Assembly (NCBI RefSeq): GCF_003201105.1
Contig: NZ_QICJ01000006.1
Location: 186,001 to 250,000 of the forward strand
Source of the DNA: Dyella sp. AtDHG13
GTDB lineage: Bacteria > Pseudomonadota > Gammaproteobacteria > Xanthomonadales > Rhodanobacteraceae
DNA length: 64,000 bases
Reading direction: 5' to 3'
Below, in pieces: positions 1-64,000 of the stretch (its first letter is position 1; every line of letters starts with the position of its first letter). The position numbers and the translations under genes were made by a program. The notes beneath the pieces were generated by a model. That model was given only the letters and a program-made list of their open reading frames with translations. It was not told where the DNA came from and did no database searches.

Positions 1-476
1 TGCAGCGGCTGAAACCCGACGTGCTCGTCACCGACATCGAGATGCCGGGCCTGACCGGGCTGGAGCTGGCCCAGCGCATCCAGCGGCACGAGCTGCCGAT
101 GAAGGTGATCATCGTGACCACGTTCGCGCGCCCGGGCTTTCTGCGCCGCGCGCTCGATGCGGGCGTGTCGGGCTATCTGCTAAAGGACGCGCCGGCGGAG
201 AATCTCGCCGAGGCCTTGCGCATGGTTCATCGCGGCGGGCGCGCCATCGATCCCCAGCTGGCGTTGGAAGCCTGGTCGGAAGCCGATCCGCTCAACGACC
301 GCGAACGCCAGGTGCTGCGCCTGGCCGGCGAGGGACAGGCAGCCAGCGACATCGCCGCCCAGCTCAACCTGTCGCATGGCACCGTGCGCAACTACCTGTC
401 CGAAGCCATCGGCAAGCTGGGTGCGGCCAACCGCATCGAAGCCTACCGGCTGGCCCGCCAGAAGGGCTGGCTGTAG
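1..476 (+). CDS. LuxR/NarL-family response regulator, DesR-like (5' end outside window)
   Basis: The frame is open from base 3, so the start lies left of the window and only about 157 residues are visible. Seen: the second half of a receiver domain with the phosphoacceptor Asp in VTDIEMPG (codon at 33), the beta-4 Thr in VIIVTTFARPG and the switch Lys in GYLLKDAP. A C-terminal LuxR-type HTH follows (LNDRERQVL, then SHGTVRNYLS). Family knowledge: NarL/FixJ regulators bind DNA as phosphorylated dimers. The GYLLKDAP-type loop and short HTH tail resemble DesR, the membrane-fluidity regulator, but the target cannot be read here. A cognate DesK-type kinase would be expected immediately upstream, off the window. 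The next gene starts 5 bases after the stop, so the two are probably co-transcribed. Confidence 0.9.
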   Translation, partial: QRLKPDVLVTDIEMPGLTGLELAQRIQRHELPMKVIIVTTFARPGFLRRALDAGVSGYLLKDAPAENLAEALRMVHRGGRAIDPQLALEAWSEADPLNDRERQVLRLAGEGQAASDIAAQLNLSHGTVRNYLSEAIGKLGAANRIEAYRLARQKGWL

Positions 477-481
477 CCGGC

Positions 482-1690
482 ATGAGCTTCTCGCTGTTCC
501 CATGGATCAGCCGACTGTTCTGGCTGTGCCTGGCCATGGCCGTCGCAGGGTGCGCCAATCGCCCGGCGTCGCTCGCCAACGACGCCTACATCTGGCAACG
601 GCAATGGACGCCGGCCCTGCTGCACGCCATGGCGGAGGACGGACAACCCGTGCGCGCTTGGCGTGTGCTTGCCGGCGAGATGGACGGACAGGGACGCTGG
701 CGCATGTTCACGCCCGACTGGAACGCGCTGGCGGCAAGCGGCAAGCCGGTCGTTGCGGTGGTGCGCATCGAAGGCCAGCTGCAACAGTGGAACGAGGCGG
801 CCTTGCTTGCGGACGTGCAGTCGGTGCTCGCCACGTGGCGGCAGCAGAAGATCGTGCTGGCCGGCGTGGAGATCGATCACGATTGCGCCACCTCGCGCCT
901 GCCGGCCTATGCGCATTTCCTGCAGGCCTTGCGGCCTTCGCTGTTGCTGGGCGAACGCCTTTCGGTGACCGCGTTGCCGACCTGGCTGGACAGCCCGCGA
1001 CTCGATGCCTTGCTGGATCAGGTGGACGAAGCCGTGCTGCAGGTGCATGCCGTGCAATCGCCGCGTGCGGGCCTGTTCAATCCCGACATGGCGCGCGCGT
1101 GGATGACGGCCTTCGCGCGGCATACCCGCAAGCCCTGGCGCGTCGCCCTACCGGCCTACGGCACGCGGGTGAGTTGGGACGCGCAGGGGCGCGTGTCGGC
1201 CATCGAAAGCGAACGGCCCACGCTGGTCGGCGACGAAGGGGCGACCGAGCTGTTCGCCGATCCGCGCGCCATGCAGCGCTTCGTGGCGTCGTTGGAGGCG
1301 AACGCGCCACATGGTTTGGCCGGCATCGTGTGGTTCCGCCTGCCCACCGGCGAGGATGCGCGGGCCTGGAGCGGGGCGAGCTGGCGGTCCGTGCTGGGAC
1401 GCGTGCCGTTGCAGGCATCGCTGACGGCATTGGCGACCGGCACGGAGGATGCGCATCGCTACGACGTGTGGCTGGTCAACGAAGGCGACGCGGACATGCC
1501 GTTGCCGCCGCTCGTGCGCATCGAAGGCGCTTGCGCCGCTGCCGACGGCATCAACGGCTATGTGCTGCAGCGTGGTGAACGCGGGCTCTATCTTCAGCGC
1601 ACGCGCGTCGGCGTGCTGCGCGCGGGGCGCCAGCTGGCGGCGGGATGGCTGCGCTGCGATGACGCGCCCGCGTTGCGCATCGAATCCTGA
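482..1690 (+). CDS. DUF3142 domain-containing lipoprotein
   Basis: 402 residues. The N-terminus is a hydrophobic stretch ending in the lipobox-like VAGC (Cys 24), so the product is probably a lipoprotein. The body matches my recollection of DUF3142: a glycosyl-hydrolase-like TIM-barrel pattern with VVAVVRIEG, then GVEIDHDCATSRLPAY, SVTALPTWL, QVHAVQ and LAGIVWFRLP strands, spaced like beta-strands of a GH18/GH-type fold. The acidic EIDHD motif is a plausible catalytic or ligand site. Function is unknown for this family. It follows the response-regulator gene by 5 bases, suggesting one transcript. The ATG at 482 is chosen because it gives the signal sequence. Confidence is high for a real gene, moderate for the family name. 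Confidence 0.85.
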   Translation: MSFSLFPWISRLFWLCLAMAVAGCANRPASLANDAYIWQRQWTPALLHAMAEDGQPVRAWRVLAGEMDGQGRWRMFTPDWNALAASGKPVVAVVRIEGQLQQWNEAALLADVQSVLATWRQQKIVLAGVEIDHDCATSRLPAYAHFLQALRPSLLLGERLSVTALPTWLDSPRLDALLDQVDEAVLQVHAVQSPRAGLFNPDMARAWMTAFARHTRKPWRVALPAYGTRVSWDAQGRVSAIESERPTLVGDEGATELFADPRAMQRFVASLEANAPHGLAGIVWFRLPTGEDARAWSGASWRSVLGRVPLQASLTALATGTEDAHRYDVWLVNEGDADMPLPPLVRIEGACAAADGINGYVLQRGERGLYLQRTRVGVLRAGRQLAAGWLRCDDAPALRIES

Positions 1691-1704
1691 GCGCGACTTT
1701 CCAC

Positions 1705-1710
1705 CATAAT
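1705..1710 (+). promoter_or_regulatory. Possible -10 hexamer (CATAAT) for the anchored repeat protein gene
   Basis: CATAAT lies 41 bases before the ATG at 1752, in the 61-base gap after the DUF3142 stop. No convincing -35 box is visible at the usual distance, so this is a weak call. Similar hexamers precede several other genes in the window. Confidence 0.3.
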
Positions 1711-1751
1711 TGCGCGGTCTGGGCGCGGAGCGCCCCTTATCAGGTAAAGCC

Positions 1752-4193
1752 ATGTACAAGCGCCCATGGATTGTCGCTGCGGTGGTCGCCGGTCTCGCCG
1801 GCGCCGTTGCCTGGGCCTGCGGCCCCATGTTTCCCAACCAGTTGCTGGACCAGCGCGCGGCGACGCTGAAATCCGCGCCGCAGAACAGCTTTGCGTTCGA
1901 GGCGGCACGGCTGTTGCCCGCCACCGACAAGCTTGAAAGCAACGAGCCCGCGCCGTACGGCGACGACAAGAAGGGCGACGAGGCCCAGGCCAGCTCGCTG
2001 GACGTGACCGTGGCGCAGCTGGCGCGCATCAAGACGCTGCGCGAGCTTCCCACGGGCGACGAAGCGTTCGAGCAGGGCAAGGATCTGCCCGCGGACCTGC
2101 GCGCCTACGTGGCCGGCGCGCTGGATTTCAGCCGCGACCAGCAGGACAAGGCCGCCGCACGCTTCGAGCAGGTGTTGGCCCTGCCGCCGGAGCAGGCGCG
2201 GCTGCGCTCGGTGTGGGCGGCCTACATGCTGGGCCGCATCCATGCGGCCAAGGCCAACGACGCGGCAGCCGATGCCGCCGTGTTCCAGCGCGAACGGGCC
2301 GTGGCCGCCAAGGCTTTCCAACTGGCGCGCACGCGCGCGGTGGATGGCGCATCCGATACGCAGGGCCTGGCTGTTTCCAGCTTTGGCGAAGAGGCGCGGC
2401 TCTATCTCTATGACCACGGCACGCAATGCAGCTGGGGCGACTTGTATGGCGTCGCTACGGAGGCGGTCGACGGTGCGGACGCTGACGGCGAGCACGAAAA
2501 GGACAGCCAGGCCCCGGCCAAGGGCGCCGGCTGTGGGCGTGGCCTGGCGGCGGACGATCTCAAGCGCGCCATCACACTCTACGCAGCGCAGGCGGGGCAT
2601 CAGTCCGACAGTGCGGTGAATTCGCTGGTGGCGGTGGCCGACTTCAGCATGCGCCAGCCGCAACTGCTCGATCAGCTGATCGACAGCCCGGTGGCGCAAC
2701 GTCTGCTGGTCGCTTACGCGCTGGCGCGCATGGGCGGCGAGCCCGACGACACGGCTGCAAACGCCGCGAAGCCGAAAGTCGATCCGCGCCTGACTGCACT
2801 CGTGCAGGCCATCAAAAAGCGCGGGCTGGATCATGTCGCCGGTGCGGACCGGCTCGCCTCGCTGGCCTATTCGCTGGGCAACTACGATCTGGCCGCCACG
2901 CTGGCGGGCGAGTCCTCCGGCCCGCTGGCCGATTGGGTGCGCGCGAAGCTCGCGCTGCAGAAGGGCGACATGGCGGCGGCCAACGCCGCCTATGCCGCCG
3001 CGGCGAAGGCGTTCCCGAAGGCGGACGATCCGCAGGCCGCGCTGGAGCCCGGCAACGTGCACCTGATCTTGGGCGAACAAGGCGTGCTGGCGCTGGCGCG
3101 CGGCGAGTACGTCGAAGCGATGGGCCACCTGTACGACGCCGCCTCCGCGGTGGGCGGCGACGGCAACGAGTACGAGGACGAAGGCGACGGCGTGGGCATG
3201 GGCTATGGCAACGACGCCGCCTATGTCGCCGAGCGCGTGCTGACGGTGGACGAACTCAAGCGCTTCGTCGATGCGCGTGCTCCCGAGTCGCTCAATCCGA
3301 AGGACAAGCCGGCCGACGGCTATTACCGCAGCCTTCCGCTGGCCGACAACCTGCGCTGGCTGCTGGCGCGCCGCCTGATGCGCGCGGGCCGGTACGACGA
3401 GGCGTTCGCGTATTTCCCCAAGGACGACGATCCGCGCATCGCCATGCAGGACGACAACGGCAAGCCGCAACCGGCCAACCTGCGCAGCAAGGCTCGGGCC
3501 TATGCCCAGGCCATGCACGATGGCCAGCACGCATGGACCGACATCGGCAAGGCGCAGGCGCTGTATGCGGCCGCCGTGATCGCGCGCGAGAACGGCATGG
3601 AGATCCTCGGCTACGAACAGAGCCCGGATTTCCAGGACAACGGCGGCTCCTTCCAGGGCGGCAGCGGCCAGGCGCCGGAATCGCTGAAGCAGGCCTACGT
3701 GACCGACGGCGAGCGCCAGCGCTACGCCGACAGCGTGGCCAGGCCCGATTACCGCTTCCACTACCGCTATATCGCGGCGGACGAGGCATCTCGCGCGGCC
3801 GACCTGTTGCCGCCGCGCTCGCAGGCCTTTGCCGCCGTGTTGTGCCAAGCCACCGGCTGGATGCTGGAAGGCCCGCCGGACTATGAAGATCACTACCAGT
3901 ATTACGGCGACCCCAAGCCCGATCAGCCGTCCGAACGCGAACGCCACGCCGCCGCGCTTTACCAGCGCTACGTGAAGCAAGGCCCGTACGTGGCATGGGC
4001 CGCGGATTTCGGCCGCGACTGCGAAGAGCCCGATTTCGACGGCGCCCGCGCGCTCAAGCGATCTGCGCAGGTGCGAGCGGTGAAGCATGCCGTGCGCGAT
4101 TATTTCCCGTATGAGTTGGGCGCTTTCGTGCTTGTCGTGGCTGGTTTCGCGGGTTGGCTGGCGCGCCGCCGCCGGCGAAAAACCGCGGTCTGA
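1752..4193 (+). CDS. Large exported repeat-rich (TPR-like) protein with C-terminal membrane anchor, function unknown
   Basis: 813 residues from the ATG at 1752, preceded by AGGT; a TTG 42 bases upstream is possible but leaves no signal sequence at the terminus. Seen: an N-terminal hydrophobic helix (residues about 5-22), immediately followed by [14 protein letters not shown]. Then come long helical alanine-rich stretches with TPR-like spacing (for example [37 protein letters not shown]). There is one transmembrane helix near residues 785-803 and a terminal RRRRRK cluster that should stay in the cytoplasm. So most of the protein is probably periplasmic. I recall hypothetical proteins with a similar CGP-x-FPN-x-LL start but know no function. 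It may be a scaffold or envelope protein. No partner gene is evident; queA follows in the same direction. Confidence 0.85.
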
Positions 4194-4216
4194 GCGGGCA
4201 GACCGGGGTTTTGCGC

Positions 4217-4222
4217 GATAAT
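4217..4222 (+). promoter_or_regulatory. Possible -10 hexamer (GATAAT) for queA
   Basis: GATAAT lies 27 bases before the proposed GTG start of queA and after the stop of the preceding gene. No clear -35 is seen. The position argues that the true queA start is the GTG at 4250 rather than the further-upstream in-frame start at 4154. Confidence 0.3.
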
Positions 4223-4249
4223 GCCCCATTCGACGCAAGTACCCCGCCC

Positions 4250-5284
4250 GTGAAGAAGACCGATTTCGATTTTGAGTTGCCGCCCGAGCTGATCGCGCAG
4301 GCGCCGCTGGCCGAGCGTTCGGCCAGCCGCATGCTGGTGCTCGACGTGGAGGCGCAGTCGCGGCAGGACCGCATGTTCCGCGACCTGCCGGACTACCTGC
4401 GCCAGGGCGACCTGCTGGTGTTCAACGACACGCGCGTGCTGCCCGCGCGCCTGTACGGGCGCAAGGACACCGGCGGGCAGGTGGAGATCCTGATCGAGCG
4501 TGTCACCGGCGCGCACGAAGCCACCGTGCAACTGGGCGTGAGCAAGAAGCCGAAGGAGGGCGGGCGCATCGAACTGGCCGATGGCAGCCATGCCGTGGTG
4601 CTGGGACGCGACGAATCGTTCTTCCGCCTGCGCTTCGAATCGCCCGACCCGCTGGAACGCCTGTTGCTGCGCCTGGGCGAAATGCCCTTGCCCCCGTACA
4701 TCGAGCGCCACGCGGACGCCAGCGACATGGAGCGCTATCAGACCGTCTTCGCGCGCGAGCCCGGCGCGGTCGCGGCGCCCACCGCGGGCCTGCATTTCGA
4801 CGACGCGATGCTGGCGACGCTGCGCGAGCGTGGCGTGCAGTTCGGCTACGTGACCCTGCACGTGGGCGCCGGCACGTTCCAGCCCGTGCGCGCGGATGAC
4901 ATCAAGGATCACCAGATGCATCGCGAGTGGCTCAACGTGGGCGCGAGCCTGGTGGAACAGATCCGCCGCACGCGGGCCGCGGGAGGGCGTGTGATCGCCG
5001 TGGGCACCACCGTGGTGCGCGCGCTGGAAAGCGCGGTGCGCGATGGCGAGCTGCAGCCGTTCGCGGGCGAAACGCAGATCTTCATCTTCCCCGGCTACCG
5101 GTTCTCCAGCATCGACGGCCTGCTGACCAACTTCCACCTGCCGCAATCGACCCTGCTGATGCTGGTGTCAGCGCTGGCGGGACGGGACTTCATGCTGGCT
5201 TCGTACCGCCATGCGGTGGAGCAGAAGTACCGGTTTTTCTCGTATGGGGATTCGATGCTGATACTGCCGCGCGGCAGCTCTTGA
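4250..5284 (+). CDS. queA: S-adenosylmethionine:tRNA ribosyltransferase-isomerase QueA
   Basis: Transfers and isomerises the ribosyl part of SAM onto preQ1-modified tRNA to make epoxyqueuosine at position 34. 344 residues from GTG, the usual QueA length. Seen: N-terminal [13 protein letters not shown], the [11 protein letters not shown] motif, [29 protein letters not shown] and the C-terminal [13 protein letters not shown], all QueA signatures. The open frame continues upstream to 4154, but the extra 32 residues overlap the previous gene's end and are not QueA-like. The next gene on this strand is tgt, which performs the preceding step, so the two form the queuosine pair. A repeat element follows the stop directly. 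Confidence 0.97.
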
Positions 5285-5453
5285 CTCCCTCTCCCCTTTG
5301 GGGAGAGGGCTGGGGTGAGGGGTCAATCTTGCCTCATAGTTTCAAACTACGGCCTTCACGCAGAACTTAAGATCGCGCCGCTTTGATGAAACCACGCCGC
5401 GAGCACCCGCCCCTCACCTCGCCCCAACCCTCTCCCCAAAGGGGAGAGGGAGT
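5285..5453. repeat. REP-like inverted repeat pair (family B)
   Basis: Two inverted copies of a roughly 36-43-base sequence face each other. The left copy (5285-5322) reads CCCTCTCCCC-TTT-GGGGAGAGGG then TGGGGTGAGGGG. The right copy (5409-5453) is its reverse complement with small changes. Each copy contains its own perfect 10-bp hairpin, and the pair could fold into one large structure over an 85-base loop. It begins one base after the queA stop and ends before tgt, so it may terminate or stabilise the queA message. This is the REP/REPIN layout known from proteobacteria; no transposase is nearby. Confidence 0.8.
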
Positions 5454-5460
5454 GAACTGA

Positions 5461-6633
<1,173 letters not shown>

Positions 6634-7045
6634 GGCGACCGTCCACCGTAGCCCGGATGGAGCGCAGCGCAATCCGGGGAAAGTCTGTGTCGGCACCCTG
6701 ACGCGATTCAACCGTTCCGTTCACGCCCGTCATTCCGGCGCAGGCCGGAATCCAGTGGCCTCATGACACGGTTGTCGCGAGGAGCATGCGGCCTTTGGGC
6801 GAAAATCCTGCGTGGTCGCTACTGGATTCCGGCCTGCGCCGGAATGACGGGGTAGGAGGTCTCGGGGAACCTTCGGTGCCGCGCCCCGGTCCAGCCCCTT
6901 GGAAACCGCCCGCTCTGACGCCAGAACCTTTGCCGGGTGGGCCTTGCGGCGCATGCAGGGCCCGGGGGCGCGTGGCATAATCCACGATCTTTTATCAGGT
7001 GTTGTCAGAAAACTCTGTCAATACCGCTACTTGCGAGACAAGCTG
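6634..7045. other. 412-base gene-free gap between tgt and yajC
   Basis: Holds a paired REP-like element (6727-6850) and a possible -10 hexamer CATAAT at 6976-6981, 65 bases upstream of the yajC start. That hexamer lies within a small GTGG-CATAAT-CCAC dyad. No -35 of good quality is visible. The frame of yajC is open back to 6899 but the added residues are not YajC-like. I see nothing else coding here. Confidence 0.6.
6727..6850. repeat. REP-like inverted pair, family A copy 1
   Basis: Left arm CGTCATTCCGGCGCAGGCCG followed by GAATCCAGT; the right arm (6819-6850) is its reverse complement, ending GGAATGACGG. Each arm has its own ATTCCG-N8-CGGAAT dyad, and the two arms face each other over a roughly 60-base spacer. 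Three related pairs occur at 17118, 20883 and 56510; this copy is closest to the one at 56510, including the start of the spacer. The core matches the layout of the neisserial dRS3 repeat (ATTCCC-N8-GGGAAT). Confidence 0.85.
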
Positions 7046-7381
7046 ATGAATCTTCCGATGTCGTTCGTGCTGGCCCAGGCCGCTCCCGCAGCCGGCCAGC
7101 AGGGCAATCCCCTGATGGGTCTGGCCTTGCCGATCCTGCTGCTGGTGGTCATGTTCTTCGTCATGATCCGCCCGCAGATGAAGCGCCAGAAGGAGCATCG
7201 CGCGATGATCTCCGCCCTGGCCAAGGGCGACGAAGTGGTCACGAATGGCGGTATTGCCGGCCGCGTGGACGACATCGGTGAGAGCTTCGTCACGGTCGAG
7301 ATCGCGCCGAATGTGAAGATCAAGCTGCAGAAGGGCGCCGTGCAGCAGGTCCTGCCCAAGGGCACGCTGAAGTCGTCCTGA
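7046..7381 (+). CDS. yajC: Preprotein translocase subunit YajC
   Basis: Small inner-membrane partner of SecDF that supports SecYEG-driven export. 111 residues from the ATG at 7046. Seen: a short periplasmic N-terminus, one membrane helix (LALPILLLVVMFFVMI), then RPQMKRQKEHRAMI, and the conserved KGDEVVTNGGIAGRV loop typical of YajC. The frame is open upstream to 6899 but that part lacks homology and contains the likely promoter. An alternative ATG lies 12 bases downstream (7058). It heads the yajC-secD-secF operon. Confidence 0.95.
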   Translation: MNLPMSFVLAQAAPAAGQQGNPLMGLALPILLLVVMFFVMIRPQMKRQKEHRAMISALAKGDEVVTNGGIAGRVDDIGESFVTVEIAPNVKIKLQKGAVQQVLPKGTLKSS

Positions 7382-7428
7382 CGACTTGCCGGGGCGGAGG
7401 GGTCCCGGTTCCACACGATGCATTGCTC

Positions 7429-7457
7429 GCCGCGGCCTGCCTCATGCCGCGGCTTTT
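7429..7457 (+). terminator. Terminator-like hairpin between yajC and secD
   Basis: GCCGCGGC at 7429-7436 and again at 7446-7453 (the sequence is self-complementary) can pair over a 9-base loop and is followed by TTTT. It ends 15 bases before the secD ATG. Because it lies inside an operon, partial termination or attenuation is possible. It is a short, weak T-tract, so this is a tentative call. Confidence 0.45.
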
Positions 7458-7471
7458 GACGGATTCAAGGC

Positions 7472-9343
7472 ATGAGTGATTTTCCACGCTGGAAATATGC
7501 GCTGGTCGCCATCGTACTGGTGCTCGGCATTGTCTATGCGTTGCCCAACGTGTTCCTGCCGGTGCCTGCCGTGCAGATCACGGCCAACCGCAACGGCACG
7601 GTCGACCAGTCGCTTCGACAGAAAGTGACCGACGCGCTCGCCAAGGCGAACGTGGCCAGCACCGGCGTCGAGCTCAACGGCGACCACCTGCTCGCCAGCT
7701 TCGCCAATCCCGACGCACAGAAGAGCGCGTCCGACGCGATCAAGGCCGCGCTGGGCGACGACTACACGGTGGCGTTCAACCTCAAGTCCACCGTGCCGCA
7801 CTGGCTGATCGCCATCGGCGCGAAGTCGATGCCGCTGGGCCTGGACCTGCAGGGCGGCGTGCACTTCCTCATGCAGGTCGATCAGGACGACGTGATCGAC
7901 AAGCAGGAAACGCGCTATGCGGACGACATCCGCAGCCTGCTGCGCGAAAAGAACATCCGCTACGAATCGGTGGTGCGCAACGCGCAGCGCGGGCAGGGCG
8001 TGTCGGTGGTGCTCAAGTCCGCCGAGGACCGCACGGCGGCCGCCAACGCCATCGCCGCCGACTACCCCGACCTCACGCTGACGGACGGCGCCACCACCGG
8101 CGATCGCTTCCCGATCAATGCCGTGGTGCGTCCGGACAAGCTGCGTGAGCTCTCGCTCAACACCATCCGCCAGAACCTGGGCACGCTGCGCAACCGCATC
8201 AACGCGCTGGGCGTGTCCGAGCCGATCATCCAGCAGCAGGGCGACAGCCGCATCGTGGTCGAGCTGGCCGGCGTGCAGGACACGGCCGAGGCCAAGAAGA
8301 TCATCGGCGCCACCGCCACGCTGGAATACCGCGCCGGCTACGGCAACCCGCAGCAGGCCGTGGATGCCGCGCGCACCGGCATCGTTCCGCCGGATGCGCG
8401 CCTGTACAAGGATCGCGACGGTCGTCCGTACCTGCTGAGCAAGAACATCATCGTCACCGGCGACCAGCTGGTGGATGCCTCCTCGTCCTTCGACCAGCAG
8501 AGCGGCAGCCCCGCGGTGTCGGTCACGCTGAATGCGGCCGGCGCCAAGAAGATGCTGGACTTCACCACCGGCAACGTCGGCCGCCCGATGGGCGTGGTGT
8601 ACGTGGAGCGCGTGGTCGACACCAAGGTCGTCGACGGCAAGGAAGTGCGCACGCCGAAGATCACCGAGGAGGTGATCAACTACGCCACCATCAACGGTGT
8701 GTTCGGCAAGAACTTCCAGACCACCGGCCTGCGCAGCCCGAAGGAAGCTTCCGAGCTGGCGCTGCTGCTCAAGGGCGGTTCGCTGGCCGCGCCGGTGGAC
8801 ATCGTCGAGGAGCGCGTGATCGGTCCCAGCCTGGGCCAGGACAACATCGCCAAGGGCCTGCGCGCCGTGACCCTGGGCCTTGCCCTGGTGCTGCTCGCCG
8901 CCGCCGTCTACTACAAGCTCTTTGGCCTGGTGGCCGACGTGGCGCTGTTCTTCAACCTGGTGATCCTGATCGCGGTGATGTCGGCGGTGGGCGTGACGCT
9001 CACCATGCCGGGCATCGCCGGTATCGTGCTGACGCTGGGCATGGCGATCGACGCGAACGTGCTGATCTGCGAACGCATACGCGAAGAACTGCGCAACGGT
9101 TCCTCGCCGCATGCGGCCATCCGCGCCGGTTACGACAAGGCGTGGGCCACCATTCTCGATGCCAACGTCACCCACCTGATCGCCGCGCTGGCGCTGACCA
9201 CGATGGGCTCGGGCCCGATCAAGGGCTTCGGCGTGACGCTGCTAATCGGTATTTTGACCTCGATGTTCACCTCGGTCACCGTGACGCACGCGATCACCGC
9301 GCTGATCCACGGTCATCGCAAGCTCAAGACGCTGTCGGTCTGA
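7472..9343 (+). CDS. secD: Protein translocase subunit SecD
   Basis: Inner-membrane RND-type protein that, with SecF, uses the proton gradient to pull exported proteins through SecYEG. 623 residues, normal length. Seen: first membrane helix at residues about 9-28, the conserved MPLGLDLQGGVHFLMQVD at the start of the large periplasmic P1 domain, NRINALGVSEP, then five membrane helices after about residue 460. The conserved GMAIDANVLICERIREE in TM4 contains the proton-relay Asp. Start ATG at 7472 follows CAAGG. SecF starts 16 bases after the stop. Assignment is certain. Confidence 0.98.
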   Translation: MSDFPRWKYALVAIVLVLGIVYALPNVFLPVPAVQITANRNGTVDQSLRQKVTDALAKANVASTGVELNGDHLLASFANPDAQKSASDAIKAALGDDYTVAFNLKSTVPHWLIAIGAKSMPLGLDLQGGVHFLMQVDQDDVIDKQETRYADDIRSLLREKNIRYESVVRNAQRGQGVSVVLKSAEDRTAAANAIAADYPDLTLTDGATTGDRFPINAVVRPDKLRELSLNTIRQNLGTLRNRINALGVSEPIIQQQGDSRIVVELAGVQDTAEAKKIIGATATLEYRAGYGNPQQAVDAARTGIVPPDARLYKDRDGRPYLLSKNIIVTGDQLVDASSSFDQQSGSPAVSVTLNAAGAKKMLDFTTGNVGRPMGVVYVERVVDTKVVDGKEVRTPKITEEVINYATINGVFGKNFQTTGLRSPKEASELALLLKGGSLAAPVDIVEERVIGPSLGQDNIAKGLRAVTLGLALVLLAAAVYYKLFGLVADVALFFNLVILIAVMSAVGVTLTMPGIAGIVLTLGMAIDANVLICERIREELRNGSSPHAAIRAGYDKAWATILDANVTHLIAALALTTMGSGPIKGFGVTLLIGILTSMFTSVTVTHAITALIHGHRKLKTLSV

Positions 9344-9359
9344 AGAGGAACAGGAACTC

Positions 9360-10325
9360 ATGGAAATCTTCAACCACAACGCAAACGTGAACTTCCTCGG
9401 CATGAGGAAGTTCAGTGTCGGCATCGCCGTGCTGCTGATGCTGGCCTCCATCGCGCTGATCGCGGTGAAGGGCCTCAACTATGGCCTGGACTTCACCGGC
9501 GGCGTGTCGCTGGTGATGGAATACGACCAGCCCGTGCAGGTCGGCGAAGTACGCGACGCCCTGGAGAAGGGCGGCATGGAGCATGCCCTGGTGCAGAGCC
9601 TGGGCGGCACCAAGGAAGTGTCCATCCGCCTGCAGCCGAAGGACGACCCGAACTCGGGCGTGGCCAACGGCGGCAAGGTGAACCTGGACAAGATCGCCGA
9701 GGACGTCACCAAGACCCTGCAGGCCGCACGCCCCGACGCCAAGCTCAAGAGCCGCGACTACGTGGGCTCGGCGGTCGGCGAGGAGCTGCGCAGCGACGGT
9801 ATCGTCGCCGCCATCGTGGTGGTGCTGGGCATCGGCCTGTACCTGGGCATCCGCTTCGAGTGGCGCTTTGCCGTGGCGGCCATCGTCACCGAGGCGCACG
9901 ACGCCCTGGTGACGGTGGGCATCTTCGCGCTGGTGCAGCGTGAGTTCGACCTGACGGTGCTGGCCTCGGTGCTGGCGGTGATCGGCTACTCCATCAACGA
10001 CAAGGTGGTGGTGTTCGACCGCGTGCGCGAACTGTTCCGCCTGGCCCGCAAGGCAGAGCCGGAAGAGATCCTCAACCGCTCGATCAACAACACGCTGTCG
10101 CGAACCATCATCACCGCGCTGTTCACCGCGATCACCATGGCCGCGCTGTACTTCTTCGGTGGCCCGGCGGTGCACGGCTTCGCCATCACCATGCTGATCG
10201 GCATCCTGGTGGGTACGCTCTCCTCGATCTTCGTGGCGAGCCCCATCCTGCTGTGGCTGGGCGTGTCCAAGCAGGACCTGATGCCCAAGACCAAGGAAAA
10301 CCCGGAGCTGGCACGCCGCCCGTAA
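9360..10325 (+). CDS. secF: Protein translocase subunit SecF
   Basis: Partner of SecD in the SecDF-YajC complex. 321 residues. Seen: N-terminal membrane helix, the SecF signature GLNYGLDFTGGVSLVMEY, a short periplasmic domain, and the C-terminal five-helix block. That block has YSINDKVVVFDRVRELFR and ITALFTAITMAALYFFGG. AGGAA lies just upstream of the ATG. A good terminator follows at 10352, closing the operon. Confidence 0.98.
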   Translation: MEIFNHNANVNFLGMRKFSVGIAVLLMLASIALIAVKGLNYGLDFTGGVSLVMEYDQPVQVGEVRDALEKGGMEHALVQSLGGTKEVSIRLQPKDDPNSGVANGGKVNLDKIAEDVTKTLQAARPDAKLKSRDYVGSAVGEELRSDGIVAAIVVVLGIGLYLGIRFEWRFAVAAIVTEAHDALVTVGIFALVQREFDLTVLASVLAVIGYSINDKVVVFDRVRELFRLARKAEPEEILNRSINNTLSRTIITALFTAITMAALYFFGGPAVHGFAITMLIGILVGTLSSIFVASPILLWLGVSKQDLMPKTKENPELARRP

Positions 10326-10351
10326 GGCGTCCGTTCCGCCGATGGACATGG

Positions 10352-10380
10352 GAAGGCTCGGGGAAACCCGGGCCTTCTTT
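10352..10380 (+). terminator. Rho-independent terminator of the yajC-secDF operon
   Basis: GAAGGCTCGGG (10352-10362), loop GAAA, CCCGGGCCTTC (10367-10377), then TTT and a T-rich stretch. Eleven-base stem with one G-U-type pair. It lies 26 bases after the secF stop and before the LysR gene. Confidence 0.8.
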
Positions 10381-10447
10381 CGTTCGAGCGCCCTTGTCGA
10401 ACGTCGCGCGCGCACCCACAGTGTCGGGGCCGCACAGGAGTCCGCAC

Positions 10448-11323
10448 ATGGAATGGAGCGACGTTCGCATCTTTCTCGCCGTGGCGCGCAAGGGATCGCT
10501 GGGCGCGGCAGCGCGCACCCTGCAACTCAGCCATCCCACGGTCGGGCGACGAATACGCGCGCTGGAACATGACGTGGGCCAGCCGCTGATCCAGCGGCAC
10601 GACAACGGCATCCTCCTGACGGAGGCGGGCGCGCGGGTGCTGGCCGTGGCCGAAGAGATGGAGAGCGCCGCCATGGCCTTCCAGCGCCGCTTGGCGAGCG
10701 ACGATGGCGTGTCGGGCCCGCTGCGCATTTCCTCGGCCGACTGGTTCGCCACCTACGTGCTGCCGCCCGTCATCGACGCGCTGCGACGCGAGCATCCGGA
10801 TGTGCTGCCGGAACTGATGGTGAGTTCGCGACGCTTCGACCTGTCCCGGCGCGAGGCGGACATCGTGTTCCGTGTGGTGCCGTTCGACGAGCCCGGTGTC
10901 GTGCAATGCCGGCTGCTGCGCGTCGACTACGACCTGTATGCGCATCGCGATCAGCCGCGCGTCGCGCGTGGCGATGGCGGCGGGGCGAACCTTATCGTCA
11001 TGGATACCTCCGAGCACAGCTATCCGGAAACGGAATGGCTGCGGGAGGCGCTGCCGCGCGCACGCGTGGCCGTCGTCGCCAATCATCGGGCCTTGCAGGC
11101 GCGCCTGTGCCAGCAAGGCATGGGACTGGCCGTGCTGCCGCGCGCCGTCGGCGACGCAACCGAGGGTTTGATTCGCGTGGAGTTGGGCGACGCGCCGCCG
11201 TCGCGCCATATCTGGATGGGCTACCACGAGGACATGCGAAGCATGCGTGGAGTTCGCGCACTGGCGGATACCGCGATGCGCCTGCTGGGGCCAGCCGCCG
11301 ACGAAGGGCCCGAACATTCCTGA
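10448..11323 (+). CDS. LysR-family transcriptional regulator
   Basis: 291 residues from the ATG at 10448, preceded by AGGAG. Seen: N-terminal winged HTH (VRIFLAVARKGSLGAAARTL, then SHPTVGRRIRALE), a linker helix, and a LysR substrate-binding domain (GPLRISSADWFATYVLPP; RQLC-type region GMGLAVLPRAVGD). The effector is not predictable. The metallo-beta-lactamase-fold gene follows in the same direction after 80 bases with an 8-bp dyad between, so it may be the target or simply a neighbour. The frame is open further upstream (10253) into the secF end, but the HTH begins naturally at 10448. Confidence 0.93.
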   Translation: MEWSDVRIFLAVARKGSLGAAARTLQLSHPTVGRRIRALEHDVGQPLIQRHDNGILLTEAGARVLAVAEEMESAAMAFQRRLASDDGVSGPLRISSADWFATYVLPPVIDALRREHPDVLPELMVSSRRFDLSRREADIVFRVVPFDEPGVVQCRLLRVDYDLYAHRDQPRVARGDGGGANLIVMDTSEHSYPETEWLREALPRARVAVVANHRALQARLCQQGMGLAVLPRAVGDATEGLIRVELGDAPPSRHIWMGYHEDMRSMRGVRALADTAMRLLGPAADEGPEHS

Positions 11324-11327
11324 AGGG

Positions 11328-11347
11328 CTGACGCATTTTTGCGTCAG
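11328..11347. promoter_or_regulatory. Perfect 8-bp dyad (CTGACGCA-TTTT-TGCGTCAG) between the LysR and hydrolase genes
   Basis: Eight-base arms around TTTT, starting 5 bases after the LysR stop and ending 56 bases before the hydrolase ATG. Either a weak terminator of the LysR gene (no T-tract after it) or an operator. LysR-type sites are often imperfect dyads of this size, so regulation of the hydrolase gene is possible but unproven. Confidence 0.5.
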
Positions 11348-11403
11348 TGTGCGTGCACCGCGGCGATGGGCACGCTAGGGCTCCTTTCCCTGGAGCTCCC
11401 ACG

Positions 11404-12306
11404 ATGTGCATTGACGATCACGCGCTGTTCCTGTCATCCCCTTCGCCAGCACCTCGATCAGAGGGCGCTGCGGGTTTCCGCCGCTTGCAGCTTGGCGGCA
11501 CGACGATCACGGCGCTGTGCGATGGCCATTTCGCGTTGTCGGTTCTCGATGTGCTTCGCGGTGGCGAAACGCCCATGCAGGCCTTGCTGGAGCGCGCTCG
11601 TCTTGGCGACGTCGTCAGCAGCCACGTCAACGCATTCCTGATCGAGGATGGCGCGCATCGCGTGCTGGTCGATGCGGGTGCGGGCGATCTGCAGGATGCA
11701 ACGTTGGGCGGCATGTCGGCGCAGCTGGCGGCGGCAGGGCTGCATCCTGAGCAGATCGACACGGTGCTGCTGACGCATCTTCATCCGGACCATATCGGCG
11801 GCCTGACGCGCCACGGCATGGCGGTGTTCCCGCGCGCCGTGGTCCACGTGCCGCGCGCGGAGGCGGCCTTCTGGCTGGATGAAGCCGGTCGTGACGCGGT
11901 GGATGCCAGCGTGCGCGCGACGTTCGACCACGCGCGCCAAGTGCTCGCGCCGTACATGGCGGAAGGGCGCTATCGGGTTTTCGATCCTGGCGCTTCCTGG
12001 GGAGCCCTGACGGCGGAGCCCTTGGCGGGACACACCTGCGGGCACACGGGCTATCGGCTGCATACGGGCGAGGGAGACGTCGTGTTCTGCGGCGACCTGT
12101 TCCACGTCGCGTCCGTGCAACTGGCCGATCCCGGCGTCACCGTCTGCTACGACAGCGAGCCGGCGCAGGCTAGGCGCACCCGCGCGGCTTTCCTGGCGCA
12201 GGCGTGTCGTCGGGGCGACTTGGTCGCCGCAGCGCACGCGCCCTTTCCCGGATGGGGCCGGCTGGATGTGTCCGGCGACGGGTATGCGTGGCGTCCGCTC
12301 GCCTGA
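11404..12306 (+). CDS. MBL-fold metallo-hydrolase (lactonase/PNGM-like group)
   Basis: 300 residues. Seen: the dinuclear zinc motif TLHLHPDHIGG-type, here THLHPDHIGG (His125, His127, Asp129, His130), a second His in AGHTCGHTGY, the bridging Asp in FCGDLFH and a final His in AAHAPFPG. These are the ligand set of the metallo-beta-lactamase superfamily. The region between (SSHVNAFLIEDGAHRVLVDAGAG) is typical of the N-acyl-homoserine lactonase/PqsE-like branch, but substrate cannot be read. No signal peptide is visible, so it is probably cytosolic. It follows a LysR gene and precedes a TonB receptor. A quorum-quenching role is one possibility among several ester or lactone hydrolases. Confidence 0.88.
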   Translation: MCIDDHALFLSSPSPAPRSEGAAGFRRLQLGGTTITALCDGHFALSVLDVLRGGETPMQALLERARLGDVVSSHVNAFLIEDGAHRVLVDAGAGDLQDATLGGMSAQLAAAGLHPEQIDTVLLTHLHPDHIGGLTRHGMAVFPRAVVHVPRAEAAFWLDEAGRDAVDASVRATFDHARQVLAPYMAEGRYRVFDPGASWGALTAEPLAGHTCGHTGYRLHTGEGDVVFCGDLFHVASVQLADPGVTVCYDSEPAQARRTRAAFLAQACRRGDLVAAAHAPFPGWGRLDVSGDGYAWRPLA

Positions 12307-12642
12307 GTTACGGAGCCCGAACTGTATGAAGGCATTGAGACTTGACGCACAAAATTACGGCCAGCCTTCGCTTGACTGTCTTATATCGATCCATATCGTT
12401 AAATAAAGTTGACATTTCGTAAGAAAGCACTCTATTTTCAATAAAGGCTTTCTTTTCGTCAGCTTTGCGACAGCTTTGGGATGGGCGGTCGCGGGCATTC
12501 CAGGTCGCTGGAAGCCTTTAACGCGGCGCCGCAGGGGGGACCTCCGGCCCGCATCAGCCAGAAACATGAACTACCGGCCCGTAAGGGATGGCTGGTCGGG
12601 ACTTTGTTGCCCTTTTCAGGGCGGTTCGGGGAGATCCAGTTG
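12307..12642. other. 336-base gap upstream of the TonB receptor gene
   Basis: The first 130 bases are AT-rich compared with the window and contain a good promoter (12409-12438). The remaining roughly 200 bases form a long untranslated leader with no convincing ORF. The receptor frame is open from 12481, but the product has a proper signal peptide only from 12643. Confidence 0.55.
12409..12438 (+). promoter_or_regulatory. Sigma-70-type promoter for the TonB receptor gene
   Basis: TTGACA at 12409-12414, an 18-base spacer, then TATTTT at 12433-12438, set in an AT-rich stretch. A transcript would begin near 12445 and have a leader of about 200 bases before the ATG at 12643. This is the best-matching consensus promoter I see in the window. 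Confidence 0.65.
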
Positions 12643-15600
12643 ATGAAGGTTAGTCGTTTCAATCACCGCGTCCTGCGCCGGTCGTCGTTGGCGGCCGCGC
12701 TGACGTTGGGCCTGGCCGGCGTGGCCATGGCGCAGTCCACCACCGGCACCATCTTCGGCCAGGCCGAGGCCGGGGAGACCGTGACGGTCACCGGCACCAC
12801 CGGCGTCACGCGTTCGGCCACGGTCGACGCCGGTGGCCGCTATCGCTTCAGCAACCTGCCGCTGGGCACCTACACGGTGACGCTGCAGAAGAACGGCGCC
12901 ACCGTCGACACGCGCGACAACGTCGCCATCACCGTGAATGCCGGTACGGAGGTGTCGTTCGCCTCGGCGGCGTCGGCGAAGTCGCTGGCCTCGGTGACGG
13001 TGAGCGCCAACGCCTTGCCGGCCATCGACGTGTCGTCGGTGGATTCGCGCACCGTGATCGATTCCAAGACGCTCGAGCGCCTGCCGCTGGCGCGCAGCGC
13101 CGAGGCCATCGCGCTGCTCGCGCCGGGCGTGGTGCAGGGCAGTGACTACTTCCAGGGCCAGAAGGCGGGCTCGAACGTGGTGTCCTTCGGCGGCTCCTCG
13201 GTGAGCGAGAACGCCTATTACATCAACGGCTACAACACCACCGATCCGCTCAGCAACCTCGGCGGCATCGGCCTGCCTTATGGCGCCATCGACCAGCAGG
13301 AAATCTACACCGGCGGCTACAGCGCCATGTACGGCCGCTCCGACGGCGGCGTGATGAGCCAGGTGGGCAAGCGCGGCACCAACGACTGGCACTTCGGCGG
13401 ACAGATCCTGTGGTCGCCCAAGTTCCTGGCGGAAGATCCCAAGACGGTGATGTTCCCCAACGCCTCGCTGCCCAACGGCTTCGAATACACCGACGACTCG
13501 CTGCCGGGCACCGCGTACCGTTCGCGCAAGAACAACGTGAAGTGGAACACCACCTACGACGCCTACGTGGGCGGTCCGCTGATCAAGGACAAGCTGTACT
13601 TCTTCGTCGCCGCCGAAGCGGAAAAGCAGGAGGGCCTGAGCACCTCCAGCGCCAGCGTGGCCCAGCCGAACAACACGTACTACAAGTACGACATCCCCAA
13701 GTACTACGTGAAGCTGGACTGGAACATCAACGACAGCAACATCCTCGAGCTGACCGGCATTTCCAACAAGACCTCGTACAGCGGCACGCAGTACGTCTAT
13801 GACTACTCGGCCGGCGGCAACGGCAAGGAAGGCGGCTTCCTCGGGTACGACACGCACACCAAGACCGGTTCGGACATCTACATCGGCAAGTACACCAGCT
13901 ACATCACCGACAACCTGACCTTCTCGGCCACCTACGGCCAGAACCGCGCCATCGACTACTCCAACGTGCCTGGCGTGGACCCCAGCCTGGCCTACCTGAG
14001 CGGCGCGACCAGCGAGGATCCGGCGATCACCGGCGGCACGCCGATCCGCAACAACAACACGATCCAGTACATCAAGAACCCCAACGCCAAGAACAAGACG
14101 CACGGCCTGCGCCTGGACGTGGAATACAAGCTGGGCGACCACACGCTGGCGGCCGGCATCGACAACATGCACTTCGCTGCCACCGACGAAGGCCAGCAGA
14201 CCAGCGGCCCCGGCTACTGGTGGCGCTACGGCCACGCGACGGACCCGACCGTGCCGCTGGTGCCCGGCCTGGGCGTGGGCGCGCCGGGCGGCAACGGCTA
14301 CTACGTGCGCAAGTACATCTTCATCACCACCACCAGCATGTCGGTGGACCAGAAGGCGCAGTACCTCGAGGATCGCTGGCAGGTCAACGACAAGCTGCTG
14401 CTGAGCCTGGGCCTGCGCGACGACCAGTTCACCAACTACAACGCGGTGGGCGAGTCGTACGTGAAGAACAAGAACCAGTGGGCGCCGCGCCTGGGCTTCA
14501 GCTGGGACGTGTTCGGCGATTCCACCTTCAAGGTGTTCGGCAACCTCGGCCGCTACTACCTCGCGCTGCCCAACAGCGTGGCGATCCGCGGTGCTTCGCC
14601 GTCCACCTACACCAACGAGTACTTCACCTATACGGGCATCGACGCCAATGGCAACCCCACCGGCCTGACGCCGATCGGCCCGGGCCCGGTGTCGTCCAAC
14701 GGCGAATACGGCCAGACGCCGGATGCGAAGACGGTGACCGCGTCCAACCTCAAGTCGCAGTACCAGGACGAGATGATCCTGGGCTTCAACAAGACGCTGG
14801 GCGCGAACTGGGTGTACGGCGCCAAGGGCACGCTGCGCAAGCTGCGCTCGGCCATCGACGACGTGTGCGACATGGATCGCCTCGCGGCGAAGGTGGAAGC
14901 GCAGGGCATCGATGTCGATTCGGTCAACCTGCCCAACGGCTGCCTGATCTTCAACCCCGGCCGCACCAACGACTTCCTGCTGTCCAAGGTGGACGGCAGC
15001 GGCTACGAGAAGGTGAGCATGTCCAACAGCGACTGGGGCTTCACCTCCGGCGCCAAGCGCAAGTACTACGCGCTGGACCTGTTCCTGGAGCATCCGTTCG
15101 ATGGCCGCTGGCAGGCGCGCGTGGATTACACCTTCTCGCGCAGCTACGGCAATACGGAAGGCCAGGTGCTGTCCACCATCGGCCAGGACGACATCTCCAA
15201 GACGCAGGACTGGGATGCCGCCTCGCTCATGGTCAACAGCAACGGCGTGCTCTCCAACGACCGCACGCATCAGCTGAAGGCCTACGGCACCTACATGATC
15301 TCGCCCGAGTGGATGGTGTCCGGCGCGGTGCGCATCCTGTCCGGCGCGCCGAAGGCCTGCCTGGGCTACTACGGCACGAATGAGAGTGACCCGGTCAGCT
15401 ACGGCTCGGCCTATCGCTGGTGCGACGGCACGCCGTCGGTGCTCGGCAAGATTGGCCGCCTGCCGTGGCAGAAGATCATGGATCTGGGCGTGACCTACCG
15501 TCCGGCCTTCGCGGACAGCAAGCTCGCGTTCAATTTCAACATCTTCAACGTGTTCAACGAACGCCAGCCGACGGTGATCGACGCGACCTACGAGACGGCG

Positions 15601-15687
15601 CCCTATACGGTGTCCAACTCGTACGGCGCCTCGCTGTACCAGACCACGCCGCGTTACGGCCGCTTCTCGGTCACGTACGACTTCTGA
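12643..15687 (+). CDS. Oar-like TonB-dependent receptor with carboxypeptidase-regulatory-like domain
   Basis: 1014 residues. Outer-membrane receptor for active uptake driven by TonB; substrate unknown. Seen: signal peptide (RRSSLAAALTLGLAGVAMAQ), a CarboxypepD_reg-like beta domain (residues about 30-105: TGTIFGQAEAGETVTVTG, SNLPLGTYTVTLQ), a plug (VSFGGSSVSENAYYINGY, EIYTGGYSAMYGRSDGG), then a long beta-barrel. It ends in the outer-membrane signature GRFSVTYDF with terminal Phe. Start at ATG 12643 with GGGGAG upstream. Oar-type receptors of this group are common in Xanthomonadales and are often used for peptides or complex carbohydrates, but nothing next to it names a substrate. A terminator closes the gene at 15795. 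Confidence 0.95.
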   Translation: MKVSRFNHRVLRRSSLAAALTLGLAGVAMAQSTTGTIFGQAEAGETVTVTGTTGVTRSATVDAGGRYRFSNLPLGTYTVTLQKNGATVDTRDNVAITVNAGTEVSFASAASAKSLASVTVSANALPAIDVSSVDSRTVIDSKTLERLPLARSAEAIALLAPGVVQGSDYFQGQKAGSNVVSFGGSSVSENAYYINGYNTTDPLSNLGGIGLPYGAIDQQEIYTGGYSAMYGRSDGGVMSQVGKRGTNDWHFGGQILWSPKFLAEDPKTVMFPNASLPNGFEYTDDSLPGTAYRSRKNNVKWNTTYDAYVGGPLIKDKLYFFVAAEAEKQEGLSTSSASVAQPNNTYYKYDIPKYYVKLDWNINDSNILELTGISNKTSYSGTQYVYDYSAGGNGKEGGFLGYDTHTKTGSDIYIGKYTSYITDNLTFSATYGQNRAIDYSNVPGVDPSLAYLSGATSEDPAITGGTPIRNNNTIQYIKNPNAKNKTHGLRLDVEYKLGDHTLAAGIDNMHFAATDEGQQTSGPGYWWRYGHATDPTVPLVPGLGVGAPGGNGYYVRKYIFITTTSMSVDQKAQYLEDRWQVNDKLLLSLGLRDDQFTNYNAVGESYVKNKNQWAPRLGFSWDVFGDSTFKVFGNLGRYYLALPNSVAIRGASPSTYTNEYFTYTGIDANGNPTGLTPIGPGPVSSNGEYGQTPDAKTVTASNLKSQYQDEMILGFNKTLGANWVYGAKGTLRKLRSAIDDVCDMDRLAAKVEAQGIDVDSVNLPNGCLIFNPGRTNDFLLSKVDGSGYEKVSMSNSDWGFTSGAKRKYYALDLFLEHPFDGRWQARVDYTFSRSYGNTEGQVLSTIGQDDISKTQDWDAASLMVNSNGVLSNDRTHQLKAYGTYMISPEWMVSGAVRILSGAPKACLGYYGTNESDPVSYGSAYRWCDGTPSVLGKIGRLPWQKIMDLGVTYRPAFADSKLAFNFNIFNVFNERQPTVIDATYETAPYTVSNSYGASLYQTTPRYGRFSVTYDF

Positions 15688-15697
15688 TGGGCTCCCC

Positions 15698-15714
15698 GGC
15701 CGAGACTCTCGGCC
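15698..15714 (+). terminator. Short hairpin after the TonB receptor gene
   Basis: GGCCGAGA-C-TCTCGGCC, an 8-base dyad 10 bases after the stop. There is no T-tract, so it is more likely an RNA 3'-end stabiliser than a terminator by itself. Confidence 0.4.
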
Positions 15715-15794
15715 AAACCCGCGCGGAGTAGCCCTCCCGGCGCCGCGCGGTCACTTCGGGCAGGTAAATCAGGTCACTGGTTAGTTGTTCCCGC

Positions 15795-15822
15795 AAGCCG
15801 CCTTCCCCGGGCGGCTTTTTTT
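15795..15822 (+). terminator. Rho-independent terminator of the TonB receptor gene
   Basis: AAGCCGCC (15795-15802), loop TTCCCCG, GGCGGCTT (15810-15817), followed by an unbroken run of T to 15822. It lies 107 bases after the receptor stop and just before the stop of the convergent hydroxylase gene. Confidence 0.88.
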
Positions 15823-15830
15823 ATGGGCGT

Positions 15831-16946
15831 TCAGGCGGTGGTGGCGGGCTCGGGCGCGGTGTCGACATCGGCGCGCGGCGTGTCGCCGGCTGGCGCCTTC
15901 TGCAGCACATGATGGGCAAGGCCATGCAGATCCAGTTGGTCCACCGGGATCGGCACGTAGTCCGGCCCGAAGGCGACCTCGCCGAACTTCCAGCCCGCCG
16001 GACGGCGCACCGCGCCCCAGAAGCGCTTGGCGGCATTCCAATGCAGGCCGATGAGGCCGTGGTTGTTGTCGTCGTCCACCATCGGGTCGCCCACGCCGGT
16101 GGGGCGCAGCGGTTCGTTGTACAGCGCGGTGCCGAAGATCACGTCCCAGATCGAGAACACCTGGCCGAAGTTGCAGTTGTGCAGGTTGGGGCGCGTGGGA
16201 TCGACCAGCATGTGGTGCAGGCGATGGAACTTCGGCGACACCAGCACGCGGTTGAACACCGGGCCGAAGGCGATGCGCACGTTCGCATGCGAGAAGTTCT
16301 GCACCAGTTCGCCCATCAGCACCAGCCACGCGAACTGCTCGGGCTCCACGCCCATCACGATGCCCACGCAGGCCAGGATCATCGACTGGATGAAACCGTC
16401 GATGAGGCTGCCGCGGTCGTTCGTCCAGCAGCTCATCTGGCGCGTGCTGTGATGCATGCTGTGCAGCGCCCACCACCAGGGCAGCGCGTGCTGCAGGCGG
16501 TGCATCCAGTAGTACACGAGGTCGTAGACCACGTAGTAGCAGCCGAACAGCAGCCATGGATGCTGCTTCAGCCACGGCACCCAGTGCGTGATGGCGAGGG
16601 GCGAGGCGCTGGCATCGCCGGGGCCGGTGTCCGGGCCGCCGAAATAGTTGGCGATGGGCGTGAGGATGAGATAGCTGAAGATCGGGAAGATGCCCACCAG
16701 CATCATCACCGTGTACTGGAAGTCGACCTTGGTGAGCTTGCGGTTCTCCCATTTTTCCGCCGGCACGATGCTTTCCAGCGGGCGGAAGATCAGCCCGATC
16801 ACGCACAGCTGGAACGCGGCGATAAGCAGCGAGGCGGAGATATCGCCCGGATCGCCGGCAAGGCCTTCCAGATGCAGGAACCGCAGCACCGGCAGCACGC
16901 CATGGCTGGCGAACCAGCTGACCAGTTGGGACCACAGTTCGGACAT
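15831..16946 (-). CDS. Sterol desaturase / fatty acid hydroxylase-family membrane protein
   Basis: 371 residues from the ATG at 16946, which has AAGGTG 7 bases upstream; a GTG three codons earlier is also possible. Integral di-iron membrane oxygenase type. Seen: several membrane helices in the first 200 residues and the family's histidine boxes HRLQH, HSMHH and HRLHH (in SPKFHRLHHMLVDP). Substrate is unknown; bacterial members act on sterols, hopanoids, carotenoids or fatty acids. The C-terminal tail beyond the last box is longer than in minimal family members (FGPDYVPIPVDQLDLHGLAHH). No operon partner is evident. The gene is convergent with the TonB receptor and shares its terminator region. 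Confidence 0.92.
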   Translation of the reverse strand: MSELWSQLVSWFASHGVLPVLRFLHLEGLAGDPGDISASLLIAAFQLCVIGLIFRPLESIVPAEKWENRKLTKVDFQYTVMMLVGIFPIFSYLILTPIANYFGGPDTGPGDASASPLAITHWVPWLKQHPWLLFGCYYVVYDLVYYWMHRLQHALPWWWALHSMHHSTRQMSCWTNDRGSLIDGFIQSMILACVGIVMGVEPEQFAWLVLMGELVQNFSHANVRIAFGPVFNRVLVSPKFHRLHHMLVDPTRPNLHNCNFGQVFSIWDVIFGTALYNEPLRPTGVGDPMVDDDNNHGLIGLHWNAAKRFWGAVRRPAGWKFGEVAFGPDYVPIPVDQLDLHGLAHHVLQKAPAGDTPRADVDTAPEPATTA

Positions 16947-17250
16947 CGTCGACACCTTGCGAGGAAACGTGGACGGTCCTGCAGGTGGGAAGCAGCGAGG
17001 GGCGCTCTACAGAACCGGGCGGTTTAGGATACCGCCGGCGCCCGGCGGCATCCAATCCGGCAGGATTTTGCGCGGGCGACCTTTCAGCCGGCTGCCTGCA
17101 AGCCCCGGGTATCCTCACCGTCATTCCCGCGAAAGCGGGAATCCAGTGCCTTTTAGCGCTGAGTGCCAAAGCGAAAGACGCTGGATTCCCGCTTTCGCGG
17201 GAATGACGGCGAGGGGTACAAGACGTTGAGGGAAAACTTTGAGCAGGCTC
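16947..17250. other. 304-base gap between the hydroxylase gene and murU
   Basis: Contains a paired REP-like element at 17118-17209 downstream of murU. The remainder upstream of the hydroxylase gene (16947-17117) should hold its promoter, reading leftward, but I see no clear hexamers. No convincing coding sequence. Confidence 0.55.
17118..17209. repeat. REP-like inverted pair, family A copy 2
   Basis: Left arm CCGTCATTCCCGCGAAAGCG then GGAATCCAG; right arm (17181-17209) is its reverse complement ending GGGAATGACGG, separated by about 33 bases. Each arm contains ATTCCC-N8-GGGAAT, the exact dRS3-type core. It lies downstream of murU and upstream of the hydroxylase gene, where both are read leftward. 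Confidence 0.88.
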
Positions 17251-17952
17251 TCAACGGCGTAGATGTTCGTCGAGTTCGCGCAGCCGCTCGGGCGTGCCCA
17301 CATCGGCCCATGCGCCACGGTAGTGGCTGCCGCTGAGCTGCTGGCGGGCAATGGCGCGTTCGAGCAATGGCCTCAGCTTGAAGCGAGGCGGCTTCTGCTG
17401 CGCTCCGGCATCGTGGATGACGTCCCGCCACCCGTCGAGCAGTTCGCGGCGAAATACGCCGATGCCGCTATAGGTGAGGCGTGGTGCGCCGTCGTCCTGG
17501 ATCAGGCCTTGCGCATCGAGGCTGAAGTCGCCATCGGGATGATGCGGCGGGTTGTCCACCAGCAGCAGATGCGCCGCGCCGGCCGGCTCGACGGGCAGGG
17601 TGGCAAACGGGGCATCGGTCCACACGTCGCCGCTGATGACGATGAAGGGCTCCGGCCCCAGCAGGCTCAGCGCATTGAGCATGCCGCCGCCGGTTTCCAG
17701 CGGCGTGGGGCCTTCATACGCGTAGCGGATGCGCATGCCCCAGCGCGAGCCGTCGCCCAGCGCTTCGGGAAACTGCTCGGCGAGGTGCGAGGTGTTGATC
17801 ACCACGTAGCGCACGTCGATGGCGGCGAGTTTTTCCAGGTGCCATTCGATCAGCGCCTTGCCGCCCACCTTCAGCAAGGGCTTGGGCGTGTGGTTGGTGA
17901 GCGGACGCATGCGCTCGCCCAGGCCGGCGGCGAAGACCAGGGCGTGCCTCAT
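17251..17952 (-). CDS. murU: N-acetylmuramate alpha-1-phosphate uridylyltransferase MurU
   Basis: Joins UTP and MurNAc-1-phosphate to give UDP-MurNAc, the last step of the cell-wall recycling shortcut found in Pseudomonas and relatives. 233 residues. Seen: nucleotidyltransferase signature FAAGLGERMRPLT, the Lys-containing TPKPLLKVGGKALIEWHLE, ETGGGMLNAL and the metal-binding ISGDVWTD; C-terminal WADVGTPERL. It overlaps amgK by 4 bases (ATGA at 17952-17949), so both are translated from one message. The AmgK-MurU route bypasses de novo MurA-dependent synthesis and gives intrinsic fosfomycin tolerance in other species; that phenotype here is inference. Confidence 0.95.
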   Translation of the reverse strand: MRHALVFAAGLGERMRPLTNHTPKPLLKVGGKALIEWHLEKLAAIDVRYVVINTSHLAEQFPEALGDGSRWGMRIRYAYEGPTPLETGGGMLNALSLLGPEPFIVISGDVWTDAPFATLPVEPAGAAHLLLVDNPPHHPDGDFSLDAQGLIQDDGAPRLTYSGIGVFRRELLDGWRDVIHDAGAQQKPPRFKLRPLLERAIARQQLSGSHYRGAWADVGTPERLRELDEHLRR

Positions 17953-18959
17953 GCGCGAACCTGCGTCAGATCGCGGCCTTCCGCATGGCGCTTCAGCAAT
18001 GCGACGAAATCGGCCAGCTCCGGATAACTGCCCGCGACCTGGATGATGTAGTCGTAGACACGCGGCACGTCAGCGAGATAACCCGGCTTTCCATCGCGAT
18101 ACCACAGGCGATAGAACTGGCCGAGCACGCGCACGTGGCGATGCAGGCCGGTGAGGTCGAACCAGCGCAGGAATTGCTTGCTGGTCGTGGAGGCATCGAT
18201 CACGCCGGCGCGCCGCAGCATCCAGCGATAGCGTTCCACCCAGCGTTCCACCCATTCGCGCGGCCAGACCACATAGGCGTCGCGCAGCAGCGATGCCAGG
18301 TCGTAGGTGATGGGGCCCGACAGCGCGCCCTGGAAGTCGATGACGCCGGGGGTGTTGTGGTCCACGATGAGCAGGTTGCGGCTGTGGTAATCGCGGTGCA
18401 CAAAGCAGCGCGGCTGCTCCAGCGCGTTGTGGATGATGGTGGTGAACGCCGCCTCCAGCACGTCCCAGTCGCCACAGGTGGGCGTGTAGCCCAGGTGCCG
18501 CTGCAGGAACCATTCCGGCATCACCTCCAGGCCTTTCACCAGCATGGCGTGATCGAACGGTGGCAGGTCGGCGTGCTCCACGCGCGTCTGCATGAGCAGC
18601 AGCGCATCCATCGCGTCGCTGTACAGGGAGTCGAACGTCTCGTCGTTCAGGCGCGGCAGATAGAGGCGATGGCCCAGGTCCTCGATCAGCAGGAAGCCCT
18701 GGTCGAGATCGCTGGCGTACACCTTGGGCACGTGGATGCCGGCGGCGGCGAGGCGTTCGCCGATGCGTACCCATGGACGCGGATCTTCCTGCGCCGGGGG
18801 CGAATCCATCACGATCCAGCTCTTGCCGCCGCGCTCCACGCGCCAGTAACTGCGGAAGCTGGCATCGGAGGACGCCGGTGCGAGTTCAAGCGTGGCGTCA
18901 CCCAGGGTGGCGCGGGTCCAGGCCAGTCGTGCGGCGGCGCGTTCGGAAGCGGTGGTCAT
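17949..18959 (-). CDS. amgK: N-acetylmuramate/N-acetylglucosamine 1-kinase AmgK
   Basis: Phosphorylates recycled MurNAc (and GlcNAc) at the anomeric position; product goes to MurU. 336 residues from the ATG at 18959 (a TTG four codons upstream is weaker). Seen: aminoglycoside-phosphotransferase-type fold with the SDASFRSYWRVE N-lobe loop, FLLIEDLGHRLYLP hinge, catalytic CFVHRDYHSRNLL (Asp in HRDYHSRN) and metal-binding VIDFQGALSGPITYDLASLL. These match the AmgK subfamily rather than antibiotic kinases. The 4-base overlap with murU and the joint arrangement support the assignment. Confidence 0.95.
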   Translation of the reverse strand: MTTASERAAARLAWTRATLGDATLELAPASSDASFRSYWRVERGGKSWIVMDSPPAQEDPRPWVRIGERLAAAGIHVPKVYASDLDQGFLLIEDLGHRLYLPRLNDETFDSLYSDAMDALLLMQTRVEHADLPPFDHAMLVKGLEVMPEWFLQRHLGYTPTCGDWDVLEAAFTTIIHNALEQPRCFVHRDYHSRNLLIVDHNTPGVIDFQGALSGPITYDLASLLRDAYVVWPREWVERWVERYRWMLRRAGVIDASTTSKQFLRWFDLTGLHRHVRVLGQFYRLWYRDGKPGYLADVPRVYDYIIQVAGSYPELADFVALLKRHAEGRDLTQVRA

Positions 18960-19038
18960 GGCATGCGGCAAAGGGCGTTGCCGTGCAGCTTAGCGGCAGC
19001 GGCGCGCGAACTGTAGGCGCATAGCGCTGGCAAAAGGC

Positions 19039-19085
19039 GGCCCCTCTCTCCGCATCCGCCTCCCCAGACAGGGGAGAGAGGGGCC
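19039..19085 (-). terminator. Terminator-like hairpin downstream of amtB
   Basis: GGCCCCTCTCTCC (19039-19051) pairs perfectly over 13 bases with GGAGAGAGGGGCC (19073-19085) around a 21-base loop. It begins 12 bases beyond the amtB stop, reading leftward, and precedes amgK. No good T-tract. The arm sequence recalls the family B repeat. Confidence 0.55.
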
Positions 19086-19096
19086 ATGAAAAGCTA

Positions 19097-20425
19097 TTAC
19101 GAGAGGTTGTAGGCCTTCTCTTCGTGCAGCGAAATATCCAGGCCGATCTGCTCCTGCTCGTCGTCCACGCGCAGTCCCAGCGTCCAGTCGATCAGCTTGA
19201 GGATCAGCAGGCTCAGCACCGCGCTCCACACCACCGTGAAGCCCACGCCCTTGGCCTGGATCCACAGCTGGCCCCCCAGCGATTCCACCGTGCCGAAGCC
19301 GCCCAGCTTAGGCGATGCCAGCGGGCCGGTGAGCAGGGCGCCGACGATGCCGGCGACGGCATGCACGCCGAACACGTCCAGCGAATCGTCATAGCCGAGC
19401 TTGTGCTTGAGCCGTGTGGCGCTGAAGAAGCAGATCACGCCCGCGATTAGGCCCAGCACCAACGCGCCGCCCGGCCCGGCGGTGCCGGCCGCCGGCGTGA
19501 CCGCGACGAGGCCGGCCACGGCGCCGGAGACGATGCCCAGCACGCTGGGGCGCCCATGCACTATCCACTCGACGAACAGCCAGCCCAGCGCGGCGGCGGC
19601 CGTGGCCACCTGCGTCGCCAGCATCGCCATGCCGGCACTGCCGTTCGCCGCGACGGCGGAGCCCGCGTTGAAACCGAACCAGCCCAGCCACAACAGGCTG
19701 GCGCCCATCACGGTATAGCCCAGGTTGTGCGGCGGCATCGGCACGTTGGGATAGCCGCGGCGCTTGCCGATCACCAGGCACGCCACCAGGCCTGCGATGC
19801 CGGCGTTGATGTGCACCACGGTGCCGCCGGCGAAATCGAGTACGCCCAGATCACCGAGGAAGGAGCCTGGTCCGCTCCACACCATGTGCGCCACCGGCAG
19901 GTAGACGATGGTCAGCCACAGCCCGCTGAACCACAGCAGCGCGCTGAATTTCATGCGCTCGGCGAAGGCGCCGATGATCAGCGCGGGCGTGATGATGGCG
20001 AAGGTGAGCTGGAACATCACGAACACGCTTTCCGGCACCGTCTGGTAGCGCGAGTCCGGCGTCAGCCCGGCGAGAAAGCCGCGATCCAGTCCGCCGATGA
20101 ACGAGTGCAGGTTGGTCACGTGCGCCTGCATGCCCTCGGTGCTGAAGGCGAGCGAGTAGCCGTAGAGCATCCACAGCACCGACACCAGCGCGGTGATGGC
20201 GAAACACTGCATCAGCACCGACAGCAGATTCTTCGCGCGCACCATGCCGCCGTAGAACAGCGCCAGGCCGGGAATGGTCATCAGCAGCACGAGCGCGGTG
20301 GCCGTGAGCATCCACGCGGTGTCGCCGCTGTCGATATGCGTGGGGGCGGCGGCCTGCGCCCAGGCAGGCATGCTTGCCAGTACGCCCGCGCCCACGAACC
20401 CGAGCCGCGCCAGCGTGCGCGCCAT
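19097..20425 (-). CDS. amtB: Ammonium transporter AmtB
   Basis: Trimeric inner-membrane ammonium channel blocked by GlnK. 442 residues from the ATG at 20425. Seen: a cleaved signal peptide (GAGVLASMPAWAQA), eleven hydrophobic helices, the signatures DTAWMLTATALVLLMTIPGL and FYGGMVRAKN, GGTVVHINAGIAGLVACL and DVFGVHAVAGIVGALLTG with the twin pore histidines. It lies downstream of glnK in one operon. A 7-bp tandem repeat occupies the start region; an alternative ATG at 20470 inside the glnK end would read through it in frame. The tail ends YNLS. Confidence 0.96.
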   Translation of the reverse strand: MARTLARLGFVGAGVLASMPAWAQAAAPTHIDSGDTAWMLTATALVLLMTIPGLALFYGGMVRAKNLLSVLMQCFAITALVSVLWMLYGYSLAFSTEGMQAHVTNLHSFIGGLDRGFLAGLTPDSRYQTVPESVFVMFQLTFAIITPALIIGAFAERMKFSALLWFSGLWLTIVYLPVAHMVWSGPGSFLGDLGVLDFAGGTVVHINAGIAGLVACLVIGKRRGYPNVPMPPHNLGYTVMGASLLWLGWFGFNAGSAVAANGSAGMAMLATQVATAAAALGWLFVEWIVHGRPSVLGIVSGAVAGLVAVTPAAGTAGPGGALVLGLIAGVICFFSATRLKHKLGYDDSLDVFGVHAVAGIVGALLTGPLASPKLGGFGTVESLGGQLWIQAKGVGFTVVWSAVLSLLILKLIDWTLGLRVDDEQEQIGLDISLHEEKAYNLS

Positions 20426-20457
20426 TCCGATTCCCGATTCCCGATTCCCTATTCCCT
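20424..20457. repeat. 7-bp tandem repeat (ATTCCCG type) at the glnK-amtB junction
   Basis: Four full 7-base units (ATTCCCG, ATTCCCG, ATTCCCT, ATTCCCT) plus one 6-base unit abutting the amtB start codon. On the coding strand it reads GGGAATC/A, which also supplies a Shine-Dalgarno-like purine stretch. Seven is not a multiple of three, so unit gain or loss would shift the frame of any translation begun upstream, or change the SD spacing. Confidence 0.85.
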
Positions 20458-20459
20458 GC

Positions 20460-20879
<420 letters not shown>

Positions 20880-20882
20880 TCA

Positions 20883-20964
20883 CCGTCATTCCCGCGCAGG
20901 CGGGAATCCAGTGACTTCAATGGGTTGCGAAAGGCGCTGGATCCCCGCCTGCGCAGGGAAGACG
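20883..20964. repeat. REP-like inverted pair, family A copy 3 (degenerate right arm)
   Basis: Left arm CCGTCATTCCCGCGCAGGCG then GGAATCCAGTG is intact; the right arm (GGATCCCCGCCTGCGCAGGG, then AAGACGG) has decayed. Located between the glnK promoter and the suf promoter. Confidence 0.8.
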
Positions 20965-21051
20965 GCGAGGGCGCCCCCGCGCCCCGCGAGATTGCCCGCA
21001 AACAGCGCATCGCGGCCAGACGGATTCCCGCTTTTGGTGCATCGCCGCGGT

Positions 21052-21088
21052 TTGACCCCCAGGTCATTAATCAGTACCATTTTGGTAC
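21052..21088 (+). promoter_or_regulatory. Promoter with overlapping GTACC-N5-GGTAC operator for the SUF cluster
   Basis: TTGACC at 21052-21057, 17-base spacer, TACCAT at 21075-21080 forms a plausible sigma-70 promoter. The perfect dyad GTACC-ATTTT-GGTAC (21074-21088) covers its -10 region. It sits 32 bases upstream of the Rrf2-type regulator start. An Rrf2-family repressor acting on its own promoter commonly binds in this position, so this is a good candidate for the SUF regulator's operator. Inference, not proven. Confidence 0.6.
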
Positions 21089-21119
21089 CGATTCCCGCAG
21101 TCCCCTGGCCGATATCCCC

Positions 21120-21613
21120 ATGCTCCGCGTCAGCCGACTCACCGACTACGCCACGGTGGTGATGACCTGCATCGCCGCCCACCCGGACGACGTGCTCAGC
21201 ACGGCGCAGATCGCCGATGAGACGCGCCTGGAACTGCCCACCCGGACGACGTGCTCAGCACGGCGCAGATCGCCGATGAGACGCGCCTGGAACTGCCCAC
21301 CGTGAGCAAGCTGCTCAAGTCGCTGGGGCATGCGGGGCTGGTCGAATCCTTCCGCGGCGTCAACGGCGGCTACCGCCTGGCGCGGCCGGCCGGGGAGATT
21401 ACCCTGGCGCAGATCGTCGAAGCGCTGGAAGGCCCCATCGGCATGACCGAATGCAGCCTCGCCGAAGGCCAGTGCGAGCGCGAGTCGCAATGCGGCGTGC
21501 GCGCCAACTGGCAACACGTCAACAGCGTCGTGGACAGCGCGCTGCGCGCCGTCAGCCTGTCCGACATGCTCAAACCACCCAGTCGCCGCATCGATATCCA
21601 TCCGATCGGATGA
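21120..21613 (+). pseudogene. Rrf2-family SUF system Fe-S regulator, frameshifted by a 59-bp tandem duplication
   Basis: The N-terminal part (MLRVSRLTDYATVVMTCIA and following) is in one frame and runs to a stop at 21303-21305, giving 61 residues with a nonsense tail. The rest (VSKLLKSLGHAGLVESFRG onward) continues in another frame to 21613. An exact 59-base duplication (21177-21301) causes the shift. Removing one copy restores a single 144-residue protein with the Rrf2 winged HTH (ADETRLELPTVSKLLKSL) and three Cys ([15 protein letters not shown]) that could hold a 2Fe-2S cluster, as in IscR/SufR-type proteins. A GTG at 21251 could give a truncated 120-residue product lacking the first HTH helices. 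Located directly upstream of sufB, it should sense cluster status. May be a true mutation, a reversible variant or a sequencing/assembly error. Confidence 0.85.
21177..21301. repeat. 59-bp direct tandem duplication inside the SUF regulator
   Basis: Two identical 59-base copies plus a 7-base partial third (GCCCACC), so GCCCACC flanks both junctions. This is the footprint of slippage or unequal exchange at a 7-base microhomology. 59 is 2 modulo 3, hence the frameshift. Confidence 0.97.
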
Positions 21614-21659
21614 ACACGACGCATCCCTCGACCGAACGCGACGACGACAGAAGAACGCC

Positions 21660-23137
<1,478 letters not shown>

Positions 23138-23141
<4 letters not shown>

Positions 23142-23776
23142 GTGCCGTGCGTTCATCGCATTGGGACGCGGTCTACAGCGGGAAAGACGAGGCGAAGACC
23201 AGCTGGTTCCGCCCGCATCTCGACGAGTCGCTGCGCCTGATCGATGCGCTGGACCTGCCGCGCCAGGCGCCCGTGCTGGACGTGGGCGGCGGCCGCTCCA
23301 CCCTGGCCGAGGACCTGCTTGCGCGCGGTTTCAGCGATATCGGCGTGATGGATCTTTCCGCCGTTGCGCTGGATGAAACGAAACAGCGGCTCGGCGAGCA
23401 TGCCGGCCGCGTGCACTGGATGACGGGCGACGTCACCGAAGTCGCGTTGCCGGCCGCGCATTACGCGCTGTGGCACGACCGTGCGGTGTTCCACTTCCTT
23501 GTCGATGCCGAAGACCGCGCGCGTTACGCTGCGGCCATGGCGCATGCGGTGCGCCCCGGCGGCCATGCCGTCATCGGAACCTTCGCGGCCGATGGCCCGA
23601 AACGCTGCAGCGGCCTGCCCGTGGCGCGTTACGACGCTTCGTCGCTCGCCGCGATGTTTGCCTCCGAATTCGAACCCGTTGCCCACAGCCGCGATGTGCA
23701 TCGCACGCCGTCGGGCAACGAACAAGCTTTCACCTACGTCGTGCTCCGTCGCCGTGGCGACGCCGGCCACGCCTGA
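23138..23776 (+). CDS. Class I SAM-dependent methyltransferase inserted in the suf operon
   Basis: 212 residues. Seen: SAM-binding motif [16 protein letters not shown], an acidic end of beta-2 ([17 protein letters not shown]), [11 protein letters not shown], and the post-motif [11 protein letters not shown] with later GGHAVIGTF. Methyltransf_25-type small-molecule methylase by look; substrate unknown. The start overlaps the sufB stop by 4 bases and the sufC ATG is 18 bases after the stop, so it is translated as part of the suf message. I know no established role for a methylase in Fe-S assembly. The last residues (VVLRRRGD) are basic. Confidence 0.9.
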
Positions 23777-23794
23777 TACCACCGAGTAGCCAAC

Positions 23795-24561
<767 letters not shown>

Positions 24562-24565
<4 letters not shown>

Positions 24566-25881
24566 GCGAGCCGCAGCGCACCCCATTCGTCGATTCCCTG
24601 CTGGAGGCCGCCGCGCAGGTGCAGCTGCCCGGCACGGGCATCGGCTGGCTGGATGCCGCGCGCCGCGAGAACCTCCAGGCGTTCGCCGCTGGTGGTCTGC
24701 CCGACACGCGCACGGAAGCCTGGAAGTACACCGCGCTCCGCGCGCTCGGCCAGCGACGTTTCGCTGCGGGCGACGCGACAGCGGCGACGCGTCCCGTCGA
24801 CGTGGCGGGCTTTGCCTTGCCGGGCATCGAGGGTCCTTCGCTGGTCTTCGTCAACGGCGTGTTCCGCGCGGATCTTTCGCAGGTGGATCACCTGCCAGCA
24901 GGCCTGAGCCTGCAGCCGCTGTCGCAGGCGCTGCAGGGCGATGCGGAGCCGCTGCGCTTCGCGCTGTCGCGTCATTACCGCGAGGGCGGCGACGTCTTCG
25001 CCCGCCTCAATGCGGCGCTTGCCGGTGACGGCGTGGTGCTGCGCGTGGCGGCGGGAGCGCGGGTCGACCAACCTGTGCGCTTGCTGTTTATCGGCGCGCC
25101 GGCTGAGGGTGCGCTGGCATGGCACGTGCGGCACGTGGTGGAACTGGGCGAAGGCGCGGAGCTTTCGCTGGTCGAGCAGCATGTGTCGCTGGGCGCGCAT
25201 CAGGACCTGGGCACGCAGGTGGCCGACATCGTGTTGCGCAAGGGCGCGACGCTGCGCCACGTGACGCTGCAGCATGCCTCGGAAGGCAGTGCGCTGGTGC
25301 GTCATGACAGTGTCCACCTGGATGCCGACGCCCATGCGGCGATGTACGTGATGGAGCTGGGCGGCTCGCTGGTGCGTCACGATCTGCACGCCGTGCTGGC
25401 GGGCGACCGCTCCCGCCTGGATACGCGCGGCGTGTTTGCGCTGCGCGGCCGGCAGCATGTCGATACGCAGATGTCGATCCGCCACCAGGCCTTGAACACG
25501 GCATCGGAATCCGTGTGGCGCGGCGTGGCCGACGAGCGTTCGCGCGGTGTGTTCCGCGGCGCCATCGTGGTGGCCGAGGGCGCGGACGGCAGCGACGCCA
25601 GCCTCAGCAGCAAGAACCTCCTGCTCTCCGGCCAGGCCGAGATCGACACCAAGCCCGAGCTGGAAATCTACGCGGACGAAGTGAAGGCCGCGCACGGCGC
25701 CACTGTCGGCCAGCTCGATGAGCGCTCGCTGTTCTACCTGCGCTCGCGCGGCATCCCGCTGGCGGAAGCCCGCGCCATGCTCACCGCCGCCTTCTGCCGC
25801 GCCGTGTTCGACGGCCTGGCGGATGACGGCCTGCGCGAGCACATCAACAACCAGCTGATGACGCACCTGCCCTCCGCCTGA
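24562..25881 (+). CDS. sufD: Fe-S cluster assembly protein SufD
   Basis: SufB paralogue that completes the SufBC2D scaffold and supports iron entry. 439 residues. Seen: N-terminal helical region with DTRTEAWKYTALRAL, the beta-helix core, and the SUF C-terminal motif (LEIYADEVKAAHGATVGQLDE) with FYLRSRGIPLAEARAML. Shorter and more variable in the N-terminal half than SufB, as usual. Start ATGA overlaps sufC stop. Thirty-five bases separate it from sufS. Confidence 0.95.
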
Positions 25882-25916
25882 GCGGCGGCCGACAGCACAC
25901 TGGCGAAAGGATCACG

Positions 25917-27164
25917 ATGAACGCACAGACCCGCCCGAGCCCGACTGTTTTCGACGTGCAGCGCGTTCGCGCCGATTTCCCGCTGCTGTCACGCACCGTG
26001 CACGACAAGCCGCTGATCTATTTCGACAACGCCAACACCAGCCAGAAACCGTTGAGCGTGATCGAGGCGGTGGACCAGCATTACCGCCTGCGCAACGCCA
26101 ACGTGTCGCGCGCGGTACACCTGCTCGGCGAGGAAGCCACGGCGGCCTATGAAGGCTCCCGCGACAAGCTGGCGCGCTTCATCAACGCGACCTCGCGCAA
26201 CGAGGTGATCCTCACCTCGGGCACCACGCAGGCGATGAACCTGATTGCCTACAGCTTCGCGATGCCGCGGCTGAAGGAAGGCGACAGCATCCTCACCACC
26301 GTGATGGAGCACCACGCCAACATCGTGCCGTGGCAGATCGTGGCCTCGCGCACAGGCGCCACGGTGAAGGCCGCGCCCATCGACGACCGCGGCGAGCTGA
26401 TCCTCGACAAGTATTTCGAGATGCTCACGCCCGACGTGAAGCTGGCCTGCGTCACTCACGTGTCCAACGTGCTGGGCACGGTCAACCCGGTGCGCGAGAT
26501 CGCCCGCGAATGCCGCAAGCGCGGCATCCCGCTGGTAGTGGATGGCTCGCAGGCCGTGCCGCATCGGCCGGTGGACGTGCAGGCCATTGGCTGCGACTTC
26601 TACGCCTTCACCGGGCACAAGATGCTGTCGCCCACGGGCACCGGCGGGTTGTGGGCGCGCAAGGAACATCTGGAAGCCATGCCGCCGTTCTTCGGTGGCG
26701 GCGAGATGATCCGTGAGGTGAGCTTCTCCGGCACCACCTTCGCCGCGCCGCCGCACAAGTTCGAGGCGGGCACGCCGAACATCGCGGGCTTTGCCGGCGT
26801 GGGCGCGGCCATCGACTACTACGATTCGATCGGCTTCGACGCCATCCATGCGTGGGAGCAGCAGTTGCTCGCGTATCTGACCGAGCGCCTGCGCGACATT
26901 CCGGGCCTGCGCCTGTTCGGCGAGGCGCGCGAGAAGGAGCCGGTGGTTTCCTTCCTGATCGAAGGCGCGCAGGCGACCGACCTCGCCACGCTGCTGGACC
27001 TGCAAGGCGTGGCGGTGCGCTCCGGCCACCATTGCGCGCATCCGCTGATGCAGTTCTTCAAGGTGCCGGCCACACTGCGTGCCTCGCTCGCGTTCTACAA
27101 CACGCGCGAGGAAGTGGATGCCTTCATCACCGCGCTGCTCAAGGTACGCAAGCTGCTGATGTGA
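25917..27164 (+). CDS. sufS: Cysteine desulfurase SufS
   Basis: PLP enzyme that strips sulfur from cysteine and feeds it to the SUF machinery. 415 residues. Seen: PLP-binding Lys in FTGHKMLSPTGTGGLWA (Lys 235), VTHVSNVLGTVNPV, the upstream TSGTTQAMNLIA, and the active-site Cys in RSGHHCAHP (Cys 373). Group II desulfurases need SufE or SufU to accept sulfur; neither is in the window. AAAGG lies before the ATG. The following gene is a PLP decarboxylase 65 bases on. Confidence 0.97.
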   Translation: MNAQTRPSPTVFDVQRVRADFPLLSRTVHDKPLIYFDNANTSQKPLSVIEAVDQHYRLRNANVSRAVHLLGEEATAAYEGSRDKLARFINATSRNEVILTSGTTQAMNLIAYSFAMPRLKEGDSILTTVMEHHANIVPWQIVASRTGATVKAAPIDDRGELILDKYFEMLTPDVKLACVTHVSNVLGTVNPVREIARECRKRGIPLVVDGSQAVPHRPVDVQAIGCDFYAFTGHKMLSPTGTGGLWARKEHLEAMPPFFGGGEMIREVSFSGTTFAAPPHKFEAGTPNIAGFAGVGAAIDYYDSIGFDAIHAWEQQLLAYLTERLRDIPGLRLFGEAREKEPVVSFLIEGAQATDLATLLDLQGVAVRSGHHCAHPLMQFFKVPATLRASLAFYNTREEVDAFITALLKVRKLLM

Positions 27165-27229
27165 AAGCCGGCGAACAGGTGCGGCGCGCAGTGTGAAGGC
27201 ATGGAAGCCATCCCCGATGAAGGAATCGC

Positions 27230-28621
27230 ATGCACGCACACCTGAAGCATGACTTCGCCGCGCTGGACGCCATCCTCGATCGCGCACGCGAACTGGCCGG
27301 CGCCTATCTTGAAGGGCTCGACACGCGTCCCGCGGCGGCCAGTCTGCCGCCCGGCGTATCGGCGCATATCGCGCTGCCCGAACAGGGCGTGGGCGCACTC
27401 GCCGCCCTGGAGCAATTCCATCGGGACTACGACGCGATGCTGTCGGGCAGTCCCGGCGCACGCTACTTCGGCTTCGTGACCGGCGGCGGCACGCCCGCGG
27501 CGCTCGCGGCGGACTGGCTGGTCAGCACGTACGACCAGAACACGCAGCGCAACGGCGACACCTGTGCGTCGCTGATCGAACTGCAGGCTGTGGACATGCT
27601 GCGGCAGTTGCTGGGCTGGCCTTCCGCGTGGACGGGTACCTGCGTCACCGGCGCCACCATGGCCAATTACGTCGGCATGGCGTTGGCGCGGCAGTGGGTG
27701 GGGCATCACTACGGCCGCGACGTCGCGGCGGAAGGGCTGCACGGCTTGCCGCCGGTGCCGGTGTTCGCGGGCAGCGCGCATTCGAGCACGTTCAAGGCGC
27801 TGAGCATGGCCGGGCTTGGCCGCCAGTCCATCCATGCACTTCCCCAGCAGGCGGGGCGCGAGGCTTTCGATGTGGATGCGCTCGCGCGGCTGTTGCACGA
27901 GCGGGGCGAGCAGCCGAGCATCGTGGTGGCCAGTGCAGGCACCGTGAACACGGTCGATTACGATGACCTTGCCGCTCTGGCGGAACTCAAGCAGAAGCAT
28001 CGCTTCTGGCTGCACGTCGACGCGGCCTTTGGCGGCGTGGCCGCGGCATCGCCATCACGGCGCGCGCTGATGGACGGCATCGAGGCCGCGGATTCGGTAA
28101 CCGTGGATGCGCACAAGTGGCTCAACGTGCCCTACGACTGCGCCATCGCCTATACCGCGCACCTGCCGCTGCAACTGGAAGTGTTCCAGAACCAATCCGC
28201 CTACCTGCCCGCGCCCGAAGCGGTGCCGGATCACTTCCTGCATCTCGCACCGGAGAACTCGCGGCGCTTCCGCGCGCTTCCCCTGTGGATGACGCTGCAG
28301 GCCTACGGCCGCGAAGGCTATGCGGAGATGGTGGAACGCAACTGCGCGGCGGCGCAGCGCCTGGGCGAGTTGATCGCTGGCGATCCGCGCTGGCGCCTGG
28401 CCGCCCCGGTACGCCTCAACGTGGTGTGCTTCGCACCGGCCGGCGCCGACGCCGCAGTGGTTGCGCGCATGCAGAAGGCGCTGCATGCCGACGGCACGGC
28501 CTACGTGTCACCGTCATCGCTGCATGGCCAGCCTATTCTCCGTGCAGCGATCTGCAACTGGCGCACGACCATGGACGACATCGACCGCACGTTCGCCGCG
28601 CTGCAGCGCCTGAAGCCGTAA
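27230..28621 (+). CDS. PLP-dependent group II decarboxylase / aspartate aminotransferase-fold enzyme
   Basis: 463 residues; AAGGA before the ATG. Seen: the group II decarboxylase pattern GVGALAALEQF, YFGFVTGGGTPAALAADW, FAGSAHSSTFKAL (His for stacking on PLP), HVDAAFGG, and the PLP Lys in VDAHKWLNVPYD (Lys 296). Similar to aromatic-L-amino-acid/glutamate-type decarboxylases, but substrate specificity cannot be told. It lies downstream of sufS on the same strand, so it may share a transcript; there is no known functional tie. It ends with a 13-bp hairpin over the stop region that also faces the convergent DUF333 gene. Confidence 0.92.
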   Translation: MHAHLKHDFAALDAILDRARELAGAYLEGLDTRPAAASLPPGVSAHIALPEQGVGALAALEQFHRDYDAMLSGSPGARYFGFVTGGGTPAALAADWLVSTYDQNTQRNGDTCASLIELQAVDMLRQLLGWPSAWTGTCVTGATMANYVGMALARQWVGHHYGRDVAAEGLHGLPPVPVFAGSAHSSTFKALSMAGLGRQSIHALPQQAGREAFDVDALARLLHERGEQPSIVVASAGTVNTVDYDDLAALAELKQKHRFWLHVDAAFGGVAAASPSRRALMDGIEAADSVTVDAHKWLNVPYDCAIAYTAHLPLQLEVFQNQSAYLPAPEAVPDHFLHLAPENSRRFRALPLWMTLQAYGREGYAEMVERNCAAAQRLGELIAGDPRWRLAAPVRLNVVCFAPAGADAAVVARMQKALHADGTAYVSPSSLHGQPILRAAICNWRTTMDDIDRTFAALQRLKP

Positions 28622-28641
28622 CGCGCTTGCGTTACGGCTTC
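28612..28641. terminator. Bidirectional hairpin between the decarboxylase and DUF333 genes
   Basis: Perfect 13-bp stem GAAGCCGTAACGC / GCGTTACGGCTTC with loop GCTT, containing the TAA stops of both convergent genes (28619-28621 on plus, 28632-28634 on minus). There is no T-run, so termination strength is uncertain. Confidence 0.75.
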
Positions 28642-28898
28642 GTGGCGGGCATCACGCACTGGTGATCGCGGAACAGCGCCCATTCCTCGCACTGCCTGCC
28701 ATCGGGGAACACGCAGATGCCATTGACGTTGCCCGCCGCATCCTTGCGCAGATCCAGCTTGCCGCCCTGGTTCACGCAGGCCACCGAGGCCGGATTGGCC
28801 ATGCCGATGGACGACGGCGGTTGATCGTGCGTGCTGGGTGTCGACGTGGCGCATGCCGACAGGGCGAGCGCGAGCAGGGCAGTGGCGAGGGTTTTCAT
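28632..28898 (-). CDS. Small DUF333 lipoprotein
   Basis: 88 residues from the ATG at 28898. Seen: a lipoprotein signal (LATALLALALSACATS, Cys about 16), then the DUF333 (hemolysin-inhibitor-like) core with NPASVACVNQGGKLD, GICVFPDGRQCEEWALF and a terminal Cys (HQCV), four Cys in the mature part probably forming disulfides. DUF333 is known from the E. coli YoaF/HslJ-adjacent families; function unclear. Single gene with an own terminator (convergent hairpin at 28612). Confidence 0.88.
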   Translation of the reverse strand: MKTLATALLALALSACATSTPSTHDQPPSSIGMANPASVACVNQGGKLDLRKDAAGNVNGICVFPDGRQCEEWALFRDHQCVMPATKP

Positions 28899-29065
28899 GG
28901 CACATCCCGCGAAGTGTGGAGTGGCCTGACTATAGCCGCGCACTGCGGCGACAGCAGCCCGGAAGCGTCTGCAACGTCTCGCATCGGCGTAAGTCCATCC
29001 GGGCAGTAAGTCGCCTTGAAAACCTTGCGGGTGGCGTTTCGGGCGGCCGATGAGCGTAGCAAATA

Positions 29066-29100
29066 GAAAAGCCCGCGAGCATGGCGCTCGCGGGCTTTTC
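29066..29100 (-). terminator. Rho-independent terminator downstream of the M13 peptidase gene
   Basis: GAAAAGCCCGCGAGC (29066-29080) pairs perfectly over 15 bases with GCTCGCGGGCTTTTC (29086-29100), loop of 5. Reading leftward the stem is followed by a T-rich tract (TTTTCTATTT). It begins 31 bases beyond the peptidase stop. Confidence 0.9.
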
Positions 29101-29130
29101 CTTGTCACGTCGAAACGATGTTGCCCGCGG

Positions 29131-31170
29131 TTACCAGATCTTCACCTGCTTGTCCGCCGGGCGCACCATGGCGTCGCCCGCCTTGCACTGGAATGCCTGC
29201 GCGAACGCCGGCATGTTCGACGGCGCGCCGATGGCGCGGAACTGCGCCGGCGCGTGCGGATCGGTGTTGAGCAGGGTGAGCTGGGCTTCGGGGCGGATGC
29301 TGCCGCGCCACACGCGGCCCCAGTTGAGGAAGAAGCGCTGATCCTGCGTGTAGCCGTCGATCTTCTTCTTTGCCTCGGCCGGGTTGCGGGCCAGCGCCAT
29401 CTGCAGTGCGTCGTAGGCGGCGTTGAGGCCGCCGAGGTCGCCGATGTTCTCGCCCATGGTCAGCTTGCCGTTGACGAACTTGCCCGGCAGCGCCTCGTAG
29501 TGGTTGAACTGGTCGGCGAGCAGGTCGGTGCGCGCTTCGAAGGCCTTGCGGTCTTCGTCGGTCCACCAGTTCACGTTGTTGCCCTGAGCGTCGAACTTGC
29601 TGCCCTGGTCGTCGTAGCCGTGGCCCATTTCGTGCCCGATCACCGCGCCGATGCCGCCATAGTTCAGCGCGTCATCCGCCTTGGCGTCGAAGAACGGCCG
29701 CTGCAGGATGGCGGCGGGGAACACGATCTCGTTCTTCAGCGAGTTGTAGTACGCGTTGACCGTCTGCGGCGTCATGCCCCATTCGGTGCGATCCACCGGC
29801 TTGCCGATCTTGCCCACCATGTAGGCGTAGTTGAACTGGTCGGCGGCCTGCACGTTGTCGAAGTAGCTGTTGGTGGACTTGATGGTGAGGCCGGTCCAGT
29901 CGCGCCACTTGTCCGGATAGCCGATCTTGGGGGTGAACGTGGCCCACTTCTCCAGCGCCTTCTTCTTGGTGGCGTCGCTCATCCACGGCAGGTTCTCGAT
30001 GCGCGACTTGTAGGCGGCGCGTAGGTCGTTCACCAGCGCCAGCGCGCGCGTCTTGGATTCGGGTGAGAAGGCCTTGGCGACATAGAGCTGGCCCAGCGCC
30101 ATGCCCATGCCTTCCTCGACGCTGCCCAGCGTGCGCTCCCAGCGTGGCTTCATTTCCTTCTGGCCGTTGAGCGTCTGCGCGTTGAAGGTGAAGTCTTCCT
30201 CTTGGAACGGCTTGGACAGGTACGGCGATGCCGCGTCGACGGCGTGGAAGCGCAGGTATGCCTGCCAGTCGCTGGCCGGCACGTCGGTGAGCATCTTGTC
30301 GAACTCGGCGAAGAACTTCGGCTGCGAGAGCGAGAAGCCGTCCTTCACGTCCGCACCCTGCGCCTTGAAGAACGCCGCCCATTCGAAGTTCGGCGTCACC
30401 TTGTCGGCATCGGTGATGCTGACGTAGTGGTAGCGGTTCTCCGGCTGGCGCAGTTCGGTGGGCACCAGCGAGGCGGAGGCGAGGCGGGTTTCCATCGCCA
30501 TCACGGTCTTGGCCTGCTGCTGCGCATCCGCTTCGCTCACGCCAACCAGCTGGAGCGTGCGGGCGATATGGGCCACATAGGCGGCGCGGATTTTTTCGAA
30601 GTCCGGCTTGCTGTAGTAATCCGCCGTCGGCAGGCCCAGGCCGCCCTGGTTGGCGTAGGCGATCTGCCGGGTGGAATCCTTGAAGTCGGCGTTGCCGTAG
30701 AAACGGAACGCGACGGGGTGCCCCTTGGCATAGCTCTCGGTGATGTAGGCGACGACATCCCTGGTGTTCTTCAGGCCGTCGATGCGTGCCAGCTCCGGCT
30801 TGATCGGATCGAAGCCGGCCTTGTCGATGGCCGCCTCGTCCATGCCGGAGGCGTAGAAGTAGCCGATCTTCTGTTCGATGGAGCCGGGCGCCGCCTTGGC
30901 GGCGTTGGCGGCCGCCGCGTCCACGATGCCGTGCTGCACGTTCAGGCTGTCCTTGCGCAGCGCGTCGAACGAACCCCAGCGCGTGCGGTCGGCGGGAATG
31001 GGGTTGGCGGCGAGCCACTTCGCATTGACGAAGCCGTTGAAGTCGTTGCAGACGTTCTTGCTCGTATCCAGCTCCTTGATGTCGAAGGAGCCGGAGGGCG
31101 CGGCCAGCGCGGCGGTGCACAAGCCCATGCCCACGGCCAGCGCGAGCGGTTTCATAATGCGGTTCTTCAT
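29131..31170 (-). CDS. M13-family (neprilysin-like) zinc metallopeptidase, exported
   Basis: 679 residues from the ATG at 31170, preceded by GGGAGA. Seen: signal peptide (LALAVGMGLCTAALAAP), N-terminal M13 domain starting around FDIKELDTSKNVCNDF, zinc motif VIGHEMGHGYDDQGS (HExxH at His 513, His 517), third ligand Glu in GENIGDLGGL (about 574) and C-terminal VKIW typical of M13. Conserved NAYYN substrate motif (VNAYYNSLKNEIVFPAAIL) is also present. Probably a periplasmic or outer-membrane-side endopeptidase/oligopeptidase. Shared intergenic region with the divergent GNAT gene. Confidence 0.96.
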   Translation of the reverse strand: MKNRIMKPLALAVGMGLCTAALAAPSGSFDIKELDTSKNVCNDFNGFVNAKWLAANPIPADRTRWGSFDALRKDSLNVQHGIVDAAAANAAKAAPGSIEQKIGYFYASGMDEAAIDKAGFDPIKPELARIDGLKNTRDVVAYITESYAKGHPVAFRFYGNADFKDSTRQIAYANQGGLGLPTADYYSKPDFEKIRAAYVAHIARTLQLVGVSEADAQQQAKTVMAMETRLASASLVPTELRQPENRYHYVSITDADKVTPNFEWAAFFKAQGADVKDGFSLSQPKFFAEFDKMLTDVPASDWQAYLRFHAVDAASPYLSKPFQEEDFTFNAQTLNGQKEMKPRWERTLGSVEEGMGMALGQLYVAKAFSPESKTRALALVNDLRAAYKSRIENLPWMSDATKKKALEKWATFTPKIGYPDKWRDWTGLTIKSTNSYFDNVQAADQFNYAYMVGKIGKPVDRTEWGMTPQTVNAYYNSLKNEIVFPAAILQRPFFDAKADDALNYGGIGAVIGHEMGHGYDDQGSKFDAQGNNVNWWTDEDRKAFEARTDLLADQFNHYEALPGKFVNGKLTMGENIGDLGGLNAAYDALQMALARNPAEAKKKIDGYTQDQRFFLNWGRVWRGSIRPEAQLTLLNTDPHAPAQFRAIGAPSNMPAFAQAFQCKAGDAMVRPADKQVKIW

Positions 31171-31320
31171 GGAATCTCCCAAAAGGGATGCGCCGCGCGC
31201 ACCCAGTCGTCTACACAGGGCACGCGGCCCCAGGCTCAGGCTAGGGAGCGGCGTCAGTCTGCCGACAGTGTCGAAGGTCATTGTGCGGCGCGACGAAGGG
31301 TGGAGCGGTATCATGGCCCG

Positions 31321-31869
31321 ATGTCCACACCGTCTTCTCTCCTTTATCGGGCCGCGAACGCCGCCGACGTGCCCGCCATCGTCGCCCTGGTCGAGTCGGC
31401 CTATCGCGGTGAATCCGGCCTGCGCGGCTGGACCACCGAAACCCATCTGCTGGACGGACAACGCACCGACGCCGAGAGCGTGTCGGAACTGATCGCGCGC
31501 GCGGACAGCCTCGTGCTGCTGGCCGAGCGCGACGGCATGCTGCTGGCCTGCTGCCATATCGAGCGACAGCACGGCAACGGCTATTTCGGCATGTTCGCCG
31601 TCGATCCGGAACGGCAGATGGGCGGCCTGGGCCGCGCCTTGCTCGCCGAGGCCGAGCGTGTGGCGCGCGAGTCGTGGCGGGTGCCGGCGATGCGCATGAC
31701 CGTGATCGAGCAGCGCGCCGACCTGATCGCCTGGTACGAACGCCGGGGCTACGCGCTCACCGGCGAAACGGGCGCCTTCCCGTATGGAGAGCCACGCTTC
31801 GGCATCCCGCGTCGCGACGACCTGCGCTTCGTCTACCTGAGCAAGTCGCTGGTGGAGGTGGCCGCATGA
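31321..31869 (+). CDS. GNAT-family N-acetyltransferase
   Basis: 182 residues. Seen: GNAT fold with VPAIVALVESAY (alpha-1), strand ACCHIERQHGNGYFGMFAVDP, acetyl-CoA pyrophosphate loop RQMGGLGRALLAEAERVARE (motif A variant Q/R-x-x-G-x-G), and VIEQRADLIAWYERRGYALTG (motif B). Substrate unknown. Its stop overlaps the Rieske ferredoxin start (ATGA at 31866). Confidence 0.9.
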   Translation: MSTPSSLLYRAANAADVPAIVALVESAYRGESGLRGWTTETHLLDGQRTDAESVSELIARADSLVLLAERDGMLLACCHIERQHGNGYFGMFAVDPERQMGGLGRALLAEAERVARESWRVPAMRMTVIEQRADLIAWYERRGYALTGETGAFPYGEPRFGIPRRDDLRFVYLSKSLVEVAA

Positions 31870-32186
31870 ACCTCGCCGACTGGATCTTCGTGGGCACGCG
31901 CAGCGAACTGTTGCCGGGCGAGTTCAAGGTCGTATGGGATGGCGACACCGCTATCGCCGTCTACAACATCGACGGCGACCTCTATGCCATCGAGGACGTA
32001 TGCAGCCATGACGGCGGCGAACTGGCTGGCGGCGAGGTGCATGGCTTCGAAGTGGAATGTCCGCGCCACGGCGCGCGCTTCGACGTGCGCACAGGTGCGG
32101 TGACCTGCCCCCCGGCCTACGAACCCATCGCCAGCTTCCCCGTGCACGAAGTGGACGGCCAGATCTGGACCCGCGACGACCGTTAG
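31866..32186 (+). CDS. Rieske-type [2Fe-2S] ferredoxin (non-heme iron oxygenase ferredoxin subunit-like)
   Basis: 106 residues. Small soluble electron carrier. Seen: cluster ligands Cys 46 - His 48 (VCSHDGGELAGG) and Cys 65 - His 68 (VECPRHGARFDVRTG), then CPPAYEPIASFPVHEVDG as in NirD/oxygenase ferredoxins. Proteins of this kind are often found next to or in SUF clusters in Xanthomonadales, and here the suf genes lie about 4.7 kb upstream. Overlaps the GNAT gene by 4 bases. Its TAG stop is the first bases of the long inverted repeat. Confidence 0.94.
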   Translation: MNLADWIFVGTRSELLPGEFKVVWDGDTAIAVYNIDGDLYAIEDVCSHDGGELAGGEVHGFEVECPRHGARFDVRTGAVTCPPAYEPIASFPVHEVDGQIWTRDDR

Positions 32187-32400
32187 AGCGGGAAGTGAGT
32201 GAAGAGGAGTGAGAAGTGAGAGAAGAGCCAAGCTCTCGTTTCTCGCGCCTTGTCACTCATTCCTGGTTTTAAACCAAGCATGTCGCCGCCGGCCAGCACG
32301 TCGCTGTCATGACTGAAGGCGTCCTCGATGACAAAGCAAGAGTGAGAAACGAGAGTGCGGCTCTCTCACTTCTCACTCCTCTTCACTCACTCCTGCTCTA
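32184..32400. repeat. Long inverted repeat (family C copy 1) with stop codons at both tips
   Basis: Left arm 32184-32244 begins TAGAGC and carries GAGTGAAGAGGAGTGAGAAG; the right arm 32344-32400 is its reverse complement with small differences and ends GCTCTA. The inner part (32245-32343) is 99 bases. The left tip TAG is the Rieske stop codon and the right tip CTA is the MipA/OmpV stop codon (TAG on the minus strand), so the element exactly fills the gap between convergent genes. A related element is at 45576. It could act as a bidirectional terminator. Confidence 0.88.
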
Positions 32401-33195
32401 AAGCCTGTAGACGAACGCCAGTGTCGTCGTGAGCTGGTCGCGCGATCCGTAGCTGCGCACCAGCGGGCTCTCAGCGGCCTCGCCGAGCAGGCGCGTGTAA
32501 TTGATGGCGAACGCGAAACCCGTGTGGAGGCTGGTGGGCATGTAGGCGTCGTATTCGAACGCGATCTGCTGGCTGCCCGAGCTGGGCGACCATGGCGCGA
32601 TGTCGAGCTTGGCCGCCTGCTCCGGCGTGACGCCGAAGAAGCGGCGCATGGCGGGGCCGTTCATGGCCTGCCACTGCAGCTGCAGGCTATGGTTGAGATA
32701 GCCGATCGCCGGCAGGTCGTAGTCGGCGTACAGGTTAAGGTAGGCGCCCGCGCCCTGCGTGTCGTGGCTGAGCTCGGTGCCCACGTTGAGCTGTGCCGTG
32801 GCCTGGTATTCCAGATAGCCGCCGCCGTTGATGCGCGGGCCGAGCGAGTGGATCACTCCGCCGAGTTTCGAGCCAAGCTCCTCGCGATCGCGGCCCCACA
32901 TGTAGTTGCCGTAGATGCCGCCGCGCCACTGGTCGCCGTGGATCAGGTCGACGGTCAGTCCGTCGAGCGTCGACAGGGTGATGTGCCAGGGCAGCTCGGC
33001 CTGGATATAGGGAATGGCCTGATTGCGATGATCCTTCGATCCCAGCCAGGCCGGCATGCGTTGCATGCCCACGCCGAACAGGTCATTCGGGCCGTCGGTC
33101 GGGTTGTCCGCCAGGGCGGCCGTCGATGCCGACATCGTCAGTGCGAAGCCCGCAGCGTGGATCAACGTTGCGGGCAGGGAACGACGACGATACAT
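32398..33195 (-). CDS. MipA/OmpV-family outer membrane protein
   Basis: 265 residues. Seen: signal peptide (AGFALTMSASTAALAD), then the MipA/OmpV pattern with LGSKDHRNQAIPYIQAELPWHIT, the GLTVDLIHGDQWRGGIYGNY strand, alternating hydrophobic beta-strands and a C-terminal LAFVYRL. Family members are outer-membrane proteins whose roles range from MltA-interaction to antimicrobial-peptide sensing. Here it is the last gene of the exporter operon, 9 bases after the adaptor gene, so a link to the tripartite exporter is plausible. The stop lies inside the inverted repeat. Confidence 0.88.
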   Translation of the reverse strand: MYRRRSLPATLIHAAGFALTMSASTAALADNPTDGPNDLFGVGMQRMPAWLGSKDHRNQAIPYIQAELPWHITLSTLDGLTVDLIHGDQWRGGIYGNYMWGRDREELGSKLGGVIHSLGPRINGGGYLEYQATAQLNVGTELSHDTQGAGAYLNLYADYDLPAIGYLNHSLQLQWQAMNGPAMRRFFGVTPEQAAKLDIAPWSPSSGSQQIAFEYDAYMPTSLHTGFAFAINYTRLLGEAAESPLVRSYGSRDQLTTTLAFVYRL

Positions 33196-33204
33196 GCGTG
33201 TGGC

Positions 33205-34146
33205 TCAGGCGCCGGGCTTGGCCGGCGCGGCAGCCGCCTTGTCGCCGAACTGCACGATCACGCGCTGGCCGATGCGCAACGACGGCGGCGGCGGTTCGTC
33301 GAATGCCAGCACGCATTCGACGGTGCGCGTGTTGGCGCGGATCAGCGGATCTTCCTCCAGCGCACTGGGCCCGAACACCGCCCCGATGCGCTGCACGTGC
33401 GCGCGTAGCGGCGGCACGCCGCTGCCGCTGTCGTCGATCACCTGCGCCTGCATGCCGTCGTGCACGGCGCTGACGAAGGATTCGTTGAGCTCGGCGCGCA
33501 CCAGGCGGGCGCCTTCCGGTAGCAGCACGAAGGCAGCGCCGCCCTGTGGCGATACCGCGGCGCCGGGCTGGATGTTGCGTTCCACGATCTGCGCGTCGAC
33601 GGGCGCGACCAGGCTGCGCTGCGCCAGTTCGTAACGCGCGGCTTCCAGCTTCTGTTCGCCCATGGCCTCGGCGGCACGCGCGTTGTCGAGCTCGCCCTGC
33701 AGCTGGGTGGCGGCGTCCCGCGCATCGTCGGCGCTCTGGCCGTCACCGGCGCCGGCGGTCGCGGCGGCCTGCAGGCGGGTGGCGCGTTGCTGCGCGGCCT
33801 TCAGGCGCGCTTCCAGCAGATTGCCCTGGGCCTTCGACTGCTTCAGCTCCGCCTCGGCGGCGCTGACCGCCAGTTGCGCGGGCTTGGTGTCGAGCACGGC
33901 CAGCACCTGGCCTTTGCGCACGTGGTCGCCTTCGCGCACCTTGATGTCGGCCACCACGCCGTCGCGCGGCATGCTCAGCTTGAGCAGGCCGCCTTCGATG
34001 TCGATGCGGCCACGCGCCACCGCCACGTAAGAAGCCGCGGGCGCGGCCTGCGCGTTGGGCTTGCCACTGTCGTCATGCGAGCAGCCGACGAGTACCGGCG
34101 CAGCGAGGGCCATCACAAGGAAGGAAAGAGGCAAACGCAGGGTCAT
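33205..34146 (-). CDS. HlyD/MacA-type periplasmic adaptor subunit (lipoprotein)
   Basis: 313 residues. Seen: lipobox VLVGC (Cys 22), N-terminal biotinyl-lipoyl half (LSMPRDGVVADIKVREGDHVRKGQVLAVLD), a coiled-coil helical hairpin (residues about 90-170), returning lipoyl strand (RSLVAPVDAQIVERNIQPGAAVS) and a beta-barrel domain (LVRAELNESFVSAVHDGMQ). Membrane-fusion adaptor linking the ABC part to the outer-membrane channel. Start overlaps the ABC ATPase stop by 4 bases. Mac/DevB-type. Confidence 0.93.
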   Translation of the reverse strand: MTLRLPLSFLVMALAAPVLVGCSHDDSGKPNAQAAPAASYVAVARGRIDIEGGLLKLSMPRDGVVADIKVREGDHVRKGQVLAVLDTKPAQLAVSAAEAELKQSKAQGNLLEARLKAAQQRATRLQAAATAGAGDGQSADDARDAATQLQGELDNARAAEAMGEQKLEAARYELAQRSLVAPVDAQIVERNIQPGAAVSPQGGAAFVLLPEGARLVRAELNESFVSAVHDGMQAQVIDDSGSGVPPLRAHVQRIGAVFGPSALEEDPLIRANTRTVECVLAFDEPPPPSLRIGQRVIVQFGDKAAAAPAKPGA

Positions 34147-34907
34147 GCAGAAGGTTCCTCGTGGCCCGAGGCCGGCATTGGCGTCGGGGAGGGCACACGG
34201 TCGCTAAGGATACGGCCATCCTCCATGGCGAGCACGCGGTCGGCGTGTCCCACCAGTCGTGGATCATGGCTGACGCAGAGCACCGTGGTGCCGTGCGTGC
34301 GGGCAATGCGATGGAGTATGTCGATGATGATCTGGCCGTTGGCCGCGTCGAGCGCGCTGGTGGGCTCGTCGGCGAACAGCAGGTCCGGCTCTTTCGCCAG
34401 CGCGCGGGCGATGGCGACGCGCTGCTTTTCGCCGCCGGACAGTTCGGATGGGCGCAGCCCCATGCGCGGCCCCAGGCCCACTTCCTCCAGCGAGGCCATG
34501 GCGCGGCGGCGCGCCTCGCCGGGAGACAGGCCCAGGTAGCTCAAGGGCAGCTCCACCTGTTCCAGCGCGTTGAGCGCGGGGAAGAGGTTGAAGCCCTGGA
34601 ACACGAAGCCGGTGTGGTGCAGGCGGAAACGTTCGAGCGCGCGCGCGTCGAGTTGTTCCAGGTCCTGGCCGAGCGCCATGACCTGGCCGCCGTCCGGACG
34701 CTGCAAGCCGCTGAGGATCGCCAGCAGCGTGCTCTTGCCGCAGCCGGACGGGCCGGAGATGAGCGTGAGCTCGCCCGCGCGCACGTCCAGCGTCAGGTCG
34801 TGCAGCACCGTGCTGCGGATGTCGCCCGAGGTGAACGCCTTGCTGACGCTGCGCGCCTGCAGCGAGACCGCGGGCCTGGATGGGGAGACGTGAGAGGCCG
34901 TGTTCAT
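34143..34907 (-). CDS. ABC transporter ATP-binding protein (MacB/LolD-type)
   Basis: 254 residues. Seen: Walker A GPSGCGKST, Q-loop FVFQGFNLFPALNALEQVELP (LolD/DevA style), signature LSGGEKQRVAIARAL, Walker B LLFADEPTSALD and H-loop VSHDPR. Energises the permease encoded just upstream. Three-base gap after the permease stop, 4-base overlap with the adaptor gene; clearly one operon. Similar systems export lipids, glycolipids, peptides or antibiotics. Confidence 0.95.
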   Translation of the reverse strand: MNTASHVSPSRPAVSLQARSVSKAFTSGDIRSTVLHDLTLDVRAGELTLISGPSGCGKSTLLAILSGLQRPDGGQVMALGQDLEQLDARALERFRLHHTGFVFQGFNLFPALNALEQVELPLSYLGLSPGEARRRAMASLEEVGLGPRMGLRPSELSGGEKQRVAIARALAKEPDLLFADEPTSALDAANGQIIIDILHRIARTHGTTVLCVSHDPRLVGHADRVLAMEDGRILSDRVPSPTPMPASGHEEPSA

Positions 34908-34910
34908 TGC

Positions 34911-36044
34911 TTACCTCAACAACGTGGCCGGGTCGGCGCGGCGCAGGCTGCGCATGGCGGCCAGGCCGGACACGATCGCCAAACCCATGCACAGCGACAG
35001 GCAGGCCACCGTGGCCCAAGGGCCCAGCGCCACCGGCACGCTGCGGCTGCGCGCGAGCGCCAGCGCGAGCACGCCCAGCACGGCGCTGCCCAGCAGGCCC
35101 AGCGCGCCTACCCAGAACGCCTGCTCCATCACCACCTTGCGCAGGTCGCCCACGCCCACACCCAGCGCGTTGAGCGTGGCGTACTCGCGGATCGAGCCGA
35201 TCACCGCGGCGATCAGGGTCTGGCTGGTGATCACCACGCCCACCAGGAACACGATGCCGGCCAGGAACAGCACGCCGGCGCCGGCGCCAGTGTCGAAGAT
35301 CCAGTAGAGCTGCGAGCGGCGGGCGAAATCCTTGGCGGTCCACACGTCGTAGTTGCCGAAGGCGGTGTTGCCGCGCAGGCGTGCGGCGACCTCCTTGGCT
35401 TCCGCCGGGTTGCGCAGCTTGGCCACGAAGTACGTCATGCGGCTGCTGTTGGACGGGTCGGTGTCCAGCGTCGCCGCCGTGGCCAGCGACGCCACCACGT
35501 TGACGCCGCCGAGTGCGCGCAGGCCGCTGCTCACGCCCACCACGCGCACGTGATGGCCGTTGATCACGGCGCTGTCGCCGACGCCGACGCCCAGGTTGTC
35601 CAGGTCCGCGCGATCGACGATGACGGCATCGGGCTCGTTGAGCCGCGCGCGCAGCGCCACGGGCAGGGCATGCGCGAACATCAGGCCGTCCGGCCGCGCG
35701 TTGATGCCGGATACGAACACGGATACGCCGCCGGTGTCGTTGGGACCGCGCCAGTCGGCATCCACCCAGTGGAACGGTTCCACGGCGGTCACGGCCGGGT
35801 CCATGCGCAGGCGCATTTCCACGCCGGCGTCGATGGATCGCCCGAGGTTGACGCTCTGCGTGCCGGGATAGCCCGCCCACAGGTCGGCCGACGAACCGGT
35901 GATGTACACGGCGGCGCTGCCGAAGATGCCGAGCACCAGGGCCACCTGCAGCAGCTGCAGCAGGCCGGCGAAACCCACCGCGACCACGGCGGGGAGGAAG
36001 CGGCGCCACTCGTAGATAAGGGTCTTGCGTGCCAGCGCGACCAT
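34911..36044 (-). CDS. FtsX-like ABC permease (DevC/MacB-C type)
   Basis: 377 residues. Seen: N-terminal membrane helix (FLPAVVAVGFAGLLQLLQVALVLGIFG region), a large periplasmic MacB_PCD-like domain (residues about 45-235), then three helices in the FtsX domain (VLFLAGIVFLVGVVITSQTLIAAV, QAFWVGALGLLGSAVLGVLALAL and the last one ending ADPATLLR). Shares 1 base with the outer-membrane channel stop. Together with the ATPase and adaptor it forms a MacAB- or DevBCA-like exporter; here the permease lacks a fused ATPase, as in DevBCA. Confidence 0.92.
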   Translation of the reverse strand: MVALARKTLIYEWRRFLPAVVAVGFAGLLQLLQVALVLGIFGSAAVYITGSSADLWAGYPGTQSVNLGRSIDAGVEMRLRMDPAVTAVEPFHWVDADWRGPNDTGGVSVFVSGINARPDGLMFAHALPVALRARLNEPDAVIVDRADLDNLGVGVGDSAVINGHHVRVVGVSSGLRALGGVNVVASLATAATLDTDPSNSSRMTYFVAKLRNPAEAKEVAARLRGNTAFGNYDVWTAKDFARRSQLYWIFDTGAGAGVLFLAGIVFLVGVVITSQTLIAAVIGSIREYATLNALGVGVGDLRKVVMEQAFWVGALGLLGSAVLGVLALALARSRSVPVALGPWATVACLSLCMGLAIVSGLAAMRSLRRADPATLLR

Positions 36045-37480
36045 CAGTCCGTGCTCCCCGTGCCCGGCGCCTTCGGTGCCGGCACCGGAGGGTTGGGCAT
36101 GGGCGCGCCGCCGAGTGCCTTGTAGAGCGACACGTAGGCGAGGTCGCGCGCGGCGATCGCGCTGGTCAGCTCCAGCTGCGCGCGCTGGTTCTCGATCAGG
36201 CCGTCCTGCACGTCGAGGTGGCTGCCGAGGTTGAGCTCCGCGCGCTTGCGCAGTGCGGCCATGCTGCTATCCAGCGCCGCGACGGCGCGCTGCGAGGCGT
36301 CTTCGCGCATGCGCAGCTGTTCCAGGTCGCCCATGGCGGTTTCCGCTTCGGCGACGCCTTGCAGCACGGCTTGCCGATACGCGTACACGGCGGCCTTCAG
36401 CTCGTGATCCTTCACGTGCGCGGCAGCCACGCGCTGGCCCCAGTCGAACAGCGGCACATCGATGATCGGGCCAAAGGAAGAGATGGCCTCGCCGGTGTGC
36501 ACGCGATAGTTGGACAGGATGTTCGTCGACCACTGCAGCGATGCGCCCAGGCCAATATGCGGCCAGATGTCCGCGCGGCTCACGCCCAGCTCGCCGGCGG
36601 CACGTAGCACGTCGGCTTCCGCGGTGGCGATTTCCGGTCGGGTGCGCAGCATGTCAGCGGGCGCGGTGGTGAGTTGCCATTCACCCAGGCGCGGCTGCGG
36701 GCCGGGTGTCAGCCATTCCGGATCCGGTTCGGGTTGCCCGAGCAGCACGGCCAGCTGTTGTGCGCTGGCGATGATGGTCTGCTGCGGCTCGGCCAGCGCG
36801 GCCTCGGCACGGGCCAGCTCAGCCTGGGCCTTGGCCACCTCGACCGGCGGCGCCAGCTTCAGTTGCTCGCGCACCTGCACCAGCCGCAGCTTCTCCTGCA
36901 GCGCATCGCGGATACCGCCCAGCAGACGCGCCTGTTCCTGGGCGGAGCGCAGCTCGATCCAGCGGCGGCTGACTTCGGCCACCAGCGACACGCGGGCACC
37001 GCGCAGGGCGGCGCTCGCGCTGTTCTCCTGTCCCTGGGACGCACGCTTGGCGCTTTGCCAGGCGCCGAACAGCGGCAGCTCCCACACGGCGTCGAAACCG
37101 ACCACGAAATACGACGCGGTGGTATCCGGGTCGATCACATCGTTGGTGCGGCCGTGCAGCGAGGGCAGGTAGCCATCACGCGAATGATGGTTCACCGAGC
37201 GTGCCGCCCGCAGCCGCTCGGCCGCCTGCGCCACGTCGAGGTTGTTCCGCAGGGCGCGATCGATCAGGGCGTCCAGGGTGGGATCGCCCAGCGCCTGCCA
37301 CCAGCCGCGCAGGTCGGCGGAGGGCGGCGTCACGCCGGCCGGCGCATTGCGCCAGGCATCGGGAACCGGTGGCTTGAGCTCGGGCAGCGGGGCGACCGAG
37401 CAACCCGCCAGCACCACGAGGCCGAACGCCAGCAGGTGGCTGGCGAACAGAGGGCGATCCCGGCGAGGCGCAGCTTCCAT
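36044..37480 (-). CDS. Outer membrane efflux channel (TolC/NodT family) lipoprotein
   Basis: 478 residues from the ATG at 37480. Seen: lipobox VLAGC, NodT-type start (LGDPTLDALIDRALRNNLDVAQAAERLRAA), helical repeats (ASAALRGARVSLVAEVSRRWIEL; PQQTIIASAQQLAVLLG), the conserved RTRPEIATAEADVLRAAGELGVSRAD and a second repeat half with ending LAYVSLYKALGG. Outer-membrane tunnel partner of the exporter. First gene of the minus-strand operon (channel, permease, ATPase, adaptor, MipA/OmpV). No strong Shine-Dalgarno is visible; other in-frame starts upstream lack a signal peptide. Confidence 0.94.
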   Translation of the reverse strand: MEAAPRRDRPLFASHLLAFGLVVLAGCSVAPLPELKPPVPDAWRNAPAGVTPPSADLRGWWQALGDPTLDALIDRALRNNLDVAQAAERLRAARSVNHHSRDGYLPSLHGRTNDVIDPDTTASYFVVGFDAVWELPLFGAWQSAKRASQGQENSASAALRGARVSLVAEVSRRWIELRSAQEQARLLGGIRDALQEKLRLVQVREQLKLAPPVEVAKAQAELARAEAALAEPQQTIIASAQQLAVLLGQPEPDPEWLTPGPQPRLGEWQLTTAPADMLRTRPEIATAEADVLRAAGELGVSRADIWPHIGLGASLQWSTNILSNYRVHTGEAISSFGPIIDVPLFDWGQRVAAAHVKDHELKAAVYAYRQAVLQGVAEAETAMGDLEQLRMREDASQRAVAALDSSMAALRKRAELNLGSHLDVQDGLIENQRAQLELTSAIAARDLAYVSLYKALGGAPMPNPPVPAPKAPGTGSTD

Positions 37481-37714
37481 GTTGGGCAGATCCGGGTTGT
37501 TTCGACGCTGAAACACGAAATTCCTGGGGTTTCGGACTACGTTGAAAACGGTGAACAGCAGAGGATACCGGACCTTGCCTACAACTGGCTTATGGAACTG
37601 CCTCAAGTCAGGTATCAGGAGAAGACGTTTACGCAGCTTCTTTCGGAAAGAAAGGGGGCCGAAAGGGGGTGAAACCTATTGTGTCACCATCCTGCAAGAG
37701 TGGAGCTGCACCTA

Positions 37715-38416
37715 GTGACTGGTTGGACCATCCTCTGCGACTTCGACGGCACCATCTCCGTCGAGGACGTGATCGACTCGCTGCTCGACCGTTTCGGCCG
37801 CCCCGGCTGGGAAACGCTGGAGCAGGACTGGCGTGCCGGTCGCATCGGCTCGCGCGAATGCATGACCGGCCAGGTCGGTCTGCTGGACATGACCCAGGAC
37901 GAGCTGGACAAGCACCTCTCCTCGCTGTGGATCGATCACCACTTCCCTGATTTCGTGAAGATGGCCCGCGCCACCGGCACGCCGATCCGCGTGGTCAGCG
38001 ACGGCCTGGATTATGCCATCCGCAAGATCCTGGGCCGTTACGGCCTGGACGACCTGCCGCTGGCGGCCAACCACCTGGCCCCGGCCACGCCGCCGCAGAA
38101 GTGGCAGCTCACCTCGCCGTTCCAGGCCGAGGGCTGCCGCAGCGGCACGTGCAAGTGCGCCGTGGCCGCGCAGGCCAGCAAGGGCGGCACCAAGACGCTG
38201 CTGATCGGCGATGGCGCCTCGGATTTCTGCGCCGCCGACCGCGTCGATTTCGTTTTCGCCAAGCACCGCCTGATCGAGCACTGCCGCGCCGCCGGCATTC
38301 CGTACGTGCCGATCACCGGTTTCGAGGATGCGCTGGAGCTGCTGCCGCGCCTGCTCGATGGCAGCCTGCTGGCCGAACATGCGCCGGCCGCGCCTGCGCT
38401 TGCGGTTGCTTCCTGA
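37715..38416 (+). CDS. MtnX-like HAD-superfamily phosphatase
   Basis: 233 residues from the GTG at 37715. Seen: HAD motif I WTILCDFDGTIS (nucleophile Asp in DFDGT), motif II Ser in IRVVSDGLDY, and motif III/IV LLIGDGASDFCAADRVDFVFAK. Similar to MtnX (methionine salvage) and phosphoserine phosphatase-type HAD-IB enzymes. A TTG at 37679 has a nearly perfect Shine-Dalgarno (AAAGGGGGTGA at 37662), but the GTG with GGAG upstream leaves a natural MtnX-like N-terminus (TGWTILCDFDG). The next gene is a class III aminotransferase 54 bases on, so they probably act in one pathway; no methionine salvage genes are nearby. Substrate unknown. Confidence 0.88.
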   Translation: MTGWTILCDFDGTISVEDVIDSLLDRFGRPGWETLEQDWRAGRIGSRECMTGQVGLLDMTQDELDKHLSSLWIDHHFPDFVKMARATGTPIRVVSDGLDYAIRKILGRYGLDDLPLAANHLAPATPPQKWQLTSPFQAEGCRSGTCKCAVAAQASKGGTKTLLIGDGASDFCAADRVDFVFAKHRLIEHCRAAGIPYVPITGFEDALELLPRLLDGSLLAEHAPAAPALAVAS

Positions 38417-38470
38417 CGATCAGATCCCCCGCCTGATCCACACCTTTCAAACGTTTTCGGATTTTCCCCA

Positions 38471-39880
38471 ATGAACGCTTACGACAAGAACGCCGCTGGC
38501 GTCGTGATTCCCGACGCGCAGCTGCTGGCTGACGAGGCCGAGTGGAGCTCGTTCGGCGATACCGTGCACTACGTCGACCCGCCGAAGATCTTCCGCCACG
38601 GCGAAGGCAGCTGGATGATCGACACCGCCGGCACGCGCTTCCTCGACCTGCAGATGTGGTACTCGGCCGTCAACTTCGGCTACGGCAACCAGCGCCTCAA
38701 CGACACGCTGAAGCGCCAGATCGACATCCTGCCGCAGGTGGCCAGCCAGTACCTGCACCAGACCCGCATCGAGCTGGCCAAGACCATCGCGGTCGACGCG
38801 CAGCAGAAGTTCGGCCTGAAGGGCCGCGTGCACTTCAACGTCGGCGGCGCGCAGGCGGTGGAAGATTCGCTGAAGCTGGTGCGCAACTACACCGGCGGCA
38901 AGAGCCTGATGTTCGCCTTCGAGGGTGGCTACCACGGCCGCACGCTGGGCGCTTCGTCCATCACCTCCAGCTACCGCTACCGCCGCCGCTTCGGCCACTT
39001 CGGCGAGCGCGCGATGTTCGTGCCGTTCCCGTATCCGTTCCGCCGCCCGAAGGGCATGACGCCGGAAGAGTACTCCGACGCTTGCGTGCGCCAGTTCGCC
39101 CGCCTGTTCGAAACCGAATACAACGGCGTGTGGGATCCCAAGGTCAACCAGGCCGAATACGCCGCCTTCTACGTCGAGCCGATCCAGGGCACGGGCGGCT
39201 ACGTGCTGCCGCCGATGAACTTCTTCAAGGACCTGAAGAAGGTGCTGGACCAGTACGGCATCCTGATGGTGGTGGACGAAATCCAGATGGGCTTCTGGCG
39301 CACCGGCAAGCTGTGGTCGATCGAGCACTTCGGCGTGACGCCGGACGTGATCGTGTTCGGCAAGGCGCTGACCAACGGCCTCAACCCGCTGTCGGGCCTG
39401 TGGGCGCGCGAAGAGATGATCAACCCGACCATCTTCCCGCCGGGCTCCACCCACTCCACCTTCAACTCCAACCCGCTGGGCACCGCCCTGGGCCTGGAAG
39501 TGATCAAGATGGGCTACGAGCTGGACTACGAGACCAGCGTGCCGAAGAAGGGCGCGCACTTCCTCGAAGGCCTGCGCGACCTGCAGAAGCGTCACAAGGA
39601 AATCGGCGACGTCGATGGCCTGGGCCTGGCGCTGCGCGCCGAGATCTGCACCGACGACGGCTTCACGCCGAACAAGGCGCTGCTCGACAAGATGGTCGAC
39701 ATCGGCCTCGCCGGCGACCTGGAGCACAACGGCAAGAAGATCGGCCTCGTGCTCGACGTGGGCGGCTGGTACAAGAACGTGATCACCTTCGCGCCGTCGC
39801 TCGACATCACGCACGAAGAAATCGATCTGGCCATCGCGCTGCTCGACCAGCTGCTGACCAAGGCCAAGAAGGAAATGTAA
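38471..39880 (+). CDS. Class III (omega-amino-acid type) PLP aminotransferase
   Basis: 469 residues. Seen: class III fold with HFNVGGAQAVEDSLKLVR, FEGGYHGRTLGASSITSSY, the DEIQMGFWRTGKLWSIEHFG motif and PLP Lys in FGKALTNGLNPLSG (Lys 298). Annotated relatives are generic aspartate aminotransferase-family, ornithine/acetylornithine, diaminobutyrate or beta-alanine types; substrate unclear. The insert WSIEHFGVTPDVIV is common to the class. It pairs with the upstream HAD phosphatase. A terminator lies at 39963. Confidence 0.93.
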   Translation: MNAYDKNAAGVVIPDAQLLADEAEWSSFGDTVHYVDPPKIFRHGEGSWMIDTAGTRFLDLQMWYSAVNFGYGNQRLNDTLKRQIDILPQVASQYLHQTRIELAKTIAVDAQQKFGLKGRVHFNVGGAQAVEDSLKLVRNYTGGKSLMFAFEGGYHGRTLGASSITSSYRYRRRFGHFGERAMFVPFPYPFRRPKGMTPEEYSDACVRQFARLFETEYNGVWDPKVNQAEYAAFYVEPIQGTGGYVLPPMNFFKDLKKVLDQYGILMVVDEIQMGFWRTGKLWSIEHFGVTPDVIVFGKALTNGLNPLSGLWAREEMINPTIFPPGSTHSTFNSNPLGTALGLEVIKMGYELDYETSVPKKGAHFLEGLRDLQKRHKEIGDVDGLGLALRAEICTDDGFTPNKALLDKMVDIGLAGDLEHNGKKIGLVLDVGGWYKNVITFAPSLDITHEEIDLAIALLDQLLTKAKKEM

Positions 39881-39890
39881 GTCCATGCAG

Positions 39891-39914
39891 CGCTGCGGGT
39901 GAAAACCCGCGGCG
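39891..39914 (+). terminator. Hairpin after the aminotransferase gene
   Basis: CGCTGCGGGT-GAAA-ACCCGCGGCG, 10-bp stem with one T-G pair. It lies 10 bases after the stop and lacks a T-run; the true terminator is probably the next hairpin. Confidence 0.45.
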
Positions 39915-39962
39915 TTGGCGTAGGTTTGTCTCAAGTTGTTCCCATGCAGGGGAAGTGTGACA

Positions 39963-39994
39963 ACGGCGATGCGCATGCGTCGCCGTATTTTTTT
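39963..39994 (+). terminator. Rho-independent terminator of the HAD/aminotransferase unit
   Basis: ACGGCGATGC (39963-39972), 4-base loop, ATGCGTCGCCGT partner arm (10 pairs, one T-G), then a run of T at 39988-39994. Its T-run touches the stop of the convergent LysR gene. Confidence 0.85.
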
Positions 39995-40899
39995 CAGTCG
40001 TCGAGCAGGGCGGGAATGGCCGCCACCAACGCGTCGATGGCAAAGCGCGTCTTGGACGGCATGTAGCGCGTGGTGGGCCACACCACGTGGATGTCTTGCG
40101 GCGCCTGGCTGCAGCGCCCTTTCACGGTGACCAGCTCGCCAGTCTTGACGTAGCGCGCGAGCAGCCACGAAGGCATGCGCGCCAGGCCGAATCCGGCGAT
40201 GGCAGCGGTCGCGATCATCTGCACGTCATCCGTGCTCAGTTGCGGCTGGATGCGCACGCGCGTGGTGTGGCCCGCGTCGTCGCGCATGTCCCAGGGGGCG
40301 GCGACGCCGGCACGCGAGTACGCGATGGTCGCATGCGCTTCCAGTTCATGCAGCTGCGTGGGCATGCCGTGGCGCGCGATGTACGCGGGTGATGCGCCGA
40401 TGCTCATGTACTGCAGGCCCAGCCGGCGCGCGCTCAGGCTGCTGCTGTCGCGCAGTTCGCCAATGCGCAGGGCAAGGTCGAAACCCTCTTCGATCAGGTC
40501 GACCCTGCGATCGCTGAAGGACATGTCGACGCTCAGGCCGGGATGTTGCCGTGCCAGCTCCATCAGCACGGGCGCCGCGCAAAGATGGCCAAACGCGATG
40601 GGCAGGCTGACGCGCAGGCGACCGCGCGGCTGCTGGCGTCCGCCCTCCAGCATCACCTCGGCGGCATCCAGTTCGGCCAGTGCGCGCACGCAGCAGTCGT
40701 AATAGGCCTGCCCGTCTTCCGTGAGGTTTTGCGCGCGGGTCGTGCGCTGAAGCAGGCGCGTGCCCAGGCGTGCTTCCAGCCGCGCGATGATCTTGCCCAC
40801 GGCGGAGCGCGTCAGGTTCAGTCGTTCGGCCGCCACGGCGAAACTGCCGGCCTCCACCACCTGGACGAAGGTGGCGATGCCATCGAGCTTGTCATCCAT
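39994..40899 (-). CDS. LysR-family transcriptional regulator (divergent to DHA2 efflux gene)
   Basis: 301 residues from the ATG at 40899, which has AAGGG in front; other in-frame ATGs at 40911 and 40923 are possible. Seen: LysR HTH (IATFVQVVEAGSFAVAAERL, then TRSAVGKIIARLEARLGTRLLQRTTR), GRLRVSLPIAFGHLCAAP and the CrgA/PBP2 effector region. The gene is divergently transcribed from the efflux gene, the usual set-up for a LysR activator of that gene. A palindrome in the shared region is a candidate binding site. Confidence 0.95.
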   Translation of the reverse strand: MDDKLDGIATFVQVVEAGSFAVAAERLNLTRSAVGKIIARLEARLGTRLLQRTTRAQNLTEDGQAYYDCCVRALAELDAAEVMLEGGRQQPRGRLRVSLPIAFGHLCAAPVLMELARQHPGLSVDMSFSDRRVDLIEEGFDLALRIGELRDSSSLSARRLGLQYMSIGASPAYIARHGMPTQLHELEAHATIAYSRAGVAAPWDMRDDAGHTTRVRIQPQLSTDDVQMIATAAIAGFGLARMPSWLLARYVKTGELVTVKGRCSQAPQDIHVVWPTTRYMPSKTRFAIDALVAAIPALLDD

Positions 40900-40943
40900 G
40901 CGGCCCTTCATTGGTTCTTTCATGGATTCATTGCCGGGAAGTA

Positions 40944-40954
40944 ATTGAGTCAAT
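40944..40954. promoter_or_regulatory. 11-bp palindrome ATTGA-G-TCAAT in the LysR/efflux shared region
   Basis: Perfect palindrome between the divergent genes, 45 bases before the LysR ATG and 51 bases before the efflux ATG. A -10-like TATAGT (40974-40979) for the efflux gene follows. LysR regulators bind T-N11-A-type dyads in such places. Candidate operator only. Confidence 0.5.
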
Positions 40955-41004
40955 GGGGATGGTTTGGCGTCGATATAGTAGCCGCTCCCGCACGGAGCAC
41001 GTCC

Positions 41005-42522
41005 ATGTCCTCTACCGTTTCCCGCAACCGCATGGCCCTGGCCGCGGTGTGCCTGTCTTCGTTGATGTTCGGCCTGGAGATATCCAGCGTGCCGGCCATC
41101 CTGCCCACGCTGGCGCGTGTGCTTCACGGCGATTTCCGCGATATGCAGTGGGTGATGAACGTGTACACCATCGCCTGCACCAGCGTGCTGATGGGCACGG
41201 GCACGGTGGCCGACCGCTACGGCCGCAAGCGGCTGTTCCTGCTATGTATCGCGTTGTTCGGCATCACGTCCTTGCTATGCGGCCTGGCCTGGAACATGCC
41301 CGCGATGATCGCGGGGCGTTTCCTGCAGGGGGCGAGCGGCGGCGCCATGCTGATCTGCCAGGTGGCGGTGCTTTCGCACCAGTTCTCCGACCCGGCGGTG
41401 CGCGTGAAGGCGTTCGGGTGGTGGGGCGTGATCTTCGGCATCGGGCTGGGCTTTGGTCCCATCATCGGTGGCGCCATCTCTGCGCTGGCGAACTGGCAGT
41501 GGGTGTTCCTCGTGCATGCGCCGCTGGCCTTGGTCACCCTGGTGTTGGCATGGCGCGGCGCCGTGGAGTCGCGTGACCCGCATGCGCAGCATCTGGATAT
41601 CAGCGGTATCGCCACCTTGTCGCTGGCCGTGTTCGGCGTTGCTTACGTGATTACCCAGGGAGGAGACATCGGCCTTGCGAGCACGAGAGCCATTGTCATC
41701 ACCGCGCTGAGCCTGCTGTGCCTGGTCGCCTTCGTGTTGATCGAGCGCATGGTGAAGCGGCCGATGATCGACTTCTCGGTGTTTCGCATCCGTCCGTTCT
41801 CCGGCGCGTTGCTGGGTTCGGCGGGCATGAACGTCAGCTTCTGGCCCTTCATGATCTATCTGCCGGTCTACTTCCAAGATGTGCTGGGTTATGGCGATGT
41901 CGTCGCGGGAGGCTTCCTGCTCGCCTACACGCTGCCCACCCTGGTGGTGCCGCCCGTGGCGGAGCGATTGGCGCATTGTTACCGCGCGGGTTGGGTGATC
42001 CCTGGTGGATTGTTCACCATCGGCGCAGGCTTCTTTCTCATGAAATGGGGTGCCGGCATCAGCGAGCCCGATGGGCTGAGCATGCTGCCCGGTTGTGTGG
42101 TCGCGGGCATCGGCCTGGGGCTGACCAATACCACGGTGACCAATACGACCACCGGATCGGTCACCGCGGAGCGCGCCGGCATGGCTTCAGGCATCGACAT
42201 GAGCGCGCGCATGATTTCGCTGGCGATCAACATAGCGCTGATGGGCTTGATCCTGGTCATTGGCACCAGCATGGCCCTGTCGCATGCAATGCCGGGCGAT
42301 GCGATGGCGCGCCACTCGTTGGCCGTGGCGATAGCCGGCGGACAAGCGGTGCCGCTGCCGGCGGAGGTCGTGCACGGCGCGCTCGCCCAGGGCTTTCAGT
42401 GGGTGATGCTCTACGCCGGCCTCAGCGTGTGGCTGCTGGCGGTGGCCAGCCTGCTGGTGTTTGGCGTCAAGACGCGCACGCGGGCCATCAGCGATGCCGC
42501 GCGTGCGTTGCCCGAAGTCTAA
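41005..42522 (+). CDS. DHA2-family (14-helix) MFS drug/toxin efflux transporter
   Basis: 505 residues from the ATG at 41005 with GGAG upstream. Seen: about fourteen hydrophobic helices, motif A variant GTVADRYGRKRLFL after TM2, motif C-like GVIFGIGLGFGPIIGGAI in TM5, and the extra helices in the middle typical of EmrB/QacA. Drug/H+ antiporter by family; substrate unknown. The frame is open upstream to 40945. Divergent from a LysR gene. Its stop (42520-42522) overlaps the convergent histidine kinase stop. Confidence 0.93.
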   Translation: MSSTVSRNRMALAAVCLSSLMFGLEISSVPAILPTLARVLHGDFRDMQWVMNVYTIACTSVLMGTGTVADRYGRKRLFLLCIALFGITSLLCGLAWNMPAMIAGRFLQGASGGAMLICQVAVLSHQFSDPAVRVKAFGWWGVIFGIGLGFGPIIGGAISALANWQWVFLVHAPLALVTLVLAWRGAVESRDPHAQHLDISGIATLSLAVFGVAYVITQGGDIGLASTRAIVITALSLLCLVAFVLIERMVKRPMIDFSVFRIRPFSGALLGSAGMNVSFWPFMIYLPVYFQDVLGYGDVVAGGFLLAYTLPTLVVPPVAERLAHCYRAGWVIPGGLFTIGAGFFLMKWGAGISEPDGLSMLPGCVVAGIGLGLTNTTVTNTTTGSVTAERAGMASGIDMSARMISLAINIALMGLILVIGTSMALSHAMPGDAMARHSLAVAIAGGQAVPLPAEVVHGALAQGFQWVMLYAGLSVWLLAVASLLVFGVKTRTRAISDAARALPEV

Positions 42523-43985
42523 GTGGACGTCTTCGACGTGCGTGCCGGGGGAAACACCACTTCCACGCGCAGGCCGCCCAGGTGGCTGTTGAGGAAACGC
42601 ACCTGCGCGCGATGGCGTTCGGCGATGCGCTGCACGATGGCCAGGCCCAGGCCGGTGCCTTCCTCGGTCATGCCGGGTACGCGGAAGAAGCGCTCACCGA
42701 GGCGTTCAAGAAACGCCGGGGGCACGCCGGGTCCGTTGTCTTCCACGCTGATGCAGGGGTTGTCGCCAAGCACCGACACGCCAATAGTGACGATGCTGTG
42801 GCGGCCGGCGTAGCGCAGGCTGTTGTCGATCAGGTTGTCGAGCATTTCCTGCAGCGAAATGCGGTCGCCGTCGATCCATACCGGGCCGGCAGGGCCTTCG
42901 TAGCCCAGGTCGACGTTGGCGGCGATGGCATCGTGCACACGCACGCTCAGCAGTTCCGGAATCAGCTGCGCGAGGTCGAGCAGCACCAGCGGCGCGCTTT
43001 CGCTCAGTTCGGGTGACTGCGCGCGCGTCAGTGCGAGCAACTGGCTGGACGTGCGGCTGGCGCGTTGCGTGAGGCGCAGGATGTGCTGCAGGGCATCGGC
43101 GACGGTTTCCTTGCTGGGATCGACCTGCGCGCGCTCGACGTGCACGCGCAACCCCGCCAGCGGTGTCTTGAGCTGGTGCGCGGCATCGGCGATAAAGCGT
43201 TCCTGCAGGGCCAGCATGCCGCGCTGGCGGGCGAACAGGCCGTCGATGGTGCGCGTGAGCGGCAGGATTTCCACCGGCACGTCGGCATCGCCAATCGGCG
43301 CGAGGTCATGCTCGCGCGCCGCCAGGCGCGCGGTGAGCGGATCGAGCTGGCGCAAGCCCACGCGCACGCCGTAGAACACCAGGAAGAACACGCTGGCGAT
43401 CAGCAAGGCCTGCGCCGGAATGCTGAGCAGCAGGATTTCCCGCGCGCGCTGATGGCGGTCGTGGAAGGTCTCCGCCATGGTGACCGTGAGCTGGTCGCTG
43501 GGGTCTTGGAGGTTGGGTATGCGCACCGTGGCCGCGCGCAGTTCGCGCAGCTTCTGCCGGGGCGTATAGAGCGTGGTGGAATAGAGCGCCGGCTCGCCAT
43601 CGGAACTCGCGGCGCTCAAGGGCGCCGGCTGCAGCTCGGGCGAACCGGCCAGCAGGCCGTGTTTCTGGCTGCTGACGTTGAAGTAGTTGTGTCCTTCCGG
43701 CGCATACTCGAGCAGGAAGCGAGCCTGCGGCGAGATCTGCCCGCCGAGGTCTTCCTGGCTGAGCATCTGCGCGAGCGTCATGGCGTCGTCGCCCAGGTCG
43801 CGATCGTGCACGTGGTTGGAATAGATCAGCGCGCCGCCGTAGGTGATCAGGCTTTCCACCGCCAGCAGCAGCATCAGCGGCACCAGCAGCGAGGACAGCA
43901 GGCGCCGCCGCAGGCTGGGGCGGCCGTCGGGCTCGAGCATGCGATAGAGCCACGGATCGTCCCGCTTCGGCGGCGCTGCGCTCAT
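42519..43985 (-). CDS. Sensor histidine kinase, TctE/QseC-like
   Basis: 488 residues. Seen: cytoplasmic tail, membrane helix (residues about 28-50), a 2CSK_N-type periplasmic sensor region (51-185), a second helix (about 185-207), HAMP-like linker, phosphoacceptor His 270 in DAAHQLKTPLAG, N-box DNLIDNSLRYA, and G-boxes VEDNGPGVPP and EGTGLGLAIVQR. Together with the overlapping response regulator (ATGA at 43985) it is a complete two-component system. Signal unknown; 2CSK_N kinases often sense tricarboxylates or metals. The stop is shared with the convergent efflux gene. Confidence 0.94.
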   Translation of the reverse strand: MSAAPPKRDDPWLYRMLEPDGRPSLRRRLLSSLLVPLMLLLAVESLITYGGALIYSNHVHDRDLGDDAMTLAQMLSQEDLGGQISPQARFLLEYAPEGHNYFNVSSQKHGLLAGSPELQPAPLSAASSDGEPALYSTTLYTPRQKLRELRAATVRIPNLQDPSDQLTVTMAETFHDRHQRAREILLLSIPAQALLIASVFFLVFYGVRVGLRQLDPLTARLAAREHDLAPIGDADVPVEILPLTRTIDGLFARQRGMLALQERFIADAAHQLKTPLAGLRVHVERAQVDPSKETVADALQHILRLTQRASRTSSQLLALTRAQSPELSESAPLVLLDLAQLIPELLSVRVHDAIAANVDLGYEGPAGPVWIDGDRISLQEMLDNLIDNSLRYAGRHSIVTIGVSVLGDNPCISVEDNGPGVPPAFLERLGERFFRVPGMTEEGTGLGLAIVQRIAERHRAQVRFLNSHLGGLRVEVVFPPARTSKTST

Positions 43986-44671
43986 GCCTGGGTTTCCTTG
44001 TCTTCCTTCGCTTCTTCCAGCAGGTAGCCCAGGCCGCGGATGGTGCGCACCTGCGTGCCCGAGTCGGCCAGCTTGCGGCGCAGTCGGTAGATGGCGATGT
44101 CCAGGCCGTTGTCGGTGAGTTCCTCGTCCCAGCTGCACAAGGCCTCGACCAGTTGCGCGCGGCTGGTCACGCGGTCGGGGCGCGCGGCGAGTGCTTCGAG
44201 CAAGCCAAACTCGCGCGCGGTGAGTTCCAGCGGCTTGTCGTCGATCCAGGCGCGATGGCCGGGAAGGTCCAGGCGCAAGCGCCCGATGACGAGCTCGGGC
44301 GCGCCCTGCGAGGTGTAGCGGCGAAGCAGGGCGCGCACGCGCGCCTCGAACTCCGCGAGTGCGAACGGCTTCACCAGATAATCGTCGGCGCCAAGGTCGA
44401 GCACGCGCACGCGCTCGCGCAGGCCTTCGCGCGCGGTGATCACCAGCACGGGCAGCCCCGTGCCACGCTTGCGCAGGCGTTGCAGCACGTCGGCGCCGTC
44501 CAGGTTCGGCAGGCCAAGATCGAGGATCAGCAGGTCGTAGGGCGTGTCGCGCAGGGCGGCGTCCGCCTTGGCGCCGTCGGTGACGCTGTCCACCGCATGG
44601 CCACCCTGGCGCAGCGACGCGCATACGCCGGCGGAAATGGAAGGGTCGTCCTCGGCAATCAGGATGCGCAT
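43982..44671 (-). CDS. OmpR-family response regulator (TctD/QseB-like)
   Basis: 229 residues from the ATG at 44671. Seen: receiver with the acidic pair AEDDPS, phosphoacceptor Asp 51 in LLILDLGLPNLDG, switch Lys in DDYLVKPFALAEFE and a winged-helix C-terminal domain (LTAREFGLLEALAARPDRVTSR, TVRTIRGLGYLL-type RTIRGLGYLLE). Partner of the kinase. The Fur-box-like sequence 65 bases upstream of its ATG may bring iron control, as the best promoter hexamers read this way (TTGCCA-N17-CAATTC, minus strand). Confidence 0.95.
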   Translation of the reverse strand: MRILIAEDDPSISAGVCASLRQGGHAVDSVTDGAKADAALRDTPYDLLILDLGLPNLDGADVLQRLRKRGTGLPVLVITAREGLRERVRVLDLGADDYLVKPFALAEFEARVRALLRRYTSQGAPELVIGRLRLDLPGHRAWIDDKPLELTAREFGLLEALAARPDRVTSRAQLVEALCSWDEELTDNGLDIAIYRLRRKLADSGTQVRTIRGLGYLLEEAKEDKETQA

Positions 44672-44736
44672 GTGGTTTTCCGGAAGGGGCGGTACGCCGG
44701 CGCAGGGGGACATGCGCGGCACAGGGTTGTTGAATT

Positions 44737-44755
44737 GCGAGTGATTCTCATTTGT
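44737..44755. promoter_or_regulatory. Fur-box-like sequence between the two-component system and the flavin electron-transfer operon
   Basis: GCGAGTGATTCTCATTTGT matches the Fur consensus core (TGAT--TCATT), about 12 of 19 positions, and on the other strand reads as AATGAGAATCACT, a familiar Fur-site form. It lies 65 bases upstream of the response-regulator ATG and 158 bases upstream of the PepSY gene ATG, so it could act on either unit. TTGCCA-N17-CAATTC, reading leftward, encloses it, which favours the regulator promoter; no comparably good promoter reads rightward. Confidence 0.6.
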
Positions 44756-44912
44756 GGCAAGATCCCGGCTCGGTGTCAGGAACGGGCCGCCCAGATGGGC
44801 AGCTTAGCGCTCCGACAGTCGATGAGACAGCGAACAAGCGACTCGGTTGCATGACCTGCCGTGCCATATTGGGCTGCTCCAGGCGACCATCAACAAGCTC
44901 TGAAAGGCAGGC

Positions 44913-45575
44913 ATGGACTCAGTGGCGCGGTCGCGCGACAACAACCGGTTGCATAGCAGCGCGACGGGATCGAACCGTGCGTTCTGGCTCAAGCAGCTTC
45001 ATCAGTGGCACTGGATCAGCTCCGCGCTGTGCCTGGTCGGCATGCTGCTGTTCGCGGTCACCGGCTTCACCCTCAACCACGCGGGCCAGATCGAGGCACA
45101 GGCGACCACCGTGCACCGCAACGCCCAGTTGTCCCCGCAGTTGCTCAAGGCGGTCGGCGGTGACGACGAACGCAAGGGCGCGCCGCTGCCCGCCGCCGTC
45201 GCGGACTGGATCGCCGGCGCGCTCGACGTGGATGTCGCCGGCCGCACGGGCGACTGGTCGTCCGACGAAATCTACATCTCCATGCCGCGCCCCGGTGGCG
45301 ACGCATGGATCAGCATCGACCGCGAAACCGGCAAGGTGGAAACCGAGCGCAGCTCGCGCGGCGTCATCGCCTATCTCAACGACCTGCACAAGGGACGCCA
45401 CGCGGGACCGGCCTGGGGCTGGTTCATCGACGTCTTCGCGCTGGCCTGCGTCATCTTCTCCGTCACCGGCCTGTTGCTCTTGAAGATGCATGCAACCCAG
45501 CGCGGCGCCACCTGGCCGTTGGTGGCATTCGGGCTGGTGCTGCCGCTGGTGCTCGCGTTGATCTTCATCCATTGA
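44913..45575 (+). CDS. PepSY-associated membrane protein (first gene of the flavin electron-transfer cluster)
   Basis: 220 residues, AAAGG before the ATG. Seen: conserved LKQLHQWHWISSAL then TM1 (about 38-56) ending FTLNHAGQIE, a periplasmic PepSY-like part (WISIDRETGKVE), the DLHKGRHAGPAWGWFIDVF motif before TM2 (about 165-187) and TM3 (about 197-218). Recurrent His (HQWHW, NHAG, DLHKGRH) are positioned for heme or electron-relay use, as in PepSY-TM reductase-like proteins. Probably passes electrons across the inner membrane. A family C repeat starts right after the stop. Confidence 0.9.
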   Translation: MDSVARSRDNNRLHSSATGSNRAFWLKQLHQWHWISSALCLVGMLLFAVTGFTLNHAGQIEAQATTVHRNAQLSPQLLKAVGGDDERKGAPLPAAVADWIAGALDVDVAGRTGDWSSDEIYISMPRPGGDAWISIDRETGKVETERSSRGVIAYLNDLHKGRHAGPAWGWFIDVFALACVIFSVTGLLLLKMHATQRGATWPLVAFGLVLPLVLALIFIH

Positions 45576-45657
45576 GGCGAGAAACGAGTGAAGAGGAGTG
45601 AGAAGCGAGACTCGTGCTTTTCTCTGTTTTCTCACTCCTCTTCACTCACTTCTCGCC
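45576..45657. repeat. Inverted repeat, family C copy 2
   Basis: Left arm GGCGAGAAACGAGTGAAGAG then GAGTGAGAA (45576-45604); right arm (45629-45657) is its reverse complement with minor changes (ends TTCTCGCC). Loop 24 bases. It starts directly after the PepSY gene stop and ends 19 bases before the next ATG, so it lies inside the operon and may process or attenuate the message. Shares GAGTGAAGAGGAGTGAGAAG with the element at 32184. Confidence 0.88.
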
Positions 45658-45676
45658 CTTTAGCCAAGGAACCATC

Positions 45677-46192
45677 ATGCGCCGCCTTTCCCTGACTCTT
45701 CCTGCCATCCTGCTGGCGGCTCCGGCTGCTGCGGCCGATCTCAACGTCACCGTGCAGATTCCGCAGCTCAACGTCGCGGAGTACCACCGGCCGTATACCG
45801 CCGTGTGGGTGGAGCGCGAGGATCATTCCGTCGCGGCGCAGCTGGCCGTGTGGTACGCGCAGAAGGAGTCGAAGGAAGGCGCGGGCACCAAGTGGCTGCC
45901 CGAACTGCGCCAGTGGTGGCGCCGCGGCGGTCGCGACCTGCAGATGCCGGTGGACGGCGTGTCGGGCGCGACGCGTCCGGCGGGCGATCAGAAGCTGAGC
46001 TTCCACGACGGCAAGGCGCCGCTGGGGCAACTGGCGCCGGGCAAGTACGAACTAGTGGTGGAGGCCGCGCGTGAAGTGGGCGGTCGCGAAGTGGTGCGCG
46101 TGCCGTTCACCTGGCCCGCCGCCACGCCGCAACAGCTGGCCGCGCAGGGCAGCAGCGAGCTGGGCGCCGTCAAGGTCGACCTGGCCCCATAA
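45677..46192 (+). CDS. DUF2271 exported protein with ApbE-type flavinylation motif
   Basis: 171 residues from the ATG at 45677 (AAGGA upstream). Seen: signal peptide (LTLPAILLAAPAAAAD), then DUF2271 features (NVTVQIPQLNVAEYHRPYTAVWVE, AQLAVWYA, WLPELRQWWRRGG) and D-G-V-S-G-A-T at residues 93-99. The pattern D-x-x-[S/T]-G-A-[S/T] is the known site where ApbE attaches FMN to a Thr, as in NqrC and RnfG; Thr 99 would be the acceptor. With an ApbE gene two genes downstream this strongly suggests a covalent periplasmic flavoprotein. Attachment is an inference. Confidence 0.9.
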   Translation: MRRLSLTLPAILLAAPAAAADLNVTVQIPQLNVAEYHRPYTAVWVEREDHSVAAQLAVWYAQKESKEGAGTKWLPELRQWWRRGGRDLQMPVDGVSGATRPAGDQKLSFHDGKAPLGQLAPGKYELVVEAAREVGGREVVRVPFTWPAATPQQLAAQGSSELGAVKVDLAP

Positions 46193-46210
46193 TCGAAGGA
46201 GAACGACGAC

Positions 46211-47023
46211 ATGATCAAGCATTCGCTGAAGTGGGGCGCGCTGGCCCTGGCACTGGCCCTGCCGTTCACCGCGCAGGCGCACAAGATGTGGATGGTGCCC
46301 TCGGCCACCAACGTGTCCGTCGCCGATCCATGGGTGACGGTGGACGCCGCCGTCTCCAACGACCTGTTCTATCCCGACCATATGCCGGTGGCGCTGGACC
46401 GCATCGCCATCACCACACCGGACGGCCAGACGGCCAAACCGGAGAACGCCATCACCGGCCAATACCGCAGCGTGTTCGACGTGCACCTGACCCAGCCGGG
46501 CACGTACAAGATAGCCGCCGTGAACGGCGGTCTGTTCGCCAGCTACGAGGTGGATGGCCAGAAGAAGCGCTGGCGCGGCGACGCGGCGGATCTCGCCAAG
46601 GCCATTCCGTCGAGCGCGAAGAACGTCGAGCTGTCCGAGTCGATCAATCGCGTGGAGACCTTCGTCACCAACGGCAAGCCCAGCGATGGCGCGCTGAAGC
46701 CGGGCGGCAAGGGGCTGGAGCTGGTGCCGGTGACGCGCGTGACGGATCTCGCCTCGGGCGAGGCCGCCACCTTCCAGTTGCTGCTGGACGGCAAGCCGGC
46801 GCCCAACCTCAAGGTGATGGCGATTGCCGGCGAAACGCGTTATCGCAACGCGCAGGACGAACTCGACGTCACCACCGACAAGGACGGCAAGTTCAGCATC
46901 ACCTGGCCGCATGCGGGCATGTACTGGGTGAGTGCGAGCACGCAGGACGACAAGTCGAGCATCAAGCAGGCCAAGGTGCGTCGCCTTTCCTATGCGGCCA
47001 CGCTGGAAGTGCTGCCACAGTAA
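46211..47023 (+). CDS. DUF4198 exported protein
   Basis: 270 residues. Seen: signal peptide (LALALALPFTAQAHKMW), the family start AHKMWMVPSATNVSV, then two beta-sandwich parts (FDVHLTQPGTYKIAAVNGG and LKVMAIAGETRYRN, TDKDGKFSITWPHAGMYWVSAS). DUF4198 relates to the NikM/CbiM-linked and metal-transport-associated periplasmic beta-sandwich proteins; function unproven. His-Lys-Met right at the mature N-terminus could bind metal. Next to DUF2271 and ApbE, so probably part of the same electron-transfer or metal-handling system. Confidence 0.88.
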   Translation: MIKHSLKWGALALALALPFTAQAHKMWMVPSATNVSVADPWVTVDAAVSNDLFYPDHMPVALDRIAITTPDGQTAKPENAITGQYRSVFDVHLTQPGTYKIAAVNGGLFASYEVDGQKKRWRGDAADLAKAIPSSAKNVELSESINRVETFVTNGKPSDGALKPGGKGLELVPVTRVTDLASGEAATFQLLLDGKPAPNLKVMAIAGETRYRNAQDELDVTTDKDGKFSITWPHAGMYWVSASTQDDKSSIKQAKVRRLSYAATLEVLPQ

Positions 47024-47066
47024 TGTCCTCTTGCAGCGCACGACGTAGCAGGCTGGCGTGGCGTCC

Positions 47067-48038
47067 ATGAGCGATCTCATCGTGCAGTCCGTGCAAGGCG
47101 AGACCATGGGCACGTTCTGGTCGGTGCGCGCGGTGATGCCGGCGGAGCTGTCGCTGGTGTCGCGCGCGCGCGGCATCCAGGCCGTGCTCGACCGGGTGGA
47201 CGGCCAGATGAGCACGTACAAGCCCGACTCCGCGCTGTCGCTTTTCAACGCGGCGCCTGCCGGCACCTGGCACGTGCTTCCGGCCGAATGCTTCGAGGTC
47301 GTGCGGCATGCGCTGCAGGTCGCAGCTGAAAGCGGTGGTGCGTACGACCCCACGGTCGGCCCCCTGGTCAACCTGTGGGGTTTCGGTCCGGACGCCTCGC
47401 GTCGCGAGCCGCCACCGGACGAAGCGATCGAGCGCGAGCGTGCGCGCATCGGCTGGTCGCGTCTCAGGCTCGACGCCGCGACGCACAGCCTCTATCAGCC
47501 CGGCGGCATCTATCTCGACCTGTCCTCGGTGGCCAAGGGATACGGCGTGGATCTGGTCGGTCGCCATCTCGACGCCATGGGCATCGACGCATGGCTGGTC
47601 GAAGTCGGTGGCGAGATGAAAGGCAAGGGCAGGAAGCCCGGTGGTTCGCCATGGCGCATAGGCATCGAACGTCCAGGCGCCGCCGTCGGCGCCGTGCAGC
47701 ACATGGATCAGCTCAGCCAGGTGGTCAACCTGTCGGGCCGCGCCATTGCCACTTCAGGCGATTACCGCCGACGTTTCGACGCCGATGGCGTGACCTATTC
47801 GCACCATATCGATCCACGCACGGGCCGGCCCGTGCCGCACGCGGTCGCTTCCGTCAGCGTGCTGGCCGGCGAAGCGATGCATGCCGATCCCATGGGCACG
47901 CTGATGACCGTGCTCGGACCGGATGAGGGCATGGCTTACGCCCGTGGGCGCGGCCTTGCGGTGATGTTCATCCTGCACGGCGCGCACGGTCTCGAAGAAC
48001 GCCTGTCACCGGCGTTCGAGGCCGCATTGGCATCATGA
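47067..48038 (+). CDS. apbE: FAD:protein FMN transferase ApbE (no signal peptide seen)
   Basis: 323 residues from the ATG at 47067 (a GTG nine bases earlier is also possible). Splits FAD and attaches FMN to a Thr/Ser in target proteins. Seen: ETMGTFWSVRA start, MSTYKPDSALSLFNAAPAG, GGAYDPTVGPLVNLWGFG, GIYLDLSSVAKGYGVDLVG, GIDAWLVEVGGEMKGKGRKPG and the C-terminal HIDPRTGRPVPHAVASVSV with MHADPMGTLMTVLGP. All are ApbE hallmarks. Typical ApbE is an exported lipoprotein; here no signal peptide or lipobox is visible at either start. Overlaps the reductase start by 4 bases. Confidence 0.94.
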   Translation: MSDLIVQSVQGETMGTFWSVRAVMPAELSLVSRARGIQAVLDRVDGQMSTYKPDSALSLFNAAPAGTWHVLPAECFEVVRHALQVAAESGGAYDPTVGPLVNLWGFGPDASRREPPPDEAIERERARIGWSRLRLDAATHSLYQPGGIYLDLSSVAKGYGVDLVGRHLDAMGIDAWLVEVGGEMKGKGRKPGGSPWRIGIERPGAAVGAVQHMDQLSQVVNLSGRAIATSGDYRRRFDADGVTYSHHIDPRTGRPVPHAVASVSVLAGEAMHADPMGTLMTVLGPDEGMAYARGRGLAVMFILHGAHGLEERLSPAFEAALAS

Positions 48039-49681
48039 GCACGCCGTCAGCTGGTGCCTCGCCACGTCCGGCCTGGGGCAACGTCCTGCTTTGCAGTCTG
48101 CTTGGCCTCTTGCTGCTTGGGCTGATGGTGCTGCACATGCGCGAAGGAAAGTGGCACGCGCCGGGCGCATCGCGTTGGCTGGCAGCGGGCATCGTGCTGT
48201 TGTCGTGGATCACTTTTACCGCGTGGCTGGGTTGGCATCGCCGCAAGGCATCGCGCCAGCAGTCGGCGCTCGCGGTATCGGAGCGTTCGCCGAGCGGCGA
48301 CACGTTGATCGTCGCCTACGCGAGCCAGACAGGCACCGCCGAACAATGGGCGCGGCAAACCGCGCAGAACCTGCAGCAGGCTGGCGTACCGGTACGTCTG
48401 CTCGAACTGGGACAGCTTGATGCAAGGGCGCTGGGCGACGCTCGCCGCGTCTTGTTCGTGGTGAGTACGACGGGCGAAGGCGATGCGCCGGATCACGCCG
48501 CGCGGTTCGTGACGCAATGCATGCGCGCGCCGCTCGCGCTGGCGTCATTGCAATACGGCCTGCTGGCGCTGGGCGACAGCGACTACGATGACTTCTGCGG
48601 ATTCGGCCGCGCCTTGCGGCACTGGTTGCAGCAGAGCGGCGCAACGCCACTGTTCGATGCGGTGGAAGTGGACAGCGGCGATCCCGCCGCACTCCGCCAT
48701 TGGCAACATCATCTGGCCTTGCTTTCCGGCGCATCCGAGTTGCCGGACTGGCAGGCGCCGGTCTACCAACGTTGGCAATTGATCGAACGCGTGCTGCTCA
48801 ATCCTGGCAGCGTGGGTGGTCCGTGTTTTCATCTTGCGCTGCGTCCGCTCGACGGCGAAACGTCGTGGCAGGCAGGCGACTTGGTAGAAGTCGGGCCACG
48901 CCATGCGGGAGCGGAGGTCGATCGCTGGCTCGCGGTGCACGGATACGATGGAGACGCCGTGGTTGAACGCGCCGGTCATCGCGCGTCGCTGCGCGACTGG
49001 TTGGTCGCCAGCCATCTGCCGGAACGCGGAGCCGAGCAAGTCACATCGCCCGAATCGCTCGTGGCTTCTTTGCAAGCCTTGCCGCATCGCGAATATTCCA
49101 TCGCCTCGGTGCCTTCGGACGGCGCGTTGCATTTGCTCGTTCGCCGGATGCAACGTGAGGACGGCTCGCCGGGCATAGGCTCCGGATGGTTGACCATGCA
49201 CGCCGACGTGGGCGGTGAGATCGCCTTGCGTATCCGCAGTAACCCCGCGTTTCATGCGCCCGACGATGAGCGTCCGCTGCTGCTGATCGGCAACGGCACC
49301 GGCCTTGCCGGCTTGCGCGCGCTGCTGAAGGCGCGCATCGAAGCGGGCAGGTATCGGAACTGGCTGTTGTTTGGTGAGCGCGAATCGACGAGCGATTTCT
49401 ATCATGGCGATGAAATCCTGCGCTGGCAGCGGAGCGGCCTGATCGAGCGGCTCGATCTCGTATGGTCGCGCGAGGGCGATGCACGCGAGTATGTGCAAGA
49501 CCGCCTGCGCACCCACCACCACGTGCTGAGCCAATGGGTGGAGCAGGGCGCGGCCATCTACGTGTGCGGCAGCCTGGCCGGCATGGCGCCAGGCGTGGAT
49601 GCCGTGCTGCGCGAAACCCTGGGTGCCGAAACCGTCGAGCGCTTGCGCGAGGAAGGGCGCTACCGGCGCGACGTGTACTGA
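48035..49681 (+). CDS. Membrane-anchored NADPH flavoprotein reductase (CysJ/P450-reductase type)
   Basis: 548 residues. Seen: two N-terminal membrane helices (residues about 15-35 and 48-66), a flavodoxin domain (AYASQTGTAEQWARQTAQ, STTGEGDAPDHAARF, LALGDSDYDDFCGFGR), a connecting region, FAD-binding HREYSIASVPSDG (RxYS-type) and NADPH-binding LLIGNGTGLAGLRALL with C-terminal RRDVY. FMN and FAD in the cytosol take two electrons from NADPH. Being anchored in the membrane, it is the likely cytosolic entry for the PepSY/DUF2271 electron route. Convergent with hutD, 12 bases apart. Confidence 0.93.
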   Translation: MSTPSAGASPRPAWGNVLLCSLLGLLLLGLMVLHMREGKWHAPGASRWLAAGIVLLSWITFTAWLGWHRRKASRQQSALAVSERSPSGDTLIVAYASQTGTAEQWARQTAQNLQQAGVPVRLLELGQLDARALGDARRVLFVVSTTGEGDAPDHAARFVTQCMRAPLALASLQYGLLALGDSDYDDFCGFGRALRHWLQQSGATPLFDAVEVDSGDPAALRHWQHHLALLSGASELPDWQAPVYQRWQLIERVLLNPGSVGGPCFHLALRPLDGETSWQAGDLVEVGPRHAGAEVDRWLAVHGYDGDAVVERAGHRASLRDWLVASHLPERGAEQVTSPESLVASLQALPHREYSIASVPSDGALHLLVRRMQREDGSPGIGSGWLTMHADVGGEIALRIRSNPAFHAPDDERPLLLIGNGTGLAGLRALLKARIEAGRYRNWLLFGERESTSDFYHGDEILRWQRSGLIERLDLVWSREGDAREYVQDRLRTHHHVLSQWVEQGAAIYVCGSLAGMAPGVDAVLRETLGAETVERLREEGRYRRDVY

Positions 49682-49693
49682 CGAACGATCCGC

Positions 49694-50263
49694 TCAGATC
49701 GCGGGAAGACGGACCAGTACGATTTCGCCGCCGCCTTCGATGCGGATCGGATGGCCGGGCGCCGGATCGATCCACAGCATGTCGTTGGCTTCCAGCTGTT
49801 GGGAGCGGTGATCGGCGATCACGCTGGCTTGTCCGGACAGCAGCAGCACGAACCAGCGCCAGCCCGACGGCGCCAGCAGAACCATGGTGCCGTTGAGCGG
49901 GCGGGCCATCAGTTCGCCTTGCGCGTCGCCGCGCAACTTGAGATTGAAGGTGCGCGTGCGGTCGCTGGGCACGCAGGTGCGCGGCGCGTTGGCGCGATGG
50001 AATTCGGCGATCTGGAAACGCGAAAGATGCTGCGTGCGTCCGTCGGGAAAAGCGATGTCGACGGCGGCGTCGAGCGGCACGAACTGCCGCCGAAGGTCAT
50101 CATGCGCCGGGAATTCGGCTTCCTGGTCCAGGTCGACCATGGTCATCTGCCACTGCCACGCCTCATCGTCCGGTCCACTGGCAATAGGCGTGACATAAAC
50201 CGTGCCTTCGGGCCGGGGCGGGCCCTGCAGGTGCTCGGTCGGCAGGCGGCTGAGCTCGTTCAT
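49694..50263 (-). CDS. HutD/Ves-family cupin protein
   Basis: 189 residues from the ATG at 50263. Seen: HutD-type beta-barrel pattern (WQWQMTMVDLDQEAEFPAHDDLRRQFVPLDAAVDIAF is split over strands; TFNLKLRGDAQGE, MVLLAPSGWRWFVLLLSGQASV, GGGEIVLVRLPAI). HutD/Ves proteins were linked to histidine use and cold growth in other species; role unclear. Overlaps the upstream GNAT gene by 4 bases and lies convergent with the reductase gene. Confidence 0.85.
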   Translation of the reverse strand: MNELSRLPTEHLQGPPRPEGTVYVTPIASGPDDEAWQWQMTMVDLDQEAEFPAHDDLRRQFVPLDAAVDIAFPDGRTQHLSRFQIAEFHRANAPRTCVPSDRTRTFNLKLRGDAQGELMARPLNGTMVLLAPSGWRWFVLLLSGQASVIADHRSQQLEANDMLWIDPAPGHPIRIEGGGEIVLVRLPAI

Positions 50264-50799
50264 GCCCAGGCGCGACGCTTCTCGGGACAGGGCGGGTAGT
50301 AGGCGAACACATGGTTGTGCGCGCCAAAGAAATCCATGTCCTCGATGTGCTCGCCGCCGAGGCGTTCGGCCACGCGGTCGGACGCTTCGTTGCCGATGCG
50401 CACCAGGCTGATCACGCGCGGCGCGCCGATGGTGTGCCAGGCGAACTCGAGGATGGCGCTGCCCGCTTCGGTGGCATAGCCGTGGTGGCGGAACTCCGGC
50501 TTGAGCATCCAGCCCAGTTCCAGGTCCGGCCAACCTTCGGGGCACATCAGGCCGGCGCGGCCGATGAATTCGCCGGTGTCCTTCAGTTCCAGCGCCCACA
50601 TGCCGTAGCCGCGCAGTTGCCAGTGGCCGATCAGCATGGCGAGCGAACGCCATGCGTTGGTGCGATCCAGCGGCTGGCCATCGCCGATCCAGCGCGTACT
50701 GGCCGGGTCGGCCAGCATGGCGGCGTAGTCGTCGAAGTGGCGCTCGGCGAGAGCGGTCAGGCGCAGGCGCGCGGTTTCAATGATGGGTATGTCGATCAT
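50260..50799 (-). CDS. RimJ/RimL-type GNAT acetyltransferase
   Basis: 179 residues. Seen: IIETARLRLTALAERHFDDYAAMLAD (RimJ/L N-terminal signature), WRSLAMLIGHWQLRGYGMWALE, FIGRAGLM, LELGWMLKPEFRHHGYATEAGSAILEFAW (acetyl-CoA loop) and VISLVRIGNEASDRVAERLGG. Substrate unknown; not a clear ribosomal S5/S18/L12 acetylase. Lies in a minus-strand run (SET, GNAT, HutD) with 5-base and -4-base spacings. Confidence 0.9.
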   Translation of the reverse strand: MIDIPIIETARLRLTALAERHFDDYAAMLADPASTRWIGDGQPLDRTNAWRSLAMLIGHWQLRGYGMWALELKDTGEFIGRAGLMCPEGWPDLELGWMLKPEFRHHGYATEAGSAILEFAWHTIGAPRVISLVRIGNEASDRVAERLGGEHIEDMDFFGAHNHVFAYYPPCPEKRRAWA

Positions 50800-50804
50800 G
50801 ATCT

Positions 50805-51284
50805 TCAGCAAGCAAGTCGGGTGCCATCGAGCAGGCTCGCCAGGGCGTGCGTGCTCGTCCGAAGGCTTTCGATCCATGGCAGGCCCACGATGCGCTGCCC
50901 GGTGGCGGCGTCGACAAAGGCCTCTTCCTCGCCCGGAGGCAACAGGTGGCGGTAATCCACCGTCATTTCCGTGCCGGCCGGCAAATCGCGCGCGGCGAAC
51001 ACGAAACCCAGGTGCCACAGCCCCGTGGGCGCAAAGCTGTGGTTGATGTAGCACTCGTCCGGCCAGTCCGGGGACACGGTGTAGCGGTCCTCGAACCAGC
51101 GGGCGCTGGCATAAAGCTGCGCCGACAGCTCCGGCGAGCCGGTGAGCTCGTCGTAGCGATACGTGCGGTCAATGGCGTCCGGCGCCGTCACGATCTGCCC
51201 GGCGGCGACATCTTCAAGCAGAAACAACCCCTGACCCGCACCAGCGATGTTCGACGCGGCTATGCGGTAACGCGGAACAATCAT
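50805..51284 (-). CDS. SET-domain protein
   Basis: 159 residues from the ATG at 51284, AGGG upstream. Seen: SET-N motif GAGQGLFLLEDVAAGQIV, a middle part with RTYRYDELTGSPEL, the catalytic-region NHS motif CYINHSFAPTGLWHLGFVFAARDLPAGTEMTVDY (NHS and the later Tyr). Bacterial SET proteins methylate proteins or Lys residues in some cases; target here unknown. Probable first gene of the SET-GNAT-HutD run. Confidence 0.88.
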   Translation of the reverse strand: MIVPRYRIAASNIAGAGQGLFLLEDVAAGQIVTAPDAIDRTYRYDELTGSPELSAQLYASARWFEDRYTVSPDWPDECYINHSFAPTGLWHLGFVFAARDLPAGTEMTVDYRHLLPPGEEEAFVDAATGQRIVGLPWIESLRTSTHALASLLDGTRLAC

Positions 51285-51389
51285 GGCAGCCCTAACCGAT
51301 GGCAAGGCGGCCGAGTGTAGGCGCATCCGGCGAGGGTTTCCATCCCTCGCCGGCGTCTATTCTTGAACGCAAGTGGTTGATGGGTTTGG

Positions 51390-51734
51390 TTATTGGCTGG
51401 CGGACTTGGCCGGCTTGGCGCCTGCCTTGGCCGGCGCGGGCGCGCTGACGGCGGGCTTTACCGGGGTATCGCCGTCGCCCAGCAGGATGGCGCTGCGGTT
51501 GCGTTCCAGCGTGGCCGGGCCGATGCCCTTCACGTGGGTCAGGTCGTCGGCGCTCTTGAACGGGCCGTGCTCCTCCCGGTACGCCACGATGGCCGCCGCC
51601 TTGGTCGGGCCGATGCCATCCAGCGAACTGGCGAGCGTGGCCGCATCGGCCTTGTTGACGTTGACGGGCGTGGCCGCAAAGACCGGCCAGGCCAAGACGA
51701 AAGCCAGCAGCGTGGCCGCGATTTGCTTGATCAT
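51390..51734 (-). CDS. ComEA-like helix-hairpin-helix DNA-binding protein, exported
   Basis: 114 residues, strong GGAGG before the ATG at 51734. Seen: signal peptide (LLAFVLAWPVFAATP), VNVNKADAATLASSLDGIGPTKAAAIVAYREEHGPFKSADDLTHVKGIGPATLERN is the double HhH core (each half with GIG), and an Ala/Pro/Lys-rich tail (AVSAPAPAKAGAKPAKSASQ). ComEA-type proteins bind DNA in the periplasm during competence; an involvement in natural transformation is plausible but the window holds no other competence gene. Confidence 0.9.
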   Translation of the reverse strand: MIKQIAATLLAFVLAWPVFAATPVNVNKADAATLASSLDGIGPTKAAAIVAYREEHGPFKSADDLTHVKGIGPATLERNRSAILLGDGDTPVKPAVSAPAPAKAGAKPAKSASQ

Positions 51735-51890
51735 GGTGAATCCTCCCTCGATGGACGCGGCCTCCTTTTGGCCGCCCGGAAACTGTGCCTGGGCGTCGCG
51801 CCAAAAACTGTCGGCGAGAGGGAAGCGCGCATGGCGATTTCTGCCTGCGGTGGCGTGGGCGTCCTTACGGGAGCGCTCGCCGGGGGCTGA

Positions 51891-51896
51891 TACAAT
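51891..51896 (+). promoter_or_regulatory. Possible -10 hexamer (TACAAT) for the M20 peptidase gene
   Basis: TACAAT within GATACAATGACGG, 33 bases before the ATG. No good -35 visible. The gap (51735-51929) also carries the leader of the divergent ComEA-like gene. Confidence 0.35.
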
Positions 51897-51929
51897 GACG
51901 GTCTTTTCCCACGCTGCAGGAGTCACCCC

Positions 51930-53354
<1,425 letters not shown>

Positions 53355-53361
53355 ACGTGAT

Positions 53362-53390
53362 CGTCGCTCCGGCCAAGCGCCGGGGCGACG
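53362..53390 (+). terminator. Terminator-like hairpin after the M20 peptidase gene
   Basis: CGTCGCTCCGGC, loop CAAGC, GCCGGGGCGACG: 12-bp stem with one G-T pair, 7 bases after the stop. No T-run, so possibly an mRNA stabiliser. Confidence 0.55.
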
Positions 53391-53461
53391 CCTATCCGCC
53401 CGCGCCGGGCGCCGGTATCGACTGGCCTGATGCCCGGGCGTGCATGCAGGGTTTGCCAGCG

Positions 53462-54193
53462 ATGACCGATTCCTCCAACGACTTCTCCTATCTCGCCGCG
53501 AACTGGGCATCGGTGCGCCAACGCGTGGATGAGGCATGCCGCGCCGCGGGGCGCGATCCGGGCGAGGTGTCGATTCTCCCGGTCAGCAAGACCTTCGGCC
53601 CCGACGTGGTGCGGGCCGCCATGGGGCTGGGCCTGCGCCGCTTCGGCGAGAACAAGGTGCAGGAGATTCGCAGCAAATCGGAGGCGCTGGCGGGCGAGGG
53701 CATCGAGTGGGTGGTGATCGGGCACCTGCAGACCAACAAGGCGAAGGACGTGGCGCGGTTGGCCAGCGAAGTGCAGTCGCTCGATCGCCTGGATCTGGCC
53801 GAGGCCCTGCAGCGGCGGCTGGAGATCGAGGACCGCGCCATCGACGTGCTCATCGAGGTCAAGACCTCGCCGGAGGAAAGCAAGCACGGCCTTGCGCCCG
53901 AAGGCTTGCCTGCCTTTCTGGATGCGCTGCGCGGCTACGACCGCCTGCGTGTGCGCGGCCTGATGACGCTGGCCGTGCAATCGGACGATCCGGCAGCCGT
54001 GCGCGCCTGTTTCCGCCAGTTGCGCCAGCTTCGCGACGCGGAGCAGGGCCGGGGCCATGAATTGCCCCGTCTTTCCATGGGCATGAGCGGGGATTTCCCC
54101 CTCGCCATCGCCGAGGGAGCGACCGAAGTACGGGTGGGCACGGCCATTTTTGGTGTGAGACACATCTCAAACATGCGGAACCGAATTGAATAA
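53462..54193 (+). CDS. YggS-family PLP homeostasis protein
   Basis: 243 residues from the ATG at 53462; an ATG 18 bases upstream is also possible. Seen: YggS/PROSC fold with SILPVSKTFGPDVVRAAMGLG (PLP Lys), RFGENKVQEI, EWVVIGHLQTNKAKDVARL, VLIEVKTSPEESKHGL, and C-terminal SMGMSGDFPLAIAEGATEVRVGTAIFG (phosphate loop). Binds and buffers PLP for other PLP enzymes such as those in this window; it is not catalytic on substrate. Confidence 0.95.
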   Translation: MTDSSNDFSYLAANWASVRQRVDEACRAAGRDPGEVSILPVSKTFGPDVVRAAMGLGLRRFGENKVQEIRSKSEALAGEGIEWVVIGHLQTNKAKDVARLASEVQSLDRLDLAEALQRRLEIEDRAIDVLIEVKTSPEESKHGLAPEGLPAFLDALRGYDRLRVRGLMTLAVQSDDPAAVRACFRQLRQLRDAEQGRGHELPRLSMGMSGDFPLAIAEGATEVRVGTAIFGVRHISNMRNRIE

Positions 54194-54214
54194 TTAGTTC
54201 ACTAATTGATCAAT
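54192..54214. promoter_or_regulatory. AT-rich palindromes upstream of the NlpC/P60 gene
   Basis: AATTAG-TTCA-CTAATT (54192-54207) overlaps ATTGATCAAT (54205-54214) just after the yggS stop. This AT-rich patch stands out in the GC-rich sequence and could be a terminator of yggS or an operator for the next gene. A TTGAAA (54242-54247) with weak -10 follows. Tentative. Confidence 0.4.
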
Positions 54215-54418
54215 ATGTAACCAATTTGCAACACTATTCCATTGAAAATCAATCGCTTATGTGGAATGCATAGGCTGTGCCAGTTTCCGAAACGACGGAG
54301 TTCAGTTAACCCCATCCGAACAAACTTCACGAATCCCTTTGCTAAGTTCACGGCTCCATCACGGCCCGCCTCATGTAACGGCGGCGTAACTAACGAACCG
54401 CAAAGGGATTTGTCCCAC

Positions 54419-55135
54419 ATGCCAACGAAGCGAATTTTCGCCGCTGCTGCGCTTGCTGGTGCACTGCTCACGTCCCTTCCGCTCTTCGCTGAACCGCTGA
54501 CCACCCCGGCCACCACGCCTGCTTCTTCCACCGTCGCACCGAACCTGATGGGCCAGCTGGCCGTGTTCTCGCCGGCAGCGATGCTTGCCCAGTCCGCCGC
54601 CCCCGCCGTTGCCAAGGCCGCCGCCGCCGACAAATCGGCTGGCTGGGGCGATGACGATGACGCCGACAGCGCGGACATGCCGAACTCCGGCGTCTCCAAC
54701 AATGCCGTTGCCGCCCTCGCCAACGACACGTCCGATCTGCGCAAGACCCTGATCAGCCTGGCCATGCAGCTGCGTGACATCCGTTACGTGCGCGGCGGGC
54801 GCGATCCCTCCACCGGTTTCGATTGCAGCGGCTTCGTCCGCTACGTGTTCGCCCATGCCGTCGGCCTCGAGCTGCCGACCAACTCCGCTTCGCAGTTCCT
54901 GGCTGGCCTGAAGGTCAACCGCGGCGACATGAAGCCGGGCGACCTCGTCTTCTTCCGCACCGCAGGCAAGCGCGGCCAGGGCCGCATTTCCCATGTGGGC
55001 ATCTATATCGCCAACGGCCAGTTCATCCACTCGCCCTCGCGCGGCAAGACTGTGCGCGTGGACAGCCTGGACGAGTCGTACTGGGCCCAGCGTTTCGCTG
55101 GCGCCAAGCGCCCGGGCGCACTCGCCCGCAGCTGA
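54419..55135 (+). CDS. NlpC/P60-family cell-wall hydrolase, exported
   Basis: 238 residues from the ATG at 54419. Seen: signal peptide (ALAGALLTSLPLFAEP), a long low-complexity linker (Ala/Pro/Thr-rich to about residue 105), then the NlpC/P60 catalytic domain with Cys 136 (GFDCSGFVRYVF), His 192 (RISHVGIYIANGQ) and His 204 (FIHSPSRGKTV). Endopeptidase of peptidoglycan stems, likely periplasmic. A strong terminator follows. The frame is open upstream to 54242 without signal features. Confidence 0.94.
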   Translation: MPTKRIFAAAALAGALLTSLPLFAEPLTTPATTPASSTVAPNLMGQLAVFSPAAMLAQSAAPAVAKAAAADKSAGWGDDDDADSADMPNSGVSNNAVAALANDTSDLRKTLISLAMQLRDIRYVRGGRDPSTGFDCSGFVRYVFAHAVGLELPTNSASQFLAGLKVNRGDMKPGDLVFFRTAGKRGQGRISHVGIYIANGQFIHSPSRGKTVRVDSLDESYWAQRFAGAKRPGALARS

Positions 55136-55155
55136 TTTGGACGTCACCGTCAGTC

Positions 55156-55184
55156 AAAGGCCGCCCTCGGGGCGGCCTTTTTTT
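55156..55184 (+). terminator. Rho-independent terminator of the NlpC/P60 gene
   Basis: AAAGGCCGCCC-TCG-GGGCGGCCTTT followed by TTTT: 11-bp perfect stem, loop of 3. It lies 20 bases after the stop and 10 bases before the convergent oxidoreductase stop. Confidence 0.93.
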
Positions 55185-55194
55185 GTGCGCGGGC

Positions 55195-55836
55195 TTATTC
55201 GCCCAGTTGCTGGAGCTCGTCCGACTCCACGATGCGCAAACCGTTGCCAGGCGCCCGCGCGAGCCGCCACATGGCGTTCGCCACGGTGCCGGCCTCGATG
55301 CCACGCCAGCGTCCCGGCAGGATGCGGGAGAAGGGGGCGGCCAGCATCTCGCCCATGCGTGGCTTGTGGCGAGCGCCAAGCAGCAACGAGGGCCTCACGA
55401 TGGTCAGGCGCGGCCATTCCTGTTTCTGCAGGGCCAGTTCCAACTCGCCCTTGGTGCGGTTGTAGAACAGGCGCGATGCGGGATCGGCCCCCAGCGCGCT
55501 GATCACCAGATAGTGATTGGCGCCGAGTGCGCGTGCGTGCCGGCCGAGCGATACCGGCAGGTCGTAGTCCACCATACGGAACGCTTCGCGCGAGCCGGCT
55601 TGCCTGATGGTGGTGCCCAGGCAGCAGAACACCGTATCGACCTGCCCGTGCAGTTGGGCGATCAGATGGCTGACCATGCCGACGGGATTGCTGAGCTTGG
55701 GATGCGCGGGCAAGGCATGGCGCGTCGGCGCGAGCACCTGCGCGACGGTTTCGTCGGCAAGCAGCAACGCGAGCAGCTTCTGCCCGGTCAACCCGGTGGC
55801 TCCGGCAAGCAGGGCGTGGCGTGGCGCGGCGTTCAT
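55195..55836 (-). CDS. NAD(P)H-binding short-chain oxidoreductase (NmrA/YbjT-like)
   Basis: 213 residues. Seen: Rossmann motif [18 protein letters not shown] (GxxGxxG), [45 protein letters not shown] and a C-terminal substrate part ([16 protein letters not shown]). Similar to YbjT/HTATIP2-like NAD(P)-binding proteins; substrate unknown. Single gene convergent with the NlpC/P60 gene. Confidence 0.9.
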
Positions 55837-55934
55837 GGGCTCATTCTAGGGCGGGATGCGTTATTCCAATGGAAGGCTTGCCTGGTGGGGGATGAACCCC
55901 ATGTTGAGAAATCGTTTTCATGGAATCGAAATAG

Positions 55935-56462
55935 ATGTCGCTCTCCTCATTGCTCGACATGCCGGGCGTCCAGGCACCCGAACCCGCCACCCAAGGCTAC
56001 GTGTTCAACCACACCATGATCCGCGTGAAGGATCTGGCTCGCTCGCTGGATTTCTACACGCGCGTGCTGGGTTTCACCCCGGTGCATCGCCAGGATTTCG
56101 ACGAGGCGGCGTTCACCATCGTGTATCTGGTGCTGGTCGCGGACCGCAGCGTCATTCCCGATGACGATGCCGCCCGCCTGCAGTGGGTGCTCGGCCAGCC
56201 GGGCGTGCTGGAGCTGACGCACAACCACGGCACCGAGCATGACGATGCGTTCCACTATCACCACGGCAACGCCGAGCCGCGTGGTTTTGGCCATCTGTGC
56301 GTGTCCGTGCCCAACGTGAAAGAGGCCTGCGCCCGTTTCGAGGCGATGGGCGTGACCTTCCAGAAGCGGCTGACCGACGGGCGGATGAAGCACATCGCCT
56401 TTATCCGCGACCCGGACGACTACTGGATCGAAATCCTGCAGCCGGCGATGCGTATCGCTTGA
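55935..56462 (+). CDS. gloA: Lactoylglutathione lyase (glyoxalase I)
   Basis: Converts methylglyoxal-glutathione hemithioacetal to S-D-lactoylglutathione. 175 residues. Seen: metal ligands His (FNHTMIRVKDLARSLDFY), Glu (GVLELTHNHG), His (FGHLCVSVPNV) and Glu (YWIEILQP), with long N-terminal extension typical of the longer bacterial/eukaryote-like GloA. No clear Shine-Dalgarno before the ATG. A degenerate Fur-like TTTTCATGGAATCG precedes but is not convincing. Confidence 0.94.
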   Translation: MSLSSLLDMPGVQAPEPATQGYVFNHTMIRVKDLARSLDFYTRVLGFTPVHRQDFDEAAFTIVYLVLVADRSVIPDDDAARLQWVLGQPGVLELTHNHGTEHDDAFHYHHGNAEPRGFGHLCVSVPNVKEACARFEAMGVTFQKRLTDGRMKHIAFIRDPDDYWIEILQPAMRIA

Positions 56463-56509
56463 GGCTCTTGGCGCCTGTTCAGATCTTCTGAGCAACGCCC
56501 GTTCCCTCG

Positions 56510-56638
56510 CCGTCATTCCGGCGCAGGCCGGAATCCAGTGGCTTCATGGCGCGGTTTTCGCAGACGACTCCATGTTTTGACGTCACGCGATAACCGGTCA
56601 CTTTCGCTACTGGATTCCGGCCTGCGCCGGAATGACGC
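56510..56638. repeat. REP-like inverted pair, family A copy 4
   Basis: CCGTCATTCCGGCGCAGGCC then GGAATCCAGTGGC; right arm (56606-56638) is its reverse complement with TGGATTCCGGCCTGCGCC. Nearly the same as copy 1 at 6727, including the start of the spacer (CTTCATGGCGCGGTT versus CCTCATGACACGGTT). It lies between the gloA and M28 peptidase stops, which are convergent. Confidence 0.9.
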
Positions 56639-56676
56639 GCGAGAAATGCGCTCTCATGTGAGAATTGAACAGGCTC

Positions 56677-58317
56677 TTACAGCCCCCGCATGCTCTCCGG
56701 GCGGTGGTAATCGCTGCCCGGTTTCCACTGCGGGAAGGTGTCTTCCATCGACAGCCGGCTGCCCACCATGAAGAGGGCGCGGACGTCTTCGACGGTGCCG
56801 CTGAGATCCCAGTCGGGATCGTATCTGCCGTGCGCGGCGATGGTGTCGCCAGCGCTGGGGGCCGCGTCCGGTTGCGTGGCCGCCGAGCGCGCATAGAGCA
56901 CGGGCACGCCGGCGCGCGCAAAGCTCAACTGGTCGGAGCGGAAGAAGAAGCCTTTTTCCGGTGCGACGTCGGCGGTCACGCGTCGGCGCTGCGCGTGTGC
57001 CGCGTCCGCCAGATAGTCGTCCAGCTGCGATTGCCCGAAGCCGATCACGGCCAGCGCGCTGGCCGGACCGTTCACCGGCAGCATGTCCAGGTTGATGTCG
57101 GCCACGGTATGGGCCAGCGGCACCAGCGGATGCTGCACGTAGTAGCGCGAACCGATCAGGCCGTTCTCGTCCAGCGTGGTGGCGATGAAGAGCACCGTGC
57201 GATGCGATTTCGGTGCGCGGTGGGCAAAGGCTTCGGCGATCTCCAGCAGGCCGGCGATGCCGGTGGCGTTGTCGACGGTGCCGTGCGGCGGTTCGCCCGG
57301 CGCGGGGATGTGATCCCAGTGCGCGGAGTAGACGATGGTTTCGTCGGGACGTCGCGAGCCGGTGATCCGCGCCACCACATTGTGCGATTCCCCGTGCGCG
57401 ATGCTGCTATCAAAGCGCGTGTCGAGCGTGGCGTGCAGCGGCACAGCAGTAAAGCCGCGCTGGCCGGCCTGTCGCTTGAGTGCATCGAAGTCGGCGCCGG
57501 CCTGTGCGAAGAGGCGTCGCGCCGCATCGGTGGTCAGCCAGCCGGCGACGGGTAGGCGCGGCGTGCCTTCCTCGCGCTTGGGGAGATCGAGCCGCGCACC
57601 GCTCCAGCTCGTGCGCACCGAGTCCCAGCCGTAGCCCGCCGCCTGGGTGTCGTGCACGATGAAGGCCGCGGCAGCGCCTTCGCGCGCGGCCTCTTCGAAC
57701 TTGTAGTTCCAGCGTCCGAAATAGGTGTATTCGCGGCCGTGGAATAGCGCGGGATCCTGGTTGGCCCAGCCGGGATCGTTCACCAGGATGATGACCGTCT
57801 TGCCCTTGACGTCCGCATCGGCGTAATCGTTCCAGTGCTCGCCCGGCGCATCGATGCCGTAGCCCACGAAAACCACGGGCGATGCCGTGAAGGCGCTGTG
57901 CGCCTGCTCGTCCAGCGTGCCGACCACCACGTCCTGGCCGAACGCGAGCGTGGTCGAGCCGCTCTCGCTGTGCACGTCGAGCGTGGTCTCGTCGGCATGC
58001 AGCAGGGTCGCCGATACGTACGGCACCGTCTGCAGCCAGCGGCCGTCGTTGCCGGGTTCCAGTCCGATGCGCTTGTACTGCTGGATGATGTAGTCGATGG
58101 TGCGTTGTTCGGACGCGCCGCCCACCGTGCGCCCCAGCAACGTGTCGGAAGAAAGCACCTTCATGTGCTGCGCGATGTCGTCCACCACGATGCCGGGCGA
58201 AAAATCGTTGTACGAAGGCCATGCGCCTGCATCGCCATCGTTGCCGGCATTCGTTTGATGATGCTGGCAAGCGCATAGCGCGAGGCTCAGCAGAGTGAGG
58301 AACCACGGGTAACGCAT
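56677..58317 (-). CDS. M28-family zinc peptidase (lipoprotein), with Gln in place of the last His ligand
   Basis: 546 residues. Seen: lipobox LCAC (Cys 17), a PA-domain insert (VVFVGYGIDAPGEHWNDY to VIILVNDPG), then the M28 domain: SAHWDH (His 333, Asp 335), VDNATGIAG (bridging Asp), TTLDENGLIG (Glu), NLDMLP (Asp) and the final motif RSDQLSFARAGVP (Gln 463 where SDH is usual in the family). Probably periplasmic aminopeptidase; activity uncertain given the replaced ligand. Weak Shine-Dalgarno. Convergent with gloA. Confidence 0.9.
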   Translation of the reverse strand: MRYPWFLTLLSLALCACQHHQTNAGNDGDAGAWPSYNDFSPGIVVDDIAQHMKVLSSDTLLGRTVGGASEQRTIDYIIQQYKRIGLEPGNDGRWLQTVPYVSATLLHADETTLDVHSESGSTTLAFGQDVVVGTLDEQAHSAFTASPVVFVGYGIDAPGEHWNDYADADVKGKTVIILVNDPGWANQDPALFHGREYTYFGRWNYKFEEAAREGAAAAFIVHDTQAAGYGWDSVRTSWSGARLDLPKREEGTPRLPVAGWLTTDAARRLFAQAGADFDALKRQAGQRGFTAVPLHATLDTRFDSSIAHGESHNVVARITGSRRPDETIVYSAHWDHIPAPGEPPHGTVDNATGIAGLLEIAEAFAHRAPKSHRTVLFIATTLDENGLIGSRYYVQHPLVPLAHTVADINLDMLPVNGPASALAVIGFGQSQLDDYLADAAHAQRRRVTADVAPEKGFFFRSDQLSFARAGVPVLYARSAATQPDAAPSAGDTIAAHGRYDPDWDLSGTVEDVRALFMVGSRLSMEDTFPQWKPGSDYHRPESMRGL

Positions 58318-58765
58318 GGCAGGAGAAAGGCAAGTCGGTGACTTACTCTAGCGTGTCCATGGCGGCGGAACGCGTATCGCAAGAGAGAGCTTTTGGTGCG
58401 CTGCGGACGCAAAAAAATGCGCTTGCTGACCGGAACCTGTCGTGCATGCCAAGCGCCACGAAACGACCTTCTCGCGCTGGTGGTTCTGGCGATGTTGATC
58501 ATGCCCGCAGTGGCATTCGCCATGCGCCGTCGACGCGTCTTCCTTCGGCACTTCGATGTGCTCGAATCCAACAAGCAGGAGCGGGTTGAGGTCGCTGAAG
58601 GTGTTCCGTAGGCCGTGGCGTAGTGCGTGCCATGGACCAGGATCAGCGAATCGTTCTGCCTGCGTCCGCGCAGTGGCCGGCCGGGCGTACCCGCAACCAA
58701 GCGTGGCGGCGTGGGGCCGGTGCAGCTACGCTTGGCGGGATTCGCTTCGTGGAATAGCGCCCGAC
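58318..58765. other. 448-base gene-free gap between the M28 peptidase and rhomboid genes
   Basis: Both flanking genes read away from it, so it should carry divergent promoters. Short ORFs occur on both strands (for example 58393-58611 plus, with a hydrophobic stretch and an Arg-rich tail), but none has a good start signal or recognisable family. It may be decayed coding sequence. I see no terminator, repeat or RNA gene. Confidence 0.5.
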
Positions 58766-59416
58766 ATGCCGTTCGACCTGCCTCCCGTCACCCGTAACCT
58801 GTTGATCGCCAACGTGGCGGTGTTCCTGCTGCAGCAGTTCATGGGCGAAACGCTGTTGACCTACTTCGCCTTGTGGCCATGGGGCCCGGACCAGGTGGCG
58901 CAGGGCGCCAACGGGCTGGTCTCGGTGGGTTTCCGCCCTTGGCAGCTGGTGACCTACGCCTTCATGCACGGCAGCACCTTGCACCTGTTCTCGAACATGC
59001 TGGCCTTGTTCATGTTCGGTGGCCAGATCGAGCGCGTGTTCGGTGCGCGCAATTTCGTTCTCTATTACTTCGTCTGCCTGCTCGTTGCGGCGCTGGCGCA
59101 GCTGGTGGTGGTGAACTGGTTCACCGGCGGGTTCTACCCGACGCTAGGCGCCTCGGGCGCCATCTTCGGCATCCTGCTGGCGTTCGGCATGCTGTTCCCG
59201 CACGAGAAGATGATGCTGATCTTCCTGCCCATTCCGATCTCCGCCTGGCTGTTCGTCACCCTCTACGCGCTGGCGGAGCTCTACATGGGCGTGACCGGCA
59301 CGCAGGCGGGCATCGCGCACTTCGCCCATCTGGGCGGCATGCTGGGTGGTTTTATCCTGATCCAGTACTGGCGGGGCAAGCTCCCCATCAAGCCGCAGCG
59401 TCGCCTCTGGCGCTGA
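58766..59416 (+). CDS. Rhomboid-family intramembrane serine protease
   Basis: 216 residues from the ATG at 58766. Six membrane helices. Seen: FRPWQLVTYAFMHGSTLHLFSNMLALFMFGG (rhomboid core, His and Asn), catalytic Ser 130 in TLGASGAIFG (GxSG motif) and catalytic His 188 in AHFAHLGGMLGG, with Ser-His spacing as in the family. Cleaves membrane-spanning substrates; target unknown. The frame is open further upstream without start features. The next gene is an amino acid permease 25 bases on. Confidence 0.95.
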   Translation: MPFDLPPVTRNLLIANVAVFLLQQFMGETLLTYFALWPWGPDQVAQGANGLVSVGFRPWQLVTYAFMHGSTLHLFSNMLALFMFGGQIERVFGARNFVLYYFVCLLVAALAQLVVVNWFTGGFYPTLGASGAIFGILLAFGMLFPHEKMMLIFLPIPISAWLFVTLYALAELYMGVTGTQAGIAHFAHLGGMLGGFILIQYWRGKLPIKPQRRLWR

Positions 59417-59441
59417 TCGTTCCGCTTCTCGGCCGTTTCCC

Positions 59442-60827
59442 ATGACCCAGCATCTCCAGCGCCGCCTGACGCCGCGCCATATCACCTTCATGGCGCTTGG
59501 CATGGCCATCGGCGCCGGCCTGTTCCTGGGCTCGGCCGATGCGATCAAGCTGGCCGGCCCGTCCGTGCTGTTCGCCTATATGGTGGGCGGCGTGATGATC
59601 TTCATCATCATGCGCGCGCTGGGCGAGATGACCGTGCGCGCCCCGGTGCCCGGCTCCTTCGCCGTCTACGCGCAGCGTTACCTGGGTCCGTTCGCGGGAT
59701 ACGCCACCGGCTGGAACTACTGGCTGCTGATGGTGGGTGTGGGCATGGCCGAGGCCACCGCCGTCGGCGCCTACATGCAGACGTGGTTCCCCGATTGGCC
59801 ACGCTGGATCTGGGTGCTGGCCAGCGTGGTGATGATCGGCGGCCTGAACCTGCTCACCGTGAAGATCTATGGCGAGATGGAATTCTGGTTCACCCTGATC
59901 AAGGTGGTCACGGTGCTGGCGATGATCGCCGGCGGCCTGGCCATCATCTTCCTGGGTTGGGGCAATGGCGGCCAGCCGACGGGGTTGTCCAACCTGTGGT
60001 CGCAGGGCGGCTGGTTTCCGCATGGCGTGCTCGGCATGGTGATGGCATTGCCCGTGGTGGTGTTCTCCTTTGGCGGCGTGGAAACCGTGGGCATCGCGGC
60101 GGGCGAGGCGGCGCAGCCGGAGCGCACCATCCCGCGGGCGGTGAACTCGGTGCTGTGGCGCATCCTGATCTTCTACGTCGGCGCGCTGTTCGTGATCATG
60201 GCGATCTACCCGTGGACGGGACTGGGCGAGCACGGCAGCCCCTTCGTCACCACCTTCGCCAAGCTGGGCATTCCGCAGGCGGCGGGCCTGATCAACTTCG
60301 TGGTGATTACGGCAGCATTGTCCGGTTTCAACAGCACCACCTTCAGCGGCAGCCGCATGCTCTACAGCCTGGCCTGCAAGGGGCAGGCGCCGGCGGCACT
60401 GGGCCAGGTGAACGGGCAGGGCGTGCCGGTGCGCGCCATTCTGGCGACGCTGGCGGTGCTGCTGCTGGCGGTGCTGCTGAACTACCTGCTGCCGGCCAAG
60501 GTGTTCGGCATGATGATGTCCATCTTGTCGTTCAACACGGTGTGGACATGGACGATGGTGCTGCTGGCCCACTACAGCTTTCGCCGGCAGTTGCGTGAGA
60601 GGGGCGAGGCGCCGTCGGGCTTTCGCCTGCGCTGGTGGCCATTCAGCGGCATCGTGTGCCTGGCGTTCTTCGGTTTCGTGGTGGTGATGCTGGGCGTGAA
60701 CTCGGAGACGCGCGTGGCGCTTTACGTGGGCGCGGCGTGGATTTTCCTGCTGAGCATCGCGTATCACCTTTGCGGTGTTCACCAGCGCATGTTGCGCATG
60801 GAGCCGCCTGTTGCCGAAGGGGCGTGA
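59442..60827 (+). CDS. Amino acid permease (APC superfamily, AAT/GABA-permease type)
   Basis: 461 residues. Seen: twelve hydrophobic helices, the APC hallmark GMAIGAGLFLGSADAIKLAGPSVL in TM1, GFNSTTFSGSRMLYSLACKGQAPAALG (loop signature), and LRERGEAPSGFRLRWWPF near the C-terminus typical of ProY/GabP/AnsP permeases. Imports an amino acid by proton symport; which one is not clear. Genes for rhomboid and Asp/Glu racemase flank it, the latter fitting amino-acid handling. Confidence 0.92.
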   Translation: MTQHLQRRLTPRHITFMALGMAIGAGLFLGSADAIKLAGPSVLFAYMVGGVMIFIIMRALGEMTVRAPVPGSFAVYAQRYLGPFAGYATGWNYWLLMVGVGMAEATAVGAYMQTWFPDWPRWIWVLASVVMIGGLNLLTVKIYGEMEFWFTLIKVVTVLAMIAGGLAIIFLGWGNGGQPTGLSNLWSQGGWFPHGVLGMVMALPVVVFSFGGVETVGIAAGEAAQPERTIPRAVNSVLWRILIFYVGALFVIMAIYPWTGLGEHGSPFVTTFAKLGIPQAAGLINFVVITAALSGFNSTTFSGSRMLYSLACKGQAPAALGQVNGQGVPVRAILATLAVLLLAVLLNYLLPAKVFGMMMSILSFNTVWTWTMVLLAHYSFRRQLRERGEAPSGFRLRWWPFSGIVCLAFFGFVVVMLGVNSETRVALYVGAAWIFLLSIAYHLCGVHQRMLRMEPPVAEGA

Positions 60828-60904
60828 TCGTCGGGTAAGTGCAACGGATTGACGCGAAGGTAGACTCGCAGGGATCTGCTCAGTCCGCGATCAAGGAAAT
60901 TCGC

Positions 60905-61606
60905 ATGCGCACCATCGGCGTCATTGGCGGCATGAGCTGGGAATCCAGCGCGCTGTATTACCAGTGGATCAATCGTGGCGTCCGGGATCGCTGCGGTCCG
61001 CTCCATTCCGCAAGGCTTCTGCTCGATAGCCTGGATTTCAGCCAGATTGCCCACTGGCAACGCGAAGGCGACTGGGATGCCGCAGGCGAGGCGCTTGCCG
61101 CATCGGCAAGGCGGTTGGAAGCGGGTGGTGCCGAATGCATCGTCCTGGCGACGAACACTATGCACAAGGTGGCCGCGGCCATCACGGTGGCCACCGATCT
61201 GCCCTTCCTCCATATTGCTGATCCCACCGGTGCCGCCATTCGGCGACAAGGCATGGACAACGTGCTGCTGCTGGGTACGGCTTTCACGATGAACGAAGAC
61301 TTCTATCGCTCGCGCCTGCGCGAAAAGCACGGCGTGCATTGCCTGCTGCCAGGCGAGCAGGACAGGGCGCAGGTGCATCGCATCATCTACGAGGAGCTTT
61401 GCGCGGGCGTCACCACGGAGACATCCCGGGATACCTACCGCCGCATCGTGGCCGCCGCGCAGGCCGAAGGTGCGCAAGGTGTCATCCTCGGCTGCACGGA
61501 AATCGGCCTGCTGCTACGACAGGACGACAGCCCCTTGCCGCTGTTCGATACGGCGGCGCTGCATGCGCAGGCCGCGGTGGAATTTGCATTGGGCGACGTG
61601 GCCTAG
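60905..61606 (+). CDS. Aspartate/glutamate racemase family protein (YgeA-like)
   Basis: 233 residues from the ATG at 60905. Seen: MRTIGVIGGMSWESSALYYQ, LATNTMHKV with Thr 83, and GCTEIGLLL with Cys 197. These two residue numbers equal the unusual Thr/Cys pair of E. coli YgeA (EcL-DER), which uses L-Asp/L-Glu-type stereo-specific racemisation; I rely on memory for that comparison. Likely makes D-Asp/D-Glu or shifts their balance. It follows an amino acid permease by 77 bases. Confidence 0.92.
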   Translation: MRTIGVIGGMSWESSALYYQWINRGVRDRCGPLHSARLLLDSLDFSQIAHWQREGDWDAAGEALAASARRLEAGGAECIVLATNTMHKVAAAITVATDLPFLHIADPTGAAIRRQGMDNVLLLGTAFTMNEDFYRSRLREKHGVHCLLPGEQDRAQVHRIIYEELCAGVTTETSRDTYRRIVAAAQAEGAQGVILGCTEIGLLLRQDDSPLPLFDTAALHAQAAVEFALGDVA

Positions 61607-61620
61607 GTCGTCAGGCGCGC

Positions 61621-61641
61621 TGGGCATGACGGCCATGCCCA
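61621..61641. terminator. Hairpin between the racemase and rapA genes
   Basis: TGGGCATG-ACGGC-CATGCCCA, 8-bp stem, loop 5, 14 bases after the racemase stop and 82 bases before the rapA stop (convergent). No T-run. Confidence 0.5.
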
Positions 61642-61722
61642 ACTGGTTTCGGCCGTGCACCAGTTTGCGTCGAGTTCCTTTCCATGGAGCATGCCGGCGA
61701 TGACTTGCCCGGTGACTGGCCC

Positions 61723-63999
61723 TTATCGCAGGGCCAGGAAGTCCGGGCTTACCACGAAACGCACGGCGTCCAGCCGCAGGCGTGCTTCCGGCAGGGCCTT
61801 GAGCAGGGCGGTGCGCTCGTCGGCGACGGCGGCGATTTCCGTGTCGCTGATGGCGGGGTTCACCGAACGCAAGGCCAACAGGCGGAATAGTTCCGCGTCG
61901 AGCACGTCGGTGGCCTGCGCCACGGCCTCGGTCATGTTCACCTTGGCGCGCTCGGCGGCGATGCCCTCCGCCTTCTCCAGCATCGGCGGCACCAGCTTGG
62001 CGAGGAACTTGCGGTAGCGCGCCACTTCAATGGTGCGATCGGCAGCCTTGCGCAAGGCGATGTCGCTGGGACGGAAATCTGCTCGCTCGGCCAATCGCGT
62101 GTCGATGGTCACCACGATGGGCTGCGGCGGCAGGAAACGTTCCGCGTCCAGCTTGCGATCGGCCACGCATTCGATCAGGAACACGGCCTGCAACAGCGCG
62201 CTGCGCGGCGGCAATGCATCGTCGACGAGGAAGGCGGCGTTGCCCTGCTCGTTGGATAGCGTGAGATCCAGTGCGCCCATCACCATCGGGTGATCCAAGC
62301 GCAGCAGCGGCAATTCTTCGCGGGCCAGCGCCACGTCGCGCGAGAACGTCACGGCCTGCGGGCCTTCGGCGAAGCCAGGCAGGGCATCGGTGGACAGGTA
62401 CTGCGGATCGAGCAGGATCACCTTGCCGCCCAGTTCCTCGGCATGGATGCCGAAGCGTTCCAGCAGGCCCTGGATAAAGGCATCGCGGCCCGGGTCGTTG
62501 TCCTCACGCGTGAACGCCTGTTGCAGCTCGTCGGCGTGCAGGTCGCGGCTGGAGGCCAGTTCGAGCAGGTGATCGCGGCCATCGCGGATCAATGCGGCCA
62601 TTTCCTCGTGCGCGCCGCGCGTTTCGGCGAGCAATACGTCCAGTTCCTGGTCGCGGTTGTCATCGCCGCGCGCGTGCTGGTCGGCGAGGCGTGCCAAGGC
62701 GTCACCAAAGCGGCGCAGCAGTTCGCGGCCATCGGCAGGGCTGAAGCGGAACGCGTCGATGCCCTCGTCGTACCAGCGGGCCAGCACGTGTTGCGCGCTG
62801 TCGGCCACGGCCAGGATGTGGATGCTGATGTCGTGCTTCTGGCCGATGCGGTCCAGACGGCCAATGCGCTGTTCCAGCAGATCTGGATCGAGCGGCAGGT
62901 CCCACAACACCAGGCGGTGCGCGAACTGGAAGTTGCGGCCTTCGGAGCCGATCTCGGAGCACAGCAGCAGGCGCGCGCCATCGGGCTGCGCGAAATAGGC
63001 CGCGTTGCGATCGCGCTGCACGATGCCCAGGCCTTCGTGGAACCGGGCGATGCCCGCGCCCGTGCGCGTGCGCAGGGCTTCTTCCAGTGCAAGCACCTTG
63101 GCCTGGCTGCGGCAGATCAGCAGGAACTTGTCCTGTGGATGCGCTTCGAGCAGGGCGACCAGGGCGTCGATGCGCGCATCGTTGGCGTAGTCGACCTCGA
63201 TGGCTGGCGGCGGCTGCTGGATGTCGGCGTGGAACTCGGCCAGCAATGCCTGGCGGCCGTCCTCGCTGAGCGTGTCCTGGTCGATCAGGTGCCATACGGG
63301 CACGCGCTTGGGGAAGCCGCCGATGCTGGCGCGCCGGTTGCGGAACATGGCGCGCCCGGTGCCGTGGCGGTCGATCAGTGCGGCGAGAATCTCGCGGGCG
63401 TTGTCCGGCTTGGTGGCGTCGGCGAGGCGGGCGAGCAGGGCGTCATCACCGGCGAAGGCGTCGCGCAGCGTGGCGAGCTGCGCCTCATCAAGAGGCTCAT
63501 TCGCCAGCAGCCGGTCGGCAACCTTCGACAGGTTGTGGAACCGGTCCGACTCGGACAGGTAGACATCCAGGTCGTGGTAGCGCTGTGGGTCGAGCAGGCG
63601 CAGGCGGGCGAAGTGGCCGCTGCGGCCCAGCTGTTCCGGCGTGGCGGTGAGCAGGATCACGCCCGGCGTGGCGGCGGCGAGCCGATCCACCAGGGTATAA
63701 CGCGGGCTGGCGGCCTCGGGCGTCCAGGCCAGGTGATGGGCTTCGTCCACCACCAGCAGGTCCCAGCGGGCGTCCAGCAGTTGCTGCGCGCGCTTGGGCG
63801 ACTGCTCCAGGAAGGTGAAATCGGCGATGACGAGCTGCTCATCCTCGAACGGGTTGGCGCCGTCGCCGGACTGTTCCAGCGCCTCGCAGCGTTCCTCGTC
63901 ATAGATGGCGAAGCTCAGGTTGAAGCGGCGCAGCAGCTCCACGAACCACTGGTACACCAGGGTGTCGGGCAGCAGCACCAGCACGCGCCCGGCGCGGCC
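61723..63999 (-). CDS. rapA: RNA polymerase-associated helicase RapA, C-terminal part (N-terminus beyond window end)
   Basis: SWI2/SNF2-type ATPase that recycles RNA polymerase. 758 residues visible, frame open to the window edge; E. coli RapA is 968 residues. Seen: motif Ia LVLLPDTLVYQW, LLVVDEAHHLAW (motif II DEAH), GVILLTATPEQLG (motif III), then the second RecA domain with DKFLLICRSQAKVL, SEIGSEGRNFQFAHRLVLWDLPLDPDLLEQRIGRLDRIGQ (motifs V-VI), and the RapA-specific C-terminal region. Motif I (GKT) must lie off the right edge. Ends in DFLALR. Confidence 0.96.
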   Translation of the reverse strand, partial: GRAGRVLVLLPDTLVYQWFVELLRRFNLSFAIYDEERCEALEQSGDGANPFEDEQLVIADFTFLEQSPKRAQQLLDARWDLLVVDEAHHLAWTPEAASPRYTLVDRLAAATPGVILLTATPEQLGRSGHFARLRLLDPQRYHDLDVYLSESDRFHNLSKVADRLLANEPLDEAQLATLRDAFAGDDALLARLADATKPDNAREILAALIDRHGTGRAMFRNRRASIGGFPKRVPVWHLIDQDTLSEDGRQALLAEFHADIQQPPPAIEVDYANDARIDALVALLEAHPQDKFLLICRSQAKVLALEEALRTRTGAGIARFHEGLGIVQRDRNAAYFAQPDGARLLLCSEIGSEGRNFQFAHRLVLWDLPLDPDLLEQRIGRLDRIGQKHDISIHILAVADSAQHVLARWYDEGIDAFRFSPADGRELLRRFGDALARLADQHARGDDNRDQELDVLLAETRGAHEEMAALIRDGRDHLLELASSRDLHADELQQAFTREDNDPGRDAFIQGLLERFGIHAEELGGKVILLDPQYLSTDALPGFAEGPQAVTFSRDVALAREELPLLRLDHPMVMGALDLTLSNEQGNAAFLVDDALPPRSALLQAVFLIECVADRKLDAERFLPPQPIVVTIDTRLAERADFRPSDIALRKAADRTIEVARYRKFLAKLVPPMLEKAEGIAAERAKVNMTEAVAQATDVLDAELFRLLALRSVNPAISDTEIAAVADERTALLKALPEARLRLDAVRFVVSPDFLALR

Positions 64000-64000
64000 G

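Follow-up and report, generated by a model that had tools for sequence, protein, structure and literature searches.

The stretch of DNA analyzed here, referred to as the window, comprises 64,000 nucleotides of Dyella sp. AtDHG13 (C6:186001-250000) from a genome of 5,095,498 bases in 32 contigs that is 100% complete. It contains a suf operon with the gene order regulator-sufB-MTase-sufC-sufD-sufS, and the features of this locus are collected in Table 1. A preliminary description of the window had placed the regulator directly upstream of sufB-sufC-sufD-sufS. Its position upstream of sufB stands, with 46 bases between the regulator stop codon and the sufB start and with sufC, sufD, and sufS further downstream, but a 212-codon methyltransferase gene (MTase) lies between sufB and sufC. 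This gene overlaps the end of sufB, and a relative of it follows sufB in 18 of the 80 named loci of relatives, which extend no further than 2.5 kb beyond the regulator match, some of them less; its presence in the suf operon thus looks patchy. The assembly genes sufB, sufC, sufD, and sufS are themselves intact in AtDHG13. The interval separating the suf promoter from the P-II gene also holds an imperfect palindrome with 41-nt arms and the core ATTCCCGC...GCGGGAAT (20877-20971). Other copies lie in the window at 17113-17215, 6727-6763, and 56504-56546, more are present in the sampled 400 kb of AtDHG13, and the palindrome recurs in at least 10 of 20 genus genomes; it looks like a REP/MITE-type element.

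Table 1. Features of the suf locus in Dyella sp. AtDHG13. Positions are those of the window.
Feature	Position	Strand	Basis
Predicted sigma-70 promoter TTGACC-17-TACCAT, -10 box inside the inverted repeat	21052..21080	+	1 found, 0.1 expected in shuffles
Operator-like inverted repeat AATCAGTACC-ATTTT-GGTACCGATT, 10 of 11 pairs matched	21069..21093	+	inverted-repeat match, relatives
Truncated regulator ORF, 61 aa: 41 native and 20 out-of-frame residues	21120..21305	+	sequence; TIGR02944
First copy of the 59-bp tandem duplication	21177..21235	+	sequence, Tandem Repeats Finder
Second 59-bp copy, 100% identical to the first	21236..21294	+	sequence, Tandem Repeats Finder
Downstream frame from GTG 21251, 120 aa: alpha2, alpha3, wing, three-Cys loop, and long helix, lacking alpha1	21251..21613	+	TIGR02944; model
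Third GCCCACC, the 7-bp junction homology	21295..21301	+	sequence
Possible reinitiation frame from GTG 21302, 103 aa, lacking alpha1, alpha2, and the start of alpha3	21302..21613	+	sequence; TIGR02944
sufB	21660..23141	+	NF008773, 906.9 bits
Class I SAM methyltransferase gene, between sufB and sufC	23138..23776	+	PF13649
sufC	23795..24565	+	profile match
sufD	24562..25881	+	profile match
sufS	25917..27164	+	profile match

The regulator gene is present in pieces, each of which matches TIGR02944 (suf_reg_Xantho), the profile for a "SUF system Fe-S cluster assembly regulator". The tail read from GTG 21251 scores 132.6 bits over profile residues 26-130, above the cut-off of 110.65, and the tail read from GTG 21302 falls slightly under the cut-off at 108.9 bits. 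The head alone scores 46.4-46.5 bits, also under the cut-off, over profile residues 1-42. For reference, the one-copy relative L084 scores 169.4 bits. In an alignment of L084 (L084:2167-2598) with 28 relatives (alignment A1, 29 sequences chosen of 106 loci), residues C92, C99, and C105 are invariant in all 29 and are found in the tail of the window's gene as well; D9 and R108 are likewise invariant in 29 of 29. An AlphaFold model of L084, built with the same 28 relatives (mean pLDDT 79.8), places alpha1 at residues 6-19, alpha2 at 28-35, alpha3 at 39-51, strands at 55-58 and 64-67, and a long helix at 102-124. The three Cys occupy the loop before the long helix, as in Rrf2 proteins, and the Cys loop (91-96) is modeled with low confidence. 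The earlier assignment of the gene to the Rrf2-type, three-Cys SUF regulators is thus upheld by the above-cut-off score of the tail and by the invariant Cys residues.

As expected for TIGR02944, the gene heads the suf operon, and in all 80 named relatives the locus also contains a sufB match. The family as a whole carries the regulator widely: 227 of 233 genomes have a TIGR02944 match, which lies above the cut-off in 225. The two genomes with matches below the cut-off only, G113 and G049, are 80% and 86% complete in 510 and 380 contigs, respectively, and their weak matches are perhaps other Rrf2-like genes or reflect missing sequence. Five of the six genomes that have no match are at most 89% complete and the sixth is 95% complete. 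We also considered recurrent breakage of the regulator as a sign of selection, and rejected it upon finding no internal stop among the family matches listed.

Within the regulator gene, a 59-bp unit is duplicated in tandem with copies that are 100% identical. GCCCACC occurs three times, the last occurrence contributing 7 more matching bases, so the perfect duplication with this heptamer at each junction is as initially described. Tandem Repeats Finder gives it the highest score of six rows in the window (250, the second being 62). In a scan of 464,000 bases of the AtDHG13 genome (the 64-kb window plus 20 stretches of 20 kb), it was the only perfect tandem duplication with a period of 16-1000; the other match of the scan was one 15-bp unit at 60449. 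As 59 is not divisible by 3, the frame is lost. The frame from ATG 21120 runs for 61 codons to a TGA at 21303-21305, and the remainder lies in a different frame, open from 21221 to 21610 (130 codons) with a stop at 21611-21613, leaving no single continuous frame for a complete TIGR02944 protein. When the head piece (21120-21242, 41 codons) is joined to the tail piece (103 codons from V42 at 21302), the sum is 144 codons, the gene length in the closest relatives; the shifted frame and the 144-residue one-copy protein of the preliminary description were both recovered in this way.

To place the duplication among relatives, we compared 106 related regulator loci, of which 80 are named relatives (the best 80 of 216 places encoding a relative) and 26 come from 19 of 19 other genus genomes. 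These sets overlap and represent 85 distinct genes besides the window's own; three loci without the regulator (L109-L111) and the window's own two (L001 and L082) were omitted. Since the query was the tail only, from residue 25, an earlier break could not have excluded a locus. None of the 106 loci contains the duplication: all have one copy, with head and tail in one frame of 144-183 codons. One-copy relatives carry GCCCACC or a variant of it at the codons matching 21295-21301, and the pair of heptamers that would seed the event is found in 5 of the 106 loci (one genome being counted twice) and is not conserved even within the genus. In G012, for instance, which is 93% identical over window positions 21234-21700, a single copy is present with GCTGCCCACC at both sites, amounting to 10 matching bases. 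The preliminary description had reasoned that one-copy homologues in all sister strains would make the duplication strain-private and probably accidental, and at the species level this is what we found at 106 of 106 loci. With one genome compared per species, these alignments indicate that the duplication is strain-private at the species level.

The tail bears the signature of recent constraint. Across 104 codons, comparison with L084 shows 12 synonymous and 0 non-synonymous codon differences; the corresponding counts are 18 and 1 for L083 and 21 and 1 for L095, and five more distant relatives differ by 11-23 synonymous and 5-10 non-synonymous codons. Judged by these codons, the tail is a sequence constrained until lately, under a constraint that predates the duplication. 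The identity of the two copies, together with this late constraint, argues that the duplication is recent.

We next considered how the joint was formed. A short direct repeat (GCCCACC, 7 bp) is present at the unit ends, as slipped replication would require, and a random breakpoint would have at least 7 bp of homology with a frequency of 0.00078 at period 59 (mean 0.00143 and maximum 0.00507 for periods 40-119). Because 7-bp junction homology is expected at only ∼1 in 700-1300 breakpoints, the joint looks like the product of slipped replication between pre-existing short repeats. A slippage hotspot was rejected: counting direct repeats of at least 7 bp at a spacing of 20-150, the one-copy gene of six relatives has 4-10 per 435 bp, compared to ∼10 expected from the window density of 22.8 per kb. 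The same homology bears on whether the draft assembly or library introduced the duplication in error, through chimeric reads or faulty gap closing, in which case the cell would be one-copy and its regulator normal. That the genome is a draft of 32 contigs and that every examined relative has one copy would fit such an error. Against it, a blind joint would have 7 bp of homology only at the frequency given above (1 in 200 at the worst period), no further perfect tandem duplication exists in the 464 kb scanned, and the site, at C6:207 kb, is at least 42 kb from both contig ends. Moreover, a k-mer assembly requires that the joint exist in the reads. We therefore regard an artefact as unlikely, though it is the alternative that survives best.

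If the duplication is real, the products of the broken gene have to be considered. According to the model, the 61-residue product would be native to residue 41, reach barely into alpha3, and lack the Cys loop. It is conceivable that the split gene works in part, with a 120- or 103-residue product that still dimerizes and binds Fe-S and serves as an altered or dominant-negative regulator. The tail frame, open for 130 codons and recently constrained, is consistent with this, and GTG 21302 overlaps TGA 21303 (GTGA) in a manner that could couple reinitiation. A partial product from GTG 21251 had been suggested previously with the loss of the first HTH helices; such a 120-residue product is possible and would begin at V25, but in the model it loses alpha1 only, retaining alpha2 and alpha3 as well as the wing and the Cys loop. 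Both products, however, lack alpha1 and with it the invariant D9, which the model locates on this helix. In passages of the ScNsrR literature, Asp8 on alpha1 serves as a ligand to the cluster of the partner subunit, while Arg12 contacts the HTH (PMC5411485), and by analogy D9 may play the part of Asp8 in the TIGR02944 regulator. In addition, neither GTG has a good ribosome-binding site by eye, although nor does the native ATG, and the constraint observed on the tail is older than the duplication. We thus consider a partly working split gene improbable. Rescue by a programmed frameshift was rejected, as it needs a -1 shift in 21221-21302 and no X-XXY-YYZ heptamer occurs in 21200-21302.

The preliminary description had further proposed that the duplication, reversible by slippage at the 7-base repeat, could act as an on/off switch. 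Under such phase variation, one copy would turn the regulator on and two would turn it off, giving cells with and without suf feedback. The two-copy state would then be a naturally selected, readily reversible off-state in which a population keeps a fraction of cells with Fe-S assembly at a constitutively high level, prepared for iron loss or oxidants, and regains control when the 66-bp repeat loses one copy. Our results do not bear this out. Reversal would use 66 bp of repeat instead of 7, which makes the reaction lopsided (7 bp for formation versus 66 bp for loss). The duplication is absent from all 106 related loci, whereas a phase-variable duplication would be expected in more than one lineage; the seeding pair, at 5 of 106, is not conserved in the genus; and short direct repeats, at 4-10 in the gene of each of six relatives, do not exceed the ∼10 expected from the window. 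What speaks for a switch is the 66-bp perfect repeat itself, whose loss should greatly outpace its formation, and precedent. As reported in part of the cited work, frame-breaking duplications in capsule genes of Streptococcus pneumoniae cause reversible, high-frequency phase variation (Waite 2001, 2003; PMC4243769, PMC4022640), and among promoter tandem repeats of M. tuberculosis, one of them a 57-bp duplication, copy number varies at 10^-2 to 10^-3 per chromosome within isogenic populations (PMC12817950, in the passages available). Our literature searches on iscR loss in evolution experiments and on RecA-independent tandem-repeat loss returned nothing directly usable. Overall, both a phase-variable regulator and a selected off-state are the least probable of the readings considered here, while chance reversion to one copy is plausible.

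Upstream of the regulator, TTGACC-17-TACCAT is the sole promoter-like site of the region, and the operator-like repeat at 21069-21093, which overlaps the predicted -10 box of the operon, is intact in AtDHG13. The native ATG has no recognizable ribosome-binding site by eye in 21080-21120, and the leader after the predicted -10 box would be only ∼30 bases. Upon searching with a 23-base version of the operator and up to 3 mismatches, we found exactly one place in each of 20 genomes (AtDHG13 and 19 others of the genus), in each case immediately upstream of the regulator gene, and none with the backwards control; opposite-strand rows of this search are the same palindrome. Each of the 80 named Rhodanobacteraceae-type relatives has a relaxed operator, with up to 3 substitutions, no more than 150 bases from the start. 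The promoter pattern was also found in all 80, with L077 and L080 differing in the -35, but its conservation is not independent of that of the operator, since the palindrome includes the -10 box. Of the 106 loci, 34 retain the perfect inner inverted repeat, and the commonest form among relatives has an altered right half-site. Elsewhere in the AtDHG13 genome, the search for a wider regulon gave no second target, although a looser site might have escaped it: the exact operator core is present once, and allowing up to 2 mismatches added nothing to it. In that search only the exact match counts, as the backwards control gave 2 matches versus the real 1.

A predicted operator that overlaps the promoter of its own operon is the arrangement of an autoregulatory repressor. 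In passages of PMC9973013, holo-RisR of Myxococcus xanthus represses suf from a site that overlaps the -10 and -35 boxes. We infer that the AtDHG13 suf regulator acts as a repressor because the operator-like site covers the -10 box, as with RisR, and from its relatives. Our literature search for TIGR02944 regulators found no operator described, and work on the IscR of X. campestris may already give one; a search for papers that mention Dyella together with the suf operon found none. The 25-bp repeat at 21069-21093, which the preliminary description did not include, is a concrete, testable candidate binding site for TIGR02944 regulators, and this is the more general gain of the analysis.

Whether another system or regulator could compensate was assessed by profile searches. 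An IscU/NifU/SufU-type scaffold (PF01592) was detected in 0 of 20 genus genomes, compared to 12 of 14 control genomes. Because this scaffold was not detected, SUF is probably the only assembly system of AtDHG13; X. campestris is described as SUF-only in passages of PMC6599224. PF02082 has one match in AtDHG13, which is the broken gene itself, and the 19 other genus genomes have 1-4 matches each, counting weak ones. The genome search found no other Rrf2 protein to take over in AtDHG13.

Taken together, the identical copies, the broken frame, the one-copy relatives, and the operator-like site suggest that a recent, strain-private slippage duplication inactivates suf's own Rrf2-type repressor and derepresses suf without a dedicated switch, and we consider this explanation probable. 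Slipped replication between two 7-bp GCCCACC repeats 59 bp apart would have duplicated 59 bp of the repressor gene. Translation would leave the frame and end after 61 codons, in the recognition helix and ahead of the Fe-S ligands, and a working repressor should not be made. With the shared promoter's operator, which covers the -10 box, left intact, the regulator-sufB-MTase-sufC-sufD-sufS transcript should lose feedback repression and become constitutive, a state that the cell would tolerate because the assembly genes are intact. The duplication may either have been swept along in a bottleneck or have been favored by selection during isolation or stress. Loss of regulator activity and suf derepression are hence predicted from the gene and its upstream region, and the earlier expectation that losing this regulator alters control of Fe-S assembly appears likely, given the broken frame and the conserved inverted repeat over the promoter. 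As a mutation, the duplication looks like an ordinary loss of function, possibly selected and revertible by chance. AtDHG13 would then be a natural experiment, a probably SUF-only bacterium with a broken suf repressor and an intact operator-like site, and would show whether feedback control of Fe-S assembly is dispensable.

Compared to known systems, AtDHG13 shares with other TIGR02944 loci a regulator gene at the head of the suf operon and differs from them in a frame broken by duplication, such that the halves are read separately. RisR resembles the proposed AtDHG13 regulator as an Rrf2 repressor of suf whose site lies over the promoter hexamers, but, in the parts of PMC9973013 consulted, its core palindrome is GAC-N7-GTC, as opposed to AATCAGTACC-N5-GGTACCGATT in AtDHG13, and it controls isc too, whereas no IscU-type scaffold was detected in AtDHG13. 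IscR of Escherichia coli and Xanthomonas campestris likewise belongs to the Rrf2 family and has three Cys. The X. campestris protein was reportedly treated by Fuangthong in 2015, as cited in PMC6599224. L084, however, reaches only 71.5 bits against the IscR cut-off of 207.55 and is not an IscR equivalog, and the Cys spacing is C92-X6-C99-X5-C105 in the TIGR02944 relatives compared to C92-X5-C98-X5-C104 in IscR. The cluster ligands of IscR include His107 (PMC6599224, in part), a position taken by R108 in each of the 29 aligned relatives, and this speaks against ligation as in IscR. With its invariant D9 and R108 and its C-X6-C-X5-C spacing, the TIGR02944 set looks nearer to ScNsrR than to IscR, as far as passages of PMC5411485 describe the former. 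The TIGR02944 regulator may hold a [4Fe-4S] cluster.

Mutants that have lost a regulator to a short duplication are a familiar type. OqxR of Klebsiella pneumoniae is also an Rrf2 protein. According to passages of PMC11373524, 24-bp duplications recur in its repressor gene, oqxR, among selected mutants, so that there, as is predicted for the AtDHG13 regulator, a short perfect tandem duplication abolishes the gene product. The oqxR duplications preserve the frame and are drug-selected, whereas the AtDHG13 duplication breaks the frame and has no known selection. In the pneumococcal capsule genes, as is predicted for the AtDHG13 regulator, the product is abolished by a duplication within the gene, and there the change is reported to be reversible (PMC4243769, PMC4022640, each in part).
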